Shown here: positions 1 through 64,000 of the stretch, piece after piece
Layout of the letters: the number at the start of each line of letters is the position of its first letter
Numbering within the stretch: position 1 is the stretch's first letter
Assembly (NCBI RefSeq): GCF_026619415.1
Contig: NZ_JAOVZR010000001.1
Coordinates: forward strand, 4,510,501 to 4,574,500
Origin: Hoeflea algicola
GTDB lineage: Bacteria > Pseudomonadota > Alphaproteobacteria > Rhizobiales > Rhizobiaceae
DNA length: 64,000 nucleotides
Direction of reading: 5' to 3'
Made by a program: the position numbers and the translations under genes
The notes under the pieces: generated by a model
The model's input: the letters and a program-made list of their open reading frames with translations, nothing else
Databases searched by the model: none
What the model was told of the DNA's origin: nothing

Positions 1-743
1 TTTTCTATGGGGACCTCGATGCGCCCGAACTCATTGGTCGCAACGCCGGTGAGCGGGTCGTCGCCCGTGTCAATCCGCGCAAGGTCAAGACCGGATCCAA
101 TATCAATGTGGTGTTTGATCCGCGCGTCTCGCGCGGGCTGATCGGCCACCTGGTGTCGGCCATCAATGGCGCCTCGGTTGCCCGCAAGACCAGTTTCCTC
201 AAGGACATGATGGACCAGCAGGTAGCAATACCGGGGCTCACCCTGATAGATGATCCCTTCATCCGCCGTGGGCCGGGGTCGCGCCCGTTTGACGGCGAAG
301 GCGTGTCGATGGGTGCGCTGACCATGGTCGAGGATGGGGTTCTCAGACAGTGGTACCTGACGACCGCCGTGGCCCGGGAACTCGGCCTTACCAGCAATGG
401 CCGCGCCAGTCGCGGCGGCGGGGTTTCGCCATCGTCGACCAATGTGATTGTCTCTCCCGGAGAGCAGACCCGCGAGCAACTGATCGCCTCGGTCGGCACC
501 GGCTTTTATGTCACCGAACTCATCGGTCAGGGTGTCAACGCGATTACCGGCGAATATAGCCGCGGCGCATCCGGTTTCTGGATCGAGAATGGTGAAATCA
601 GTTTCCCGGTATCGGAAGTCACGATTGCTTCCAATCTCAAGGACATGTTCAAGCGCATGACGCTGGCCGACGACATCGACACCAAGTTCTCGGTCGCGGC
701 CCCGACCATAGCCGTGGAAGGCATGACGCTTGCCGGTGATTGA
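1..743 (+). CDS. pmbA: TldE/PmbA metalloprotease-family protein, C-terminal part
   Basis: The frame is open from the window edge (first full codon at base 3) to TGA at 741-743, giving about 246 residues of a protein that normally has about 450. The visible part begins FYGDLDAPELIGRNAG, carries the FDPRVSRGLIGHL segment, and ends in the TldE-like tail that includes DMFKRMTLADDIDTKFSVAA. TldD and TldE form a cytoplasmic heterodimeric metallopeptidase that trims unstructured peptides and can process peptide toxins and modified peptides. TldE is the partner lacking the HExxxH zinc site, and none is seen here, although only the C-terminal half is visible. The stop overlaps the start of the next gene by 14 bases, suggesting co-transcription. 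The family call is firm; TldE rather than TldD rests on the C-terminal pattern. Confidence 0.85.
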   Translation, partial: FYGDLDAPELIGRNAGERVVARVNPRKVKTGSNINVVFDPRVSRGLIGHLVSAINGASVARKTSFLKDMMDQQVAIPGLTLIDDPFIRRGPGSRPFDGEGVSMGALTMVEDGVLRQWYLTTAVARELGLTSNGRASRGGGVSPSSTNVIVSPGEQTREQLIASVGTGFYVTELIGQGVNAITGEYSRGASGFWIENGEISFPVSEVTIASNLKDMFKRMTLADDIDTKFSVAAPTIAVEGMTLAGD

Positions 744-1536
744 CCCCTACGCCGAAGACCTCGGACTTATCCTGAAGGCCTCGCACGAGGCCGCCGAGAT
801 CGCCATGCGCTTTTTCCGCAAGGATCCGGGCGTCTGGTACAAGAACGAGGGGCGCTCGCCGGTCAGCGAAGCCGATGTGGCAATCGACAGGCTGCTTCAG
901 ACAACGCTGCTCGCCGCCCGGCCAGACTATGGCTGGTTGTCCGAGGAGGCCGAGGACAACGAACTCAGGTTGTCCCACCGCCGGATTTTCGTGGTCGACC
1001 CGATCGACGGGACCCGCGCCTATGTCGCCGGTCGCAAAGAGTGGTGCGTCAGCATCGGCGTTGTCGAGGACGGGCTGCCGGTTGCCGGCGTGCTGGTGGC
1101 GCCGGCGCTCGGTGAGGTCTGGCAAGCGAGCCTTGGCGCAGGTGCCTTTCTCAATGGTAAGAAACTCGTATTCGACACCAGCGAGCAGGGTGCCGCGCCG
1201 CTGCGGGTCGTGGTGCCCGACATCGTCATCAAGCACATGCGTCCCGGAGCGGATGGCGCGGTTGACAAGGTGCCGGGCGGTCCCTCGCTGGCGCTTCGGC
1301 TGGCAGCCGTGGCTCGAGGGGATTTCGACGGCGTCTACATCCGGCCAAGTTCGAATGAATGGGACCTAGCCGCAGCCGATGTCATGCTTGGCGAAACCGG
1401 CCATCGGCTGGTGGATCTGCAGGGCGCGCGCATGCGCTACAACGCCCCCGATCCTTCTCGCGCATTGATGCTGGCAGCGTCCGAAGGCCAGCTTGCACAA
1501 TTGCTCGAGCCTTTCCAGCCCGCCGCCGGGCATTGA
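730..1536 (+). CDS. Inositol monophosphatase / CysQ-like 3'(2'),5'-bisphosphate nucleotidase family protein
   Basis: A 268-residue Mg2+-dependent phosphatase of the FIG superfamily. The metal-binding motifs are all present: WLSEEAEDN near residue 75, VVDPIDGTRAYV with its first Asp at about residue 90, and the C-terminal WDLAAADVMLGETG near residue 216. Substrates in this family include inositol-1-phosphate and 3'-phosphoadenosine 5'-phosphate; sequence alone does not decide which. The start is TTG at 730, inside the end of pmbA, with no strong ribosome site of its own, so translational coupling is likely. In related genomes this gene sits in the same pmbA to lpxK neighbourhood. The length is normal for the family. 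Confidence 0.85.
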   Translation: MPVIDPYAEDLGLILKASHEAAEIAMRFFRKDPGVWYKNEGRSPVSEADVAIDRLLQTTLLAARPDYGWLSEEAEDNELRLSHRRIFVVDPIDGTRAYVAGRKEWCVSIGVVEDGLPVAGVLVAPALGEVWQASLGAGAFLNGKKLVFDTSEQGAAPLRVVVPDIVIKHMRPGADGAVDKVPGGPSLALRLAAVARGDFDGVYIRPSSNEWDLAAADVMLGETGHRLVDLQGARMRYNAPDPSRALMLAASEGQLAQLLEPFQPAAGH

Positions 1537-1602
1537 CCTTTCACTGGTTTTGACGCAAACCGCGCTCTGACTGACCGCAGCGTTTGAACGTGGAGTATTC
1601 CC

Positions 1603-1857
1603 ATGGCAGAAAGTGAAGACAAGCAGCTTTTGCACCTAGTGTTTGGTGGTGAGCTCAAGGATCTGGATTCAATGGATTTCAGGGATTTGAACGCGCTCGA
1701 CATCGTTGGCATCTATCCCAACTATGCCACTGCCCACCAGGCCTGGAAGGCCAAGGCGCAGATGACAGTGGACAATGCCCATATGCGTTATTTCATCGTG
1801 CATATGCACCGGATGCTCGACCCCAGCAGCGACAGCAAAACCAAGTCCTCGGACTGA
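1603..1857 (+). CDS. DUF4170 domain protein
   Basis: A small acidic cytoplasmic protein of 84 residues with no signal peptide or membrane segment. It contains the aromatic core FGGELKDL...GIYPNYATAHQAWKAKAQMTVDNAHMRYFIVHMHRML, typical of the short alphaproteobacterial DUF4170 family. The start ATG follows a GGAG-like ribosome site at a normal distance. It lies 66 bases after the phosphatase and 12 bases before the acyltransferase gene, so it belongs to the lipid A/Kdo gene run. Its function is unknown; conserved placement between a phosphatase and a DUF374 acyltransferase hints at an accessory role in envelope lipid assembly, which is inference only. Confidence 0.75.
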   Translation: MAESEDKQLLHLVFGGELKDLDSMDFRDLNALDIVGIYPNYATAHQAWKAKAQMTVDNAHMRYFIVHMHRMLDPSSDSKTKSSD

Positions 1858-1869
1858 GCGAAACGCACA

Positions 1870-2640
1870 ATGAACAAACCGGACGCCGAGACGGCGGCAC
1901 CAAGGCCCAAACAACTCCGCGACCTGATTGACAGGCGTCGTCTGGGCAAGAGGCTGTTGCAGTCCGAGCTGGTTCAGAGTGCGGGATCAGCATTGATCGG
2001 CTGGTCGCTGAATTCGATCTGGCGTTCCAACCGCGACACTGGCACGTCCACCGACTGGCAGAGCTTGCTGGAGGGGGAGTGGCCGGTTATCTTTGCGTTG
2101 TGGCACGGTCAGCACATCCTGATGCCCTATGCAGCGCCCAAGGATCGGAAATTTGTGTCCCTCGTATCGCGTAGCGTCGACGCGGAGATCAACGCACGGA
2201 TTATCCAGCGGGCCGGCTACGAGGTGATCCGCGGTTCCGGCGGCCGCGATCAAGGCGCCGGCAACCGCAAGGGAGGCGTCAAGGCGCTTCTTTCCATGCG
2301 CGACGCGCTGCATCGCGATGTCAACGTCGTCATGATCGCCGATATTTCAAAGGGTGCTGCGCGGCAGGCCGGAAAAGGTATTGTCACCCTGGCAAAAATA
2401 TCCGGCCGCCCGATTGTGCCGGTGGCGCTCGCTACCAGCCGTCGGCGGGTGCTCGAAAAAACCTGGGACAAGACCACCATCAATCTGCCGTTTGGTCGCC
2501 GCTGTCTGCGGCTGGCACCGCCGATCCGGGTCGCAGCCGACGCCGGCGAGGGGGAGCTTGACGCGGCCCGGATGCAGGTCACGGCGGAACTCAACCGTAT
2601 CACCACCGAAGTGATGAAGGCTGTCGAGGCGCAGGCATGA
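1870..2640 (+). CDS. DUF374 lysophospholipid acyltransferase family protein
   Basis: A 256-residue protein of the DUF374/LPLAT family, related to late lipid A acyltransferases. Features seen are FALWHGQHILMPY near residue 76 (the WH motif replaces the HX4D motif of classical acyltransferases), VSRSVDAEINARII, RGSGGRDQGAGNRKGG near residue 118, and VMIADISKGAARQAGKGIVTLAKISGRPIVPVA. It probably transfers an acyl group to lipid A or a lysolipid at the inner face of the cytoplasmic membrane. It is followed by waaA with an ATGA overlap and then lpxK, so the three form a lipid A/Kdo operon. The acyl donor and acceptor cannot be read from sequence. Confidence 0.82.
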   Translation: MNKPDAETAAPRPKQLRDLIDRRRLGKRLLQSELVQSAGSALIGWSLNSIWRSNRDTGTSTDWQSLLEGEWPVIFALWHGQHILMPYAAPKDRKFVSLVSRSVDAEINARIIQRAGYEVIRGSGGRDQGAGNRKGGVKALLSMRDALHRDVNVVMIADISKGAARQAGKGIVTLAKISGRPIVPVALATSRRRVLEKTWDKTTINLPFGRRCLRLAPPIRVAADAGEGELDAARMQVTAELNRITTEVMKAVEAQA

Positions 2641-3980
2641 GCCGCGGTTGGGCGCGCGCGGCGCTGGTCGGCTACCGTTGGTTCGGAGCAGGTATCTACC
2701 CGTTATTGGGCCCCTATCTGGCGATCCGCGCGGCCAAGGGCAAGGAAGAACGGTCCCGCCGCCAGGAGCGCTATGGCCGCTCCGATATCGAGCGGCCGCA
2801 CGGCCCGCTGGTCTGGTTTCACGCCGCCAGCGTCGGTGAAACCAATGCCGTGGTGCCGTTGATCAAGGAGGTTCGGCGGCGTGGAATTTCCGTTGTGCTG
2901 ACCACCGGAACGGTCACATCGGCGAGGGTGGCGCGTGAGCGGCTGGGTGACAATGTCATCCACCAATATGTGCCACTCGATCTCAAGCCGGCCGTTTCCC
3001 GTTTCCTCGACCACTGGGTACCCGATCTCGCGATCATCGCCGAATCCGAAATCTGGCCGATGACCATCCTTGAACTTGGCGCCAGGCGAACGCCTCAGGT
3101 GCTGGTCAATGGCCGCTTGTCGGACCGCTCGTTTGCGCGCTGGAGCAAGCGTCCGGGGCTTGCCGACGCATTGTTCGAAAACCTTTCCCATGTCATCGCC
3201 CAGTCGGATCTGGATGCCGAACGGTTTCTCAGCCTCGGCGCGCGGCCGGTCACTGTGTCGGGCAATCTCAAGGTCGACACCACCGCACCACCCTGGGACG
3301 GGGACGAACTAGCCCGGCTGCAGGAGCAGCTCGGCAACCGCCCGACCTGGGCTGCGATCTCGACCTATGAAGGCGAAGATGAAATAGTCGCTGCCGTGCA
3401 CCGCGCGCTGAAGCCGCGCCACAAGCTGCTGACCATTCTGGTGCCACGCCACCCCGACCGCGCCGATGCCATCGAGACGATGCTGACCGGAAACGGCCTC
3501 AAGGTCGCGCGCCGTTCCCGCGGTGAGCCCGTTGGTCCCGAGACTGATGTATATCTCGGCGACACCATTGGTGAAATGGGGCTCTATCTCAACCTCACCG
3601 AGATTGTCTTTGTCGGCAAGTCGCTGAAGGGCGGTGGTGGGCAGAACCCGCTCGAACCCGCAATGCTCGGCTGCGCGGTATTGTCGGGCAGCAATGTCGA
3701 GAATTTCCGTGAATCCTACGCCCGCCTGCTCAAGAATGGTGGCGCCCGGTTTGTTCGCGATGGCGAAATGCTTGCCAAGGGCGTGCATTATCTGCTCACC
3801 AACCCGCAGGCGCGGCAGGCCATGGCCGCTGGTGGCGAGAAGACGTTGTACGATATGCGCGGTGCGCTCAAATCCACCGTTCGGGCGCTCGAACCCTACA
3901 TCAACCCGCTGACCGTCAAGGCTCGGTTGCTGCCGCGCGAAAATGAGAACGGAGAAAACCGGAAAGGCGGCCAATGGTAA
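2637..3980 (+). CDS. waaA: 3-deoxy-D-manno-octulosonic acid (Kdo) transferase
   Basis: A 447-residue GT-B fold glycosyltransferase that adds Kdo residues from CMP-Kdo to the lipid A precursor at the inner membrane. An N-terminal hydrophobic stretch (about residues 5-30) serves as membrane anchor. The catalytic region HAASVGETNAVVPLI is near residue 60; the CMP-binding C-terminal half includes NGRLSDRSFARWSK, GNLKVD and the strongly conserved GGGGQNPLEPAMLGCAV. The length fits WaaA. The start overlaps the acyltransferase stop (ATGA) and its end overlaps lpxK by 7 bases, indicating a tightly coupled operon. Confidence 0.95.
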   Translation: MSRGWARAALVGYRWFGAGIYPLLGPYLAIRAAKGKEERSRRQERYGRSDIERPHGPLVWFHAASVGETNAVVPLIKEVRRRGISVVLTTGTVTSARVARERLGDNVIHQYVPLDLKPAVSRFLDHWVPDLAIIAESEIWPMTILELGARRTPQVLVNGRLSDRSFARWSKRPGLADALFENLSHVIAQSDLDAERFLSLGARPVTVSGNLKVDTTAPPWDGDELARLQEQLGNRPTWAAISTYEGEDEIVAAVHRALKPRHKLLTILVPRHPDRADAIETMLTGNGLKVARRSRGEPVGPETDVYLGDTIGEMGLYLNLTEIVFVGKSLKGGGGQNPLEPAMLGCAVLSGSNVENFRESYARLLKNGGARFVRDGEMLAKGVHYLLTNPQARQAMAAGGEKTLYDMRGALKSTVRALEPYINPLTVKARLLPRENENGENRKGGQW

Positions 3981-5002
3981 GCGAAGCGCCGCCATTCTGG
4001 TGGCAGCGCCGAGGCGTCCAGTCCGCGCTGCTCTCGCCATTCGGCTGGGTCTACGGCCGCGTCGCGCGCCGTATCATGGACACAAGGGTACGCAGCCAGG
4101 TTGATGCGGCGGTGATTTGCGTCGGTAATTTCACCGTTGGCGGATCAGGCAAGACACCGACTGCCCTGACGCTCGCGAAAGCGGCCATCGCCCGTGGCCT
4201 GAAGCCCGGATTTTTGTCGCGGGGATATGGCGGCGCCATACGCCATGCACGTCTGGTTGATCCAGCCAAGGATACCGCCCGTCTGGTTGGCGACGAGCCG
4301 ATGTTGCTCGCCGCCAAGGCGACCACCGTTGTCTCTCCGGACCGGGTTGCGGGCGCCAAAATGCTCGTGCGCGAAGGCTGTGACATCATCATCATGGATG
4401 ACGGCTTCCAGAGCGCCAGACTGGTGTTCGACCTGGCCTTGCTGGTGGTTGATGCCCGGCGCGGCATCGGCAATGGCTGCGTGTTTCCTGCCGGTCCGGT
4501 GCGTGCGCCGGTGATCGATCAGGTTAGGCATGCCGATGCGCTGGTGGTCGTTGGCGACGGAAACGGCGCTGATCCGATGATCCGGATGGCGGCCCGTGCC
4601 GCCAAGCCGATCCACCTTGCAAGGCTTGAGCCGCGCAATGCAGCCAAATTTAGGGATCGGAACTGCCTGGCGTTTGCAGCCATCGGCGATCCCGAGAAGT
4701 TTTTCATCTCTCTTGAAGAAGCCCATGTCCGCATCGCCAGCAGGCATGGTTTCCCCGATCATCATCATTTTGCCGAGGATGAGATCGCCGATCTGCTGAC
4801 AGAAGCCGAACTCTACGGCCTCGACATCATCACCACTGCCAAGGACCATGTCCGCTTGCGTTCAGGCCATGGCCGGGCGATCGAGCTGATGGAAAAGAGC
4901 GCGGTGCTGGAGATTGATCTGGTGTTTGACAGCCCGCATGTCGCCGATGCGATCATCAATGCGGCAACTGATGCATTCAAGCGCCGACGGACCGGCGCCT
5001 GA
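3974..5002 (+). CDS. lpxK: Tetraacyldisaccharide 4'-kinase
   Basis: A 342-residue membrane-associated kinase that phosphorylates the 4' position of tetraacyldisaccharide 1-phosphate to make lipid IVA. The P-loop VGNFTVGGSGKTP lies at about residues 50-62, followed by the family signature LSRGYGG and the DDGFQ motif at about residue 142. A hydrophobic N-terminal segment could dip into the membrane. It overlaps waaA by 7 bases and ends 7 bases before the convergent DUF2093 gene. Length and motifs are standard. Confidence 0.96.
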   Translation: MVSEAPPFWWQRRGVQSALLSPFGWVYGRVARRIMDTRVRSQVDAAVICVGNFTVGGSGKTPTALTLAKAAIARGLKPGFLSRGYGGAIRHARLVDPAKDTARLVGDEPMLLAAKATTVVSPDRVAGAKMLVREGCDIIIMDDGFQSARLVFDLALLVVDARRGIGNGCVFPAGPVRAPVIDQVRHADALVVVGDGNGADPMIRMAARAAKPIHLARLEPRNAAKFRDRNCLAFAAIGDPEKFFISLEEAHVRIASRHGFPDHHHFAEDEIADLLTEAELYGLDIITTAKDHVRLRSGHGRAIELMEKSAVLEIDLVFDSPHVADAIINAATDAFKRRRTGA

Positions 5003-5009
5003 ACAGACC

Positions 5010-5237
5010 CTAACTTTGAGTCGGTAGAACGCCTGCGCGCTGGTCGGCGAAAAACGACGCGTTTACATCCACATAGGGCTCCTGGCGCGCAACGCTCCAG
5101 TATTTCAGCTCCTCGATCGGGATGAACTCGCCGGTGACCGCGCAGACGACGTGGCTGCCGGGCATCAGGATCTGGAAATCACCGTCCAGATAGCGGATTT
5201 TTGCAGGTCGGGCGCCAGCGCCTTCAAATTTGTTCAT
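5010..5237 (-). CDS. DUF2093 domain protein
   Basis: A 75-residue protein containing the DUF2093 core KIRYLDGDFQILMPGSHVVCAVTGEFIPIEELKYWSVARQEPYV. The ATG at 5237 (MNKFEG) is preferred because GGGAG lies upstream of it; an in-frame TTG at 5264 would add nine residues. There is no signal peptide. The family is short, alphaproteobacterial and of unknown function; the two cysteine-free beta-rich halves suggest a small folded domain. It is downstream of mutL on the same strand (97-base gap) and converges on lpxK. Confidence 0.78.
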   Translation of the reverse strand: MNKFEGAGARPAKIRYLDGDFQILMPGSHVVCAVTGEFIPIEELKYWSVARQEPYVDVNASFFADQRAGVLPTQS

Positions 5238-5334
5238 GTCGGGGTGTACTCCCGTTTCAATCAAGGCTGTTCTATGCCGCCTCGTGTGCTGGAATGCAAC
5301 AATGCGTCACGCAATCGGCTCGGCAATTCGGCAC

Positions 5335-7176
5335 TCAGCGGCGTGAGAACAGCTTTTCGATATCACTGAGCTTGAGTTCGATATAGGTCGGGCGGCCGTG
5401 ATTGCACTGGCCCGACCCCGGCGTGCGCTCCATCTCGCGCAGCAACGCGTTCATCTCGTCGCGCATCAACCGCCGGCCCGATCGCACAGAACCGTGACAG
5501 GCCATGGTCGAGGCAACCGCCTCGAGCCGATCCTGCAAGCCGCTGGCACTGTCCCACTCGGCAATCTCGTCGGCCAGATCGCGCACCAGGCCGACGACAT
5601 CGGTCTCGCCCAGCATCGAAGGCGTTTCCCTGACCGCGATGGCGCCCGGGCCGAATCGTTCGAGCACCAGGCCAAATTTCGCGAGTTCTTCGGCACGCTC
5701 GGCCAGGCGGTCGCAATCATCTTCGGGAAGATCAATGATTTCCGGCAGCAACAGGATTTGCGAGGCCACTGGCCCCGCCCGCAAGGCTGTTTTCAGACGC
5801 TCGAAAACCAGTCGCTCATGCGCCGCATGCTGATCGACAATCACCAGCCCGTCACGGGTCTGGGCAAGGATATAGTTCTCGTGAACCTGCGCGCGCGCGG
5901 CCCCGAGCGGATGGATTTGCACAGACGTGTCATCGCCGGTCTCTTCAAACCGTGCCGAAGGCGCCGATGCGTCGCCGATTTCCGCCTGCGTTGCTTCAGA
6001 GAAACCGGGCATTGCCTGACCCAGCGGTCGCGAGGGCGATCGTGACGGCACCCAGCCCCGATAGGTTGATCCGGCTGGGCTGCCGCCGAATCCGGCCAAA
6101 CCGTGCTGACCAAGGTTTGGCGCTTTGGCAAAGGGGGCGGCGGAGGAAAATGCCTGCGCCAGATCGGCACGCGCAGACGGTGATGCGCGGTCGCCCTCAT
6201 TGGTCAGCGCCTGGCGGATGGCGCCGATGATCAGTCCCCTGACCAGGCCCGGGTCCCGAAACCGGACATCGGCCTTTGCGGGGTGAACATTGACGTCCAC
6301 AAGCGCCGGATCGAGGGTGATCCACAGGACCGCCACCGGGTAGCGTCCGCGTGGCAAGGTGTCGGAATAGGCTGCGCGTATGGCCGACAGGATCTGCTTG
6401 TCCTGAATTGGACGGCCATTGACGAAGGCATATTGCGACAGCGAGTTGGCCTTGTTCCAGGTCGGCAGCCCGATATGGCCAGTCAGCGTGATGTCTTCGC
6501 GGGCCGCGTCAAGCGCGATGGTGTTGGCGGCAAACTCATCGCCGAGCACCTGGGCGATGCGCGCCAGCCGGTCCTCGCCAGTCGCGGGCAGGTCAAGGGT
6601 CGAGCGGTCCGGACCCGAAATCGTAAACCTCACCGCCGGGAAAGCAATGGCGATGCGCCGCACCACTTCGGTGATGGCCGCGGTTTCGGCACGGTCGCTC
6701 TTGAGGAATTTCAGTCGCGCGGGTGTTGCAAAAAACAGGTCCCTGACCTCGACCGTGGTGCCCTGATTGGCCGCCGCCGGCTTGAGTGGCGTGGGAATGC
6801 CGCCCGCCAGCGTGATCTCGTTGGCGTGACCCGCATCTTGGGGCCGCGACCGCAATGTCAGCCGCGCAACCGATCCGATCGATGGCAGCGCTTCGCCTCG
6901 GAACCCCAGCGTCTTGATGTCATCGAGCCGCTGGTCGATCTTTGAAGTGCAGTGCCGCCGCACGGCAAGCCCCAGATCTTCGGCATCCATGCCCCTGCCA
7001 TCGTCGATCACGCGCAAAAGCGCCTTGCCGCCGCCGGCGGTGGCTATCTCGACCTTTCGCGCGCCGGCGTCGATGGCGTTCTCGACCAGTTCCTTGATGA
7101 CGCTGGCCGGACGTTCGATCACTTCGCCTGCGGCGATCTGATTGATCAGTGTTTCGGGAAGTTGATGGATGCGCAT
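5335..7176 (-). CDS. mutL: DNA mismatch repair protein MutL with endonuclease motifs
   Basis: A 613-residue MutL. The GHKL ATPase half (about 1-330) has [45 protein letters not shown] and [14 protein letters not shown] variable linker follows (about 330-430). The C-terminal half carries [13 protein letters not shown], which matches the DQHA(X)2E(X)4E metal-binding endonuclease motif, plus [12 protein letters not shown] and CNHGRP. This is the nicking type of MutL expected in bacteria without MutH. It couples MutS mismatch recognition to strand incision. The start at 7176 gives the canonical N-terminus. Confidence 0.97.
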
Positions 7177-7594
7177 ACCCCCATGTTGAGGGATTCGGGG
7201 CGTGGTGCAATGTCCAAGCCGGATCTAGGGGGTAAGTATGGTGCTTTTTCTCGGGGCAGCGGCATATTTGCCTGTTTCGTAGGTTGACCGGACGCCGCGG
7301 GAGAGCGCGAGAACGCGATGGCATGGAGCTCCTGCATCACCGCCAAACGAGGTGTCGCCGACATCTTCGTCCATGGAGAAACAACCACTGAAAGCTCATC
7401 TATTACCTGGTTGGGCCTGAACTCATTCTGGCCGATGGGGCAATGAGAAAAACCGTTCGACTTGGTTAAGCACGGCTTAACTCTCCTGTGACAGGATCGC
7501 CGAAATATAAGTACCTGCGTTCCCTAGGAGGCTGCACATTGGGCAGTTGGCAAGCAAGTTCCGGTCTTTCCGGCGCGTATCGGATCGGTGAATA
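7177..7594. other. Intergenic region between mutL and the PAS/receiver gene
   Basis: These 418 bases separate divergent genes. They hold a full CtrA-type box at 7465-7481, a TATAAG-like -10 element at 7506-7511, and a possible leader reading frame from TTG 7539 to TAA at 7595. No tRNA, terminator or conserved gene is seen. Weak open frames in both directions have no family features. Confidence 0.6.
7465..7481. promoter_or_regulatory. Candidate CtrA binding site (TTAA-N7-TTAAC) in a promoter
   Basis: GTTAAGC at 7465-7471 and GCTTAAC at 7475-7481 form a perfect inverted repeat with a 3-base centre, and the sequence reads TTAA-N7-TTAAC, the full CtrA consensus. A TATAAG element at 7506-7511 lies 24 bases after the second half, so the box would overlap the -35 region of a promoter for the PAS/receiver gene at 7595. 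CtrA control is inferred from the motif. Confidence 0.6.
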
Positions 7595-9343
7595 ATGGCT
7601 TTGCGTGATTCCGAAATGCGCCGCTCTGCGACCGACGCCGGGATTGTTGATGCAGTTGCGTCGGCGCTCGATATCGCCATCATCATCTTTGATAGGCACG
7701 ACACTGTTGTCGCCGCCAGCCCCGAATTCAACCGTTTCTTCGTCGTGCCGCCAGAGCACCTTGAGCCCGGGGCGAGGCTGCGTGATCTACTCGGCGCTTT
7801 GTATGATGCCGGTGCGCGGGTTTTTGGATCGGTCAATGGCAGGGCCCGCAATGTTACGCGTGAGGACTGGATTGCCGAACGCATAGCCATTCACTGGCGC
7901 GAGCGCTACGAGAGCGTCGAGCAGATGAGCGACGGGCGTTGGGTGCGCTTGAGCAAGCGGCGTATGCCCGATGGCATTCTGATTTCCACCATCACCGATG
8001 TTTCCGAGCAGAAACGCCGCGATCTGGAACTTGCCGAGGCAAGACACCAGTCCGATCTGGCCCAGCACATTCTTGACAACCTGGCCACGCCGGTGATGGT
8101 CAAGGATTGTTCGCTTCGCTACGTCGTTGTCAACGACGCTTTCTGCCGTATTCCCGGTTTGCATGCCAAGCATGTTCTCGGTCGAACGGCGGGGGAACTT
8201 GTCGGGCCGGAGATGGCGGCGAAATTCGAGGAAATTGAACGCGGCGTTCTCGAATCCGGCGTGCCTTATGAAACCACCGAAGACATCTTTCGGGCAGACG
8301 GCACGGTGATGCATGCCATTACCCGTGCGCGTCGCTCTGGTACACCCGGAAGTTATTATGTGACGGTGACCTTCGACGATGTGAGTGCATTCGCGTCCAG
8401 CCCCCGATACACAGCCCGTGTCACCTCCCACTATGATGCCGAGCCGGCGATCGTTCAGGGACACCTTCCGGTTCAGTCCGCAAAGAGGGAGCGAATTCTG
8501 GTTCTGGATGAGGACACCGATCGCGCCGTACAAAGGGTGGCAGCATTGAAAACCGCCGGCGCAGATGCGGTGGCAATTGGCAAGGCTAGCGAAGTCGTGG
8601 CGTTTCTCGATGCGGCTCAGGCAAGCGGGCTGGTGCTCGACAGCGTCGAAATCACCACCGGGATGTCGAGGATGATGGAAGGCGCCTCCGGGCTCGACCG
8701 TCACCCCTCGCTAGATCAAGCGATTTACCGCCGACGGGTACAGGAAACATGCGCACAGCTTGCAAACGGACCGGTGCTTGAGGCGTCTGACCCCGAACCC
8801 CGGCAGCCGCTGCCCGCCGTCGCACGGTCAGCGTCTGCACGAGCGCCGGAAACCCCGGGGGCACAATCGACCAAACCCGAAATGGCTGTTCTCGCTTCCG
8901 GCACTCCTGCAAACACGGCAGAAAATCGCATACGGGTGCTCGTAGCAGAAGACAACGAGGTCAATCAGATCGTGTTTGAGCAGATCCTCGAAGGAATCGG
9001 GGCGGATTTTCGCATCGTCTGTAATGGCCAGGAGGCAGTGACCGCTTGGCGCGCTGGCTCGCCGGATTTGATTCTCATGGATGTCTCGATGCCGGTGATG
9101 AACGGATTACAGGCCACCCAGGCTATCCGCAGCGCCGAAAAAGAAAGTTCCAGCGAGCGCTCGCATGTTCCCATCATTGCCGTGACCGCCCATGCGATGA
9201 GCGGCGACCGGGAGCGTTGCTTTGCCGCCGGAATGGATGATTATCTCTCCAAGCCGGTCAGCCCTGAAAAGCTGGAATCGATCATCTCGAAATGGGCTTC
9301 GAGCTCGTCTGCGGATTCGGCCGCGGTGCTACTGGCGAGCTGA
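7595..9343 (+). CDS. PAS-PAS-receiver signalling protein without a kinase domain
   Basis: A 582-residue soluble protein. The first PAS domain spans about 18-150 (ALDIAIIIFDRHDTVVAASPEFNRFF, ending ISTITDVSEQKRRDLELAEA). A second PAS spans about 165-275 (ILDNLATPVMVKDCSLRYVVVNDAFCRI). A truncated receiver-like piece follows near 300-350 (RILVLDEDTDRAVQRVAALKTAGADAVAI). A complete receiver lies at about 448-572, with acidic residues VLVAEDNEVNQ, phosphoacceptor LILMDVSMPVMNG, and TAHA and DDYLSKPV switch residues. No histidine kinase H-box or ATPase motifs are visible, so an unlinked kinase would have to phosphorylate it. No output domain is recognised. It lies behind a CtrA-type promoter and before a GGDEF-EAL gene, which suggests a role in cell-cycle, motility or surface signalling. 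Confidence 0.8.
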   Translation: MALRDSEMRRSATDAGIVDAVASALDIAIIIFDRHDTVVAASPEFNRFFVVPPEHLEPGARLRDLLGALYDAGARVFGSVNGRARNVTREDWIAERIAIHWRERYESVEQMSDGRWVRLSKRRMPDGILISTITDVSEQKRRDLELAEARHQSDLAQHILDNLATPVMVKDCSLRYVVVNDAFCRIPGLHAKHVLGRTAGELVGPEMAAKFEEIERGVLESGVPYETTEDIFRADGTVMHAITRARRSGTPGSYYVTVTFDDVSAFASSPRYTARVTSHYDAEPAIVQGHLPVQSAKRERILVLDEDTDRAVQRVAALKTAGADAVAIGKASEVVAFLDAAQASGLVLDSVEITTGMSRMMEGASGLDRHPSLDQAIYRRRVQETCAQLANGPVLEASDPEPRQPLPAVARSASARAPETPGAQSTKPEMAVLASGTPANTAENRIRVLVAEDNEVNQIVFEQILEGIGADFRIVCNGQEAVTAWRAGSPDLILMDVSMPVMNGLQATQAIRSAEKESSSERSHVPIIAVTAHAMSGDRERCFAAGMDDYLSKPVSPEKLESIISKWASSSSADSAAVLLAS

Positions 9344-9460
9344 ACATATATGAACCTGATGTGTATCCATGGAAAGACACGGGTCTCATAATAGGACATT
9401 CTTAAGACATCTGTCGCTATTTTGAACCCCTATTCATAAGTGCGGCACAGCTGGCGATCA

Positions 9461-10828
9461 ATGACCCCCGAAGATGAAAACACAGACATATTGTCTCAAA
9501 ACCCGAAAACGATAGCCTATACGGACCCTTTGACCGGTCTGGGCAATCGCCGACGGCTGATGGATAAAATTCGGAAACTTGCGTCGGAACGGGCAGATGA
9601 CCCGGCGCCGTTTACCATCGGCATAGCCAATATTGACGGGTTTAAGCCGATCAATGATCTGTTCGGCCACGCGGCCGGTGACGAGATCCTGTGTCAGGTC
9701 GCGCACAGATTGCGTGCCTGCTTGCCTGATGGCGGTTTTGTCGCCCGCATCGAAAGTGATGAATTCGCCTTTGTCCTGCCGTTGGTGTTTGAAAAGAAAG
9801 GCGCAGAAAAAATCGGCCGGATGTTCAAGGACGTCTTGTCGGCGCCTTACGATCTTGGTGATCGCAACGTCCGCTTGTCGGCGTCATTCGGTTTTGCCGT
9901 CTATCCCTTTGCCGGCGAGCAATTTGCCGAACTGCTCAAGAGCGCCGATACCGCACTCTATCGCTCCAAGCGCCGCGGTCGCGGTCAGATCACCGTCTAC
10001 TCGGAGGAAATTGCTGAGGAAATGCGGCACGGCACCCAGGTCGAGCAAGCCCTGCGGCGTGCAATTATTGCCGATGAGGTCGAGGTGCATTTCCAGCCGA
10101 TCGTCAATCTGGCGGATCGGTCAATCCAGGGTTTCGAAGCGCTGGCCCGCTGGACCGACGGTGAGTTGGGCTTCGTATCACCGAGTCTTTTCATTCCGCT
10201 CGCTGAAGAGCGCGGCTTTATCGACTCCCTGACAGAGACGTTGCTGAAAAAGGCTGCCGAAACCGCCAAGCACTGGCCTTCGGACCTGTTCTTGTCATTC
10301 AACCTGTCCTCGGCGCAACTGACCGATCCGGCGACCGCGTTCAACGTACTGGCAATCATCAACCGTGTTGGCCTCGACCCCCGCAGGCTGGAGCTGGAAA
10401 TCACCGAAACGGCGATGATGAGCGACCCGGAGGTTGCCGCCAAGGTGGTCGATGAACTCCACAGTATCGGCATTCGGGTTTCACTCGACGATTTCGGCAC
10501 CGGTCAGTCGAGTTTGGGGCGGTTGCGCGAATTTGCCTTCAACAAGGTCAAGATTGATCGCAGTTTTATCAGCGAAATCACCATCGACAAATCAGCCGAA
10601 CACATCGTCCGGGCGATTCTGGCGATGTGCGAAGGCCTCAATCTCAAGGTCATCGCCGAAGGTATCGAGACCGAGGAACAGGCCGAGAAGCTCAAGGAGC
10701 TTGGTTGCCGCACCGGTCAGGGCTGGCTCTATGGCAAGGCTGTAGATTCCGCCGCCACCTTCGCTCTGATCGAGGCCCAGCAGAAAGCCAGTGCCGATTC
10801 AGCAAAGCTCTACATCCTCAACCATTGA
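9461..10828 (+). CDS. GGDEF-EAL protein, probable c-di-GMP phosphodiesterase
   Basis: About 455 residues from ATG 9461; a GTG at 9440 would add seven and neither start has a strong ribosome site. The N-terminal GGDEF domain (about 15-180) keeps TDPLTGLGNRRRL and the fold, but its active-site loop reads ARIESDEFAFVL, so the two glycines of GGDEF are replaced and cyclase activity is unlikely. The EAL domain (about 195-440) looks complete: FEALARW, NLSSAQL, ELEITETAMM, LDDFGTGQSSL, KIDRSFI, IAEGIETEEQ. No transmembrane or sensor segment is seen. The predicted role is c-di-GMP hydrolysis, with the degenerate GGDEF domain as a possible GTP-sensing regulator. Confidence 0.88.
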   Translation: MTPEDENTDILSQNPKTIAYTDPLTGLGNRRRLMDKIRKLASERADDPAPFTIGIANIDGFKPINDLFGHAAGDEILCQVAHRLRACLPDGGFVARIESDEFAFVLPLVFEKKGAEKIGRMFKDVLSAPYDLGDRNVRLSASFGFAVYPFAGEQFAELLKSADTALYRSKRRGRGQITVYSEEIAEEMRHGTQVEQALRRAIIADEVEVHFQPIVNLADRSIQGFEALARWTDGELGFVSPSLFIPLAEERGFIDSLTETLLKKAAETAKHWPSDLFLSFNLSSAQLTDPATAFNVLAIINRVGLDPRRLELEITETAMMSDPEVAAKVVDELHSIGIRVSLDDFGTGQSSLGRLREFAFNKVKIDRSFISEITIDKSAEHIVRAILAMCEGLNLKVIAEGIETEEQAEKLKELGCRTGQGWLYGKAVDSAATFALIEAQQKASADSAKLYILNH

Positions 10829-10845
10829 GTGATTGTCGCTTCAAG

Positions 10846-10868
10846 CCGCGGCCAAAGTTCGGTCGCGG
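10846..10868. terminator. Weak hairpin between convergent genes
   Basis: CCGCGGCC (10846-10853) and GGTCGCGG (10861-10868) can form an 8-bp stem with one G-U pair and a 7-base loop. It lies between the ends of the GGDEF-EAL and LysR genes. There is no long U tract on either strand, so its role as a terminator is tentative. Confidence 0.35.
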
Positions 10869-10872
10869 TTGA

Positions 10873-11799
10873 TCAGGCCTCCGATCTGGCCGCGACCCGT
10901 CCTTCTTTTGTCAGCCAGTCGAGCACCTTGGCGGTCTGCGGTGTCAACGCGCGCGCCTTGGGCCAGATGACATGAAACGCAGCACCAGTCTCCAGCGCAT
11001 GTTCGGTAACCGTTTGCAAAAGTCCCGCTGATACCAGCCTTTCGGTCAGATGGCGCCATCCAAGCGCAATTCCCTGGCCCTCCATCACCGCCTGGATCAC
11101 CAGAACATAGTCGTTGATCGCAAGGCCCCGGTTTGCAGTCGATCCGTTGACGCCGGCACTGAGGAACCATTGTTGCCAGTCGCATGCCGAACGGAACGGT
11201 TCCTCAAGGTGGATCAGCCGATGCTGGGTGAGGTGCTCGACGCTTTCGGGCCGCCCGTGTTTCTCGATATAGGCGGCGCTCGCCACCGCTTCGATCACTT
11301 CGGGCGCGATCAGCGCGCTGTCATAATCGGGCCAATCTTCAGGTCGTCCGCCCCGCACGCCGAGTTCGATTGATTCCGTTCGAATGTCCAGATCTCGGTC
11401 GGCGGTTTGGATTCTTAGATCAATATCGGGCAGATCGTCGCGCAGGCGGTGGAGCCGCGGCAGCATCCACAGCGAGGCGAAAGCCGTGGAAGCGGCGAGC
11501 GTCACGCTGGCCGCCCGACCGCGGTCACGGATGTCTTCTGCAGATTTGCGGATGTGACTGAGGCCCAACGAAACATCGGCATGAAAACGCCGCCCCGCCT
11601 CGGTCAGCGAAACCGCCCTGTGTACCCGGTGAAATAGCGCTGCGCCAAGCTGGCTCTCCAGCGCGCGGATGGCGTAGCTTACCGCTGCCTGGGTCATGCC
11701 CAGTTCGCGTGCCGCCCTGGTGAAGCTGGCGTGCCGTCCGGCGGCCTCGAAGACAATCAGATTTCCTGCCGACGGCAACAGTTGGCGAAGGTTACTCAT
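10873..11799 (-). CDS. LysR family regulator, GcvA-like
   Basis: A 308-residue LysR regulator. The winged helix-turn-helix is N-terminal (FEAAGRHASFTRAARELGMTQAAVSYAIRALESQLGAALFHR, about residues 17-60), followed by the coinducer domain (RIQTADRDLDIRTESIELGVRGG...). The PRLHRLRDDLPDIDLRIQT pattern is GcvA-like. It is transcribed divergently from the MttB-family gene with an 87-base gap that contains a LysR-type inverted repeat, so it probably controls the methyltransferase/demethylase operon and itself. The inducer may be the quaternary amine or a breakdown product; this is inferred from position. Confidence 0.88.
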   Translation of the reverse strand: MSNLRQLLPSAGNLIVFEAAGRHASFTRAARELGMTQAAVSYAIRALESQLGAALFHRVHRAVSLTEAGRRFHADVSLGLSHIRKSAEDIRDRGRAASVTLAASTAFASLWMLPRLHRLRDDLPDIDLRIQTADRDLDIRTESIELGVRGGRPEDWPDYDSALIAPEVIEAVASAAYIEKHGRPESVEHLTQHRLIHLEEPFRSACDWQQWFLSAGVNGSTANRGLAINDYVLVIQAVMEGQGIALGWRHLTERLVSAGLLQTVTEHALETGAAFHVIWPKARALTPQTAKVLDWLTKEGRVAARSEA

Positions 11800-11802
11800 A
11801 AG

Positions 11803-11817
11803 TTCAGCTTATCTGAA
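11803..11817. promoter_or_regulatory. Candidate LysR operator between divergent genes
   Basis: TTCAG at 11803-11807 and CTGAA at 11813-11817 form an inverted repeat around CTTAT, giving the T-N11-A pattern of LysR boxes. It lies four bases upstream of the lysR start and about 70 bases before the mttB-like start, which suits autoregulation and activation of the divergent operon. Confidence 0.5.
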
Positions 11818-11886
11818 GGCAAAGAATTTTCCAGCATTACATCTGCCGTTTGTCGCCGTAGACTTTTCTCTTGGGAGGAACGCGAC

Positions 11887-13458
11887 ATGGATCAGGCAGA
11901 TACGGTCGAGCAGGGACTTTCACGAACAAGAAAACGTGAGCGTGGCGGTGGCCGCGATGGACGCCGTGCCGGGCAGGGGACAGCGCCCCCGCATCGCGCA
12001 GCCCCCTACATCATCCGCAATATTCCGACCTACGATGTGATGGGCGAGGAAAACCTGCTCAAGATCGAGGCGACTGCCGATCGGATTCTGGCCGAAGTCG
12101 GGATCGAGTTCCGCGACGATGATGTGGCGCTTTCCCACTGGAAGGCTGCCGGCGCCAATGTCGACGGGTTGTTAGTCAGGTTTGAACCCGGAATGCTGCG
12201 CGAAATCCTCAAATCGGCGCCTGCCAGCTTTACCCAACATGCGCGCAATCCTGCCAACAGCGTCGAGATCGGTGGCAAAAGCGTTGTGTTCGCTCCGGCT
12301 TACGGATCACCCTTCGTGATGGATCAGGACACGGGGCGCCGTTACGGCACAATCGAGGATTTCCGCAATTTCATCAAGCTGGCGCAGTCGAGCCCCTGGC
12401 TACATCATTCCGGCGGCACCATCTGCGAGCCAGTCGATGTGCCGGTCAACAAGCGCCATCTCGACATGGTCTATGCGCATCTGAAGTATTCGGACCGTTG
12501 CTTCATGGGCTCTGTGACCGCCGAAAATCGCGCAAAGGAATCGATCGAAATGGCGCGGATCGTTTTCGGCCGCGATTTCGTTGACCAAAACTGCGTGATC
12601 CTTGGCAATGTCAACGTCAACTCGCCACTGGTCTGGGACGGTACCATGACCAATGCGCTTCGCGCCTATGCGCGTGCCAATCAGGCGGCCATCATCGTGC
12701 CGTTCATCCTCGGCGGGGCGATGGGACCGGTGACCAGTGCCGGCGCGATCGCCCAGGCGCTTGCCGAGACCATGGCGGGATGTGCGCTGACCCAACTCGA
12801 GCGCAAGGGCGCGCCGGTGATTTTTGGCAACTTCCTCTCATCGATGTCGCTGCGGTCGGGCTCTCCGACCTTCGGCACGCCGGAGCCTGCCGTCGGCTCG
12901 ATGGTAATCGGCCAACTGGCCCGCCGGCTCAATCTGCCGCTTCGATGTGCCGGTAATTTCTCCAATTCGAAACTGCCCGACGCGCAGGCAATGAACGAGG
13001 GCACCATGTCGATGCTTTCAGCGGTGCATAGCGGGGCCAACTTCATCCTGCATTCGGCAGGCTTCCTCGATGGGCTGTTGTCGATGTCCTATGAAAAGTT
13101 CGTCATGGACGCCGATTTCTGCGGCGCGCTGCATTCGTACCTGGCTGGCGTGGTGGTCGATGACAATTCGCTCGCTCTCGACGCCTTTCGTGAAGTGGGC
13201 GTCGGCAAGCATTTTCTGGGTTGCGCCCACACCATGGAGAACTACCAGACCGTATTTTGGGATTCGCAGATTGCCGACAACGAGCCCTATGAGAAATGGG
13301 AGGCGGCCGGCCGCACCGATGCGGCCACCCGGGCCAATGCGCGTTGGAAACAGACGCTCGCCGATTATCAGGCCCCGGCAATGGATGAGGCGACAGACGA
13401 GGCGCTGATCGAGTATGTTGAACGCACCAAGGCGGCGCAGACGGATGCATGGTATTGA
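11887..13458 (+). CDS. MttB-family (trimethylamine methyltransferase superfamily) protein, non-pyrrolysine
   Basis: A 523-residue COG5598-type methyltransferase. The ATG at 11887 follows GGGAGGA at good spacing; the open frame extends further upstream without a better start. Recognisable segments include YDVMGEENLLKIEATADRILAEVGIEF, VFAPAYGSPFVMDQDTGRRYGT, SPWLHHSGGTICEP, and the C-terminal LGCAHTMENYQTVFW. There is no in-frame amber codon, so it is of the non-pyrrolysine type. Characterised members demethylate glycine betaine or proline betaine by passing methyl to a corrinoid protein; no corrinoid protein gene is adjacent here. Next to an N-methylproline-demethylase-like gene, a quaternary amine such as proline betaine is a likely substrate. 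Confidence 0.85.
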   Translation: MDQADTVEQGLSRTRKRERGGGRDGRRAGQGTAPPHRAAPYIIRNIPTYDVMGEENLLKIEATADRILAEVGIEFRDDDVALSHWKAAGANVDGLLVRFEPGMLREILKSAPASFTQHARNPANSVEIGGKSVVFAPAYGSPFVMDQDTGRRYGTIEDFRNFIKLAQSSPWLHHSGGTICEPVDVPVNKRHLDMVYAHLKYSDRCFMGSVTAENRAKESIEMARIVFGRDFVDQNCVILGNVNVNSPLVWDGTMTNALRAYARANQAAIIVPFILGGAMGPVTSAGAIAQALAETMAGCALTQLERKGAPVIFGNFLSSMSLRSGSPTFGTPEPAVGSMVIGQLARRLNLPLRCAGNFSNSKLPDAQAMNEGTMSMLSAVHSGANFILHSAGFLDGLLSMSYEKFVMDADFCGALHSYLAGVVVDDNSLALDAFREVGVGKHFLGCAHTMENYQTVFWDSQIADNEPYEKWEAAGRTDAATRANARWKQTLADYQAPAMDEATDEALIEYVERTKAAQTDAWY

Positions 13459-13485
13459 CGTCGCCGTCCCAACCGGAGCCGTTCG

Positions 13486-13926
13486 ATGTTCAGAATTTTT
13501 GCGTGTCTGTCTATGATTGCCTTGTTTACGGCACCCGCCCTTGCCGGCGAGGCAACTGACGCCGTGTCGTTTTTCTACCAGGACCCCGGCGCCGAATACC
13601 TGCCGGAGAACCGCGCCCGTTTTACGGGACCGATGCTCGATTTCCTCAATGACGCCGATGCTGCATGGGAGCGGGACGAGATCAACTGTATCAGTTTTGT
13701 CTTTTCCATCGACGCCCAGGATCTTGATCTGGATGAAATCACCAGAACGCTCAAATATGACGAAGCCGTTGAGGGCGAGAGAGCGGTGGTGACAGCGCAT
13801 TTTGCCAATTTCGGCCAAGCGACAGAGATCGAATGGACCCTTCAACACAGCGGCGCCGGATGGCAGGTGAGCGATATCGCATCCCTGACCAATGACTGGC
13901 GCGTGTCATCCATGAGTTGCGACTGA
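13486..13926 (+). CDS. Small secreted protein, possibly DUF3828-like
   Basis: A 146-residue protein with a clear N-terminal signal peptide (MFRIFACLSMIALFTAPALAG, cleavage likely after ALA near residue 20). The mature part has AVSFFYQDPGAEYLPENRARFTGPMLDFLNDADAAW, a conserved-looking DEINCISF stretch, and a C-terminal WQVSDIASLTNDWRVSSMSCD, with one cysteine in each of the last two segments. The overall pattern is reminiscent of DUF3828-type periplasmic proteins, but I cannot confirm it. The ATG follows GGAG about 10 bases upstream. It lies 27 bases after the mttB-like gene and 62 bases before the demethylase start, so it is probably in the same transcript. Function unknown. Confidence 0.6.
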   Translation: MFRIFACLSMIALFTAPALAGEATDAVSFFYQDPGAEYLPENRARFTGPMLDFLNDADAAWERDEINCISFVFSIDAQDLDLDEITRTLKYDEAVEGERAVVTAHFANFGQATEIEWTLQHSGAGWQVSDIASLTNDWRVSSMSCD

Positions 13927-13988
13927 ATTGAGACTTGCGGGAGGGCGCTTGGCGCCGTTCCCGCGCAGACCCGGAGGAGCCGTCACCG

Positions 13989-16043
13989 ATGGTGCAAATC
14001 AACGACCCGCTGCTGCAGCCCTATACATTGGGCAAGCTGACCCTCAAGAACCGCATCATGACCACCAGCCACGAACCGGCCTATCCGGAAGATGGCATGC
14101 CCAAGGATCGCTATCGCGCCTATCATGTCGAGCGCGCCAGAGCCGGCATTGCGATGACCATGACGGCTGGCTCGGCGGCGGTATCGAAGGACAGTCCGCC
14201 GGTGTTCAACAATGTGTTGGCCTACAAGGATGAAGTTGTCGGCTGGATTAAAAAACTTACCGACGGGTGCCATGAGCACGGCTGCGCGGTGATGATTCAG
14301 CTCACCCATCTGGGCCGCCGAACCCACTGGAACAAGGGCGACTGGTTGCCGGCGCTGTCGACTAGTCATCAGCGCGAGCCGGCTCACCGGGCGTTTCCCA
14401 AGAAAATGGAAGACTGGGACATCGCCCGCATCATTGCTGATTATACAGACGCTGCCGAACGCATGGCAGAAGCCGGCCTCGATGGCATCGAGCTTGAATG
14501 CTACGGCCATCTGATGGATCAGTTCATGTCGCCGCTGACCAATCAACTCGACGCGCCCTATGGTGGCAAGCTTGAAAACCGCGCCCGTTTCGCGCTCGAA
14601 GTGGTTGCCGCAATCAAGGCGCGGGTCGGTGACAAGCTGCTGGTGGGGGTGCGCTACACCGCCGACGAGACCGCCAAGGGCGGCATCGACGAGCAAGAGG
14701 GCGTTGCCATCGGCCATATGTTCAAGGCGTCGGGCCATGTCGATTTTCTCAATGTCGTCCGCGGCCAGATCCACACAGATCCGGCCATGACCGATGTGAT
14801 CCCGGTCCAGGGCATGCGCTCGGCGCCGCATCTTGATTTCGCCGGCCGCATCCGCGCCGAGGTCGGGCTGCCTACTTTTCACGCCGCCCGCATTCCCGAT
14901 GTTGCCACCGCGCGGCATGCAATTGCCAGCGGCAAGCTCGACATGATCGGCATGACCCGGGCACATATGGCCGATCCGCATCTGGTCAGAAAGATCATCG
15001 AGGGCAGGGAGGAAGACATCCGCCCCTGCGTTGGCGCCACCTATTGTCTCGACCGGATCTACCAGGCAGGCGACGCGCTCTGCATCCACAACCCTGCCAC
15101 CGGCCGCGAACTGACAATGCCGCACACGATTGCCGCAGCTGATGTGAAAAAGCGGGTGGTGATTGTTGGTGCCGGGCCGGCAGGGCTCGAGGCGGCGCGC
15201 GTTGCCGCTGAACGCGGGCACCGCGTGACCGTGTTCGAGGCGCAGCCGCACCCGGGCGGGCAGGTCCTGCTCACGGCCCAGAACCAGCGCCGCAAGGAGA
15301 TGATCGGCATCATCGAATGGCGCATGGCGCAATGCGCTGCCCGCGATGTCGAGTTTCGCTTCAATAGCTGGGCCGAGGCACAGGATGTGGTGGCGGAAAA
15401 TCCCGATGTGGTGATCATCGCCACCGGCGGTCTGCCACATACCGAGGTGCTGGAAGCGGGCAACGAACTGGTGGTCTCGAGCTGGGACCTGATTTCCGGC
15501 GATGTCAAACCCGGCAAGTCCGTGCTGGTCTATGATGACGCCGGCGATCATGCCGGACTGCAAGCCGCCGAAGTGGCGGCAATGGCTGGCGCCAGTGTCG
15601 AGATCATGACACCCGACCGGAGTTTTGCACCCGACGTGATGGCAATGAACCTGGTGCCCTATATGCGCGCACTGCAGGACAAGGACGTGATCTTTACCGT
15701 CACTTACCGTCTCAACGCGGTGGAACGCGATGGTAACCGCCTCAAGGCGACGATTGGCAGCGATTACATGCCGCTGAATAAGCAGCGCCATTTCGACCAG
15801 ATCGTCATCAACCACGGCACACTGCCGCTAGATGAACTCTATTTCGATCTCAAACCGCTGTCTTCAAACCGCGGCCAAGTCGACTATGAGGCCTTCATCG
15901 CCGGCAAGCCGCAAGCAATTGGTAGTGGTCCGGCAGATGACGTGGCTGAAAACTTCCAACTGTTCCGCATCGGTGACGCGGTGGCGGCCAGAAACACCCA
16001 CGCCGCTATCTATGATGCGCTCAGATTGATGAAGGATATCTGA
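13989..16043 (+). CDS. N-methylproline demethylase-like NADH:flavin oxidoreductase
   Basis: A 684-residue protein of the trimethylamine-dehydrogenase class. The N-terminal old-yellow-enzyme barrel (about 1-360) has LTLKNRIMTTSHEPAYPEDG, VMIQLTHLGRR and DAPYGGKLENRARF. A cysteine segment near residue 345 precedes the C-terminal pyridine-nucleotide/FAD domain (VVIVGAGPAGLEAARVAAERGH near 381). Close relatives in rhizobia (StcD) act in stachydrine use as N-methylproline demethylases. The ATG at 13989 follows GGAGGAG; an upstream in-frame start at 13935 would add 18 unlikely residues. The iron-sulfur motif reads C-x5-C-x11-C: the position of a usual second cysteine is Ala. It is the third gene of the operon that begins with the MttB-family gene. 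Confidence 0.82.
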   Translation: MVQINDPLLQPYTLGKLTLKNRIMTTSHEPAYPEDGMPKDRYRAYHVERARAGIAMTMTAGSAAVSKDSPPVFNNVLAYKDEVVGWIKKLTDGCHEHGCAVMIQLTHLGRRTHWNKGDWLPALSTSHQREPAHRAFPKKMEDWDIARIIADYTDAAERMAEAGLDGIELECYGHLMDQFMSPLTNQLDAPYGGKLENRARFALEVVAAIKARVGDKLLVGVRYTADETAKGGIDEQEGVAIGHMFKASGHVDFLNVVRGQIHTDPAMTDVIPVQGMRSAPHLDFAGRIRAEVGLPTFHAARIPDVATARHAIASGKLDMIGMTRAHMADPHLVRKIIEGREEDIRPCVGATYCLDRIYQAGDALCIHNPATGRELTMPHTIAAADVKKRVVIVGAGPAGLEAARVAAERGHRVTVFEAQPHPGGQVLLTAQNQRRKEMIGIIEWRMAQCAARDVEFRFNSWAEAQDVVAENPDVVIIATGGLPHTEVLEAGNELVVSSWDLISGDVKPGKSVLVYDDAGDHAGLQAAEVAAMAGASVEIMTPDRSFAPDVMAMNLVPYMRALQDKDVIFTVTYRLNAVERDGNRLKATIGSDYMPLNKQRHFDQIVINHGTLPLDELYFDLKPLSSNRGQVDYEAFIAGKPQAIGSGPADDVAENFQLFRIGDAVAARNTHAAIYDALRLMKDI

Positions 16044-16074
16044 GGGGGGGCGTCGAACGAAACGACTCCCGTCG

Positions 16075-16106
16075 TAACGTATTGCGTTATGTAACGGGAG
16101 GCGTTA
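16075..16106. promoter_or_regulatory. Tandem palindromic operator of the HigBA module
   Basis: Two copies of TAACG-N5-CGTTA stand at 16075-16089 and 16092-16106, separated by TG. The inner halves also make CGTTA-TG-TAACG. The second copy covers the GGGAGG that precedes the toxin start at 16117. Such a site is what a HigA dimer would bind to repress its own operon. The symmetry is read directly; the binding protein is inferred. Confidence 0.7.
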
Positions 16107-16116
16107 TGGTGACGGT

Positions 16117-16401
16117 ATGATCCAAAGCTTTGGTGACGACCGAACGGAACTCATCTGGTCGGGTAAAAGAAGCCGTAACCTGCCACCCGACATCCAGTCC
16201 GTGGCATTGAGGAAGCTCCGTCTGCTCAACCAAGCACGGGTTTTGCAGGACTTGCGAATTCCGCCAGGTAATAGACTTGAAGCTCTGAAAGGATCGCGCA
16301 AGGGTCAGTACAGCATACGGATCAACAGCCAGTGGAGAATTTGTTTTCGTTGGGAAGAAGGAGGACCAAGGAATGTCCGAATCATTGACTATCATGACTG
16401 A
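16117..16401 (+). CDS. higB: HigB/RelE-superfamily toxin
   Basis: A 94-residue basic protein typical of HigB toxins: MIQSFGDDRTELIWSGKRSR, then LRKLRLLNQARVLQDLRIPPGNRLEALKGSRKGQYSIRINSQWRICFRWEEG and IIDYHD at the end. The family cleaves mRNA at the ribosome. The SIRINSQWRICFRW strand and terminal DYH are hallmark positions. It overlaps the antitoxin gene by 29 bases, with the toxin gene first, as usual for higBA. The start ATG lies 15 bases after GGGAGG, a long spacing that may keep toxin synthesis low. A tandem operator precedes it. Confidence 0.9.
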   Translation: MIQSFGDDRTELIWSGKRSRNLPPDIQSVALRKLRLLNQARVLQDLRIPPGNRLEALKGSRKGQYSIRINSQWRICFRWEEGGPRNVRIIDYHD

Positions 16402-16687
16402 TATGTTGCCCAACCCGCATCCCGGTGAAATTTTGCTTGAGGACTTTCTCAGGCCGATGGATTTGAGCCAGAATGCGCTTGCTCGCGCGGTTCGCGTTCC
16501 GCCGCGGCGGATCAATGAAATAGTGCTCGGCAAGCGTGCCGTGACCGCTGATACCGATCTGAGGCTTGCCCGCTATTTCGGTCTGTCCGAAGGCTTCTTC
16601 CTGGGATTGCAGAGCGACTTCGATCTCATGGAACGTCGTCGCGCTATTGGCAGCGATTTGGACTCGATCAAACCAAGGGCGGCGTAA
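16373..16687 (+). CDS. higA: HigA-type antitoxin, XRE family
   Basis: A 104-residue antitoxin with a helix-turn-helix at about 27-80 (LEDFLRPMDLSQNALARAVRVPPRRINEIVLGKRAVTADTDLRLARYFGLSEGFFLGLQ), typical of HigA. It neutralises HigB and represses the operon through the repeats upstream. The ATG at 16373 is supported by AAGGAGG eight bases upstream and lies within the toxin gene; an in-frame ATG at 16394 is also possible. A 145-base gap without further genes follows. Confidence 0.92.
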   Translation: MSESLTIMTDMLPNPHPGEILLEDFLRPMDLSQNALARAVRVPPRRINEIVLGKRAVTADTDLRLARYFGLSEGFFLGLQSDFDLMERRRAIGSDLDSIKPRAA

Positions 16688-16832
16688 GTGTTCGTGCCCG
16701 ATGACGCCATCCTAACTGTCCGTATCCGTCAGAGCCACGAAAACTGGATCGTGTCGGGGTGAGAAGCCACGCCGCTGGCAACTGATCCGATTCAATAGCC
16801 AGCGATCAAGTTCCCGAGCTCGGGATACCGGT

Positions 16833-18809
16833 TCACGTTGCCTTGATGCCCGAGGCCGGCATCACCGCGACGCCCGATGGCGCCAGCGTCAGTTCACCCA
16901 TCAGCGGTGTGTCATTCCAACCGATCGAGGCCAGATCAAAACTGTCATTGCCATAGTTGAAGGCAAACACATGCGCGCCATGGCGGCGCAACCTTACCCC
17001 GTCCGGCAAGGTCGTGACGGCAATTCCTGAGTGGCCGGCAAGGCGGGTGAGGATATGGGCCATCAAATCCTCGTCGGGCCAGCCGCCAAGATAATGCCTT
17101 GTTCCATTGGCAACCCAAGCGGCCACGCCGTCCTCAGTGGTCGCGATCACCTCGGTTCCCGGACCGGGTTGCAAGAATTCACGCCAGAACTGGAAGCCGC
17201 CGCCTTCTCTGGCTGCCACCGGCATGTCCGCACGCAGCGATTCCACGCGGCTGACGGTGACATCGATGATGTCCGTCGGCAGTGATGGCGGCAGGTTCTC
17301 GGGGATGGTGAAATCAGCCGTCTTCGATCCCGATCGCGGGCCAATCAGCACCACCCCGTCATGGCAGCGGATCGCTTCGACAAGTTCCTCATTCCAGGCA
17401 AACAGGCCTGGAATCGAGACCAACTTGTAGCCCACGAGATCGGCCGCGCTCGCAGGTACGAAATCAACCGACAGGCCGAGCTTGCGCATTGACCGGTAGA
17501 TGTCGAACACCAGCCGGAAATAGTCGAACTCGCGGCCTTGCGGCTGGATTTCCCAGGCCCAGGCGGAAGCATAATCAAACACGATTGCCACATCCGCCTT
17601 GCCGGCATTCGCGCTTAGTTCGGCGTTGAGAGTTTTGATCTCGGCTGCCACCTGGGCGGCTTCGGCAAAGCCCTCGGCCTCGACTGAATCGGGGCGCAAC
17701 AGCCCCGCATGCATCTGTTCCTGGGCAAATGGCGCCTGGCGCCAGCGGAAATAGCTCACCGTTTCGGCACCGTGTGCAAACGCTTCCCAACTCCATAGCC
17801 GCACCATGCCATCGCGCGGCGCGGGGTTGTGCGGCGCCCAGTTCACCGGGCCGGGCTGCTGTTCCATCACCCACCAGCGGCCTTTTGAAGTGGCGCGGTA
17901 AAGATCATGGTGAAAGGCTTGGAAATCGGGGTCGCCGGCGCGGGCGAATTTTCGCTTCCAGGCGTCGCCACGGTCCGACCGGTCCTCGAGAAAGCCCAGC
18001 GGATAGGAATCCCAGCTCGAGATATCCAGATCTGCGCCCACAGCAAAATGTTCGAAAGTCAGCGTCCGGCCCATGAAATTGTGAATCACGTCGCGCCCGG
18101 GGGAATAGGTGCGGATGATGTCGGCCTGCGCCTTGTTGAAGCGCACCACCATGTCCGAGGCGTAGCGGCGGAAATCCATCACATGCGCCGGGTTGGCCTC
18201 GGTCACGGTCAGGTTGGGCAGCTCGATTTGTGAAAAATCGGCAATTTCCATTGACCAGAAGACATTGCCCCAGGCTCGGTTGAGAGCCTCGGGCGACTGG
18301 TACTTGCGTTGCAGCCAGGCCTGGAAGCCTTCGCGCGCTGCGGGCGAGTAGGACAGCGTGGTGTTGTGGCAGTCATATTCGTTGTCGGTTTGCCAGGCGA
18401 GGACGCCGGGATGGGCGCCAAACGCCTTGGCCAGCGCCAGAGTGATGCGTTTGCATTCCTCAAGATAGCCGTCATGGGAAAAATCATAGTGCCGGCGCGA
18501 GCCGAACCCGCGCCTCGTCCCGTCTGCGCCCACCGGCAGCATGTCGGGCATCTCATCCACCAGCCATTTCGGCGGCGTCGCCGTCGGCGTGCCGAGTACC
18601 ACCTTCAGTCCTGCATTGTGGAGGGTGTCGATCGCCCGTTTCAGCCAGTCAAAATCGTAAAGTCCGCGCTGCGGTTCAAGCCGTGACCAGGCAAATTCGC
18701 CAATCCGCACATAGGTCAGTCCAAGCTCCGCCATCCGCGATGCATCCTCGGCCCATTGGTTTTCGGGCCAGTGTTCAGGGTAGTAGCAGACGCCGAGGCA
18801 ACGGTTCAT
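16833..18809 (-). CDS. Beta-galactosidase, glycoside hydrolase family 42
   Basis: A 658-residue GH42 enzyme with no signal peptide, so cytoplasmic. The N-terminus MNRCLGVCYYPEHWPENQWAEDASRMAELGLTYVRIGEFAW is canonical. The acid/base Glu is in WQTDNEYDCHNT (about residue 144) and the nucleophile Glu in RWWVMEQQPGPVNW (about residue 316). The A domain (1-390) is followed by the trimerisation and C-terminal beta domains. It would hydrolyse imported beta-galactosides to galactose. It is the last gene of the galactoside operon that begins with the importer, 21 bases after the lactonase gene. Confidence 0.93.
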   Translation of the reverse strand: MNRCLGVCYYPEHWPENQWAEDASRMAELGLTYVRIGEFAWSRLEPQRGLYDFDWLKRAIDTLHNAGLKVVLGTPTATPPKWLVDEMPDMLPVGADGTRRGFGSRRHYDFSHDGYLEECKRITLALAKAFGAHPGVLAWQTDNEYDCHNTTLSYSPAAREGFQAWLQRKYQSPEALNRAWGNVFWSMEIADFSQIELPNLTVTEANPAHVMDFRRYASDMVVRFNKAQADIIRTYSPGRDVIHNFMGRTLTFEHFAVGADLDISSWDSYPLGFLEDRSDRGDAWKRKFARAGDPDFQAFHHDLYRATSKGRWWVMEQQPGPVNWAPHNPAPRDGMVRLWSWEAFAHGAETVSYFRWRQAPFAQEQMHAGLLRPDSVEAEGFAEAAQVAAEIKTLNAELSANAGKADVAIVFDYASAWAWEIQPQGREFDYFRLVFDIYRSMRKLGLSVDFVPASAADLVGYKLVSIPGLFAWNEELVEAIRCHDGVVLIGPRSGSKTADFTIPENLPPSLPTDIIDVTVSRVESLRADMPVAAREGGGFQFWREFLQPGPGTEVIATTEDGVAAWVANGTRHYLGGWPDEDLMAHILTRLAGHSGIAVTTLPDGVRLRRHGAHVFAFNYGNDSFDLASIGWNDTPLMGELTLAPSGVAVMPASGIKAT

Positions 18810-18830
18810 GATGGGGTCTCCGGCAGCTGT

Positions 18831-19721
18831 TTAAAGCAGGTAAGCCGGCTCGAACCGGCCTTTGACAGGGTGGTCGAGGACGAACGTCATCCCGGCTTTC
18901 GGGTCATTGTCCAACTGCTCGGTGGACATGCCTTCCCGTGCTGAGGTTACCAGCAAGCGATCAGCATTGGCGCCGACAAAGGCCGGGCAACTGGTCTGGG
19001 TTGCCGGTACCGCCAGCGTCTTGATCCGTTTTCCCTCGGGCGAATAGGCATCCACGCACCCTGCGCCCCAGCGCGCGTTCCAGATCACGCCGTCGGCATC
19101 GCACACGGCGCCATCAAGCCCGCCGTCACCATCCGAATGGTCGAAAAACACGCGTGGCTCTCCAAGAGGCAGCGCAGTCTCGGGATCTATGTCCACCCGC
19201 ATCAGCTTGTTGATTGCCGTGTCGGTGAAATAGGCGATCGCGCCATCGGGCGAAAAGCAGATCGCGTTGGGGATCGAGATCTTGTCAAACAGCACGCTCA
19301 CGACGCCGCGCGCGACATGGTAGATCGCCCCGGCGCCAGGTTCGGCAGAAATGCCCATGGTCCCGACCCAGAGCGCGCCGCAAGGGTGCACCCGGCCATC
19401 ATTGGAGCGGGTGTCGGGCGAATTGGCCTCGATCGGCGTGACCAGTTCCAGCGCGCCGGTCTTGACCTGACGCAGGTGCAGCCCGGTTTCCGTGGCGATG
19501 ATCTGCCGGTCGTCGTCGACCCGCGCCAGCACGCTCGCCATCTGTGGCAACTGATGGCTTTTCACAACGCCGGTCTCTATATCAGCCTCGAACAGTTTCC
19601 GGCCGAGAATATCAAACCACCAGGCAGTCCCGGTGTGCTGGTCATAGGTAGGACCCTCGCCAAGCATGCAAGCTGGTGCGTTCAATGCGGAACCCTTGAA
19701 GACGTTGCGGTCGTTGCTCAC
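18831..19721 (-). CDS. SMP-30/gluconolactonase-type sugar lactonase
   Basis: A 296-residue six-bladed propeller lactonase of the SMP-30/regucalcin family. It has CMLGEGPTYDQHTGTAWWFDILGRKLFEAD (metal-binding Glu in GEGP), SNDGRVHPCGALWVGTMG near residue 105, and NAICFSPDGAIAYFTDTAINKLMRVDID. By context it hydrolyses galactono-lactone, the product of the galactose dehydrogenase encoded nearby, to galactonate. It overlaps the aldolase gene by four bases. The exact sugar is inferred from the operon. Confidence 0.88.
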   Translation of the reverse strand: MSNDRNVFKGSALNAPACMLGEGPTYDQHTGTAWWFDILGRKLFEADIETGVVKSHQLPQMASVLARVDDDRQIIATETGLHLRQVKTGALELVTPIEANSPDTRSNDGRVHPCGALWVGTMGISAEPGAGAIYHVARGVVSVLFDKISIPNAICFSPDGAIAYFTDTAINKLMRVDIDPETALPLGEPRVFFDHSDGDGGLDGAVCDADGVIWNARWGAGCVDAYSPEGKRIKTLAVPATQTSCPAFVGANADRLLVTSAREGMSTEQLDNDPKAGMTFVLDHPVKGRFEPAYLL

Positions 19722-20332
19722 AGTCCTTGCTCCGCAAGTGCGTCATACGCGGCAATTGCTTCCGCGCCGCGCTGCAGCACCTCGCTTGCAACCATGCCGG
19801 CCTTGTAGAGGCTCGAACCGAGTCCAAAGGTGCGGACGCCGATCTTGGCATAGGCCGCGAAATCGCCGTTTGAAACCCCGCCGACAGCACCGACGGGAAC
19901 GTCTTTCGGCAGGATCGCCGATATCGCGTTGATGCCCGATGGGCCGAGCACGCTGGCGGGAAAGAATTTCAGCGCCGAAGCACCGGCAGCGCAGGCGGCA
20001 AGCGCTTCGCTTGGCGTAAACACGCCGGGCATGGTCACCATCCCGCGCGATGCGGCACGACGGATTACCTCGGGCTCGACATTGGGGCTGACCATCAATT
20101 GGCCGCCGACGTCATGGAGCCGGTCGACATCAGCCACCTTCAGCACCGTGCCTGCGCCAATCAGCACATCGGCCGGGGCACGCTTGGCCGCCATCTCGAT
20201 CGAGTTGAACGGGTCCGGCGAATTCAGCGGAATCTCGATGGCGGTAAACCCGCAGTCAATCAGACCGTCAACGATCTCGATGGTCTCGGAAGGCTTGATA
20301 CCGCGCAGGATCGCCACAAGACTGCGTTTCAT
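19718..20332 (-). CDS. dgoA: 2-dehydro-3-deoxy-6-phosphogalactonate aldolase
   Basis: A 204-residue class I KDPG/KDPGal aldolase. The Schiff-base lysine is in ASALKFFPAS (about residue 122); phosphate-binding and general-base segments are LRGIKPSE and GAGTVLK; GAVGGVSNGDFAAY closes the barrel. It cleaves KDPGal to pyruvate and glyceraldehyde 3-phosphate. The LRGIKPSE start and the neighbouring dgoK favour the galactonate rather than gluconate enzyme. It overlaps the lactonase gene by four bases and follows dgoK by 19 bases. Confidence 0.93.
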   Translation of the reverse strand: MKRSLVAILRGIKPSETIEIVDGLIDCGFTAIEIPLNSPDPFNSIEMAAKRAPADVLIGAGTVLKVADVDRLHDVGGQLMVSPNVEPEVIRRAASRGMVTMPGVFTPSEALAACAAGASALKFFPASVLGPSGINAISAILPKDVPVGAVGGVSNGDFAAYAKIGVRTFGLGSSLYKAGMVASEVLQRGAEAIAAYDALAEQGL

Positions 20333-20351
20333 GGGGGGAAGGGAATTCTGG

Positions 20352-21284
20352 TCATGCGCGTTTGCGATCTCCTGTTGTGGCCGAATAGCTGCGCCAGGCT
20401 TCCATCAAACCGCGCCTGACCGCCATGTCTGCATCAATGTCGCGGAGTTTTGCACCGCATTCCGACAGGGCCGCGTGATATAGTCTTTGCAACAATCCGC
20501 TTGCCACCAGGCCGACCTGCTCGCCGCCGCGAATGCCGGCGCCGGCGAGTTCAGTGCCAATCAGCAAGCCTGAAAGCCGCGCCCGGTTACAGCCCGCCTC
20601 AGTGGCGTGCAGCAATTGTCCGGCACGAAGCGAAAACAGATGATGGGTGGTTTTTTCGGGCCGTGCCCAGCCGTCCCGAACACCTGTCAGAAAAGCCGGA
20701 TCCTGCGCATCCACCGGGCCGGCACCGCCGGTCGAATGAGCCAGAATGGTGTTGTCGTTGATGGCGGAAAACAGTTCGCCGGTCATGTAGGTTTCAAAAC
20801 CGGTGACAATCGGGCCATCCATGGATACCCATTTTGAATGGGTTCCCGGCATGCAATAGCGCGCGCCGCCCGGCATTTCCAGATAGGCTCCGAGCAATTG
20901 GGTTTCCTCGCCGCGCATCACGTCGGGCTCATCGGTTGAACGGACCGCAAGGCCCGGAATGATGGCAATTTCGCGCGCCACACCGGGAACCCTGGTTGCG
21001 TTCTGGCCGATGCCGGTGACATTGGCGGGAATGTCAAGATAACCCGCTTCTACCCATCCCTGGCGGGATCCGGCCATGCCGCAGATGATGGCCGGCAATT
21101 CCCGCGGTGCCGATAATGTCGCCAGATGGCCTTCCAACACGGTCTCAAAGCCGCGCCCGGCGACTTCGCTCATGCCTTCATGGCTCCGGTGTTCGGCCAA
21201 CACCGTTCCGCCTGCCGATAGCAACCAGAGCCGGAAGCTCGATGTGCCCCAGTCGACGGCGACAACGGCGGAGGGGACACTCAC
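20352..21284 (-). CDS. dgoK: 2-dehydro-3-deoxygalactonokinase
   Basis: A 310-residue sugar kinase of the DgoK family. The N-terminal phosphate motif is VAVDWGTSSFRLWLL; MAGSRQGWVEAGY, GEETQLLGAY, CMPGTHSKWV and GIRGGEQVGLVASG are family segments. It phosphorylates 2-keto-3-deoxygalactonate to KDPGal, the substrate of DgoA. The start overlaps the SDR gene stop by four bases. The length is standard. Confidence 0.94.
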   Translation of the reverse strand: MSVPSAVVAVDWGTSSFRLWLLSAGGTVLAEHRSHEGMSEVAGRGFETVLEGHLATLSAPRELPAIICGMAGSRQGWVEAGYLDIPANVTGIGQNATRVPGVAREIAIIPGLAVRSTDEPDVMRGEETQLLGAYLEMPGGARYCMPGTHSKWVSMDGPIVTGFETYMTGELFSAINDNTILAHSTGGAGPVDAQDPAFLTGVRDGWARPEKTTHHLFSLRAGQLLHATEAGCNRARLSGLLIGTELAGAGIRGGEQVGLVASGLLQRLYHAALSECGAKLRDIDADMAVRRGLMEAWRSYSATTGDRKRA

Positions 21285-22048
21285 ATCATGCCTCCGTCAG
21301 CAATCAGCACCTGCGCGGTGATCATGGCGGCGGCACTGGACGCCAGAAACAGACACGGCCCGACCATGTCTTCAGGTTCGATCGGGCGTTTGAGGCATTG
21401 CCGGTCAATCATCGCCGCAAGCCCCTCATCGGTCACCCAGAGTTTCTTCTGCCGCTCGGTCATCACCCATCCCGGTGCAATCGCGTTGACGCGGATGCCA
21501 TCGGGGCCAAGCCGCCCGGCAAGTCCCTTGGTCAAGCCGACAATACCGGCCTTGGCGGCCGTGTAGGAGGGCATCGCGCCAATGTTGAGCATGTAGGATG
21601 TCGATGTGAAATTGATGATTGTGCCACGGCCGGCGGCAATCATCCCCGGGGCTACTGCCTTGGCGGCGAAGGCGACCGGCCGCAAATTGATGGCCTGATT
21701 GTTGTCCCAATACTCGCCGCTCATGTCGAGCAGTTCATGCCGGTCGTCGAAGGCGGCGTTGTTGACCAGAACCGTGGCCGGGCCATGGGCCTGTTCGGCT
21801 TGTTCCGCAGCGCGCTTGATGGCGTCAAGATCGGTCAGGTCGGCATGGATGAACAACGGCGCATGGCGCGCATTCTCAGCCAGTCTCAGCGCCAGCGCCT
21901 CGCTTGCTGCTTGGGCGATGTCAATGAAGGCCACCTTCGCGCCCTGATCGACGAAACCTTCCGTCAATGCAGCACCGATGCCGGTGCCGCCGCCGGTGAT
22001 CAGCACCGCCGCGTCGACAAGATCTGGGTATCTGGGATGTGTACTCAT
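21281..22048 (-). CDS. SDR-family oxidoreductase, probable D-galactose 1-dehydrogenase
   Basis: A 255-residue short-chain dehydrogenase. The Rossmann motif LITGGGTGIGAAL is near residue 17, with FIDIAQA ending beta-2 (Asp suggests NAD), NNAAFDDRH near 90 and the active-site Ser and Tyr/Lys in FTSTSYMLNIGAMPSYTAAKAGIVG. NAIAPGWVMTERQ and the C-terminal AQVLIADGGMM are typical. In this operon it most plausibly oxidises galactose at C1 to the lactone. Overlaps by four bases with both dgoK and the alpha-galactosidase gene show translational coupling. Substrate is inferred. Confidence 0.85.
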   Translation of the reverse strand: MSTHPRYPDLVDAAVLITGGGTGIGAALTEGFVDQGAKVAFIDIAQAASEALALRLAENARHAPLFIHADLTDLDAIKRAAEQAEQAHGPATVLVNNAAFDDRHELLDMSGEYWDNNQAINLRPVAFAAKAVAPGMIAAGRGTIINFTSTSYMLNIGAMPSYTAAKAGIVGLTKGLAGRLGPDGIRVNAIAPGWVMTERQKKLWVTDEGLAAMIDRQCLKRPIEPEDMVGPCLFLASSAAAMITAQVLIADGGMM

Positions 22049-24204
22049 GCTTCATTGTCCATTGCGTCAATCGTGATCTCAAGCCCGGTCTGGGCGTAAA
22101 GCGATGGCAGGCCGATGCCGACTGTTGCCAAGGCTTCACCGCCAAGCACGAAGCCGTCGTGATAAAGCGGGTTGTCGAATTTCCGGTTCGCTTTCTTGAG
22201 CGATTCCGTCACGGTTTCAAGCTGTACCCGATAGGCCCGTTCGCGGTCGAGGCCTGGAACCCGGATGCGTGGCGGAACGGTCGACCGGGGCCGGTCGATT
22301 TGCATCAGCACCAGCCGCGCGGCGCTCTGGTCGACCGCCACGCTTTGTGCGCCGATCAGCGTGTCATCCACCGTGCGAATTCGGAAGAATTTACCCGTGT
22401 GCCAGATATGGCGGTCGCGTTTGTGCCGCTCGATGGCGTCGCGCATGATCACCTTGTCTTCGTCACTCATCCTGGTCAGGTCGGCTTCCACGCCCATGTG
22501 GCCGTAGCTTGCCACCAGCGCGCGGAACCCGGCATGCAGGCCGCGGCCAGATGTGTGGCTCCAGGCCGGCCCGATATGCGCGCCCATCACTTCGGGCGGC
22601 AGAAAATAGGAAAACCCGGTTTGAATGCGCGCCCGTTCGACCGAATCATTGCTGTCCGATGTCCAGAACCGGTGGGTGCGCTTGAGGATCTCGTAATCGA
22701 TGCGGCCGCCACCGGAAGCGCAGCTTTCGATCTCCAGCTTGGAAAACGCTGCGCCCAACCGGTCGAGCAGCGCGTAGAGCGCGCCCGTCTGGCGGTACAC
22801 GGTCGCCCGTCCCGAGGAATCGCCGGGCAGCACCAGGTCGCGGTTCATGTCCCATTTCAGGTAGGCAATGTCATGATTGCTGACCAGCTCGGACAAGCGC
22901 TCGAACAGATACTCGCTGACATTTGGATTGGCGATGTCGAGCACCAGCTGGTTGCGCCCGGTCAGTCTCGGGTAGTTGCCCAGCCCCAGCACCCAGTCAG
23001 GGTGGTTCTGGAACAGCTCAGACTGTTGATTGACCATTTCCGGTTCTACCCAGAGGCCAAATTCCATCCCCAGCGAACGCACATAATCAGCGATCGGCTG
23101 CAGCCCGTCGGGATATTTGCCAGGATCGGGATACCAGTCGCCAAGGCTCGAGGTGTCATCGTTGCGGCCACGGAACCAGCCGTCGTCGAGCACGAAGCGT
23201 TCGGCGCCGATATCGGCGGCAGCATCGGCCAGTGCCGTCAGGCGTTCGTGCTTGTGATCAAAATAGATCGCTTCCCAGGTGTTGACTGTCACGGGCCGGG
23301 GTTTGTCGGGCACCGGAAACCTGATGATGTGTTTACGCACATGGGCGTGGAATTTCTGTGACAGCGCATTCATGCCGTTGTCGGAATGCGCCACATACAG
23401 CGTCGGTGTGGTCATCCGCTCGCCTGGCGGCAGTGTGCCTTCGCCCGAAAACAACAGCACGCCCATCTGCAACTGCACGTCGCCGGTGGTCAGCCGCTCC
23501 AGCACCATCCGGTGGTTTCCGCTCCATCCCAGATGCAGGCCCAGACATTGCCCGGTTTCCTCGTCTGTCATGGCGTTGAGCAGAATAGTGCCCGGAAACG
23601 CTTCGTGCGAGGTTCGTCCGCGCCGGTTTTCGCGCTTGGTCAGGCCCAGTTGAATGGATTGACGCTCGATCGCGAACTCGGCGCACCAGCGGCCGTGAAA
23701 GGCGAGATACTGGGAAAACTGCTGCGGCGGCGCGATCACCGGCGTCGACAACCAGTCGACCACAATCGGCGTGTCGCCATCATTGAGCAGGCTGCTGGAA
23801 AATGTCGCCACGTCAGTTTCGGGATCAAGCTCGACATTGAGATCCAGCAACAGCCCGCGATCGGCGTCGATCATGCCGAAGGTGACGCCGCTCTCGCGGA
23901 TTTCCTGGCGGCTCACCGTAAACTGGCCGGCCCATCCTGGCGCGGTGCTCGATGGCCGGTGAGCGATCAGCGCCGGATGGCCGAGAAAGCCGCGGCCGAT
24001 TTCCGGGTGCAGGCTGATGGCTGCATTGTCATCAAGCGTTGCCTGCGGCAGTGGCCGTTCGGAAATCGCCACCAGCACATCAAGGTCGATGTCGGCCGGC
24101 AGTTTCTTGCCGTGGTAGACGGCGATCGGAACGCCCGAACTCCAGGCAAACACCAGGCTGGTCGCTGCGCCGTCGAGCCGCAGGGTTTTGGTCAGTGTGG
24201 GCAC
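22045..24204 (-). CDS. Alpha-galactosidase, glycoside hydrolase family 36
   Basis: About 719 residues from the GTG at 24204, which follows AAAGG just beyond the permease stop; a TTG at 24231 would add nine residues. The GH36 barrel has TWEAIYFDHKHERL, FVLDDGWFRGR, and LWVEPEMVNQQSEL. Counted from the longer form, the nucleophile Asp in YLKWDMNRDL is about residue 461 and the acid/base Asp in FWTSDSNDSVER about 526. ESCASGGGRIDYEIL lies between them. There is no signal peptide, so it acts on imported alpha-galactosides such as melibiose or raffinose-type sugars. It is coupled to the SDR gene by a four-base overlap. Confidence 0.94.
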   Translation of the reverse strand: MPTLTKTLRLDGAATSLVFAWSSGVPIAVYHGKKLPADIDLDVLVAISERPLPQATLDDNAAISLHPEIGRGFLGHPALIAHRPSSTAPGWAGQFTVSRQEIRESGVTFGMIDADRGLLLDLNVELDPETDVATFSSSLLNDGDTPIVVDWLSTPVIAPPQQFSQYLAFHGRWCAEFAIERQSIQLGLTKRENRRGRTSHEAFPGTILLNAMTDEETGQCLGLHLGWSGNHRMVLERLTTGDVQLQMGVLLFSGEGTLPPGERMTTPTLYVAHSDNGMNALSQKFHAHVRKHIIRFPVPDKPRPVTVNTWEAIYFDHKHERLTALADAAADIGAERFVLDDGWFRGRNDDTSSLGDWYPDPGKYPDGLQPIADYVRSLGMEFGLWVEPEMVNQQSELFQNHPDWVLGLGNYPRLTGRNQLVLDIANPNVSEYLFERLSELVSNHDIAYLKWDMNRDLVLPGDSSGRATVYRQTGALYALLDRLGAAFSKLEIESCASGGGRIDYEILKRTHRFWTSDSNDSVERARIQTGFSYFLPPEVMGAHIGPAWSHTSGRGLHAGFRALVASYGHMGVEADLTRMSDEDKVIMRDAIERHKRDRHIWHTGKFFRIRTVDDTLIGAQSVAVDQSAARLVLMQIDRPRSTVPPRIRVPGLDRERAYRVQLETVTESLKKANRKFDNPLYHDGFVLGGEALATVGIGLPSLYAQTGLEITIDAMDNEA

Positions 24205-24211
24205 GTGTGAA

Positions 24212-25063
24212 CTAACCTTTCGTGGCGCCAAGTGTCAGGCCGGCAATGAAATGCTTCTGCATCAGGAAGAACATCAGCACCGGCGGCATGGCGGCGATGA
24301 TTGATCCGGCAGACACCAGTTGCCATTGCGCGATCCATTGCCCGTTGAGCGAATAGAGCCCGGCGGTGACCGGTTGGGTCTCGGCGCTGGTGGTCAGTAC
24401 CGTAGCCCAGAAATAGTCGTTCCAGATGAAGGTGAAGATCAGCACCGACAGCGCCGCGATTGCCGGTCGCATCAGCGGCACCACGATGTACCAGAAGATG
24501 CGAAACTCGGAGACGCCTTCAACGCGCGCGGATTCGATCAGTTCAAACGGCAGCCCCTTGATGAAGTTGCGCATGAACAGAGTGCAGAACCCCGACTGGA
24601 AGGCGATGTGAAACAGCGCCAGGCCGGTGATCGTGTTGTAGAGCCCGGTCGAGACGGTAAGATCGCGCACCGGCACCATCAGGATCTGGAATGGCACAAA
24701 GTTGCCGGCCACGAACAGGAAGAAAAGCACCAGGTTCATGCGAAACCGGTAAACGGCAAGCGCAAAGCCGGACAGGCAGGAAATCGCCACCGCTCCGATG
24801 ACCGTTGGAATGGTCACCTTGAACGAGTTCAGGATGTAGCTGCCGATCGGCGAATTGTTGAACACGTCGGCATAGTTCGAGAAGGCGAGATAGCTCGGCA
24901 ATCCGAAATAGTTGCCAGCGGCCAGATCGCTCGACGGCTTGAGCGAAGTCATGGCGACGCCAAGCAACGGCAGCAGCCACAGGATCAGGGCAACGGGCAG
25001 CGCCAGCTTGTAGAGGAACTGGATCGACGGAGAGGTCTTTTCGATGGCTATGGGAAACATCAC
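24212..25063 (-). CDS. Carbohydrate ABC transporter permease, MalG type
   Basis: A 283-residue inner-membrane permease with six predicted membrane segments. The EAA cytoplasmic loop ELIESARVEGVSEFRIFWYIVVPLMRPAIA near residue 185 docks the ATPase, and LVSAGSIIAAMPPVLMFFLMQKHFIAGLTLGATKG is a MalG-like C-terminus. It pairs with the upstream permease, overlapping it by four bases, and with the binding protein at 26101-27342. The likely cargo is an alpha- or beta-galactoside, judged from the co-operonic hydrolases. Confidence 0.92.
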   Translation of the reverse strand: MMFPIAIEKTSPSIQFLYKLALPVALILWLLPLLGVAMTSLKPSSDLAAGNYFGLPSYLAFSNYADVFNNSPIGSYILNSFKVTIPTVIGAVAISCLSGFALAVYRFRMNLVLFFLFVAGNFVPFQILMVPVRDLTVSTGLYNTITGLALFHIAFQSGFCTLFMRNFIKGLPFELIESARVEGVSEFRIFWYIVVPLMRPAIAALSVLIFTFIWNDYFWATVLTTSAETQPVTAGLYSLNGQWIAQWQLVSAGSIIAAMPPVLMFFLMQKHFIAGLTLGATKG

Positions 25064-25992
25064 ACGCCCCTTTCGTCGCGGATCATCTTCCAGATGAAGC
25101 CGGAGATGAAAATCATCATGATGGCGAACAGGATGACGGCAATCGCGGCGCCATAGCCCATGCGGTAGCCATATTCCGAGAGCGCCTGTTCATACATGTA
25201 GAACGACAGCACGCGGGAGGAACCGTAGGGGCCGCCATCGGTCATGATCGACACCAGGTCGAACGAGCGAAGCGCTCCGATCACGGTAACCACCACGGCG
25301 ATGAAGGTGGCGGGCCTGAGCTGCGGCAGGATGACATGCCAGAGCATCTTCCAGCCCTTGGCGCCATCGAGCCGTGCCGCTTCCACCTGGTCTGGCGCCA
25401 CATTGTTGAGCCCGGTCAGATACAGGATCATGCAATAGGCGATCTGCGGCCAAAGGCCGGCGACGATGATGCCGTAGGTCACGTAACGGTCGTCCGCCAA
25501 TACGGCGACACCGGTGCCGGTGATCCATTCGATCAGATTGTAGAACAGCCCGAAATTGGGGGCGTAGAACCAGGAAAAGATCAGGCCGACGACGACCTGG
25601 CTGATGACGAAGGGAAAGAAGAAAAGCGATTTGTAAATCCGGATCCCGGTGACCGTCTGGTTCAGGAACAGCGCGATGAACAGACCGGCGGGAACCGCCA
25701 GCATGTAAAGCGCCAGCCAGATGATGTTGTTCTTGAGCGAGGTGTAGAAGGCCTCGTCATCGGCCAGCTCGATGTAATTTTGCAGGCCCAGCCAGGTTTT
25801 GGTGCCGAGGCCGTCCCAGTCGTAAAAGCTCAGCCACATCGAGGCAATGATCGGGTAAATGACATAAAGCGCGAACATCGCAATGCCGGGGGCGAGAAAG
25901 ATCCATGGCGCCAGCGCTCGCTGGTTTTTCTTCCAGACACCGACCTTGCGTTTGTTGGTGCCGGCGATTGCCGTTGTTGCTGACCCCGTCAT
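25060..25992 (-). CDS. Carbohydrate ABC transporter permease, MalF type
   Basis: A 310-residue permease with six membrane segments. LAPWIFLAPGIAMFALYVIYPIIASMWLSFYDWDGLG is the usual N-terminal segment, and the EAA loop VAPDQVEAARLDGAKGWKMLWHVILPQLRPATF is near residue 205. It is the MalF-like half of the galactoside importer. A 108-base gap separates it from the binding-protein gene. The ATPase subunit is encoded beyond the divergent regulator at 28588-29673. Confidence 0.92.
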   Translation of the reverse strand: MTGSATTAIAGTNKRKVGVWKKNQRALAPWIFLAPGIAMFALYVIYPIIASMWLSFYDWDGLGTKTWLGLQNYIELADDEAFYTSLKNNIIWLALYMLAVPAGLFIALFLNQTVTGIRIYKSLFFFPFVISQVVVGLIFSWFYAPNFGLFYNLIEWITGTGVAVLADDRYVTYGIIVAGLWPQIAYCMILYLTGLNNVAPDQVEAARLDGAKGWKMLWHVILPQLRPATFIAVVVTVIGALRSFDLVSIMTDGGPYGSSRVLSFYMYEQALSEYGYRMGYGAAIAVILFAIMMIFISGFIWKMIRDERGV

Positions 25993-26100
25993 GACTACCT
26001 CCCAGTGCGCATCCGGTCGTGCGCACGCTACATCCGCCGCCGGTCTCGTCAGGCCGTATAGAAGCGGCCGGGCGATCAGAAGACCGCCCGACCGTTTGTC

Positions 26101-27342
26101 TTATTTGTAAATACGTCCACGCGCCTTTTCGAGACGTTCGAGGATCTTGTCGACATTCTCTGGCTTGACCATGAATTCCTGGAAGCCTTCCATGCCGATT
26201 TTTGCCATTTCCGCTGGTGCGTCGCGGTCGAAGAACTGGGCGATGCCGCCGTCAGCCGTCGAAAGCATCTCGAACCCGGCCTGCAGGAACGGATCGTCGC
26301 CGACCTTCGCCTGGTTGTTGATCGGCAACTGGCCGAGAGCCTCGTTGACCTTGGTCTGGACGTCTGCCTGAGCAAGATATGCGAGGAACTTCTTGGCGTC
26401 GGGAACATTCTTGGCACCGGCCGTGATGTGGACGGTGTCGGTCGGTGCTTCTTCGCCGCGCGGAATACCCGGGGTGATTTCCGGGAACGTCATGAAGCCG
26501 AGCGTATCGTTGGTCATGCCGCCGTCCTTGAACACGGCCACGGCAAAGTTGCCCATGACATAGTTGGCGGCCTTGCCCTGAACCAGCAGCGTCGCAGCGT
26601 CCTGCCATTCAAGTGCTGCGTGGTTGGCGGTCAGGTAACCGGGCTCGACCAGCTTGGCCCATTCGGCAAAAGTGTTCTTTACGCGGTCGTCGGTCCAGGC
26701 CACCTTGCCGGCGGTGAGTTCCATGTGGAAATCATAGCCGTTGGTACGCAGGTTCATGTAATCGAAGATGCCGGCTCCGGGCCACAGCGCCTTGGTGCCG
26801 GTGGTCAGGCAATCAATGCCGGCTTCCTTGAACTTGGCGCAATTGTCGATGAACTGGGCCCAGGTAGTGGGAACCTCGACGCCGACCTGCTTGTAGACGT
26901 TTTTGTTGTAGTAAATGCCCCACTGATAATAGGTGTAGGGGATGCCCCACTGCTTGCCGTCGATGGTCATCGAGCCCTTGGCCGAGGCCAGTGTCTCGCC
27001 CAGATTATTGTCTGCCCAGACGTCGGAAACATCCTGAAACTGACCGGAGTTGACGAAGGGCGCCATGCGGTTGCCGGCATACCAGTTGGCCAGATCCGGC
27101 GAATCCGCGGTCAGGAAGTTGCGGATCGATGTCTTGTAGCCCTCATGGTCGAAGTTCTGCAGAACAACGTCGATGTCGGGGTTGGCGGCCTCGAAATCCG
27201 CGATCACGGCCTCGAAGGCCGCGAGAGGCGCCGGGTCAAAGTCGGCGTAATATTTCAGAGTGCGCTGCTCGGCCATTGCCTGCGTTGCCACAAGGGCAAG
27301 GGCAGCGGAGCCAAGAAGCGTCGATGTGAGTGAAAGCTTCAT
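26101..27342 (-). CDS. Extracellular sugar-binding protein of ABC importer (SBP family 1)
   Basis: A 413-residue periplasmic binding protein. A signal peptide is clear (MKLSLTSTLLGSAALALVATQAMAEQRT, cleavage after AMA). Family 1 features include LKYYADFDPAPLAAFEAVIADFEAANPDIDV, WGIPYTYYQWGIYYNKNVYKQVGVEVPTTWAQF and the C-terminal AEMAKIGMEGFQEFMV. It is the first gene of the galactoside operon and the most strongly expressed by position; GGGAGG precedes its start. A palindrome 121 bases upstream may be the IclR operator. Confidence 0.93.
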   Translation of the reverse strand: MKLSLTSTLLGSAALALVATQAMAEQRTLKYYADFDPAPLAAFEAVIADFEAANPDIDVVLQNFDHEGYKTSIRNFLTADSPDLANWYAGNRMAPFVNSGQFQDVSDVWADNNLGETLASAKGSMTIDGKQWGIPYTYYQWGIYYNKNVYKQVGVEVPTTWAQFIDNCAKFKEAGIDCLTTGTKALWPGAGIFDYMNLRTNGYDFHMELTAGKVAWTDDRVKNTFAEWAKLVEPGYLTANHAALEWQDAATLLVQGKAANYVMGNFAVAVFKDGGMTNDTLGFMTFPEITPGIPRGEEAPTDTVHITAGAKNVPDAKKFLAYLAQADVQTKVNEALGQLPINNQAKVGDDPFLQAGFEMLSTADGGIAQFFDRDAPAEMAKIGMEGFQEFMVKPENVDKILERLEKARGRIYK

Positions 27343-27462
27343 TCAGATATCCTCCCAGAGGTTGACCAAACTGCCGTTCCTTGGGTGTCGGCACCGCAAG
27401 CGCGGTCGCTCCACCTGCCGGGCGGGTAATCCTCCAAGATCACCCCGACAGCGTCAATTTTT

Positions 27463-27479
27463 GTTCCATTAATTGGAAC
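27463..27479. promoter_or_regulatory. Candidate IclR operator, 17-bp palindrome
   Basis: GTTCCA at 27463-27468 and TGGAAC at 27474-27479 form a perfect inverted repeat around TTAAT. It lies in the 333-base gap (27343-27675) between the divergent importer operon and the IclR gene, in the most AT-rich part of that gap. Size and symmetry suit an IclR-family dimer. The assignment to this regulator is by position. Confidence 0.55.
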
Positions 27480-27675
27480 TCAATTTGACTATTTAGAATT
27501 ATCAATCTATGGTGTAGGGATTGTCAAGGTGCAAAAAGTGGCTGCATGGCCACCGCAGGCGTCGAACTGAAGCGAGCAGGCGTCATCGCGCAGGCTTAAC
27601 TGCTTGAAGTCAGACAGTTTCCCTGTTGCGGCAACGAGGTGCTGTTGGGGAAGCAGGGGAGGGAATGTGGAGGAT

Positions 27676-28509
27676 ATGGAAGACAAGGCGAAAGCCGCGT
27701 CGGGTAATTCCGGCTCGCAAGCTGACCAACCTGCGCGCAGCCGGGTGGATACCGGGACGCTCGGCAAGGCGATTTCCGTGCTCGATATAGTCGCCTCCGC
27801 AGAAGAGCCGATGCGCTTTACCGATATTCTCGCCGTCTCCGACCAGCCGCGTGGCACCTTGCACCGGCAATTGTCAAATCTGGTCGAGGAGGGGTTGCTG
27901 TCATTGGGGCGCGATCATGCCTATTCCGTTGGCATCCGCCTGCTTAAATTCGCAGCCAAGGCCTGGGCCGGCAATCAGTTTCGAGCCATCGCTGAGCCGC
28001 ATTTGCGCGCCCTGCACGACCTCACCGGCGAAACCGTGCATCTGGGCGTACTGCGCGGCAACGAGGTGATCTATCTCGACAAGGTCGAAAGCCGTCAGGC
28101 CGTGCGCATGTATTCGCAGATCGGCAATGCGTCGCCGGTCTACTGCACCGGTGTTGGCAAGGCGGCGATGTCGGCACTGCCGGAAGCCGAGGTGCAGGCC
28201 ATTATCGCCACCATCAAGTTTCACCGCTTTACCGACAGTACGCTGATCACACCGAAGGCGCTGATGAACGAGATCGAAACGATCCGCGAATCCGGCAACG
28301 CCTTTGACCGCGAGGAGCATGAGCCCGGCATCCGCTGCGTTGCAGCACCGATATATTCAGTCGACAGGAGTTTCGTCGGTGGTGTCTCGGTTACCGGTCC
28401 GGCCTACCGGATTCCGGCTGCAACGCTGGAAGGTTGGGCTGGCCTGGTGCGCAATACCGCCGGCGCCGTGATGGAGGACATGGGCGCACGGCTGGGGCCA
28501 CGGACATGA
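27676..28509 (+). CDS. IclR family transcriptional regulator
   Basis: A 277-residue regulator from ATG 27676. Alternative GTG 27667 and TTG 27604 exist, and two purine-rich ribosome sites overlap here. The winged helix begins at DTGTLGKAISVLDIVASAEEPMRFTDILAVSDQPRGTLHRQLSNLVEEGLL (about 20-85). The effector domain follows (GETVHLGVLRGNEVIYLDKVESRQAVRMYSQIG, EHEPGIRCVAAPIYS). It is divergent from the galactoside importer operon and upstream of the importer ATPase. It likely controls both from the shared intergenic region. Effector unknown, perhaps galactose or a pathway intermediate. Confidence 0.9.
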   Translation: MEDKAKAASGNSGSQADQPARSRVDTGTLGKAISVLDIVASAEEPMRFTDILAVSDQPRGTLHRQLSNLVEEGLLSLGRDHAYSVGIRLLKFAAKAWAGNQFRAIAEPHLRALHDLTGETVHLGVLRGNEVIYLDKVESRQAVRMYSQIGNASPVYCTGVGKAAMSALPEAEVQAIIATIKFHRFTDSTLITPKALMNEIETIRESGNAFDREEHEPGIRCVAAPIYSVDRSFVGGVSVTGPAYRIPAATLEGWAGLVRNTAGAVMEDMGARLGPRT

Positions 28510-28587
28510 ATGACTGGGTGGAAACAATGAGGGACGGCCGCAGGGTCGCCGCAAACCGGCGAGGCCGGAGATTTGAAAGGGAGTGTC

Positions 28588-29673
28588 ATGGCAGGGCTTG
28601 AATTACGTCAGGTGAAGAAGTCTTTCGGCAGCGTCGACGTCATCCACGGTGTGGATCTGGACATCGAGGATGGTGAATTCACGGTATTTGTCGGCCCGTC
28701 GGGTTGCGGCAAGTCGACGTTGTTGCGGTTGGTCGCAGGGCTCGAGGCAACAACCAGCGGCACATTGTCGATCGGCGGCCAGGATGTCACCGACGTCGAG
28801 CCGGCCGACCGTGGCGTCGCCATGGTGTTCCAGTCCTATGCGCTTTACCCGCATATGACGGTTGAGGAAAACATGGGGTTCGGTCTGAAGATGACCGGGC
28901 ATCCGGCAGCCGAGATCAAGGAGCGGGTCAGCGGCGCTTCGGCTATCCTGCATCTCGATCCGCTGCTGCAGCGCAAGCCCAAGGCATTGTCGGGTGGCCA
29001 GCGACAGCGGGTTGCCATCGGTCGCGCCATCGTTCGCCAGCCCGAAGTCTTCCTGTTTGACGAACCGTTGTCCAATCTCGACGCCGAACTCAGGGTGCAG
29101 ATGCGCCTCGAAATCGCCAAGCTGCACAAGGAACTCGGCGCCACCATGATCTACGTGACCCACGATCAGGTGGAAGCCATGACCCTGGCCGACAAGATCG
29201 TGGTGCTGCGCGCGGGCATCATCGAGCAGACCGGATCGCCGCTGACGCTCTATGATGATCCGGACAATTCTTTCGTTGCCGGCTTTATCGGGTCGCCGCG
29301 GATGAATTTCCTGCCTGCCACAGTTGTGGGATCCAGCGGCGAAACCCTGACCGTGCGGCTTGACGATCTCGACGCCATTGAGGTTCCGATGACCATTCGC
29401 TCCACTCACCCCAAGCCGGGTGCGCAGTTGGAGCTCGGCATCCGGCCGGAGCATTTCGATCCGGCTGGCAGCGTCCAGGTTTCGATGCCGATCGACGTCA
29501 TCGAAAACCTCGGCGGATCGTCATTCGCCTATTCACGCTCGGATATGGAACAGCCACTCACCATCGAACTGCGCGACAACCGTGAGGCGCGCGAAGGCGA
29601 AGTCCTCAAAACCGGTTTCAATCCAGTGCGTGCCTTTCTTTTCGATGCGCAGTCAGGCCTGAGGCTGCGCTGA
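28588..29673 (+). CDS. Sugar ABC transporter ATP-binding protein, UgpC/MsmK type
   Basis: A 361-residue ATPase. The ATG at 28588 follows GGGAG; an in-frame TTG lies five codons upstream. Walker [10 protein letters not shown] is at about residues 36-44, the Q-loop is [17 protein letters not shown], the signature is [14 protein letters not shown], Walker B is [15 protein letters not shown], and the H-loop is [14 protein letters not shown]. The C-terminal TOBE region (about 240-361) includes [10 protein letters not shown]. It most likely powers the permeases at 24212-25992. It is transcribed with, or just after, the IclR gene (78-base gap) and ends at a strong terminator. Confidence 0.93.
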
Positions 29674-29690
29674 GCGCGGCGCGATTAATG

Positions 29691-29730
29691 GCAAAAGGCC
29701 CGGATCCAGTGTGGATCTCGGGCCTTTTGC
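29691..29730. terminator. Strong bidirectional terminator hairpin
   Basis: GCAAAAGGCCCG at 29691-29702 and CGGGCCTTTTGC at 29719-29730 pair perfectly. GATCC and GGATC extend the stem beyond a single bulged base. The A and T runs within the stem give U-tracts on both transcripts, fitting its place between the convergent ATPase and acyl-CoA ligase genes. Confidence 0.85.
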
Positions 29731-29746
29731 ATCTGTCTTGATACGT

Positions 29747-31375
29747 CTATGCCGTTGGCAGACGGTAGTCCTTGAGTTGCTCGCGCAAGGTCGTCTTCTG
29801 GATCTTGCCGGTCGCTGTGTGCGGAATTTCGTCGACGAACACCACATCGTCAGGCATCCACCATTTGGCGATCTTGCCTTCCAGAAAACCGAGCAAGTCA
29901 GTTTTGGACGGTGATTTTCCTTCCCTGACCACGATCACCAGCAGCGGCCGTTCGTCCCATTTTGGATGGGCGACGCCGATCACCGCAGCTTCCGCGACAT
30001 CGGGGTGGCCCACCGACAGGTTTTCGATTTCGATCGACGAGATCCACTCACCGCCTGATTTGATCACGTCCTTGGCCCGGTCGGTGATCTGCATGTAGCC
30101 ATGCCGGTCGACATGGGCGACATCGCCGGTGTCGAACCAACCCTCCGTGTCGAACTGCTCGGCTCCACGCGCCTTGTAGTAGGACGACGACACCGCCGGT
30201 CCGCGAACCTTGAGGCGTCCGAACGTGGCGCCATCCCAAGGTAGCTCATTGTTCTCGTCGTCGGTGATTTTCATTTCGACCGTGAAGGGCGGGTGGCCCT
30301 GTTTGTTCTGCAGGTCGAGTTTCGCCTCGCCCTCCAGGTGTCGGTATTCCGGTTTCACCGAGCACAGTGTGCCCAATGGGCTCATCTCGGTCATGCCCCA
30401 GGCGTGGATGACATCGACGCCATAATTGTCCTGAAATGCCTGGGTGATCGCCCGTGGACAGGCAGAGCCGCCAATCACGACACGGTTCAGGTCCGGCAGT
30501 TCCCCGCCTTCCTTTTCCATGTACTGCAGCAACATCAGCCACACGGTCGGCACCGCCGCGGTGATGCTCACCTTTTCCTCGGTGAGCAATTGATAGATCG
30601 ATTGTCCGTCCATCCCGGGGCCCGGCATGACCATGGCGCACCCCGACATCGGCCCCGAGAATGCGGTTGACCAGCCATTGGCATGAAACAGCGGCACCAC
30701 CGGCATCAACCGGTCGCGTGATGACAGGCAAAGCATGTCGGGCTGCAGCGCCATCATCGCATGCAATACGTTCGAGCGGTGGGAATAGACCACGCCTTTG
30801 GGGTCGCCGGTGGTGCCCGATGTATAGCACATTCCTGCTGCCGTGCGTTCGTCGAAGTCGGCCCAGGCGAAGTCGCCATCGACCTCGGCGATATAGCTTT
30901 CATAAGAGACAGTGTTGGCAAGCGAGGTTTCGGGCATGTGCGCGTCGTCGGTCAGGATGACGATTCGCTCCAGGCTCGGCACTTTCGGCGCGATGATTTC
31001 GACAAGCTTGACGAAGGTGAGGTCGACAAACAGCATTCGGTCTTCGGCGTCGTTCATGATCCAGGCGATCTGATCGTGAAACAGCCGTGGGTTGAGGGTG
31101 TGGTAGACCGCGCCAACACCGAGGACCCCATACCAGGTTTCCATGTGTCGCCAGGTGTTCCATGCCATGGTGGCAACCCGGTCGCCGATTCCAATCCCGT
31201 CACGGGCAAGCCTCTGCGCGAGTTTGAGTGATCGTGCGTGGATTTCGCCGTAATTGGTTCTATGAAGGGGGCCTTCCACAGAGCGGGAAACAACCTCCCG
31301 CTGGCGGTGATAAATTGCCGCATGGTCTATCACTTTGTGGCAGAGAAGCGGCCATTCTTGCATCATTCCCAGCAT
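29747..31375 (-). CDS. Acyl-CoA ligase, AMP-binding (ANL) family
   Basis: A 542-residue fatty-acyl- or methylthiopropionyl-CoA ligase-like enzyme. ATG 31375 ([23 protein letters not shown]) fits the family and follows AAGGGG. Key motifs are [20 protein letters not shown] (P-loop, near residue 175), [14 protein letters not shown] near 327, [23 protein letters not shown] (Asp binding ribose), and the C-terminal catalytic lysine region [17 protein letters not shown]. It activates a carboxylic acid as acyl-AMP, then transfers it to CoA. DmdB-like enzymes of DMSP breakdown share this N-terminus, so a short or medium acyl substrate is possible; the exact acid is not readable from sequence. Confidence 0.9.
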
Positions 31376-31716
31376 GTTTACCCCTTGAACTCTCTTGCTT
31401 TTAGTCGTGGAACAGTATGTCCCAAAATGCCGCTTCGACAATACGAAAATTTGTGGTGCAATCATTTTGCATCCGGTTTCCTTTGGTATAGCTTTGACCA
31501 AGGGATTTGCCGGGAATGCGCAGTCACAATGAAAAATCGAACACGTTGACGAATGTCGCCTCGACGGCAGTCACCTATCGTTTATGGAAGGAAGCGGATG
31601 GCCTATTCACCCGGAAATTCAATTGTCAGTTCGGGCGGACGTCGCTTCGCCAAATCTATCGCGAGTATTGCGAAGTTCGAATTGAAACGGTTTTTCCTGC
31701 ACCGGCCGGGTAACAA
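31376..31716. other. Divergent intergenic region upstream of the acyl-CoA ligase and LuxR genes
   Basis: These 341 bases are more AT-rich than the flanking genes. An imperfect 17-bp palindrome at 31408-31424 (TGGAACA, GTA, TGTCCCA; one mismatch) lies 33 bases upstream of the ligase start and could be an operator. No RNA gene or conserved frame is seen. A weak frame at 31507-31713 has no family features. Confidence 0.4.
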
Positions 31717-32451
31717 ATGACCAAGCGCGGTCGGCCAGCCAAGGATCAGGCGGATCTCTTGAGCCGATTGGGTAAATGCACAACACAGTTCGATATTTTC
31801 CGCTTGTTGCGGGAGCTTGCAGACGCTTACGGGTTCAACTATTTCTTCATCGCCAGTTCCCCTGATCAGGGACCGAAGACTTTTGCCGACATGATGATCA
31901 TCACCTCCGCGCCGGCAGCGCTGGTGCAACGCTATGAAGACAGCGGCTTGATCAAGAACAGCCCCCTGGCCGACGCCTTGAACGGTATTGGCGCACCGGA
32001 TGAGTATCGTCTTGACACTCCGGACCTGTCCACGTCACCCGCGCGGCAGACGGCTTTGAGCGCGTTTCGAAAGGATTATAATCTCGATTGCTGGTTCATT
32101 GTTCCGGTCTACCATCCCGACCATGGCCCGGCGGCAGTCTGTTTCCTTGGCAAACGCGAGGCGATGGACTTCACCGAAAAGGCAAGCCTCGCCTTGTTCG
32201 GGCATGTGGCGCATCACAAGCTGCGGTTCGTTTCGGCCAAGCCCGCCAAGGTTGATTCACCCCTGACGGAGCGTGAACGCGAGTGCCTGGTCTGGACCTC
32301 GGCGGGCAAGACATCGGTGGAAATCGCCCGGATTCTCGACCTGTCGGAACATACGGTCAATCACTATCTCAACAATGCCGCGCGCAAGCTCGACGCTGTC
32401 AACCGAACCCAGGCGGTCGCCTATGCGATCCGCAATAGCTTCATCGATTAA
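31717..32451 (+). CDS. LuxR family regulator with autoinducer-binding-like domain
   Basis: A 244-residue regulator. The N-terminal half (about 15-165) matches the autoinducer-binding fold loosely (FDIFRLLRELADAYGFNYFFIAS, ARQTALSAFRKDYNLDCWFIVPVYHPDHGPAAVCFLGKR). The C-terminal LuxR helix-turn-helix is clear: LTERERECLVWTSAGKTSVEIARILDLSEHTVNHYLNNAARKLDAVNRTQAVAYAIR (about 182-240). No luxI-type synthase gene occurs in the window, so it would be a LuxR solo or respond to another ligand. It diverges from the acyl-CoA ligase gene. Target genes are unknown. Confidence 0.87.
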   Translation: MTKRGRPAKDQADLLSRLGKCTTQFDIFRLLRELADAYGFNYFFIASSPDQGPKTFADMMIITSAPAALVQRYEDSGLIKNSPLADALNGIGAPDEYRLDTPDLSTSPARQTALSAFRKDYNLDCWFIVPVYHPDHGPAAVCFLGKREAMDFTEKASLALFGHVAHHKLRFVSAKPAKVDSPLTERERECLVWTSAGKTSVEIARILDLSEHTVNHYLNNAARKLDAVNRTQAVAYAIRNSFID

Positions 32452-32464
32452 TCATTAGCAAGCA

Positions 32465-32500
32465 CTGCCGCGCCCACCGGTATCGGCCCGTGCGCGGCAG
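32465..32500. terminator. Hairpin between convergent luxR and ASPIC genes
   Basis: CTGCCGCGC (32465-32473) and GCGCGGCAG (32492-32500) form a perfect 9-bp stem with an 18-base loop. It lies in the 61-base gap between convergent genes. No long U tract follows on either side. Confidence 0.5.
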
Positions 32501-32512
32501 GCATGGTCATCG

Positions 32513-34162
32513 CTATTGCGCGACCGGATACCAATAGCGCGCATTGGCTTCACCACGAATGATCCGCACATGCTGGTTGGCAAACACCCGGTAGGGATGG
32601 CTCCACTCGCCGTCGGGCCATTGCACCCGAATGGTGGCGCGCTCGGATACGCCCAGGCCGACATGTGTGAACCCGGCCTGGCCTGAAGCATGGCCGCCGC
32701 CCACCTGCAGCCGCCGGGTCTGGGTGCGGGTGCCGGTGCGCACGGATATCAGTGCCCCAACCGCCGCGGGGTTGATGGCGCCATTGTCGAGCTCGATCTT
32801 GACCCAGTTGCCGAGCGGACGGTGGCCCCAGCTGGTTGCCGCGCCGAGATTCCGGAACAGGCTTGCCGGGTGCTCGCGGTTGACGACCAGCAGGTCGAGC
32901 ATGCCGTCCATGTTGAAATCCTCCACCACCGCGCCGCGTCCGCGCGTATCAAGGGCAATACCGGCTTCCCCGCCTTTCTCGTGGAATTTTCCGTCAAACC
33001 CGCCAAGCAGCAGATTGTCCGGGTCGAAACTGGCGAAATCCGGCATCGCCTGGACGTTGCCCTTGGCGATGAATAGGTCGGTCATGGTGTCGTTGTTGAT
33101 GTCGGCGAACTGGCTGTGCCAGCCGGTCGATGGCTTCGGGTCACCGCCTGTATAGGGCCGCTGCGCGGTGGCGCCCATCTCGAAGGCGATGTCGCGGTAG
33201 ATCGGCCGATCTTCGCCGGCCTCGTCGTCGAGTTTCTGCAGCTTGGTGTCTCCCATCGAGGTCAGTGCGTATTCGGGCAGGCCGTCGGCGTCGAAATCGA
33301 TTTCGGCGATGCCCATCCCCCAGATGGTCAGCCGTTGCCAGCCTTGCGATGCCGAATAGAGTTTTGGCGCACGGCCCGGCGACACGTCCCAGAGTTGCTC
33401 CTCGCCGCCGCGATAATATTGCCGGTCATTGGTAACCCTGAGGTCGGGCTGGCCGGAGCGGTTCCAGTCGGTAAACAGCATCGACAGCGCACAGTAACCT
33501 GGCTCCAGCGTCAGCGCCTCTGTGTAATCCGGCGTCTCACCTGCGCGTGGGCGCAGCAGCCAGTTGGCCTCGCAGGTTCCAAACGGTGTGCCCGGCGCGG
33601 ACCTGTCCACATAATTGCCAATGGCGATGGTCGGAAACCGAGCCTCCTTCTCCCAGACCGCCGACATCGCCGTCGACCAGGCGCGGCCACCATCGAAGCT
33701 GAAGGCGCGGTTGGCTTTGGTAAAGCTGCAATCCGGCCCGCCCTTCAGAACCAGATTGCGGCCCAGTTTGAGCAGCACCAGATCGGTATGGCGGTCATTG
33801 TCTATGTCGAGCGGGTAGGCGCCCAGAACCTTGCTTAGATCTTCCGATGACAATCCGGTTTGTACGGCCCTGAATGCCAGCGCGCCGCCGGTAGGGCTTT
33901 GATTGACGAACAATTGCGCCTCTGAGGCACCGCCAGCCAGCAGCAGATCGGGGAGCCGGTCGCCGTTGCAATCAAAACTAGCCGCACCGCCGCCAACAAA
34001 GAACTCCCACGGCCCGGTGTAGCTGTGATCGATACCCGCCGCGATCGCCTCCTCGTGCAGCGTCGGGATGTCCGCGGTGAACGCGGTCTCTGCATGTGCG
34101 GGCTGGTGGAATGACAAAACGCTGATGATGCCAAGCGTGAGACAGGAACGGATATAGGTCAT
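32513..34162 (-). CDS. FG-GAP/VCBS repeat and ASPIC/UnbV (CRTAC1-type) secreted protein
   Basis: A 549-residue exported protein. The signal peptide is MTYIRSCLTLGIISVLSFHQPAHAETAF, with cleavage likely after AHA. Repeated propeller-type FG-GAP segments contain calcium-type D-x-D-x-D-G loops, for example FDCNGDRLPDLLLAGG, DIDNDRHTDLVLL, EIDFDADGLPEYALT, DINNDTMTDLFIAKG, and DFNMDGMLDLLVVN. The C-terminal ASPIC/UnbV domain is at about 440-540 (NWVKIELDN...GALISVRTGTRTQTRRLQVGGGHASGQAGFTHVGLG, VQWPDGEW). It is encoded directly after, and overlapping by four bases, a di-heme cytochrome gene. Function unknown; periplasmic or extracellular binding is likely. Confidence 0.85.
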   Translation of the reverse strand: MTYIRSCLTLGIISVLSFHQPAHAETAFTADIPTLHEEAIAAGIDHSYTGPWEFFVGGGAASFDCNGDRLPDLLLAGGASEAQLFVNQSPTGGALAFRAVQTGLSSEDLSKVLGAYPLDIDNDRHTDLVLLKLGRNLVLKGGPDCSFTKANRAFSFDGGRAWSTAMSAVWEKEARFPTIAIGNYVDRSAPGTPFGTCEANWLLRPRAGETPDYTEALTLEPGYCALSMLFTDWNRSGQPDLRVTNDRQYYRGGEEQLWDVSPGRAPKLYSASQGWQRLTIWGMGIAEIDFDADGLPEYALTSMGDTKLQKLDDEAGEDRPIYRDIAFEMGATAQRPYTGGDPKPSTGWHSQFADINNDTMTDLFIAKGNVQAMPDFASFDPDNLLLGGFDGKFHEKGGEAGIALDTRGRGAVVEDFNMDGMLDLLVVNREHPASLFRNLGAATSWGHRPLGNWVKIELDNGAINPAAVGALISVRTGTRTQTRRLQVGGGHASGQAGFTHVGLGVSERATIRVQWPDGEWSHPYRVFANQHVRIIRGEANARYWYPVAQ

Positions 34163-35601
34163 GGGGCAATCACCAGAGTTTTGAGATAGGCAATCAAGGC
34201 GGATTTGTCGGCATCGGGAGCAGCCTCATAGGCATCCCGGGAAGCCCGCGCGTCGCCTCCGTGGGCCAGAATGATTTCGTCCAGGCTGTGGAAATCATTG
34301 CGGTGGCCATAGGGCGCGGTTGATCCGACGCCCCACAATTCGGTCGTCTGGAAAATGTTGCGGTCGACAAAACGTTGCGACAGCAATTCATTGCCGAGCG
34401 CGTCGATTTGGTTGTCGGTCATGACATAGCGTTTGAGATCGCCGAACAGAGGCACCAGCACCCGGCCTTGTTCGTCGCGGGGCAGGGACGCCGCCCAGTC
34501 CATCAACGCCAGATCGTAAATCGCCGGCGCATCGACTTGCCGGTCGTTGAGGGTGCCGGCCAGATCGTATGGGCCGGGATCAGAGAAGGCGAGGCTTTCC
34601 AGCGGCAGCGAAGGACGGTGGCAACTGCCGCAATCAAGTTCGCCAAATACCACTTCGCCACGCACTGCGGCCTCAGGCCAGCCGGCAATTTGAGGAACCT
34701 CTTGCCGCGGCGCGGGCAATGTCGCCTGCCAGGCAACCAGTGCCGAGATGTCGGCGACGGTCACCTCGACGGATTTGCCGTCTCCGTCAAAATCCGCCGA
34801 GCCGGTCCAGCGTGCGCCATACCGTTCATCAGGCTGCATGCCGTGATGGTGGTTGAGCGCGTTGATGGTGAATTGCCGCAGCGAGGTCATCACGCCTTTG
34901 TGGCTGAACGGGCGGATCACCAGGTCGGTGTCGACGCCGTCAAGTTCATCGAGATTGACCGAGCCGTCGGCTTCGGCGGTGATGAAGCCGAATGCCACAC
35001 CCTTGGTTTCAAGCGGTAGCCGCACGGTCTTGCCTTCCGCGCGCGCCTGAGCCAGCGCTTTGTCGCGGATTGCCTGCAGATCGCGACTCATTTCCCGCGC
35101 CAGTAGTTCCAGCAGGCCCGAGCCGAACACGTGATTGGTGCCGCGCTCATTGGAGAATTGCGGGTCCAGTGAATCGAAGTCGGCGCTTTCGAAGCCTTCG
35201 GAAACGAATACGTTGGCCACGAAATCCCCGGCGCCGCCCATCACCGGCTGGTTGTGGCAGGCGCCGCAGGATCCCGAATCCGGTCCGGCGGTGCGCATGA
35301 ACGCCTGTTGGCGTGCATGTTTGCGCCGGGTTGGGTCAATCGCCTGCGTTGCTTCCGGCCGACCGACACCGTCCTCGGTGGTAAACCGCGCCGCAAACAG
35401 CGCCTCGCCGGTTGCCATTAATCGTTCAAGATCGGGCTTGGACAATCGTCCCGACGGCATCGCGCCAGTCGCGCCCAATGCCTGGGTGCGTTCCGCCCAG
35501 GGGTCGGTTGCCAGCGCCGTGCCGGCGAGCGCCAGTTGTAGGCCCAGCAGCACAGCCAGATGGCTGGGCAGACGCGGGCCCCGGTCTGTATATCTCATCA
35601 T
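34159..35601 (-). CDS. Di-heme oxidoreductase family (DUF1111) c-type cytochrome
   Basis: A 480-residue exported protein: the N-terminal LAVLLGLQLALAGTALAT signal is followed by a mature domain with two CxxCH heme sites, SGSCGACHNQPV (about residue 138) and LDCGSCHRPS (about 325). The region after the first heme (GAGDFVANVFVSEGFESADF, SNERGTNHVFGSGLLELLAREM) and LRQFTINALNHHHGMQPDERYG are typical of the DUF1111 di-heme family, distantly related to MauG-type peroxidases. The substrate is not known for most members. The start overlaps the ROK regulator stop, and its stop overlaps the ASPIC gene, so the three are translationally coupled. Confidence 0.87.
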   Translation of the reverse strand: MMRYTDRGPRLPSHLAVLLGLQLALAGTALATDPWAERTQALGATGAMPSGRLSKPDLERLMATGEALFAARFTTEDGVGRPEATQAIDPTRRKHARQQAFMRTAGPDSGSCGACHNQPVMGGAGDFVANVFVSEGFESADFDSLDPQFSNERGTNHVFGSGLLELLAREMSRDLQAIRDKALAQARAEGKTVRLPLETKGVAFGFITAEADGSVNLDELDGVDTDLVIRPFSHKGVMTSLRQFTINALNHHHGMQPDERYGARWTGSADFDGDGKSVEVTVADISALVAWQATLPAPRQEVPQIAGWPEAAVRGEVVFGELDCGSCHRPSLPLESLAFSDPGPYDLAGTLNDRQVDAPAIYDLALMDWAASLPRDEQGRVLVPLFGDLKRYVMTDNQIDALGNELLSQRFVDRNIFQTTELWGVGSTAPYGHRNDFHSLDEIILAHGGDARASRDAYEAAPDADKSALIAYLKTLVIAP

Positions 35602-36827
35602 GTTCCCCCCTGTTCCAGGATCTTCGGCGCGATCACCTCAAGGTCAATCGCCGCCATTGTGCGGTTGAGGTGGCCTTCGAACACCAGGCCTTCCTCGTCA
35701 TGCGAAAGAGAAATCTCAAGCGGGCCTTCAATGCGGATGCCGAGCGAGGCCGACAGGCCCTGTTCGATCCCCGGTTGCATCAGGTCGAAGAACCGGATGC
35801 CCGGCCCGGTAAAGACAACCGGCATCCGGCCATAGAGGCTGACCAGCCGGGCCAGCCCGTTGCCGAGCGCGGTCCCGGCCTGGCGAAAGGCAAATTCCGC
35901 CATGCGGTCGCCGCGTCGCGCCAGTCCGGCGATTTTCTCGACCTCGGTGAAGGGCACAAAACTGGCGGGAATGGTGTTGGGTGGGACTTCAAAGGCGGCG
36001 CGCAGGATCGCGTAGAACCCCGCATAGGCCTCGATGCAGCCGTGCGAGCCGCACCGGCACAGAGCGCCATCATGGGTGTGAATCATGTGGCCGAACCCGG
36101 GCGCCCTGGCTTGTGGCGAGTGCGGGTGTTCTGCGTCGACAACGCCCAATCCGATGGAATGACCAAGCGACAGCGCCGCCAGTCGCGGCACTGGCAAGCC
36201 AGTCTGCTTGCGCAAGGATTTGTGCAGGGCACTCGCGACCAGCAGGCTCTCATGGTTGAGTGTCACCTTGGCGCGCCAATCCGGCGCCAGCGCTTCGCGC
36301 AGATTGATCTGCTGGCCGCCAAGCACTGGAGACCACAACAGCGTCGCATTGTCGTCTGCCACCAGACCCTTTGACGAAATCGAAATCGCCACCAGCGCGT
36401 CACGCGTCACCCCGGTTCGTTCCGCAAGCTTGTTGAGCGCCGCGCGGATACCGCGGACGAAGATTTCGGCCTGCTGGCCGGTGTTGTCGCGCTTTTCTTC
36501 AATGCGGTCGATAAGCGTCCCGGAATAATCCACCATCGAATACTGAAGCGCATCCGACGAGATCCGGACGAAGGCCGCATAGGCTGCGGCCCGGCGTTGA
36601 TTGAACAGTACTCGCGGTCGTCCGCGCCCCTTGGCGGACGGCGCCTCGGCGCGCTCGATAACACGTTCGCTCTCGAGTTCCTGGGTGATGGCGGTGACGG
36701 TAGCCGACGCAAGACCGGTGGCGATCGCCAGTTCGGTATGCGATTGACCGCGCTGCTCGCGCAACGCCGCAAGCACCAGCGCCCGGTTCTGGCGCCGGAT
36801 CAACTCCGAGCTGGATTTCGTCAGCAT
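35598..36827 (-). CDS. ROK family transcriptional repressor, XylR-like
   Basis: A 409-residue ROK repressor. The N-terminal winged helix-turn-helix is at about 10-65 (NRALVLAALREQRGQSHTELAIATGLASATVTAITQELESERVIERAE). The ROK sugar-binding half carries the zinc motif LCRCGSHGCIEAYAG near residue 252 and the LSLGHSIGLGVVD region. It is divergent from the xylFHG importer genes, whose promoter holds a perfect palindrome, so it is most likely the xylose-responsive repressor of that operon. Unusually, its stop overlaps the start of a di-heme cytochrome gene. Confidence 0.9.
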   Translation of the reverse strand: MLTKSSSELIRRQNRALVLAALREQRGQSHTELAIATGLASATVTAITQELESERVIERAEAPSAKGRGRPRVLFNQRRAAAYAAFVRISSDALQYSMVDYSGTLIDRIEEKRDNTGQQAEIFVRGIRAALNKLAERTGVTRDALVAISISSKGLVADDNATLLWSPVLGGQQINLREALAPDWRAKVTLNHESLLVASALHKSLRKQTGLPVPRLAALSLGHSIGLGVVDAEHPHSPQARAPGFGHMIHTHDGALCRCGSHGCIEAYAGFYAILRAAFEVPPNTIPASFVPFTEVEKIAGLARRGDRMAEFAFRQAGTALGNGLARLVSLYGRMPVVFTGPGIRFFDLMQPGIEQGLSASLGIRIEGPLEISLSHDEEGLVFEGHLNRTMAAIDLEVIAPKILEQGGT

Positions 36828-37189
36828 TTTCGCCGCCGCACCTTCATTGTGTTGAAACCGCTCCCGTTTCCTCCGCCATGGATAACAGCCACTTCCGGGG
36901 CCTTGTTATTCCATGCTTCCCCCCGCGTCCCCGTGTCAACGCCGCGCAATGACGTCTTTCCCGGGGATTCTTCCTTGTCTCCGCATCATCGCATCCGGCT
37001 CCTGGGTGGGCCTGTGAAAAAAGGATGCCAGCCGGGAAGCCCGGCCTGAGTTGACAGCGTGGCGGAACCCTGACATTAATTTTCTCGACTGTCGAGAAAA
37101 TAACTGGACTTTTGGTTTCAGTTCGTGCAGTTGAGCATTGACCGGGCAGGGAGGCCCCGTCCGGCAGGAAATTCCCTTGGGAGGACAAC
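36828..37189. other. Divergent promoter region of the ROK gene and xylF
   Basis: These 362 bases hold a TTGACA -35-like element (37051-37056), an ATTAAT -10-like element (37075-37080) and a 23-bp perfect palindrome (37079-37101) on the xylF side. The ribosome site GGGAGG precedes xylF. No gene is seen in the remaining bases. Confidence 0.6.
37051..37101 (+). promoter_or_regulatory. xylF promoter with ROK operator palindrome
   Basis: TTGACA at 37051-37056 and ATTAAT at 37075-37080 are 18 bases apart. A perfect inverted repeat covers 37079-37101, with 11-bp arms reading ATTTTCTCGAC and its complement around a single T at 37090. It starts at the edge of the -10 element and extends over the likely transcription start, the position expected for a repressor. 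Binding by the divergent ROK regulator is inferred. Confidence 0.65.
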
Positions 37190-38218
37190 ATGAAATCGTT
37201 TATCTATTTGATGGCTGGATCAGCCATCGCGCTGACGATGTCGACGGCAACTTTCGCTAAGGACATGGTGATCGGTGTTTCCTGGTCGAACTTCCAGGAA
37301 GAGCGCTGGAAGACCGACGAAGCAGCCATGAAGGCCGCCATTGAAGCCAATGGTGACACCTATATTTCGGCTGATGCGCAGGCTTCGGCCGCCAAGCAGC
37401 TTACCGATGTCGAGAGCCTCATCGCCCAGGGCGCGAACGCGCTGGTGATCTTGTCAGTCGACTCGGGCGCTGTTGGCGCCGCTGTCGACAAGGCCGCTGC
37501 CGAAGGCATCCCGGTACTTGGCTACGACCGCCTGATTGAAGATGAGCGCGCATTCTACCTGACCTTTGACAACAAGGGCGTCGGCCGCATCATTGCCGAG
37601 ACCGTCAAGGCCGCGCAGCCGGAAGGCAACTATGCCATCATCAAGGGTGACAAGGGCGATCCGAACGCGCTGTTCCTGCTTGAAGGCATGATGGAAGTCA
37701 TCGGCGCGGATGTCGAAGCTGGCAAGATCAAGATCGTCGGCGAAGCATTCACCGATGGCTGGAAGCCGGACAACGCGCAGAAGAACATGGAGCAGATCCT
37801 GACCGCTGCTGATAACAAGGTTGACGCGGTTCTGTCGGAAAATGACGGCATGGCTGGCGGTGCGATTGCAGCGCTTGCAGCCCAGGGCCTGAACATCCCG
37901 GTCGGTGGCCAGGATGGTGACCATGCAGCGCTCAACCGTGTTGCCCGTGGCACCCAGACTGTTTCGGTCTGGAAAGATGCACGGGCACTTGGCAAGGCTG
38001 CCGGCGATATCGCCGCCATGCTTGCTGATGGTAAGGCGATGACCGACATCCCTGGTGCCGTTAAGTGGTCCGGTGGCGCCAAGGGCGTTGAGATGAATGC
38101 GATCTTCCTGGCACCGACGCCGATCACCAAGGACAACATCGGGGTTGTCATCGAGGCGGGTCACATTGCCAAGGACAAGGTCTGCGAAGGCGCCATGGAC
38201 GGCGTTAACGGCTGCTGA
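37190..38218 (+). CDS. xylF: D-xylose ABC transporter substrate-binding protein
   Basis: A 342-residue periplasmic binding protein of the type 1 (ribose/xylose) fold. The signal peptide is MKSFIYLMAGSAIALTMSTATFAKDM. Family motifs are VIGVSWSNFQEERWKTDEAAMKAAI, SADAQASAAKQLTDVESLIAQGANALVILSVDS, GYDRLIEDERAFYLTFDNKGVG and VDAVLSENDGMAGGAIAAL, all typical of XylF. GGGAGG precedes the ATG at good spacing. It is the first gene of xylFHG and is followed by an intercistronic hairpin. No xylA or xylB is in the window. Confidence 0.93.
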   Translation: MKSFIYLMAGSAIALTMSTATFAKDMVIGVSWSNFQEERWKTDEAAMKAAIEANGDTYISADAQASAAKQLTDVESLIAQGANALVILSVDSGAVGAAVDKAAAEGIPVLGYDRLIEDERAFYLTFDNKGVGRIIAETVKAAQPEGNYAIIKGDKGDPNALFLLEGMMEVIGADVEAGKIKIVGEAFTDGWKPDNAQKNMEQILTAADNKVDAVLSENDGMAGGAIAALAAQGLNIPVGGQDGDHAALNRVARGTQTVSVWKDARALGKAAGDIAAMLADGKAMTDIPGAVKWSGGAKGVEMNAIFLAPTPITKDNIGVVIEAGHIAKDKVCEGAMDGVNGC

Positions 38219-38240
38219 TCCAGCTTGGGTTTTGAACAAG

Positions 38241-38272
38241 ACCTGCGCCGGCGAGGATTCGTCGGCGCAGGT
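38241..38272 (+). terminator. Intercistronic hairpin after xylF
   Basis: ACCTGCGCCG (38241-38250) and CGGCGCAGGT (38263-38272) form a perfect 10-bp stem with a 12-base loop, 22 bases after the xylF stop. There is no U tract. It is more likely a 3'-stabilising or attenuating hairpin that keeps binding-protein mRNA in excess over xylHG than a full terminator. Confidence 0.6.
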
Positions 38273-38367
38273 CGCGCCTTGCCGATCATAATCGGACGAC
38301 GCAAACTGATGCCGGCCACCGCGACTGCGGGAGCGGCCAATAATTGCTTGTGGATGGGGGAGTCCAG

Positions 38368-39696
38368 GTGAGCCAAACACTATCAAAATCCGAAACCGGC
38401 GCTGGTCGGGTCGAAAACGAGGGCCTGTTCACAAAGTTCCTGCGCGCGACCGAGGTTGATGTCCGGCTGCTGGGAATGATCGCCGCCTTGCTGGCGATCT
38501 GGATCGGGTTCCACGTCTATGGCGAACTGGTCATCGGCCGCGGCTCGTTCTTGTCGGCGCGCAACCTGTGGAACCTCTCGGTTCAGACAGCCTCCATCGG
38601 CGTCATGGCCACCGGCATGGTTCTGGTGATCGTCACCCGGCACATCGATTTGTCGGTTGGTTCGATCCTTGGCTTCTCGGCCATGATGATGGCCATCGTC
38701 CAAGTCTGGATCCTGCCCGAATATCTCGGTCTCGGCCACCCGATGATCTGGATCATCACCGTCGTCTGCGGCCTGTTGATTGGTGCCGCGATCGGCGCAT
38801 TTCACGGCTATCTTATTGCCTATCTCGGCATCCCAGCCTTCATCGTCACGCTGGGCGGGCTGCTGGTCTGGCGCGGCGCGGCGTTCTTGCTGGCGCGCGG
38901 CGAGACCATTTCTCCGGTCGACAGCACCTTTGCGTTGCTGGGAGGCGGTCCCTATGGCTCGATCGGCGCCACCGGAAGCTGGATCGTCGGTGTGCTGGTC
39001 TGCCTTGGTATTGTAGCCATGCTGGTGGTCGGCCGGCGTCAGCGCAACCGCTACAATTTCCCGCTGCGGCCAATGTGGGCCGAGATGTTCCTCGGCGTCG
39101 TCGGGTGTGGCGTCACCATCGGTTTCGTCATGCTGGTCAACAGCTATCCTTGGCCGCGCGGCATCGTCAAACAATATGTGGCCGCCAACAACATCGACAC
39201 CCCGATCAATGAGCTGTTCATTTCCCACGGTTTCGCCATCCCGGTGCTGATCCTGTTCGGTGTCGGTATCCTGATGACCTTCCTGACCTCGCGCACCCGC
39301 TTCGGCCGCTATGTGTTTGCCATCGGTGGCAATCCCGAAGCTGCGGAACTTGCCGGCATCAACACCCGCTGGGTCACGGTCAAGATCTTCGCTTTGATGG
39401 GGCTGCTGTGCGGCCTGTCCGCGGTCATTGCCAGTGCCCGTCTCAATTCCGCGACCAACAATCTGGGCACACTTGACGAACTCTATGTGATCGCTGCGGC
39501 AGTGATCGGCGGTACGTCGTTTGCCGGCGGCGTCGGCACCATCTACGGCGCGATCCTCGGCGCAATCGTGATGCAGTCGCTGCAGACCGGCATGGTGCTG
39601 ATCGGCTTCGATGCCGCGATCCAGCAGATGGTGGTGGGCGGAGTTCTCGTCGTCGCCGTCTGGATCGACACCATGTACCGCCGAAGCGCCAAGTAA
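38368..39696 (+). CDS. xylH: Xylose-type ABC transporter permease
   Basis: About 442 residues from GTG 38368, chosen for GGGGGAG just upstream; the frame is open further 5'. It has about ten membrane segments. Typical BPD_transp_2 segments are [94 protein letters not shown] and [33 protein letters not shown]. It forms the membrane channel of the XylFHG importer. It ends 11 bases before the ATPase gene. Confidence 0.92.
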
Positions 39697-39707
39697 GGAG
39701 CCCCGAC

Positions 39708-40499
39708 ATGTCAGATACGATGAACAAGACACCCTTGGTCGAACTTCGCGACATTTCCATCGCCTTTGGTGGCATCAAGGCGGTCGACCATGCGTCGGTT
39801 GATCTGTTCCCGGGTGAAGTTGTGGCGCTGCTGGGCCACAATGGCGCGGGAAAGTCGACGCTGATCAAGATCCTCTCGGGCGCCTACAAGCGTGATGCCG
39901 GCAAGATCTTCATCAATGGCGAGGAAGTGCATATCGAGAACCCGCGCGACGCCAAGAAATTTGGCATCGAAACCATCTACCAGACGCTGGCTGTCGCCGA
40001 TAACGTCGATGCGGCGGCCAACCTCTATCTCGGCCGCGAGCTGCAGACTGCCTGGGGCACGCTCGATGACATTGCGATGGAAGCCGAGGCACGCAAGGTG
40101 ATGGGCCGGTTGAACCCGAATTTCCAGCGCTTCAAGGAGCCGGTCAGCAAGCTCTCCGGTGGCCAGCGCCAGTCGGTGGCGATTGCCCGCGCCATTCTCT
40201 TCAACGCCCGCATCCTGATCATGGATGAGCCGACGGCGGCGCTAGGCCCGCAGGAAACCGAGCAGGTGGGTGACCTGATCAAGCAATTGAAAAAGGAAGG
40301 CATCGGCATCTTCCTGATCAGCCACGACATCCACGATGTGTTCGACCTCGCCGACCGTGTCAGCGTCATGAAGAACGGGCAGGTGGTCGGCCACGCCAGG
40401 ACTTCCGATGTCACCAAGGATGAGGTTCTTGGGATGATCATCATGGGCAAATGCCCGCCCGGCGCCATTCCCGGACCCGGCGCCCTGCAGACAGCCTGA
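39708..40499 (+). CDS. xylG: Sugar ABC transporter ATP-binding protein, single-domain XylG/FrcA type
   Basis: A 263-residue ATPase. Walker A is GHNGAGKST (about 43-51), the signature is [14 protein letters not shown], Walker B is [15 protein letters not shown], and the H-loop is [15 protein letters not shown]. The classical XylG has two fused ATPase domains (about 500 residues); this one has a single domain, like rhizobial FrcA, so it would act as a homodimer. It energises XylH. A strong terminator follows. Confidence 0.9.
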
Positions 40500-40508
40500 A
40501 CCAATCGC

Positions 40509-40534
40509 AACCGGGGCCCTGAGCCCCGGTTTTG
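40509..40534 (+). terminator. Rho-independent terminator of xylFHG
   Basis: AACCGGGGC (40509-40517) and GCCCCGGTT (40523-40531) form a 9-bp stem with a 5-base loop, followed by TTTG. It starts 10 bases after the xylG stop. Confidence 0.85.
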
Positions 40535-40715
40535 CGTTGATGGCTATTCATGCTCGATTTGGTTAGTTGACGCTGTCGGGCGATCCATCATTGTGTGTTC
40601 GCAGCCAGGGTTTGGCTATCGCGACGCGTGTTGGCGATCACGGATGTTTTACCGGAAGATCAAAATATTTTCGGCACTTCTATTGCATCGCAGCATTTGA
40701 TGTCCCATATCCCAA

Positions 40716-40866
40716 TCAACGCCGCGTCGAACACCTCCTCCTCCCAGTTCGGCGGGGCATCAGTCGGGACACATTGAGCCGGGATCCTCCTCCCAAGCAC
40801 CGGTTCGACGTCCCGACATACTACAAGCGCCTGTCGGGTCTGACCCGGCAGGCGTTTTGTTTTTTC
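40716..40866 (+). ncRNA. CCUCCUCCC-motif small RNA (cuckoo / alpha-r14-like)
   Basis: Three hairpins occur in series with no protein frame. Hairpin 1 pairs CGAAC (40728-40732) with GTTCG (40747-40751) and displays CCTCCTCCTCCC (40734-40745) in its loop. Hairpin 2 has an outer 8-bp stem (40763-40770 with 40810-40817, GTCGGGAC/GTCCCGAC) and an inner 7-bp stem (40776-40782 with 40800-40806) that displays CCTCCTCCC (40786-40794). Hairpin 3 is a strong terminator (40828-40865). This architecture matches alphaproteobacterial trans-acting small RNAs with conserved anti-Shine-Dalgarno CCUCCUCCC loops (CcsR/cuckoo; alpha-r14 in Sinorhizobium). A CCCATAT element at 40704-40710 could be the -10 of an RpoH-type promoter; the 5' end is an estimate. 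Confidence 0.75.
40828..40865 (+). terminator. Rho-independent terminator of the small RNA
   Basis: CGCCTG (40828-40833) pairs with CAGGCG (40849-40854), and the stem continues to about 12 pairs around a three-base loop. It is followed by TTTTGTTTTTT. No coding sequence ends near it on the plus strand, and the xyl operon has its own terminator 300 bases upstream, which supports an independent RNA. Confidence 0.88.
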
Positions 40867-40900
40867 AGCGTCGATTTGCCTTGATGTAAGCCTACTGCGG

Positions 40901-41785
40901 CTACAAGAAGAAATCCGCCTTGTGTTCATGGACGATAGCGGAGATGTGATCGGCCACGGTGCGCACCCGCGCCAGGTCTCGCGCCGATTCATGATAGACC
41001 ATGTAATAGGACCGCTCGATCCGGTGGTCGGGCAGCAGCCGGACCAGATCCGGGTCGGCCACGGCAATATAATCGTGCAGCACGGCGATGCCTGCGCCCG
41101 AACGCACCGCTTCGGTTTGTCCGGTCGCACTGGAAATTTCCAGTTGTGCCGTCCAGTTGCGCAGGATGTCGCGGGTGAAATGCAATGACGGCGAAAAGAT
41201 CAGGTCTTCGACATAGCTGATCAGCCGGTGATCTTTGAGGTCTTCCGTCCGGGTTGGCGTTCCGTGAGCTTGCAGGTAACCCCGCGAGGCATAGAGCGCC
41301 AGTGAATAATCCACCAGTTTGCGCGCCACCAGTCGGCCACCGGATGGCCGCTCGACGGTGATAGCGATATCGGCCTCGCGTTGCGGCAGCGAGAAGCTGC
41401 GCGGTACCGGCACCAGTTGCAGCCGCAAATCCGGATGGCGTGCGATCAGGCTGCCCAGTCTTGGCGCCAGGAACGACACACCGAAACCGTCAGGCGCACC
41501 AATCCGCACGGTGCCCGAAATGGCGCTGTCGGTGCGTCCCAGGTTGGCTTGGGCGGCGAGCATCTCGGCTTCCATCCGTTCGGCATGGACCAGGAAGGCT
41601 TCACCTTCACCCGTGAGCCCGCAGCCATTGGTGCGGCGCACGATGAGCTGCGCGTCAAGCGCGCTCTCCAGCGAAGTCAGCCGTCGCGCCGCGGTGGCAT
41701 GGTTGATCCCCAGCCGCCGAGCCGCTCCGAGGATTTGTCCGGAGCGTGCCACGGCGAGGAAAACCCGGATGTCATCCCAGTTCAT
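40901..41785 (-). CDS. LysR family transcriptional regulator
   Basis: A 294-residue LysR protein. The helix-turn-helix lies at about 3-58 (WDDIRVFLAVARSGQILGAARRLGINHATAARRLTSLESALDAQLIVRR) and the effector domain follows (SGTVRIGAPDGFGVSFLAPRLGSLIARHPDLRLQLVP, RSGAGIAVLHDYIA). The HATAARRLTSLE recognition helix is typical of a LysR subgroup common in rhizobia. It starts six bases after the purU stop, so it is probably co-transcribed with purU. Target unknown. Confidence 0.88.
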   Translation of the reverse strand: MNWDDIRVFLAVARSGQILGAARRLGINHATAARRLTSLESALDAQLIVRRTNGCGLTGEGEAFLVHAERMEAEMLAAQANLGRTDSAISGTVRIGAPDGFGVSFLAPRLGSLIARHPDLRLQLVPVPRSFSLPQREADIAITVERPSGGRLVARKLVDYSLALYASRGYLQAHGTPTRTEDLKDHRLISYVEDLIFSPSLHFTRDILRNWTAQLEISSATGQTEAVRSGAGIAVLHDYIAVADPDLVRLLPDHRIERSYYMVYHESARDLARVRTVADHISAIVHEHKADFFL

Positions 41786-41791
41786 GGGAGC

Positions 41792-42647
41792 TCATCCGAA
41801 CACCACGGTCTTGCGGCCATTGAGCATCACCCGCGATTCAAGATGCAACTTTACAGCTCGCGCCAGCACCCGGGCTTCGATATCACGGCCGGTGGCGACC
41901 AGATCGTCGCCGGTCATGGCGTGGCTGACGCGTTCGGTCTCCTGCTCGATGATCGGGCCTTCATCAAGGTCGGCCGTCACGTAATGTGCCGTCGCACCAA
42001 TCAGCTTGACGCCCCTCTCGTGGGCCTGGTGGTAGGGCTTGGCGCCCTTGAAACTGGGCAGGAACGAGTGATGGATGTTGATTACCTTGCCCGACAGCTC
42101 ACGTGACAAATTGTCGGACAGCACCTGCATGTAGCGCGCAAGCACCACCAGATCGGCGCCGGTTTCCTCTACCAGATCGATCAGTTTCTGTTCCTGCGCA
42201 GCTTTCGTGTCGCGGGTTACAGGCCAGTGGTGAAATGTCAGGCCCTCGCTCTCGGCCCGTTTTCGGCTGTCATCGTGATTGGAGACGACCGCCACCACTT
42301 CGGCGTCGAGCCAGCCGACGCGGATCTGGTAGATCAGATGCAGCAGGGCGTGATCGAATTTCGAGACCATGATGATGATCTTTGGGCGTTTGGCTCGGTT
42401 GTTGATGTCGAGCTGCATGTCAAAACGGGTGACCGGTTCCTGCAGTGCCGCGGAAATGGCATCGGATTGCGTCCCCGCAGGTGCTTCAATCGCAATCCGC
42501 ATGAAGAACCGGTTGGATTCTGCGGTCCCAGAATTGGCCCGATTCCGCAATATTGGCGCCCAGCCGCGCCAGTTCTGCAGTGATTGCTGCGACGATGCCC
42601 GGTTGATCGGCGCAACCCAGCGTGATGACAAAATGCGAATTCGACAT
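41792..42647 (-). pseudogene. purU: Formyltetrahydrofolate deformylase with a one-base frameshift
   Basis: The true N-terminus starts at ATG 42647 and reads MSNSHFVITLGCADQPGIVAA through IAESGQFWDR, an ACT domain. The frame then changes: the expected WDRESNRFFMRI is obtained only by dropping one extra base (the T at 42521 on the plus strand). From there the rest is intact, including RPKIIIMVSKFDHALLHLIY, VINIHHSFLPSFKGAKPYHQAHERGVKLIGATAHYVT and DLDEGPIIEQE. The repaired product is about 284 residues, normal for PurU, which hydrolyses 10-formyl-THF to formate and THF. An upstream TTG-type start in the shifted frame could give only a protein lacking the proper ACT domain. Either a recent mutation or a base-calling error. 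Confidence 0.85.
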
Positions 42648-42807
42648 GCCCTGCTCCAAGATAGACCGAAGCCGGCTTAGCTTCGCTGAACGAAGTTCTG
42701 CGGCATCGTTCTGGAGCGGTCAAGAATGCGGGTATCGATTTCTATAGCGGCGATCGGGTCGCCCCCCGCGTGCAGCGCCGCAATCGCGGTTCCCGCCTTC
42801 GGGTTAC

Positions 42808-43116
42808 TTAGAGTTGAGACGTTTCCACCCGTTCCAGGCAATCGGCGGGGTAGTAGGGCCAGTTGGCTTTCTCACAAGCATCGGTTTTTGCGGTTGTTGG
42901 AGACAACACCAGACGGGCCGCGCCCGGGTGCTGTTTGTCGGAATGTACGGCGTCAAAAGCATCCGAGGTATGCAGTACGGTTGAAACCCGCGGCGAAAGC
43001 GACGTCATGGCAATGTTCGCAGTGGCTGTTTGCGGGACAATGCTGCGCTCGTCGGCTGCAATAGCGGCAACACCCAGGGCGAGAACAGCGGCGGATATGA
43101 GAACGGTCTTTTTCAT
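42808..43116 (-). CDS. Small secreted protein with C-terminal cysteine pair
   Basis: A 102-residue protein from ATG 43116. The signal peptide is MKKTVLISAAVLALGVAAIAADER. The mature part is low in complexity except for the C-terminal ACEKANWPYYPADCLE, with two cysteines 13 residues apart that probably form a disulfide. Short rhizobial secreted proteins with a similar CE...WPY...CL ending are common and uncharacterised. It lies between purU and the divergent helicase gene. Function unknown. Confidence 0.65.
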   Translation of the reverse strand: MKKTVLISAAVLALGVAAIAADERSIVPQTATANIAMTSLSPRVSTVLHTSDAFDAVHSDKQHPGAARLVLSPTTAKTDACEKANWPYYPADCLERVETSQL

Positions 43117-43324
43117 GCCACAATAACGCCGCACCACTGCCTTGGTTCCCCACTGATTGACTGATCGGGGGCGATTATCCAGATAATTTGCGGGCTGCCC
43201 CGCGAAATTGCCGCTTTGAACCTCCGCTTTGATGCCCTATACCGCAGCGATCCGCCGCAGCCGTGGTTGAACGCCTTCCACTAGCGATCCCGCCGGCCCG
43301 GCAAATTTCAATTGAAAGAACACG

Positions 43325-45529
43325 ATGACGCCCAGGACAGATATTCATTCAGCAATCAGTGATGCGCTGACAAAGCGCGGCTATGATGCGCTCACACCGG
43401 TGCAAGAAGCCATTCTCGCGCCCGAACTGCGTGATGCCGACCTGTTGGTGTCGGCTCAGACCGGGTCGGGCAAGACCGTGGCTTTCGGAATGTCGCTGGC
43501 GCCGACCTTGATGGGCGACGAGCAGTCGTTGCCCCATCCCCAGGCGCCGCTGGCGCTGGTCATCGCACCGACCCGTGAACTTGCACTCCAGGTCGAGCGC
43601 GAACTGGCCTGGCTTTATGCCGAAGCCCGCGCGCGGATCGCCACCTGCGTCGGCGGCATGAACATGATGACCGAGCGCCGCACGCTCGAACGCGGCACCC
43701 ACATTGTGGTGGGAACGCCCGGCCGCCTGCGTGATCATATCAACCGCGGTTCGCTGGATCTCTCTGCCATTCGCGCCGTGGTGCTCGACGAAGCCGACGA
43801 GATGCTTGATCTCGGATTCCGCGACGATCTCGAATTCATCCTCGACGCTGCGCCGGATGAACGCCGTACCCTGATGTTTTCTGCCACCGTACCGCAGGGC
43901 ATCGCCAATCTTGCCAAGCGCTATCAGCGCAAGGCGGTCCGTGTTACCACTGCCGGTGAACAGAAGCAGCACCTCGATATCGAGTATCGTGCACTGACCG
44001 TTGCGCCGAATGACCGCGAGAATGCCGTCATCAACCTGCTGCGCTATTATGATGCCAAGAACGCCATCGTCTTTTGCAGCACCCGCGCCACGGTCAACCA
44101 CCTGACCGCACGGTTTTCCAACCGCGGTTTTGCCGTTGTCGCGCTTTCGGGCGAACTCAGCCAGAACGAACGCACCCATGCCTTGCAGTCTCTGCGTGAT
44201 GGCCGCGCCAAGGTCTGCGTTGCCACCGATGTTGCCGCCCGCGGACTCGATCTGCCTGATCTCGAGCTGGTCATTCATGCCGATCTGCCCAAATCGCCCG
44301 AGGGGCTGCTACATCGGTCCGGGCGTACCGGTCGGGCGGGGCGCAAGGGTGTCTCCGCCATGGTGGTGCCGTACAACGCCCGTCGTCGCACCGAGCGGCT
44401 TCTGGCCGACGCGCGGATTTCGGCGACGTGGGCACGGCCACCGTCGGCCGCCGAGATCCTGGCCCGCGATGATGAGCGTCTGATGGACGACCCGAACTTC
44501 CTGGCCGACATTACCGAAGACGAAACCGCCATGGTTGCTGCGCTTTTGGAACGGCATGGCCCTGAAAAGGTTGCCGTGGCCTTGATGCGCTTTCACCATG
44601 CCGGCCGGTCAGCACCCGAAGAATTGATGGAAAATGGCCCGGTGCCTTCATCCGGTGGCACTTTTCAGGAGCGTGCGCCGCGTGAGCATGTGCCGATCAA
44701 GGATGCCGTCTGGTTTTCATTGTCGCTGGGTCGCAAGCAATCGGCAGAGCCGCGCTGGCTGCTGCCGATGATCTGCCGCGCCGGCAACATTACCAAGGCG
44801 GAAATCGGCTCGATCCGGATACATGATCTGGATACGCATGTTGAAATTACCGGCGCAGCGGCGGCAAGATTCGAGGCCGAAATCGGCCCATCGGGCAAGA
44901 TCGAGAAGAATGTCGTCGTGACGCGGCTTGCCGGTGTTCCCGAAGCGCCGGCGCGCAACCAGCGCCCCCCGCGCCCCCGCGACAACGATTCCGCACCGGG
45001 CCCGCGTCCAGATCGAGGCCCTCGCGGTGACCGTTCTGAGCAGACGGGAGATGATTATCGCCCGCGCGAAAAGGCAAAGCCTGATTATGCCAAGAAACGC
45101 CCCTTCACCGGCGGCAAGAAGCGTGACGATCGGCCGCCGCGGCAAGATGCCTACGCTGACCGTAAACCTGCGGCCCGCGATGACCTGCCCACCGGCGCGA
45201 AGCCGGGCGTGTGGCCATACGATGATATTCCGCCGGCACGCCCGGTTGAGGGCGACAAGCCTGCAGCGGAATATGTAAAGCCGAAAAAAGCCAAGCCGGC
45301 TGTCCGCAGCGATAAGGGCGCAGACAAACCTTATGCCGCGGACAAACCCAAGGCCAAGGACAAGAAGCCCAAGCGTGACAAGCCTGCCTTCAAGGCTGAC
45401 GCCAAACCAGCCAAGTCGCACCGCAAGGGCCCGCCACCAGCCGCAGCCCCCGCACCTGCGCCGGCACCCGGTCACGCATCTGCCAAGGATGGCGGCAAGG
45501 GCGGCCTCAAGCGCAAGCCCAAGGACTAA
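43325..45529 (+). CDS. DEAD-box RNA helicase with DbpA-type RNA-binding domain
   Basis: A 734-residue helicase. The Q motif is GYDALTPVQEAIL, motif I SAQTGSGKT (about residues 45-53), Ia PTRELALQ, II VLDEADEML (about 156), III MFSATVP, V ATDVAARGLDLP and VI HRSGRTGRAGR. A DbpA-like RNA-binding domain is at about 455-530 (DAVWFSLSLGRKQSAEPRWLLPMICRAGNITKAEIGSIRI). The last 190 residues are low complexity, rich in Lys, Pro and Asp. It likely acts in ribosome assembly or RNA decay. It starts 208 bases from the divergent secreted-protein gene. Confidence 0.93.
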   Translation: MTPRTDIHSAISDALTKRGYDALTPVQEAILAPELRDADLLVSAQTGSGKTVAFGMSLAPTLMGDEQSLPHPQAPLALVIAPTRELALQVERELAWLYAEARARIATCVGGMNMMTERRTLERGTHIVVGTPGRLRDHINRGSLDLSAIRAVVLDEADEMLDLGFRDDLEFILDAAPDERRTLMFSATVPQGIANLAKRYQRKAVRVTTAGEQKQHLDIEYRALTVAPNDRENAVINLLRYYDAKNAIVFCSTRATVNHLTARFSNRGFAVVALSGELSQNERTHALQSLRDGRAKVCVATDVAARGLDLPDLELVIHADLPKSPEGLLHRSGRTGRAGRKGVSAMVVPYNARRRTERLLADARISATWARPPSAAEILARDDERLMDDPNFLADITEDETAMVAALLERHGPEKVAVALMRFHHAGRSAPEELMENGPVPSSGGTFQERAPREHVPIKDAVWFSLSLGRKQSAEPRWLLPMICRAGNITKAEIGSIRIHDLDTHVEITGAAAARFEAEIGPSGKIEKNVVVTRLAGVPEAPARNQRPPRPRDNDSAPGPRPDRGPRGDRSEQTGDDYRPREKAKPDYAKKRPFTGGKKRDDRPPRQDAYADRKPAARDDLPTGAKPGVWPYDDIPPARPVEGDKPAAEYVKPKKAKPAVRSDKGADKPYAADKPKAKDKKPKRDKPAFKADAKPAKSHRKGPPPAAAPAPAPAPGHASAKDGGKGGLKRKPKD

Positions 45530-46006
45530 AGCACAAGCCTGCACCTGCCACCTGCATGCGGCGCCGACCGAGCGTCGCATGCAGATCCATCTAACCGTTT
45601 CGCCACGGCGGCGCTGCCGAAGGGCAGGGTGCGGTGTTGTCTGGGTTGTGGATGCCTCTGGGAACCCCGGGACGTCGCCTGCTTGGACGCTGGTTCAAGC
45701 CTGATACCGTGGGTGCCGAAGCGGCATGTTCTGCGCAATCTTCACCATGATGCTCCTGAAACCCACATATTCCTGTAGTTTGGTGTTTCCGCATTCTTAA
45801 CGAAGCCATGCGTAAATTCCATCATGGGAAGAGGCTGTGGAGCTTCATGCATGATGCGTTTCCCAGCGGCGGCAAACCGCAATTGGCACATGTGAAAACA
45901 AGCCGTGCCTCTTCCAAAATCTATTTAGCTCCGGACAATCCGGATCTTGATACCGGCAAGCTTTGCGGCGCAGGTATTGAGTTGGGCCATTTGAAGCGAG
46001 GGCAGG
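45530..46006. other. Intergenic region between the helicase gene and cheW
   Basis: These 477 bases contain a large inverted repeat at 45552-45584 soon after the helicase stop, and an AT-richer stretch at about 45750-45800 that could hold the cheW promoter. I found no tRNA with a complete T-arm and no conserved protein frame; weak open frames on both strands lack family features. Confidence 0.5.
45552..45584 (+). terminator. Hairpin after the helicase gene
   Basis: CTGCATGCG (45552-45560) and CGCATGCAG (45576-45584) form a perfect 9-bp stem that extends inward as CGC/GCG past one mismatch. It lies 23 bases after the helicase stop. No U tract follows. Confidence 0.5.
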
Positions 46007-46474
46007 ATGAACGCGACGCAATCCGACAACCAGACATCAGGTCTTGAAATCATTTCGTTTTTCCTCGGTGAGCAAGTGTTCAGTGTGAACATCATGTCGG
46101 TCCGGGAAATCCGCGGCTGGGCGCCGGCCACACCGCTGGCCCACGCCCCGCGCCATGTCATGGGCGTGATCAACCTGCGTGGTACCGTCATTCCTGTCAT
46201 CGACATGGCGCTGCGGCTCGGGCTTGAAGCCATCAAGCCCACCGAGCGTTCGGCAATCATCGTCGCCAGCGTTCGCGGGCAACTGGTTGGCCTTCTGGTC
46301 GACAATGTCTCCGACATGGTCACCGTCGCCGAGAGCGAAATCCAGAACGTGCCCGAGGTCGGCGCCACTGAAGTTCAGAGAATGACCACGGCTATCATTG
46401 CCAAGGACAAGCAGATGATCTCGCACCTCGATCTCGAATCCCTGCTTGACGAAGAAGGCGAACTCGCCGCCTGA
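46007..46474 (+). CDS. cheW: Chemotaxis coupling protein CheW
   Basis: A 155-residue CheW: EIISFFLGEQVFSVNIMSVREIRGWAPATPLAHAPRHVMGVINLRGTVIPVIDMALRLGL and IIVASVRGQLVGLLVDNVSDMVTVAESEIQNVPEVG. The NLRG and DxxxxLG signatures are intact. The ATG follows GAGGG. It bridges chemoreceptors and CheA. No other che gene is in the window, so it is an orphan copy, ended by its own terminator. Confidence 0.95.
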   Translation: MNATQSDNQTSGLEIISFFLGEQVFSVNIMSVREIRGWAPATPLAHAPRHVMGVINLRGTVIPVIDMALRLGLEAIKPTERSAIIVASVRGQLVGLLVDNVSDMVTVAESEIQNVPEVGATEVQRMTTAIIAKDKQMISHLDLESLLDEEGELAA

Positions 46475-46499
46475 ACCTCTTCTCATATCTGCTTTTCTT

Positions 46500-46543
46500 A
46501 AAGGGCGGGCGCACCGGTATATCCGGCTGCGCCCGCCCTTTTG
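46500..46543 (+). terminator. Terminator of cheW
   Basis: AAAGGGCGGGCGCA (46500-46513) pairs perfectly with the complementary stretch ending at about 46542, and CCGG repeats extend the stem inward around TATAT. TTTTG follows. It starts 26 bases after the cheW stop. The bases from here to 46710 show no gene. Confidence 0.88.
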
Positions 46544-46710
46544 CTGTTATCCGGCACCATTACCCGCGGGTTATGGCCTCGATCGGGTGAAACCCGGCAG
46601 CGATAACTGGCTTCTATTTATGTGCGCTGCATCATCACCGGTGGACATGGCTCGGCTGGCAATGCATGCTGTTTTGCGCCGCAAGGCCGCCCGATCAACG
46701 GATACAGCTC

Positions 46711-49700
46711 ATGTCGATCCTGGCTAGCGTTCACCATCTGACTCATTACAAATACGACCGCCCGGTTAGTCTGGGCCCACAGATCATCCGTCTCAGACCG
46801 GCGCCGCACTCGCGTACCCGGGTTGTCTCGCACTCGCTCAAGATCAGTCCCGAGCAGCATTTCGTCAATTATCAGCAGGATCCTTACGGAAACTGGATGG
46901 CACGCTATGTGTTTCCCGATCCGGTGATGGAATTCAAGATCGAGGTCGATCTTGTTGCCGACATGACGGTCTATAACCCGTTCGATTTCTTCGTCGAGGA
47001 TATCGCCGAAGAATGGCCGTTTGATTATCCCGAGGACATAGCCCCCGATCTGCTGATCTACCGCACGCCGGAACCTGCCGGGCCGCGGCTGGCCGCGTTC
47101 ATGCAGACAGTGCCGCGTGAGCGCGCCCGCACGGTCGATTTCGTTGTCGGCCTCAACGCCCGATTGGCCAACGAGATTGGCTACGTCATCCGCATGGAGC
47201 CGGGTGTACAGACGCCGGAAGAAACCTTTGAAACCGGCCGCGGATCGTGCCGGGACACCAGCTGGCTGCTGGTGCAGGTGCTCAGGCAACTGGGCTTTGC
47301 CGCGCGCTTTGTCTCGGGCTACCTGATCCAGCTCAAGCCGGACCTGGTTGCAATAGATGGGCCCGCCGGAACCGATCACGATTTTACCGACCTGCATGCC
47401 TGGACTGAGGTCTATCTGCCAGGCGCCGGCTGGATCGGTCTCGATCCGACCTCCGGCCTGCTGACCGGCGAAAGCCACATCCCGCTTGCCGCAACGCCGC
47501 ACTACCGAAATGCCGCCCCGATTTCCGGGCTGGCGAGTTTCGCCGAGGTGGAATTCGGCTTCGACATGCGGGTCGAGCGGATGGCGGAGCACCCGCGCAT
47601 CACCAAGCCGTTCAGCGACGAGTCCTGGGACGCGCTCAACCAGCTCGGCCATGAAATTGACGACAAGCTGAAGCAGGGCGACGTACGGCTGACAATGGGC
47701 GGCGAGCCGACTTTCGTTTCGATCGATGATTTCGAAAGTGAGGAATGGAACACCGCTGCAGTTGGCCCGCAAAAACGCGAGGCTGCCGACAAGCTCATCC
47801 GGCGGCTGCGCAACCGTTTCGCGCCCGGCGGGTTCCTGCATTATGGCCAGGGCAAATGGTATCCCGGCGAGACACTGCCGCGCTGGACCTTCTCGCTCTA
47901 CTGGCGGCGCGACGGCAAGCCGATCTGGCACAATGCCGAGCTGATCGCCGACGAGGGCCAGGAGACCGGGCAAGCAAGCCCGGAGTCCGCCCGGCAACTG
48001 CTCTCGGCGATTGCCGATACACTCGGAATTGCCGAGGGTCACGTGGTGCCCGCCTATGAGGACCCGGCCGAATGGATCATCAAGGAAGGCAATCTGCCCG
48101 ACAATGTGACGCCGGAAAACTCCAAGCTTGAGGACGCCGAGGAACGCCATCGCATTGCCACGGTGTTTTCGCGCGGGCTTGCCACGCCGTCTGGCTTTGT
48201 GCTGCCGGTACAGCGCTGGCAGTCTAAGGCTGCGGCCCATGGCTGGCGCTCGGAAAAATGGAAGACCCGGCGCGGCCACGTGTTTCTGGTGCCCGGCGAC
48301 AGCCCGGTCGGCTATCGCCTGCCGCTCGGCTCGCTGCCGCATGTGCCTGAATCCGAATATCCGTTCGTCAATCCCGCCGATCCGACTGAACCGCGCGGCG
48401 ATCTGCCTGATCTTGCCGCAGCAGCCTTTGCCGATGCACTGGCCGACTCCCGTGCCGCCGATGCTGCGGCCCAGCCGGTCGCCCAGTTTACTGCAACCGA
48501 GCCGACCCAGCAGCGCGTCGAGCAGGAAATTGGCGATCTCGACGGCGCAGTCCGCACCGCGATCTCGGTCGAGCCGCGCGATGGACGCCTGTGCATATTC
48601 ATGCCGCCGGTGGAAAAGGTCGAGGACTATCTCGAACTGGTCTCGGCTGCCGAAGTGGCGGCCAACAAACTCGGCCTGAAGGTCCATATCGAAGGTTACG
48701 GCCCGCCGCACGATCCGCGCCTCAATGTCATCCGGGTGGCGCCCGATCCCGGTGTGGTTGAGGTCAATGTCCACCCCGCCACCAGTTGGGATGAGTGCGT
48801 TGCAATCACCCAAGGGGTCTATGAAGAGGCACGCCAGACCCGGCTCGGCGCCGACAAGTTCATGATCGACGGCCGCCACACCGGCACCGGCGGGGGCAAC
48901 CACGTGGTGGTTGGCGGGGTAACCCCGCTCGACAGCCCGTTTCTGCGGCGTCCGGACCTGCTGGCAAGCCTGATTTTGCATTGGCAGCGCCACCCGAGCT
49001 TGTCGTTTTTGTTCTCCGGCATGTTTATCGGCCCGACCAGCCAGGCGCCACGCATTGACGAGGCGCGTCACGACAGCCTCTATGAACTCGAGATGGCGCT
49101 GGATCAGATCCCGCATCCCGATGCCGGAAACCCGCCCTTGCCATGGTTGGTTGATCGATTGTTGCGTAACCTGCTCACCGATGTCACCGGCAACACCCAC
49201 CGCGCCGAGATCTGCATCGACAAGCTCTATTCGCCCGACGGTCCCACCGGCCGGCTCGGCCTGGTCGAATTCCGCGGCTTCGAGATGCCGCCAGACCCGC
49301 GCATGAGCCTGGCCCAGCAGGTGCTGATACGCGCGCTCGTCGCCCGCTTCTGGCAGTCCCCCGCGAAGGGGCATTTCACCCGCTGGGGCACCACGCTCAA
49401 TGATCGCTTCATGCTGCCGCATTTCATCTGGCAGGATTTCCTCGACGTGCTCGAGGATCTGCGCGACCACGGTTTTGTGCTGCGGCCGGAATGGTATGAG
49501 GCGCAGGCCGAATTCCGCTTTCCGTTCTGTGGCGAGGTTGCCTATGAAGGCGTGAAGCTGGAACTCAGGCAGGCACTCGAACCTTGGCATGTGCTGGGCG
49601 AGACCGGTGCCATCGGCGGCACCGTGCGCTACACCGACAGTTCGGTCGAACGGCTGCAGGTCAAACTCGAAAGCGCCGATCCGTCGCGCTATCTGGTCGC

Positions 49701-50067
49701 CTGCAACGGACGCCCGGTGCCGATGGCGGCAGCCGGAAAGGCCGGAGTCTCGGTCGGCGGCGTGCGCTACAAGGCCTGGCAGCCGACGCTGGCGCTCCAT
49801 CCGGTTCTGCCGGTCGACGCACCGCTCACCTTTGATATATTCGACACCTGGTCGGGAAGGCCGCTCGGTGGTTGCGTCTATCATGTAGCCCACCCCGGTG
49901 GTCGCAACTACGATACGTTCCCGGTCAATGGCAACGAGGCCGAAGCTCGCCGGCTGGCGCGGTTCGAGCATCGCGGCCATACCCCCGGCGCCCGTACGCC
50001 GACGCCGGAAACGCCGCATCCGGAGTTCCCGTTCACGCTCGATTTGCGCCGCAAACCGGGGCTCTGA
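46711..50067 (+). CDS. Transglutaminase/DUF2126 family protein
   Basis: About 1118 residues from ATG 46711 ([35 protein letters not shown]); the frame is open 15 codons further 5'. An N-terminal bacterial transglutaminase-like region is followed by the core, with Cys about 180 in [31 protein letters not shown], His about 229 in DLHAWTEVY and Asp about 245 in IGLDPTSG. From about 320 to the end is DUF2126 ([64 protein letters not shown]), which has carboxylate-amine ligase-like features. No signal peptide, so cytoplasmic. It is the first of three coupled genes. Confidence 0.92.
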
Positions 50068-50070
50068 CCG

Positions 50071-52470
50071 GTGAACAGCTCTTACATGTCGAACGATGCC
50101 GAAAGGTCCGCCATTCTGTCAGGCTATGCGCCGCCCCCAGGGGTGCGTGATGAAATGCTCGACGAGGAGGGCCGGGTAAAGCCGGCCTGGCGAAAGCTGG
50201 TGGCGCATTTGCAGGCGGCAAACCCGCAGGAGCGCGAGCGAGACTTCTCCCGTGGCGCGCACTATCTGCGCGATGCGGGTGTGTTCGTGCGTCAGTACGA
50301 GGAGGGCGCAAGTCCGCGCGACTGGCCGCTCAGTCCGGTGCCGGTGATCCAGCCGACCGACGAGTGGCAGGCGCTAGCGGCGGGGCTGGGCGAACGTGCC
50401 GACCTGCTCGAAGCCGTGATTGCCGATCTCTATGGCGACAATAAGCTGGTTGCCGACGGCCATCTTCCCGCCAGCCTGGTCGCCTCCAACCCGGAATGGC
50501 TGCGGCCACTGGTGGGCGTGAAACCGGCGTCTGAACATTTCCTGCATTTTCTCGCCTTCGAGATCGGCCGCGGTCCCGATGGCCGGTGGTGGGTGTTGGG
50601 TGACCGCACCCAGGCACCTTCGGGCGCCGGCTATGCGATCGAAAACCGCGTTGCCTCGTCACGGTCCTTTCCCGGACTCTACCGCAGTGCCAATGTCGCG
50701 CGGCTGGCAGGCTTTTTTCGCGCCTTCCGGGACGGGCTCAATGCTGCGCGCCAGGAAGACAACAGCCGTGTCGGCATCCTTACCCCGGGTCCGATGAACG
50801 ATACCTATTTCGAGCATGCCTACATCGCCCGCTATCTCGGCATGATGCTGCTTGAGGGCGATGATTTGATGGTCGAGGATGGCCGGCTGCTGGTTCGAAC
50901 CGTTTCCGGCCCCAAACCGATCAGCGTTCTGTGGCGCAGGCTTGATGCCATCTGGGCCGACCCGCTGGAACTTGAATCGGCATCCAAGCTGGGAACGCCG
51001 GGCTTACTCGGCGCGGTTCGTTCAGGCGGCGTCACAATGGTCAATGCACTGGGCGCGGGCGTGCTCGAAAGCCGCGCCTTTCTGGCCTTCCTGCCGCGTC
51101 TATCCGAGGTGCTGCACGGCAAGCCGCTTACCATCCCCAACATCGCCACCTGGTGGTGTGGCGGTGAAGCCGAGCGTGCCCATGTGCTCGCCAACGCCGA
51201 CGCAATGATGATCGGTCCGGCAAATTCCACACGCCTGCCTTTGGAGCCGGAGCCTGGCGCCGTGCTCAAGGGTGACATGTCGGCAATCGGTCTCGATCTT
51301 GATGCCTGGCTGGCAGCCGAGGGGCGACACCTGGTCGGCCAGCAACTGGTGTCGCTGTCGACGACGCCGACTTGGGAAAACGACGTGCTGAAACCGCGGC
51401 CGATGAGTATCCGCGTGTTCCTGTCGCGCACCCGCGACGGTTGGCAGTTGATGCCGGGCGGGTTTGCCCGGCTTGCGGCGTCGGCTGATGATCCATCCGC
51501 GGTGTCGATCCGGCGCGGCGGTTCGGTCGCCGACGTCTGGGTGGTCTCCGACAAGCCGCTGCCCGAAGAAGAGGCCAGGGTGAGGCCAGACGAATTTTTC
51601 GTCCGAACCTCGCCGGCGTTGTTGCCGAGCCGCGCCGCCGACAATCTCTTCTGGCTCGGCCGCTATGTCGAACGCTCAGAGGGACTGATGCGGCTGGTGC
51701 GCGCCTATATGAGCCGCTTGCCTGAAAGCCCCGCCGGCGGCTCGCCACTGATGAATACCATTGAAACCTATCTTCAAGAGCGTGGGGTCGAGACCGGGGA
51801 GGGGGTTCCCCTGGCCGTTGCGCAGGCCATTTCAATGGCGGTGAATTCGGCCAATCAGGTACGTGACCGGTTTTCAGTCGATGCGTGGTCCTCGCTCGCA
51901 AACCTTGAGGGCGCGGTCGGCGACATGCGCCGGGTTGCGGTACCCGGTGATGATGCGGCTTCGGCGCTCGGTGTATTGTTGCGCAAGATCACCGGTTTTT
52001 CCGGCCTGGTGCACGAGAACATGTACCATTCCACCGGTTGGCGGTTCCTGACCATCGGCCGCTCGCTTGAGCGCGCAATGGCGATGGCCGAATTGCTGGC
52101 GACGTTTGGCGAATGGTCGGGCCCGCATGGCGGTTTCGAGCTTTGTGTCGAGATCGGTGACAGCGTCATGACCCACCGCCGCCGCTATTCGGTTACCGCC
52201 AGCCGCAACACGGTGATCGATCTGCTGGCGCTTGATGTGCTCAATCCGCGATCGATTGCCTGTCATGTCAGTGAGATCTGCCATCAGGTGAGTCTGCTTC
52301 CGGGTGCGCAAACTGAAGGGCGATTGTCTAATCTGTCACTGCTGGTGCAGCGGCTCCACAGTGATCTCGCCGCGCATACGCCGCAAAGCCTTGATCTGGA
52401 AAAACTCAACGAGCTGCGGCAAGCCATCGGTCAGGTGACCAATGAAATTCACACCCAGTACCTCGGGTGA
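50071..52470 (+). CDS. Circularly permuted ATP-grasp plus alpha-E fusion protein
   Basis: A 799-residue fusion. The N-terminal part (about 1-480) is the circularly permuted ATP-grasp (DUF404/407) family: AHYLRDAGVFVRQYEEG, LEAVIADLYGDNKLV, DGRWWVLGDRTQAPSGAGYAIENR, RVGILTPGPMNDTYFEHAYIARYLG and MLLEGDDLMVEDG. The C-terminal part (about 510-799) is the alpha-E (DUF403) domain: LPSRAADNLFWLGRYVERSEGLMRLVRAYM and HENMYHSTGWRFLTIGRSLERAMAM. In many bacteria these are two genes. The start is GTG 50071 or ATG 50086. It lies three bases after the DUF2126 gene and overlaps the next by four. Predicted to form an amide bond on a peptide-like substrate. Confidence 0.9.
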   Translation: MNSSYMSNDAERSAILSGYAPPPGVRDEMLDEEGRVKPAWRKLVAHLQAANPQERERDFSRGAHYLRDAGVFVRQYEEGASPRDWPLSPVPVIQPTDEWQALAAGLGERADLLEAVIADLYGDNKLVADGHLPASLVASNPEWLRPLVGVKPASEHFLHFLAFEIGRGPDGRWWVLGDRTQAPSGAGYAIENRVASSRSFPGLYRSANVARLAGFFRAFRDGLNAARQEDNSRVGILTPGPMNDTYFEHAYIARYLGMMLLEGDDLMVEDGRLLVRTVSGPKPISVLWRRLDAIWADPLELESASKLGTPGLLGAVRSGGVTMVNALGAGVLESRAFLAFLPRLSEVLHGKPLTIPNIATWWCGGEAERAHVLANADAMMIGPANSTRLPLEPEPGAVLKGDMSAIGLDLDAWLAAEGRHLVGQQLVSLSTTPTWENDVLKPRPMSIRVFLSRTRDGWQLMPGGFARLAASADDPSAVSIRRGGSVADVWVVSDKPLPEEEARVRPDEFFVRTSPALLPSRAADNLFWLGRYVERSEGLMRLVRAYMSRLPESPAGGSPLMNTIETYLQERGVETGEGVPLAVAQAISMAVNSANQVRDRFSVDAWSSLANLEGAVGDMRRVAVPGDDAASALGVLLRKITGFSGLVHENMYHSTGWRFLTIGRSLERAMAMAELLATFGEWSGPHGGFELCVEIGDSVMTHRRRYSVTASRNTVIDLLALDVLNPRSIACHVSEICHQVSLLPGAQTEGRLSNLSLLVQRLHSDLAAHTPQSLDLEKLNELRQAIGQVTNEIHTQYLG

Positions 52471-53357
52471 TGGCCATGCTCTATGACATCAAGCTGGTCA
52501 TCGACTACGCCTTCGAGGCTCCGGCAGCCGGCGCACGGCAGATCCTGCATGCCATGCCCCTGTCGATTGAGGGCCGGCAACGGTTGATTACAGGCGACAT
52601 CACCATTGCTCCATTGCCGACCTATCGGTCGGACCGCACCGATTTCTTCGGCAACGCCGTTACCGAGCTGGCCTTTGCAGAGGCGCATTGGAACATCGTG
52701 ATTGGCTTCACTTCACGGGTCGAGGTTACGGGCGGCGCCGCGCCAACTGGCGGTTCGCCTGATCTCGCGGGGCTTACCCAGGCGCTGGCCGAGACCGTCG
52801 ATCTGGGGCCGGTGTCTCCCTTGCACTTTTTGGCTGCTTCCCGCTACGCACTGCCGGATGCCGCGATCGCCAGCTGGGCAGCCGGTCACCGGTCGCCGGG
52901 TCTCGCCACAAGCGACATCGTTGGGAATCTGGGCCTGGCGTTGCACCACGCGATGCGCTTTGACGCCGAAGCCACCACGGTCGACACGCCTGCCGCCGAA
53001 GCCTTCGCCGCCCGCCACGGCGTCTGCCAGGATTTTACCCACATCATGATCATCGCGCTGCGCAGCCTTGGCATTCCGGCGGGCTACGTCAGTGGTTACC
53101 TGCGCACCCTGTCGCCACCGGGCCAGGAGCGGCTCGAAGGCGCCGATGCCATGCATGCCTGGGTAAAGGCGTGGTGCGGACCGCAAGCCGGGTGGGTTGA
53201 ATATGACCCGACCAACGCGGTGTTTGCCGGTACCGATCATGTGGTGGTCGGCTATGGCCGCGACTATGCCGATGTAGCCCCGGTGCGCGGCGCCATGCGC
53301 ATCGCCGGCGGTCAGTCCAGCAACCAGTCAGTCGACGTCGCCCCGGTTGATTGGTAA
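52467..53357 (+). CDS. Transglutaminase-like cysteine peptidase-fold protein
   Basis: A 296-residue protein with an N-terminal bacterial transglutaminase-like domain (MAMLYDIKLVIDYAFEAPAAGARQILHAMPLS) and a core with Cys about 187 in ARHGVCQDFTHIMIIALRSLGIPAGYVSGYL, His in AMHAWVKAWC and Asp in WVEYDPTN. There is no signal peptide. The start overlaps the ATP-grasp/alpha-E gene stop by four bases (GTGA), and it is the last of the three-gene cluster. Likely role: peptide or isopeptide hydrolysis or transfer coupled to the ATP-grasp partner. Confidence 0.92.
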   Translation: MMAMLYDIKLVIDYAFEAPAAGARQILHAMPLSIEGRQRLITGDITIAPLPTYRSDRTDFFGNAVTELAFAEAHWNIVIGFTSRVEVTGGAAPTGGSPDLAGLTQALAETVDLGPVSPLHFLAASRYALPDAAIASWAAGHRSPGLATSDIVGNLGLALHHAMRFDAEATTVDTPAAEAFAARHGVCQDFTHIMIIALRSLGIPAGYVSGYLRTLSPPGQERLEGADAMHAWVKAWCGPQAGWVEYDPTNAVFAGTDHVVVGYGRDYADVAPVRGAMRIAGGQSSNQSVDVAPVDW

Positions 53358-53577
53358 CCGGGGGGCTAAGCATAATGCGAGGGGCGCGGGTGGGGGCGTT
53401 TCGGTGTTCGTCGGCGGGTACACGCTCACGCATTTCTTACCAAAGTTTGCAGCCGGTCACATCACAACTGAACCAACCCGGGCACCCTGACCGCGACTGT
53501 CATATAAGGACTGAGAAATGAGGGTGCTTGTCAATTGATGATCTTGACTTCTCCGCCCGTGTCACGCTGGTTGCAAT

Positions 53578-54602
53578 ATGGTACCGCGCTGTGGCACCGG
53601 GACTAGTGAACGTGCCGCCGCAGTGTTGCTGAATGATCGATTGAACGGTTCAAATGCGTTGAAGGACAATTTTGTTATGAGCGACGAGAAGATTGTTCTG
53701 ATCTGTAGAAAAGTTCTCTCCATTTCAGATAAGATACATATTAATTCTAAAGAAGGATATGAATACATAAACTCAGGAACATTTAATTACATATACAATA
53801 ATTCAAAGAATAATGTGGATTACAAATCGGTAATACGATCAAATGGATTTATAGATATTGAGGAAGAGTTTATTGAGTCAGAGATAGATTATAAATCAAT
53901 ATTTTTGCATCATGAAGAAAACTCAAGATACAAATCAAATTTCAAATTGAGCAAAGTAACATTCATATTTTATAAGAGCGGAATACTATCTTTATACTAT
54001 TATTATAATTTTTTGGGGGGTGAGTTGGATATTGACGCCTCGTCCACGTTTGCTAATCAAGCCTGCGAAAACGATGGGCCCATTTACCGCGGTTGGCTTT
54101 CTGAATTATGTAAAATGGGCATCGTTACGGACTTGTCTTCGTTTCCGCTAGAGACACCTTCTTTGCGTTCAGAAAGAGAAGAGCTATTTGAATTACATTC
54201 TCGAACAAATAGTTGGCACAGCAACTGGTTCATGTGTCACGGGTCTCAAATATTAGTACCTGGATTGTCGGATAAAATAGGTTTTTCAGATCGGAAAAAG
54301 TTAACGTATCTGGAGTCTGATAGTAACACAATATGTGTCAATATTGCTGCAAATAAAGTATCGGAAGTGACTGGCACCTACGTGTTGTCCGGCGACGATG
54401 AATATTTAAATAGAAAAGAATGTCAAATAGACTTTATTGAAATTGCAAATTCCGACATGACTATACGGTATCTAAACGAATGTGGTGAGAAGAATGCATT
54501 GATAGCAGCGCAAAGGCTTGATGAATTTTTCAATAAATATGGAAAAAAATCACTCAAAAAATATCAAAGATACAAAATACTGATTATTACAAGGCGAGCA
54601 CA
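53578..54602 (+). pseudogene. AT-rich gene of unknown function, 5' part split by IS66 element
   Basis: This is the 5' part of a gene interrupted at 54602; the rest is at 55986-56265. The strongly AT-rich codon use differs from all neighbours. The ATG at 53677 (MSDEKIVLICRKVL) follows AAGGA and starts the AT-rich part, so it is the better start; ATG 53578 would add 33 GC-rich residues. The reading runs through SGILSLYYYYNFLGGELDIDASSTFANQACENDGPIYRGW, EELFELHSRTNSWHSNWFMCHGSQILVPGLS and VNIAANKVSEVTGTYVLSGDDEYL, and would stop in the element after RRAQ. I do not recognise a family. With the 3' part it would give about 401 residues (434 from the upstream ATG). Confidence 0.75.
54595..54602. repeat. 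Target-site duplication, left copy
   Basis: CGAGCACA directly precedes the left end of the IS66-type element and is repeated exactly after its right end. Eight bases is the size IS66 elements make. Confidence 0.95.
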
Positions 54603-55977
54603 GTAATTACCCACCCCCTTGCCATGCACCACAATGTCTGAATCCATGATGATATGGATCGGACTGATTTGCAGCAGCTGAGCAAGGACGAATTGATCGA
54701 GATGGTGCTTCGGCTCCAACGGCCTTCCAAGGATTCTCGGACGTCTTCCAAGCCGCCCTCGACGGACAAGAAAGAGAAACGCGTCAACTCACGACCGGGT
54801 GGAGCCAAGCCCGGGCATGAACCCCACAATAGGGTGCTGGCGGATTTTGCCGACATGTTTCGCGATCATGAACCGACCGCCTGCAAGAGATGCGGCCATG
54901 CGTTTTCCGGTGATGATACGATGGTGCTGGCCGGGGCCTATGACGAGATCGATATTCCTGCGATCCGTCCTCATGTCACCCGGCATCGGCGTTTTTCCTG
55001 TCATTGCCCGCAATGCGGCACGACAACAAAAGCCACCGCACCTGCCGTGGCAACCGCAACGCCGTTCGGGCCAGGCATTCACGCGCTGGCGATCTACCTC
55101 AAGAGTTTCCATGCATTGTCTTACGAACGCCTGAGCGGTGTGTTCATGGATATCTTCGGCCTTAATGTGAGCGAGGGCGCGATCATGAACATGTTTTCCC
55201 GCTCCCGTCCGAGCTTCCAGGCCACAGCACAGGCCGCCAAGGCCAGCCTTCGAGCCGCCCGCGTTGTCGCCAGCGACGAAACCGGTGTGCGTATCGAGGG
55301 CACAAATGCCCAACACTGGGTTTTTCATTGCAAGGATGCTGTTGTCCACCAGCCCGATTACTCCCGTGCAGCACGGGTCGTTCACGAGACCATGGGCGGC
55401 CATGTCCCCGAGGTATGGATATCTGATCGGTATTCAGCCCAGCAATCTCACGGCCATCGACATCAAACCTGCCTTGCACATTTGGCGCGTGATACAGCCT
55501 TTGCGCTGGAACATGGCGAGGATGATCTCCCTCTTCGCTTCCAGCTTTGGTTTGGCCGTGTGTTTGATTTCGCCAGAGCCATAAGCACATTCGCTGCGTC
55601 TACCGTCGCAAGCAAGAAGCGCAAATTCGATAAACAGCTTGCCGGGCTTCTATGCGCCCCGACTTCGTGCGACCTGGCCCAAAAGCTCCAGGCCAAGATC
55701 GGGCGGGCCCGCGATCAGCTGCTGACGTTTTGCGACTATCCCGGAGAAGTCGATGTCACCAACAACACATCTGAGCGAAAGCTCCGTCCATGGGTCATTC
55801 AGCGAAAGGTGACAAACGGATATCGCGCCATGTGGGCCGCCCAAGCCGAGGCGGATGTACGCACGACCATCGACACCGCCCGCCTCAAAGGCGCAAACCC
55901 CTTCCAGGTCATCGCATCCGTCCTGGCATAGGCCGGTAGAAGAACCGGAAATCACGAATTCGGGGGTGGGTAATTAC
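54603..55977 (+). mobile_element. IS66-family insertion sequence, complete, single-gene type
   Basis: A 1375-bp element with 16-bp perfect terminal inverted repeats (GTAATTACCCACCCCC at 54603-54618 and its complement at 55962-55977) and an 8-bp target duplication. It encodes only the transposase (tnpC) and lacks tnpA and tnpB, like the ISBst12 subgroup of IS66. The identical target copies and intact transposase suggest a recent insertion. It interrupts an AT-rich gene of unknown function. Confidence 0.95.
54654..55931 (+). CDS. tnpC: IS66 family transposase
   Basis: A 425-residue transposase. An N-terminal leucine-rich/coiled region (LQQLSKDELIEMVLRLQRPSKDSRTSSKPPS) precedes a zinc finger (CKRCGHAFSGDD...CHCPQCG). 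The DDE catalytic core follows, with Asp in VVASDETGVRIEG, Asp in VWISDRYSAQ and Glu in NNTSERKLRPWVIQRKV. The frame is intact. It lies wholly inside the element. Confidence 0.95.
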   Translation: MDRTDLQQLSKDELIEMVLRLQRPSKDSRTSSKPPSTDKKEKRVNSRPGGAKPGHEPHNRVLADFADMFRDHEPTACKRCGHAFSGDDTMVLAGAYDEIDIPAIRPHVTRHRRFSCHCPQCGTTTKATAPAVATATPFGPGIHALAIYLKSFHALSYERLSGVFMDIFGLNVSEGAIMNMFSRSRPSFQATAQAAKASLRAARVVASDETGVRIEGTNAQHWVFHCKDAVVHQPDYSRAARVVHETMGGHVPEVWISDRYSAQQSHGHRHQTCLAHLARDTAFALEHGEDDLPLRFQLWFGRVFDFARAISTFAASTVASKKRKFDKQLAGLLCAPTSCDLAQKLQAKIGRARDQLLTFCDYPGEVDVTNNTSERKLRPWVIQRKVTNGYRAMWAAQAEADVRTTIDTARLKGANPFQVIASVLA

Positions 55978-55985
55978 CGAGCACA
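55978..55985. repeat. Target-site duplication, right copy
   Basis: The second exact copy of CGAGCACA, directly after the right inverted repeat of the IS66 element. Confidence 0.95.
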
Positions 55986-56265
55986 TGTGTATGGCTTGAG
56001 GAACGCAGCGCATAGATGTATTCGTGAAGTGATAAAATCAACATCCGGATATTATGGGGTGCAGGAATCAGAAGCCAGCACTGTAAAAGCATTCGGGGCG
56101 CTAGACATTGCGATTGAATCTTCAAAGTATGAACAAGATGAAGCTTTTAATAGAAGTATATCAATATTTGCCCTATTTTTAGCAACTATATCTGTTATAT
56201 CCACAGTTATTAGTATTTTGGAATTCAGTATAAATAAAGATGTGTTCAATATACATCAAAAATAA
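55986..56265 (+). pseudogene. 3' part of the AT-rich gene split by the IS66 element
   Basis: Removing the element and one target copy joins codon CA+T (His) and the frame continues without change: HVYGLRNAAHRCIREVIKSTSGYYG, then EAFNRSISIFALFLATISVISTVISILEFSINKDVFNIHQK and TAA. One membrane segment is predicted near the C-terminus (SIFALFLATISVISTVISILEF). The codon use is as AT-rich as in the 5' part. It gives the protein a membrane-anchored tail. No family is recognised. Confidence 0.78.
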
Positions 56266-56646
56266 TTATTCTTATGCCGTTTGTCGTTGTTCCGCTGCTG
56301 GCGTTTTTAGTAATTATAAGGAGGAAGTAAGCTTCCCTATTTTCCGCGATATGGATTACCGGCGATGCTCGGCATAATCGGCCCGTTTGAAACAACTGTG
56401 CGCAAATACCATTCCGCTCAGTCTGCTCAGGTGACGAGGATTTCGCGCTTCTGACGGTGAGGCATGAGACTGCCGACGCGAGTTCCGGGCGCATGCTTGC
56501 TCGGCAGGAACAAACGCATTCCGGTGTTGTCGCTAGCGCGTATCAAACCGCCTGGTATGTCTCGTATGGGCAGCATGCCGCTGGCGACTGGGCAGCGACC
56601 GTTTGCCAGCGTTGCTTTGCGCCTGAGATAGTAAAGTGCAAAGCCC
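56266..56646. other. Transition region after the foreign gene
   Basis: These 381 bases change from AT-rich (to about 56330) to GC-rich. They hold a purine-rich AAGGAGG at about 56320 with no good frame after it, and no tRNA or integrase. A 91-residue frame at 56457-56732 runs into aruI antisense and has no family features, so it is not called. I see nothing else. Confidence 0.5.
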
Positions 56647-58245
56647 TCAATCGTCGGGGTTGTCGAGATATTCGATCAGGCAGGGGCGCGGCAGGTCTTT
56701 CAGTGCCGTCAGCAAATCCTCGGCATTGCTGACCCTGCGCGAGGGCAGGCCATAGGCTGTGGCAATGATCGAAAAATCGGGTGCCGATGGGGTAACCCCG
56801 ATCGGTGCAATGTCCACCGAGGTCATCGCCGTCTCGATTTCCATATAGCCGGAATTGTTCCACACCAGAAACGCCACGTCTGCGTTGCAGTCGCGGGCGC
56901 TGCCAAGCTCCGACAGCGTGAACTGAAATCCGCCATCGCCCAAAAGCGCTACCGCCGGATGGCCGGGCTTGCCCAGCGCTGCGCCTATCGCTGCAGGCGC
57001 TGCATAGCCCAGCGTGCCGAAACCGGTCGCCGAATTGAACCAGGTGGCCGGGCCGGGCACTGAGACATACATGTTGCCGGCATAGACCAGCTGGGTTGAA
57101 TCGCCGACGATGGTGGCATCAGGCAGGATATCCCAGATCCGCTGCACCAGATTGATGTGCTGGCGATAGGCGTCGCCAATCTCGGCCAGTGCCATATCGC
57201 GCGCCAATTTTGCGCGGGCGCTGCCATTGCGGCCTTCGATTTTGGCCCAGATTGGGGAAAGGACAAGCATGCCGGCGATAAACGCGCCCAGATCCGCCCG
57301 CACCGGCAGCGCCGCCGGCGCGCCGCGAAGCAACTGGTCTGCGTCGATATCTACCCGGATCAGGTTTTCAGGCAGCGCAAACCCGCCATCCTGATACATG
57401 TCCATGTCGGTCGGACCGAGTTCGGTGCCGAGCGCCAGCACCAGGTCGGCTTGGCCAAGCAGGCTGCGCACCGAGCCCAGGCTGGGGCTGGCGGGCACGT
57501 CGAGCGAATGGTTAGCCATCACCCCACGGGCGTTGGTGGTGTTGACCACCGGCGCATCGAGTGCTTCGGCGAAAGCGCGTACGGCCGCCGCATGCCGGAC
57601 CGCGCCGCCGCCGATCAGGATCACTGGGCTTTCCGACGCAGCGCATAATTGCGCGGCACGTTTAAACGCGGCCACAGAGGGCGACAATGGGGCCGCTTCA
57701 GGCATTTTGAATGTCCGGCCAGCGGCGGGCAACTTCATCACGTCGATCGGGATTTCGATATGCACCGGTCCGGGGCGGGCGGCGGTCATCACCGAAAAGG
57801 CCTGCTCCAGCACCTCAGCCAGTCGTGATGGCTCGGTCAGGGTGTGGGTCGACAAGGCGACCGTGCGGATAAGCCCTGCCTGGTCCGGCAGTTCATGCAA
57901 ATGACCGCAGCCCTTGCCAAGCGTTGTCGTGGCGTTGACACCGGAGATCACCAGCATCGGAATACTGTCGGCCCGCGCCTGCGCCATCGCCGTCAGTGTG
58001 TTGGTTAACCCCGGGCCGGTGATGACGAAACACACGCCGGGCTTACCGCTGGCGCGCGCATAGCCATCGGCCATGAATCCTGCACCCTGTTCGTGGCGTG
58101 GGGTGACATGGCGGATCGAACTTGCCGCGAGCCCGCGATAAAGCTCGATGGTGTGAACGCCGGGGATACCGAACACGGTGTCGACACCGGCCTGCTCAAG
58201 CATTGTTACCAGCGCTTCACCGACGGTTTGGGATTTCTCTGCCAT
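56647..58245 (-). CDS. aruI: Thiamine-diphosphate enzyme, probable 5-guanidino-2-oxopentanoate decarboxylase
   Basis: A 532-residue acetolactate-synthase-like enzyme. The N-terminal domain has VFGIPGVHTIELYRGL and the catalytic Glu in TPRHEQGAGFMADGYARASG (about residue 50). The central domain is at about 190-330, and the C-terminal ThDP-binding motif is GDGGFQFTLSELGSARDCNADVAFLVWNNSGY (about 435). The GIPGVHTIELYRGL start is like AruI, which decarboxylates 2-ketoarginine. Directly upstream on the same transcript, with one shared base, is an AruH-like arginine:pyruvate transaminase gene, which makes the same substrate. The specific assignment is by that pair. Confidence 0.8.
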   Translation of the reverse strand: MAEKSQTVGEALVTMLEQAGVDTVFGIPGVHTIELYRGLAASSIRHVTPRHEQGAGFMADGYARASGKPGVCFVITGPGLTNTLTAMAQARADSIPMLVISGVNATTTLGKGCGHLHELPDQAGLIRTVALSTHTLTEPSRLAEVLEQAFSVMTAARPGPVHIEIPIDVMKLPAAGRTFKMPEAAPLSPSVAAFKRAAQLCAASESPVILIGGGAVRHAAAVRAFAEALDAPVVNTTNARGVMANHSLDVPASPSLGSVRSLLGQADLVLALGTELGPTDMDMYQDGGFALPENLIRVDIDADQLLRGAPAALPVRADLGAFIAGMLVLSPIWAKIEGRNGSARAKLARDMALAEIGDAYRQHINLVQRIWDILPDATIVGDSTQLVYAGNMYVSVPGPATWFNSATGFGTLGYAAPAAIGAALGKPGHPAVALLGDGGFQFTLSELGSARDCNADVAFLVWNNSGYMEIETAMTSVDIAPIGVTPSAPDFSIIATAYGLPSRRVSNAEDLLTALKDLPRPCLIEYLDNPDD

Positions 58246-59408
58246 CAGATCGATTCCACGAAACTGGCGATGCGGTTGCAGGCCTCCGTCAGCGATTCGT
58301 CGGGCACTGTCAGGCTGAGCCGGATAAGCCCGCCGGCATTGTCACCGAACGAGGAGCCCGGCATAACCGCGACACCAGCCTCCAGCAAGCGCCAGGCAAA
58401 GCGTTCGCCATCGAGTCCGGTGCCGGAGACGTCGGCGATGATGAACATGCCTGCCTGCGGCCGGAACGGCACGATGCCGTCGAGTTGCTCTAGCCTGTCG
58501 GCAATCAGCGCCGCGCGCCGCTTGTAGGCCTCGCGCATCAGCTTTGACGTTTGGAGGTCAGAATTGAGGGCAAATGCGGTCATGTCGGCGATGAACGGCT
58601 GGTTGCCGAACAACATGGTTTCCGACAGCGGCAGCAGCTTGTCGCAGAATTCGTGCGGACCGACTGCCCAGCCGCTGCGAAAGCCCGGCGCTGCGTGTGA
58701 TTTGGAAATCGACGACAGCGCGATCACACGGTCTGCGAGGTCGGGATTGTCGAACGGTGATGCGAATTCACCGTCAAACACCAGTTCCTCGTAGACTTCG
58801 TCGGCGACGATCCACAAATCATGGGCCTTGCAGACCGCGCCGATGCGGGCAAGTTCCTCGGCCCTCAGCACCGCCCCGCTCGGGTTGTGCGGTGAATTCA
58901 GCAGCAGCACCCGCGATTGCGGCGTGATCGATGCCTCTAGATCTTCGGCCTTCATCCGGAACCCGTTTTCGGGCCTGAGTGGCACCGGTTGCCGATGCGC
59001 GCCGCTGGCGCCGATCACACCTTCATAGGTGGCGTAGAATGGATCGCCCACCAGCACGCCGTCGCCGGGCCCGGTCAGCGCCATCATGGTCGCAAACAGC
59101 GCAGTCTGGGTTCCCGGGAAGCACATCACGTTGTCGGTATCAACATCGGCGCGGCGGCGCGCATAGCGTGCGGCGATCGCGTCGAGCAGTTCCGGTTCGC
59201 CGCGTCCACTGGAATAGCCGGTGCGTCCGGCCAGCATCGACTGGTGGCAGACCTCGAACAGTTGCGGATCGGGTGGAAGGTCGGGCTCGCCAATGGTCAA
59301 TTCAATGATGTCGGCACCCTGAGCCTTCATCGTCCGGCAATGTTGGTGGATCGCCCATTTGGCGCCGCCGCTGTGAGCCAGGCGCTCGGTGATTTGTGCG
59401 TAATGCAT
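58245..59408 (-). CDS. aruH: Aminotransferase class I/II, AruH-like arginine--pyruvate transaminase
   Basis: A 387-residue PLP enzyme. The N-terminus (YAQITERLAHSGGAKWAIHQHCRTMKAQGADIIELTIGEPD), LNSPHNPSGAVLRAEELARIGAVCKAHDLWIVADEVYEELVFDGE and ALSSISKSHAAPGFRSGWAVGP (PLP lysine in SISKSHA, about residue 233) closely follow recalled Pseudomonas AruH. FRPQAGMFIIADV is typical. It transfers the alpha-amino group of arginine to pyruvate, yielding 2-ketoarginine and alanine. It lies in one operon with the TetR gene (four-base gap) and aruI. Confidence 0.83.
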   Translation of the reverse strand: MHYAQITERLAHSGGAKWAIHQHCRTMKAQGADIIELTIGEPDLPPDPQLFEVCHQSMLAGRTGYSSGRGEPELLDAIAARYARRRADVDTDNVMCFPGTQTALFATMMALTGPGDGVLVGDPFYATYEGVIGASGAHRQPVPLRPENGFRMKAEDLEASITPQSRVLLLNSPHNPSGAVLRAEELARIGAVCKAHDLWIVADEVYEELVFDGEFASPFDNPDLADRVIALSSISKSHAAPGFRSGWAVGPHEFCDKLLPLSETMLFGNQPFIADMTAFALNSDLQTSKLMREAYKRRAALIADRLEQLDGIVPFRPQAGMFIIADVSGTGLDGERFAWRLLEAGVAVMPGSSFGDNAGGLIRLSLTVPDESLTEACNRIASFVESI

Positions 59409-59412
59409 CTGT

Positions 59413-60051
59413 TTATTCCCTGAATTCCGCCGGTTCGATACCGAGCAGCGTCGCCACTGAATCGAGTGTCAGCCGGACCACGTCGAGGCGCGAGAAGTCG
59501 TCGCCACCCATGGAGATTTCGATCCAAAGCCCGTCGAGCAGGGCATTGAGAATGATTGCGTGCTGCCTGATCTGCAGTGGTGACGCGGCCACGCCTCGTT
59601 CCGCCATGACCTCGCAGACCAGCTTTTCGATCAGATCACGAAACGACTGGTAACCTTCGCGGTGGGCTTTTGCCATCGCCGGGTCGGAGTTCACCGTTCC
59701 GGTAAAGGCGGCCCATATCGACAGCGCGCGCCCGTCGGCGACCGGCGGCGTGACGCTGGCGCGGATAAGTCCTGCAAGCCGTGACAGCGCCGTGCCATCG
59801 CCGCAACCGGCGGCGGCGTTGGCGGTCAGTTCGGCCATGAAGGATCTGTAGGCGGCCGCCACCAGCCGTTCCTTGTTATCGAAATAGCGACGGATCAGCC
59901 CTGGCGTAACACCGGCGCGGAACGCGACTTCGCGCACCGTGGCGCCGGCAAGCCCCAATTCGGCAATGCTGTCGAGCGTTGCTGCAATCAGATCATTCTG
60001 CCGCACCGCTTCTGGTTCACGATGGAAGGCGCGTCGCGTCATTCCCGCCAT
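59413..60051 (-). CDS. TetR family transcriptional regulator, BetI-like
   Basis: About 212 residues from ATG 60051 (MAGMTRRAF); ATG 60042, which forms an ATGA overlap with the upstream gene stop, would be three residues shorter. The helix-turn-helix is EAVRQNDLIAATLDSIAELGLAGATVREVAFRAGVTPGLIRRYFDNKERLVAAAYRSFM (about residues 13-70). The ligand domain includes RALSIWAAFTGTVNSDPAMAKAHREGYQSFRDLI and HAIILNALLDGLWIEISMG. It sits inside the aru operon, likely a local repressor sensing an arginine- or guanidino-derived ligand. Confidence 0.88.
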   Translation of the reverse strand: MAGMTRRAFHREPEAVRQNDLIAATLDSIAELGLAGATVREVAFRAGVTPGLIRRYFDNKERLVAAAYRSFMAELTANAAAGCGDGTALSRLAGLIRASVTPPVADGRALSIWAAFTGTVNSDPAMAKAHREGYQSFRDLIEKLVCEVMAERGVAASPLQIRQHAIILNALLDGLWIEISMGGDDFSRLDVVRLTLDSVATLLGIEPAEFRE

Positions 60052-60908
60052 GCCGGACGGGTCAGGCAGGTAGGCCCACCTTCGCAAGGGATGCACAGCG
60101 CATCGGCCTCAAACGCCGTTACCTTGCAACCGGCCTGTTCCATCAGCGCCCGTGTCTTGGGGAAACCATCGACCATGATCACCTCGCCCGGGGTCAGCGC
60201 CAGCACATTGAGGTTGAGCCCGTTGGAAGCCTCGAACTCGTTGCGCGGCGCTTCCACCAGGGTGTAGCCGCGGTCTTTCAGCAATTGCCAGAATCCGACC
60301 GGCAGCATCGGGGCATACACCAGCGCCAGTTTTTCATCGAGCGGCGACATTACCGACATCAGATGCAGACAGGCGTCGGCGCCGTTGCCGAGCGGCAGGT
60401 CATAGCCGAGTACGGTGACGCCGAGCGGGGACAGGATTTCGCCCAGTTGTTCGATACCTGCCTGGTTGGTGCGAACACCGCGACCGACGGCCAGCGTTAA
60501 GTCATCCACCCAGATGCAATCGCCGCCCTCGACCTGGCCGGGGGCCTTGATTTCGCCGAGGATCGGAATGCCTGCAGCGCGGTAGGCGGCGGCGTGCAGC
60601 GCCGGTTCGCCCACCCGTCCGGGCTTGCCCATGCGCAAAATAATGGCGCCCTTGTCGCTCACCAACGACGGGTCATGGGTGAACATCGCATCGGCCATGC
60701 CGTCGCCGGAATCCTCGATCCAGATGATCTCAGTACCACACGCCGCCACCAAATCTGCAAACACGCCGAATTGCTCGATGGCGCGGGCGCCATCAAACCC
60801 GGGGCCGTAATGCCACTCCGCAGCGTTGGCGTTTTGAAGGCTGCTGCCAGGCCGGCGCATGAGCACCCGTTTGAGCGGGGCGGTCATCGATTGAGATCCG
60901 TATTTCAT
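60039..60908 (-). CDS. Arginine deiminase / dimethylargininase superfamily amidinohydrolase
   Basis: A 289-residue guanidino-group-modifying enzyme. The family triad is present: EGGD in APGQVEGGDCIWVDD (about residue 125), His in GADACLHLMSVMSPLD (about 172) and the nucleophilic Cys in GGPTCLTRPAWRE (about 281). FTHDPSLVSDKGAIILRMGKPGR is also typical. It could hydrolyse arginine, methylarginine or another guanidino compound; N,N-dimethylarginine dimethylaminohydrolase is one possibility. It is the first gene of the operon that continues with tetR, aruH and aruI, and it diverges from an amino-acid importer. Confidence 0.83.
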   Translation of the reverse strand: MKYGSQSMTAPLKRVLMRRPGSSLQNANAAEWHYGPGFDGARAIEQFGVFADLVAACGTEIIWIEDSGDGMADAMFTHDPSLVSDKGAIILRMGKPGRVGEPALHAAAYRAAGIPILGEIKAPGQVEGGDCIWVDDLTLAVGRGVRTNQAGIEQLGEILSPLGVTVLGYDLPLGNGADACLHLMSVMSPLDEKLALVYAPMLPVGFWQLLKDRGYTLVEAPRNEFEASNGLNLNVLALTPGEVIMVDGFPKTRALMEQAGCKVTAFEADALCIPCEGGPTCLTRPAWRE

Positions 60909-61020
60909 AGAGGAGTCCGTTCCGGTGATGTGCGATTTTAGAAATTATACACTTGATTAATTACTGCGCAAGGGTCACGATTGGCTCAGTTCGCTCCCAC
61001 CGGGGCATCTGAGGAACCGT
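60909..61020. promoter_or_regulatory. Divergent promoter region of the aru operon and amino-acid importer
   Basis: A 112-base gap between divergent operons, with an AT-rich core at about 60935-60965. It is the natural place for the TetR operator and both promoters. No clean palindrome longer than five bases was found by eye. GAGG lies before the importer ATPase start. Confidence 0.5.
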
Positions 61021-61827
61021 ATGAGCAGTCCACAATCTGGCGCCCAAACCGCCGCCGCAACGTCTCCGCCCGCTGTCGCCGTTACCAACCTGTGCAAGCA
61101 GTTTGGTGAGCTCGAAGTGCTCAAGGGCGTGTCGCTGTCGGCCAACACCGGCGACGTGGTGGCCATCATCGGTGGATCGGGTTCCGGCAAGTCGACCATG
61201 CTGCGCTGCATCAACATGTTGGAACTGCCGACCAAAGGCACGATCAGCATCCAGGGTGAGATCATCAAGATGAAGCCGGATGGGCGCGGCGGCCAGCAGC
61301 CGGCCAATTCTGCGCAACTGCGCCGGATCCGAACCCGGTTGGCGATGGTATTCCAGAGCTTTAATTTGTGGCAGCACATGACCGTGCTTGGCAATGTCAT
61401 CGAGGTTCCGGTGCATGTGATGGGTGTGCCGCGCGACGAAGCGATTGCGCGCGCCGAAAAACTGCTTGAGCGTGTCGGCCTGTCCGACAAGCGCGATGTC
61501 TATCCGGCGTTTTTGTCCGGTGGCCAGCAGCAGCGCGCGGCAATTGCCCGGGCGCTGGCGGTCGAACCGGAGGTGATGCTGTTTGACGAGCCGACATCTG
61601 CACTCGACCCTGAGCTGGTGGGCGAAGTGCTGGCCGTGATTGCCGATCTGGCCCGAGAGGGCCGCACCATGCTGCTTGTTACCCACGAGATGAATTTTGC
61701 CCGTGAAGTGGCAAACCATGTCGTGTTTCTGGCTGACGGTGTGATCGAGGAGGAAGGTCCGCCCGAAACTGTCTACAGCGCGCCCAAATCGGAGCGTCTG
61801 CAAAAATTCCTTGCGACTGTCCAATAG
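61021..61827 (+). CDS. Polar amino-acid ABC transporter ATP-binding protein, HisP type
   Basis: A 268-residue ATPase. Walker A is GGSGSGKST (about residues 57-65), the Q-loop is VFQSFNLWQHMTVLGNV, the signature is LSGGQQQRAAIARA, Walker B is VMLFDEPTSALDPE, and the H-loop is LVTHEMNFAREVANHV. The LELPTKGTISIQGE and C-terminal GVIEEEGPPETVYSAPKSERLQKFL are typical of the HisP/OccP/ArtP group. The ATG follows GAGG. It is the first gene of a four-gene importer operon. Likely cargo is arginine or a related basic amino acid, judged from the adjacent aru genes. Confidence 0.93.
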   Translation: MSSPQSGAQTAAATSPPAVAVTNLCKQFGELEVLKGVSLSANTGDVVAIIGGSGSGKSTMLRCINMLELPTKGTISIQGEIIKMKPDGRGGQQPANSAQLRRIRTRLAMVFQSFNLWQHMTVLGNVIEVPVHVMGVPRDEAIARAEKLLERVGLSDKRDVYPAFLSGGQQQRAAIARALAVEPEVMLFDEPTSALDPELVGEVLAVIADLAREGRTMLLVTHEMNFAREVANHVVFLADGVIEEEGPPETVYSAPKSERLQKFLATVQ

Positions 61828-61874
61828 TCCAAGGGTGAATGGGCAAAGCCCGAACGTCCAACAGGGAAAATACT

Positions 61875-62645
61875 ATGAAAACCAAACTCGTTACAGCCAT
61901 CGCCGCATTCGGTCTGACGCTTGCGGCCCACGCCGCTTCCGCTGAAACCGTGCGCGTTGGTGTTGCAGCCGAGCCTTATCCGCCGTTCACCGAGCCCGAT
62001 GCAGCCGGTAACTGGACCGGCTGGGAAATCGAATTCATGAACGCCGTCTGCGCCGAGGCCAAGCTTGATTGCGTGGTCACGCCGGTTGCTTGGGATGGCA
62101 TCATTCCGGCGCTGACATCGAACAAGATCGACGCCATCGTCGGCTCGATGTCGATTACCGAAGAGCGTATGAAGACCATTGATTTCTCGGATAAGTATTA
62201 CAATACGCCTGCGGTTGTCGCGATGGCCAAGGGCGGCGGCATCACCCCGGACGCAGAGGGACTGAAGGGCAAGATCCTCGGTGTTCAGGTCTCCACGATC
62301 CACCAGAAATATGCAATCGAGCATTTCGGTGACGTCGCAGCGGAGATCAAGGAATACCAGACCCAGGACGAAGCCAATCAGGATCTAGCTGCCGGACGTG
62401 TTGATGCCGTCATGGCGGATTCACTGGCGCTGGATGCTTTCGTCAAGTCAGACACGTGCTGCGAAATTGCCGGCGCGGTGGAAGACGATTCGGCGATCCT
62501 CGGTGCCGGCGTTGGCGTTGGCCTACGCAAGGGTGATGATGAGCTGCGCGAGAAATTCAACACAGCCATCGCCGCCATCCGCGAAAACGGCACTTATGCC
62601 GAGTTCTCGAAGAAGTATTTCGACTTCGACATCTACGGCAAGTAA
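61875..62645 (+). CDS. Amino-acid ABC transporter substrate-binding protein (SBP family 3)
   Basis: A 256-residue periplasmic binding protein from ATG 61875, with AGGGA upstream. The signal peptide is MKTKLVTAIAAFGLTLAAHAASAETV, cleaved after ASA. Family 3 features: VGVAAEPYPPFTEPDAAGNWTGWEIEFMNAVCAEAKLDCVVTPVAWDGIIPALTSNKIDAIVGSMSITEERMKTIDFSDKYYNTP. The Cys pair in SDTCCEIAGAV may form a disulfide. It resembles lysine/arginine/ornithine- and octopine-binding proteins. It lies between the ATPase and permease genes. Confidence 0.92.
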   Translation: MKTKLVTAIAAFGLTLAAHAASAETVRVGVAAEPYPPFTEPDAAGNWTGWEIEFMNAVCAEAKLDCVVTPVAWDGIIPALTSNKIDAIVGSMSITEERMKTIDFSDKYYNTPAVVAMAKGGGITPDAEGLKGKILGVQVSTIHQKYAIEHFGDVAAEIKEYQTQDEANQDLAAGRVDAVMADSLALDAFVKSDTCCEIAGAVEDDSAILGAGVGVGLRKGDDELREKFNTAIAAIRENGTYAEFSKKYFDFDIYGK

Positions 62646-62717
62646 TGCGCCTCGCTGGCGCAATCGCTCCAGCCGGATCGGCGGGTTCACCTCGCCGATC
62701 CGCAATGAGTGTTTCAA

Positions 62718-63449
62718 ATGCTTGACTGGATCACCGGCATTGCCGCCTGGGAGCTTCTGGCGCTTGAGCCGCCAGGCTGGGGCGGTGTGTTGCTCAAAGG
62801 TCTTGCGGTTTCGCTGCAGGTTGCCGTCGGCGGCTATATTCTCGGCTTTCTGATCGGCATCGGTGGTGCCACCGGCAAGCTCTATGGTGGGCCGATCCTG
62901 CGCGATGTGCTCGATGTCTACACCACGCTGGTGCGCGCGGTGCCAGAGCTGGTTCTCATCCTGTTGCTTTATTACGCAGGCACCGACGCGCTTAACAAGA
63001 TCATGATCCTGATGGGCGCCGAGCGCACCGATATCAGCGGTTTGGCCGCGGGCATCTTTGTCATTGGCGTGGTGCAGGGCGCCTATCAAACCGAAGTTCT
63101 GCGCGGTGCTTTCAAGGCCGTGCCCTATGGACAGATCGAAGCGGCGCGGGCCTATGGCATGTCGTCGCTGCAAGTTCTGCGGCGCATTATTTTGCCCGGC
63201 ATGCTGCCGCATGCGGTGCCCGGCCTTGCCAATCTTTGGCTGATAGCTACCAAGGACACGGCGCTTCTGGCTGTTGTCGGTGTCTCGGAACTGACGCTTG
63301 TGACGCGACAGGCAGGCGGCACCACCAAGTCCTATTTCCTGTTTTTCATGGCTGCGGGGCTGCTTTACCTGATGGTGACACTGCTTTCCAATGTCGTCAT
63401 TCGTCGTGTTGAACGCCATGCCCGTCGTGGCATGACGGCGGTGCGCTGA
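62718..63449 (+). CDS. Amino-acid ABC transporter permease, HisQ type
   Basis: About 243 residues from ATG 62718 (GTG 62709 is in frame). It has about five membrane segments and the EAA loop YGQIEAARAYGMSSLQVLRRIILPGMLPHAVPGL near residue 140, and VKGLAVSLQVAVGG-like HisQ/M N-terminal features (LLKGLAVSLQVAVGGYILGFLIGIG). It pairs with the next permease. It shares its stop/start base with the next gene (TGATG). Confidence 0.92.
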   Translation: MLDWITGIAAWELLALEPPGWGGVLLKGLAVSLQVAVGGYILGFLIGIGGATGKLYGGPILRDVLDVYTTLVRAVPELVLILLLYYAGTDALNKIMILMGAERTDISGLAAGIFVIGVVQGAYQTEVLRGAFKAVPYGQIEAARAYGMSSLQVLRRIILPGMLPHAVPGLANLWLIATKDTALLAVVGVSELTLVTRQAGGTTKSYFLFFMAAGLLYLMVTLLSNVVIRRVERHARRGMTAVR

Positions 63450-64000
63450 TGGAACCGGAACTCAGAAGCTGGAAGGAGCCGCACCGTTTGGTGCTGCTGG
63501 CGATTGCCATCGGCATCGTGGTGTTTGCCGCGACCACCATGCGCTGGGACTGGTTGCCGCGTTACTCCGGAAAGCTGGTCACCGGTGTCGGCACCACATT
63601 GTGGCTGCTGTTTCTCACCAGCGTGCTGGGCTTTCTCCTTGCCGTGCCGCTCGGTCTGGCTCAAGCTGCGGGGCCTTTCTGGTTGTCGGGACCGGCGCGC
63701 GCATTCTGCACCGTGATCCGCGGCACGCCGTTGCTGCTGCAACTGTGGCTTCTCTATTACGGCCTCGGTTCGCTGTTTGCCTACTGGCCGGAGATCCGCC
63801 AGTCCTGGGCTTGGCCCTATCTCAGGTCGGCCTGGCCTTACGGCGTTCTGGCGTTGACCATGTCCTTTGCCGGATACGAGGGAGAGGTGATGCGCGGCGC
63901 CTTTGCCGGCGTGCCCAAGGGTGAACTCGAAGCGGCGCGGGCCTATGGCATGTCGCCCTTCACGGCCTTCCGGCGGATCTGGTTGCCGCGAGCCATTCAT
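63449..64000 (+). CDS. Amino-acid ABC transporter permease, HisM type, 5' part
   Basis: The frame from ATG 63449 is open to the window end (184 codons); the C-terminus lies beyond. The first residues read MEPELRSWKEPHRLVLLAIAI; membrane segments follow (LVTGVGTTLWLLFLTSVLGFLLAVPLGLA, VIRGTPLLLQLWLLYYGLG). The EAA loop PKGELEAARAYGMSPFTAFRRIWLPRAIH is at the end. It completes the importer as the HisM-like half. Confidence 0.93.
   Translation, partial: MEPELRSWKEPHRLVLLAIAIGIVVFAATTMRWDWLPRYSGKLVTGVGTTLWLLFLTSVLGFLLAVPLGLAQAAGPFWLSGPARAFCTVIRGTPLLLQLWLLYYGLGSLFAYWPEIRQSWAWPYLRSAWPYGVLALTMSFAGYEGEVMRGAFAGVPKGELEAARAYGMSPFTAFRRIWLPRAIH

Follow-up and report, generated by a model that had tools for sequence, protein, structure and literature searches.

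Between an ABC transporter gene and a lysR gene, the genome of Hoeflea algicola carries a short stretch that an earlier note, made from the sequence alone, had read as an unannotated small RNA. Is it such an RNA, and if so, what would control it and what would it act on? We analysed it within a window of 64,000 nucleotides (the whole stretch of DNA under analysis). The best explanation, which we regard as fairly probable, is an anti-Shine-Dalgarno small RNA that is repressed by PhaR, released on polymer accumulation and lowers the expression of uptake genes. PhaR is a sensor of the storage polymer polyhydroxybutyrate. The analysis computed the structure and conservation of the RNA, an operator match and its conservation, and a family-wide association between the site and phaR.

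Three hairpins had been described at the locus, two with CCUCCUCCC in open loops and the third a terminator, and both the sequence and the coordinates bear this out. The RNA and its parts are as follows:

40716..40866, + strand: predicted small RNA (fold z −5.72, covariation in 17 homologues, 165.5 bits here with its own covariance model, R1)
40721..40758, + strand: predicted hairpin 1, with both-side changes in 5 of 10 consensus pairs
40737..40745, + strand: CCTCCTCCC anti-Shine-Dalgarno motif in loop 1 (sequence and predicted fold)
40763..40817, + strand: hairpin 2, with inner stem-loop CCGGGATCCTCCTCCCAAGCACCGG invariant in 17 of 17 homologues and both-side changes in 4 of 7 outer pairs
40786..40794, + strand: CCTCCTCCC anti-Shine-Dalgarno motif in loop 2 (sequence and predicted fold)
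40823..40865, + strand: terminator hairpin (40823–40860) with T-rich tail, with both-side changes in 4 of 15 pairs

The predicted fold of 40716–40866 has an energy of −77.1 kcal/mol; shuffled sequences average −52.9 (sd 4.2), and none of 200 was equally low. The T-rich tail has 11 bases, TTTTGTTTTTT, at 40855–40865; by sequence and predicted fold, the terminator loop does not carry CCTCCTCCC. An ABC transporter ATPase gene (39708–40499) ends about 217 nt upstream of the RNA, and a LysR gene (40901–41785, − strand) points towards it from the other side. The 9-mer CCTCCTCCC alone is not enriched genome-wide, with 25 copies against 25 of the reversed pattern. We rejected an RNA on the opposite strand, where the covariance model of the small RNA gives 25.6 bits versus 165.5 on the + strand, and also regulation by the adjacent LysR gene via a common promoter, as that gene runs towards the RNA.

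Of 41 genomes searched at the DNA level, 17 of the 18 from Hoeflea have the RNA, its own genome counted, and none of the 23 non-Hoeflea genomes does; the single Hoeflea genome with no match is 75% complete. The exact 25-nt pattern of hairpin 2 occurred in 13 stretches of GTDB species genomes, all Hoeflea, in a set from which near relatives of the window were possibly omitted. The compensatory changes that the earlier note had proposed looking for are present: pairing is kept in 98.3% of 629 pair cells across the 17 Hoeflea homologues, and the stems covary. Both sides changed in 13 of 37 pairs (4.6 in shuffles) and the covariation score was 0.238 (0.140 in shuffles), each as high in 0 of 500 shuffles. 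When the 3′ partners were slid by one to three columns, 24–40% still paired, a comparison biased in favour of the structure because it was derived from the same 17 sequences. Within hairpin 2, the inner 25 nt do not vary among the 17 homologues and the inner stem shows no covariation, 4 of its 5 pairs never varying. Gene order is kept as well: of 16 loci from congeners, each about 3 kb long, 15 contain the ATPase gene and 14 LysR, and the missing neighbours (two LysR, one ATPase) turned up in longer, 8-kb loci of those contigs, the ATPase as an edge fragment of 82 residues. ATPase identity is about 69% in some congeners and 91–97% in others, so the upstream operon is unequally conserved. A protein-coding reading can be dismissed, since the open frames through the middle hairpin differ in start, frame and length among the 17 homologues. 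One frame is stop-free within the transcript in 15 of the 17, and the phase from 5′ end to terminator is not kept; with no reading frame shared by all the homologues, the earlier statement that no protein gene accounts for the stretch holds.

The likeness to CcsR/cuckoo and alpha-r14 RNAs that had been proposed for the loops and layout survives in part, as that of a divergent ar14 relative; the layout differs, and the Rfam cut-off is missed. In a covariance search, Rfam's ar14 (RF02344) was the best match, with 37.8 bits and E 1.3e-5, below the gathering score of 58.8; at this relaxed threshold it covers the whole of 40716–40866, and the window has no Rfam match at Rfam's own cut-offs. Scores for ar14 were 26.9–43.1 in 14 congeners with an orthologue, every one below 58.8. 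The region's further Rfam matches (ctRNA_pGA1, CC3664, Scr3202, eiav_FSE) were rejected, with E-values of 0.11 to 8.6. The Hoeflea RNA has three hairpins of which the last is the terminator, as ar14 does, and it has CCUCCUCCC in two of three loops, where ar14/NfeR1 RNAs are reported to carry it in the loops of all three hairpins (PMC10746234, PMC7143759). The covariance model of the small RNA scored 165.5–183.6 bits in three Hoeflea genomes and at most 54.0 in the other 196 of 199 genomes, searched with stricter filters as there were more than 40; the printed examples of its weaker matches outside Hoeflea have the ar14 layout, and it finds nine ar14 loci at 13.9–50.0 bits. Two further loci of the same genome exceed the ar14 cut-off (102.7 and 98.0 bits), one, with three CCTCCTCCC copies, lying directly 3′ of a DUF1127 gene and the other having four copies. 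The Hoeflea RNA is a divergent ar14 relative, a non-member by the Rfam rule, and the third RNA of this kind in its genome, restricted to the genus. The remark that it stands alone without DUF1127 is correct at this locus, where the upstream gene is the ABC ATPase and not a co-transcribed DUF1127 gene as at CcsR loci; it does not extend to the rest of the genome, in which an ar14 locus directly follows a DUF1127 gene (PF06568, E 2.4e-13), as in Rhodobacter. An ar14 RNA of the same genome is flanked by two DUF1127 genes (locus L026: 1352–1492 and 1889–2032), with PhaR-type promoter sites of 22.2 and 21.9.

The alignment of the 17 homologues shows conserved blocks before the start, TTTA..GAT..AA, TTGCAATGCAGCAT and CCATAT, and the start site probably lies near 40716. 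The promoter region contains:

40647..40665, no strand: upstream block TTTTACCGGAAGATCAAAA; many homologues have TTTATCAAAAGATAAA, an inverted repeat of which the window copy is imperfect
40678..40698, no strand: predicted PhaR operator with core TGCATCGCA at 40684–40692 (matrix match, 17 of 17 homologues)
40682..40687, + strand: −35-like element ATTGCA, 17 bp before the −10-like element by eye and overlapped by the predicted operator
40705..40710, + strand: −10-like element CCATAT, with CATAT invariant in 17 of 17 homologues

An inverted repeat resembling TTTATC-N4-GATAAA is kept 5′ of the PhaR-type site, at 40647–40665 and in homologues. Our PhaR matrix was built from 16 published S. meliloti sites listed as efficiently bound, a genus other than that of the host. 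On this matrix, 40678–40698 scores 18.4 (training sites 16.8–28.4), the highest value among 63,980 window positions, and each of the 17 homologues has its best PhaR-type site at this offset, scoring 13.9–22.4; the promoter thus holds a predicted operator that matches the published motif. The middle conserved block, TTGCAATGCAGCAT, fits both the Bradyrhizobium PhaR consensus TGCRNYGCASMA (PMC6201568) and the S. meliloti PhaR core YGCRNYGCR (PMC12542648); by eye, one position in the arms of the Hoeflea operator departs from the S. meliloti consensus. The host genome has phaR and four phasin matches. PhaR-type promoter scores in this genome were 23.5, 26.2 and 25.0 for phasins (the last common to two divergent genes), 16.6 for phaR itself, 22.2 and 21.5 for the other two ar14-type loci, and 4.5 and 15.8 for two AbcR copies. 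Genome-wide, TTGCANYGCASMA has 18 copies against 3 of the reversed pattern; no phasin was found among the 20 Pfam-searched ORFs near TTGCANYGCASMA sites, and a phasin gene near C1:4185442 lay outside the chosen ORFs. The second- and third-best PhaR-type sites of the window are at 46617–46637 (17.9) and 61196–61216 (16.8).

The main rival to the PhaR reading, which we consider unlikely, accepts the same RNA but takes the TTGCANNGCAGCAT block as a site, or second contact, of the LysR-type regulator LsrB/VtlR, as for NfeR1, with redox or nitrogen stress rather than storage as the input. LsrB activates NfeR1 via TGCA-N6-GCAT at about −72 to −57 (PMC10746234). The block here reads TGCA-N5-GCAT, near that motif but by eye one base shorter, and it sits at the core promoter instead of at −72 to −57. 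As the LsrB-type dyad we used GCAT-N7-ATG, a pattern that follows the AbcR promoters found here and the published GCAT-N3-TG-N3-T. None of the 17 promoters of the Hoeflea RNA has this dyad, which would be expected upstream of the core promoter in the LsrB regulon; TGCA-N6-GCAT was checked by eye only. The same core also occurs in phasin promoters, and an AbcR promoter with an LsrB-type dyad scores only 4.5 for the PhaR matrix (another AbcR copy, 15.8).

The two regulators were further compared across the bacterial family, in which ar14 matches (E up to 1e-6) were found in 191 of 199 genomes and phaR in 174 of 199. The PhaR-bearing set comprised 82 ar14 loci from 50 genera, Hoeflea excluded (30 + 16 from earlier ar14 matches and 36 fetched additionally), mostly high-scoring rather than a random draw, and the PhaR-less set comprised 39 ar14 loci from 8 genera, some of these lineages having small genomes. 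We counted sites within 450 bp upstream that scored at least 16 and whose core did not overlap an LsrB-type dyad; the cut-off of 16 was settled on once 39 loci had been inspected. In that first inspection, sites scoring at least 16 preceded 27 of the 39 ar14 loci and also lay in 21 of 78 neighbouring control stretches. Many of the Hoeflea control-stretch sites precede a second DUF1127 gene (seen in two loci), and we therefore replaced the neighbour control with shuffles and PhaR-less genomes. A PhaR-type site was present before 57 of 82 ar14 loci in PhaR-bearing genomes versus 0 of 39 in PhaR-less ones, leaving 25 of the 82 with none by the strict rule. By genus, the counts were 38 of 50 versus 0 of 8 (Fisher p 6.6e-5, the genera not being independent). 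With the overlap rule dropped, they were 59 of 82 versus 1 of 40 loci (one PhaR-less locus counted twice), where shuffling gives an expectation of 0.35 for either group. We excluded five loci from two genera whose phaR status was unclear. Three of the five have a site, two of these being one site before tandem copies, and all three belong to one genome with no detected phaR whose sister genome has the gene.

LsrB-type dyads, for their part, occur before 48 of 82 ar14 loci of PhaR-bearing genomes and 19 of 39 of PhaR-less ones (2.7 and 1.7 expected), often 20–21 bp 5′ of the PhaR-type core, which lends the LsrB reading some support. But PhaR-less genomes keep the dyad (19/39) without a PhaR-type site (0/39), so the PhaR-type site tracks phaR and the LsrB-type dyad does not. 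Where both were present, the core mostly (33 of 42 pairs) followed the dyad by 20–21 bp, a fixed arrangement of two sites that may reflect joint control or a second LsrB contact. On these data we lean slightly towards PhaR as a general regulator of cuckoo RNAs across the family, its operator kept with PhaR and gone where PhaR was lost. Storage level would then set the uptake-lowering RNAs, to which Hoeflea would have added one with a PhaR site and without an LsrB dyad.

For the Hoeflea RNA, we infer that it is transcribed and from where, that PhaR binds its promoter and represses rather than activates it, which genes are its targets, and an effect on uptake. PhaR control of a trans-acting “cuckoo” RNA with its own promoter and terminator could work as follows. 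With little storage polymer, PhaR would sit on the operator overlapping the −35 position and spacer and block transcription; as polyhydroxybutyrate accumulates, PhaR would move to the granules, the RNA would be made and uptake would be lowered. Through its two open CCUCCUCCC loops the RNA would bind purine-rich ribosome sites, mostly those of ABC uptake genes, and keep these genes from being translated. We propose repression from the overlap of the operator with the −35 position and spacer, an arrangement also reported for mmgR (PMC8401924); the sign could be reversed, because PhaR activates some genes. The loops of NfeR1 are reported to silence transport genes redundantly, at their ribosome sites (PMC7143759, PMC10746234). 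Among 53 window ORFs, the three strongest predicted duplexes were with ABC transporter genes (25060–25992, 37190–38218 and 26101–27342), one of which neighbours the RNA:

37190..38218, + strand: possible target, the periplasmic binding protein gene of a sugar-type ABC operon (PF13407), with CTTGGGAGGA before its ATG; second-best of 53 predicted duplexes

Here CTTGGGAGGA is predicted to pair over 10 nt with loop 2. All 8 Hoeflea genomes compared keep GGGAGG before this gene, and 4 keep the loop-2-specific TTGGGAGGA; in 2 of the 8 a scrambled control pairs better than either loop. The duplex predictions are thus weak and no more than suggestive. Perfect complements, GGGAGGAGG, occur in 25 places; in 5 of them a start 3–15 nt downstream opens more than 60 aa, two of the 5 being antisense in AbcR copies.

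Two other readings concern how the RNA would be made. The CCCATAT at 40704–40710 had been taken as a hint of RpoH-type control, which would make this a heat- or oxidative-stress RNA like CcsR of Rhodobacter, whose RNAs have an RpoHI/RpoHII promoter (PMC10253847). That hint finds no support: the −35 position reads ATTGCA rather than CTTGAA, the PhaR core accounts for its conservation, and CCATAT also precedes the four AbcR-type copies of this genome. In S. meliloti, AbcR1 has a housekeeping-type promoter and AbcR2 an RpoH1-dependent one, CTTGAA-N16-CCTATAT (PMC8844928). We regard RpoH control as very improbable. We likewise give little credence to the RNA being cut from the 3′ end of a transcript of the upstream ABC operon. 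It does lie about 217 nt after the ATPase gene and adjoins that gene in nearly all congeners, but a conserved promoter-like stretch directly precedes it, and a GC-rich palindrome followed by TTTT at 40510–40533 looks by eye like the operon's own terminator.

Cuckoo RNAs are widespread, yet the literature that we found gives inputs for few of them: LsrB and NtrC for NfeR1 and RpoH for CcsR. In the literature searched, cuckoo RNAs are nowhere described as controlled by PhaR, and no paper combines PhaR and NfeR1; two papers name both Hoeflea and “small RNA”. The available text of the S. meliloti PhaR regulon paper (PMC12542648) makes no mention of NfeR1, sRNA or DUF1127; that of the NfeR1 paper has AniA once, within a reference only; and, by term search, a recent S. 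meliloti DUF1127 paper (PMC12218461) contains none of cuckoo, NfeR1, LsrB, PhaR and CcsR. If control by PhaR is real, its operator would give many cuckoo RNAs a common and directly testable input, carbon storage, and a second group would join MmgR, the sole published small RNA under PhaR control that we found. With a PhaR-type site and no LsrB-type dyad in its promoter, the Hoeflea RNA offers a clean test, and it suggests that nutrient uptake is tied to stored carbon.

Among known systems, ar14/NfeR1 (RF02344, the “cuckoo” group) resembles the Hoeflea RNA in its three hairpins, open CCUCCUCCC loops and terminator, and both kinds occur in the same genome. The Hoeflea RNA differs in having the motif in two loops rather than three, the second in the middle hairpin, in the invariant 25 nt of that hairpin, in a promoter that lacks the LsrB-type dyad, and in a covariance model of its own that separates it clearly. 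CcsR1–4 of Rhodobacter sphaeroides, found with the DUF1127 gene ccaF1, belong to the same broad anti-Shine-Dalgarno group (PMC10253847), but they are four RNAs processed from the DUF1127 gene transcript with an RpoH promoter, whereas the Hoeflea RNA is one RNA with its own predicted promoter and no adjacent DUF1127 gene. AbcR1/2 (ar15) are alike in a CTCCTCCC-type loop, in acting on ABC transporter genes and, in this genome, in CCATAT in the promoter; they differ in family (RF02345), in their four tandem copies elsewhere in the genome (C1:1974333–1975205, all over the cut-off) and in an LsrB-type promoter. Two of these four copies carry CCTCCTCCC, and TGCATCGCAGCA lies between copies. MmgR (ar8) of S. 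meliloti, 77 nt long and Hfq-dependent, is unrelated and belongs to a different family (PMC8401924). It shares with the Hoeflea RNA a PhaR/AniA operator, predicted in Hoeflea, in the core promoter, its published site CAATTGTGCACCGCAGCATTA having GCAGCATT in common with 40690–40697; PhaR binds the mmgR promoter efficiently (PMC12542648, Table 3), and AniA (PhaR) represses MmgR via a dyad between −35 and −10 (PMC8401924).
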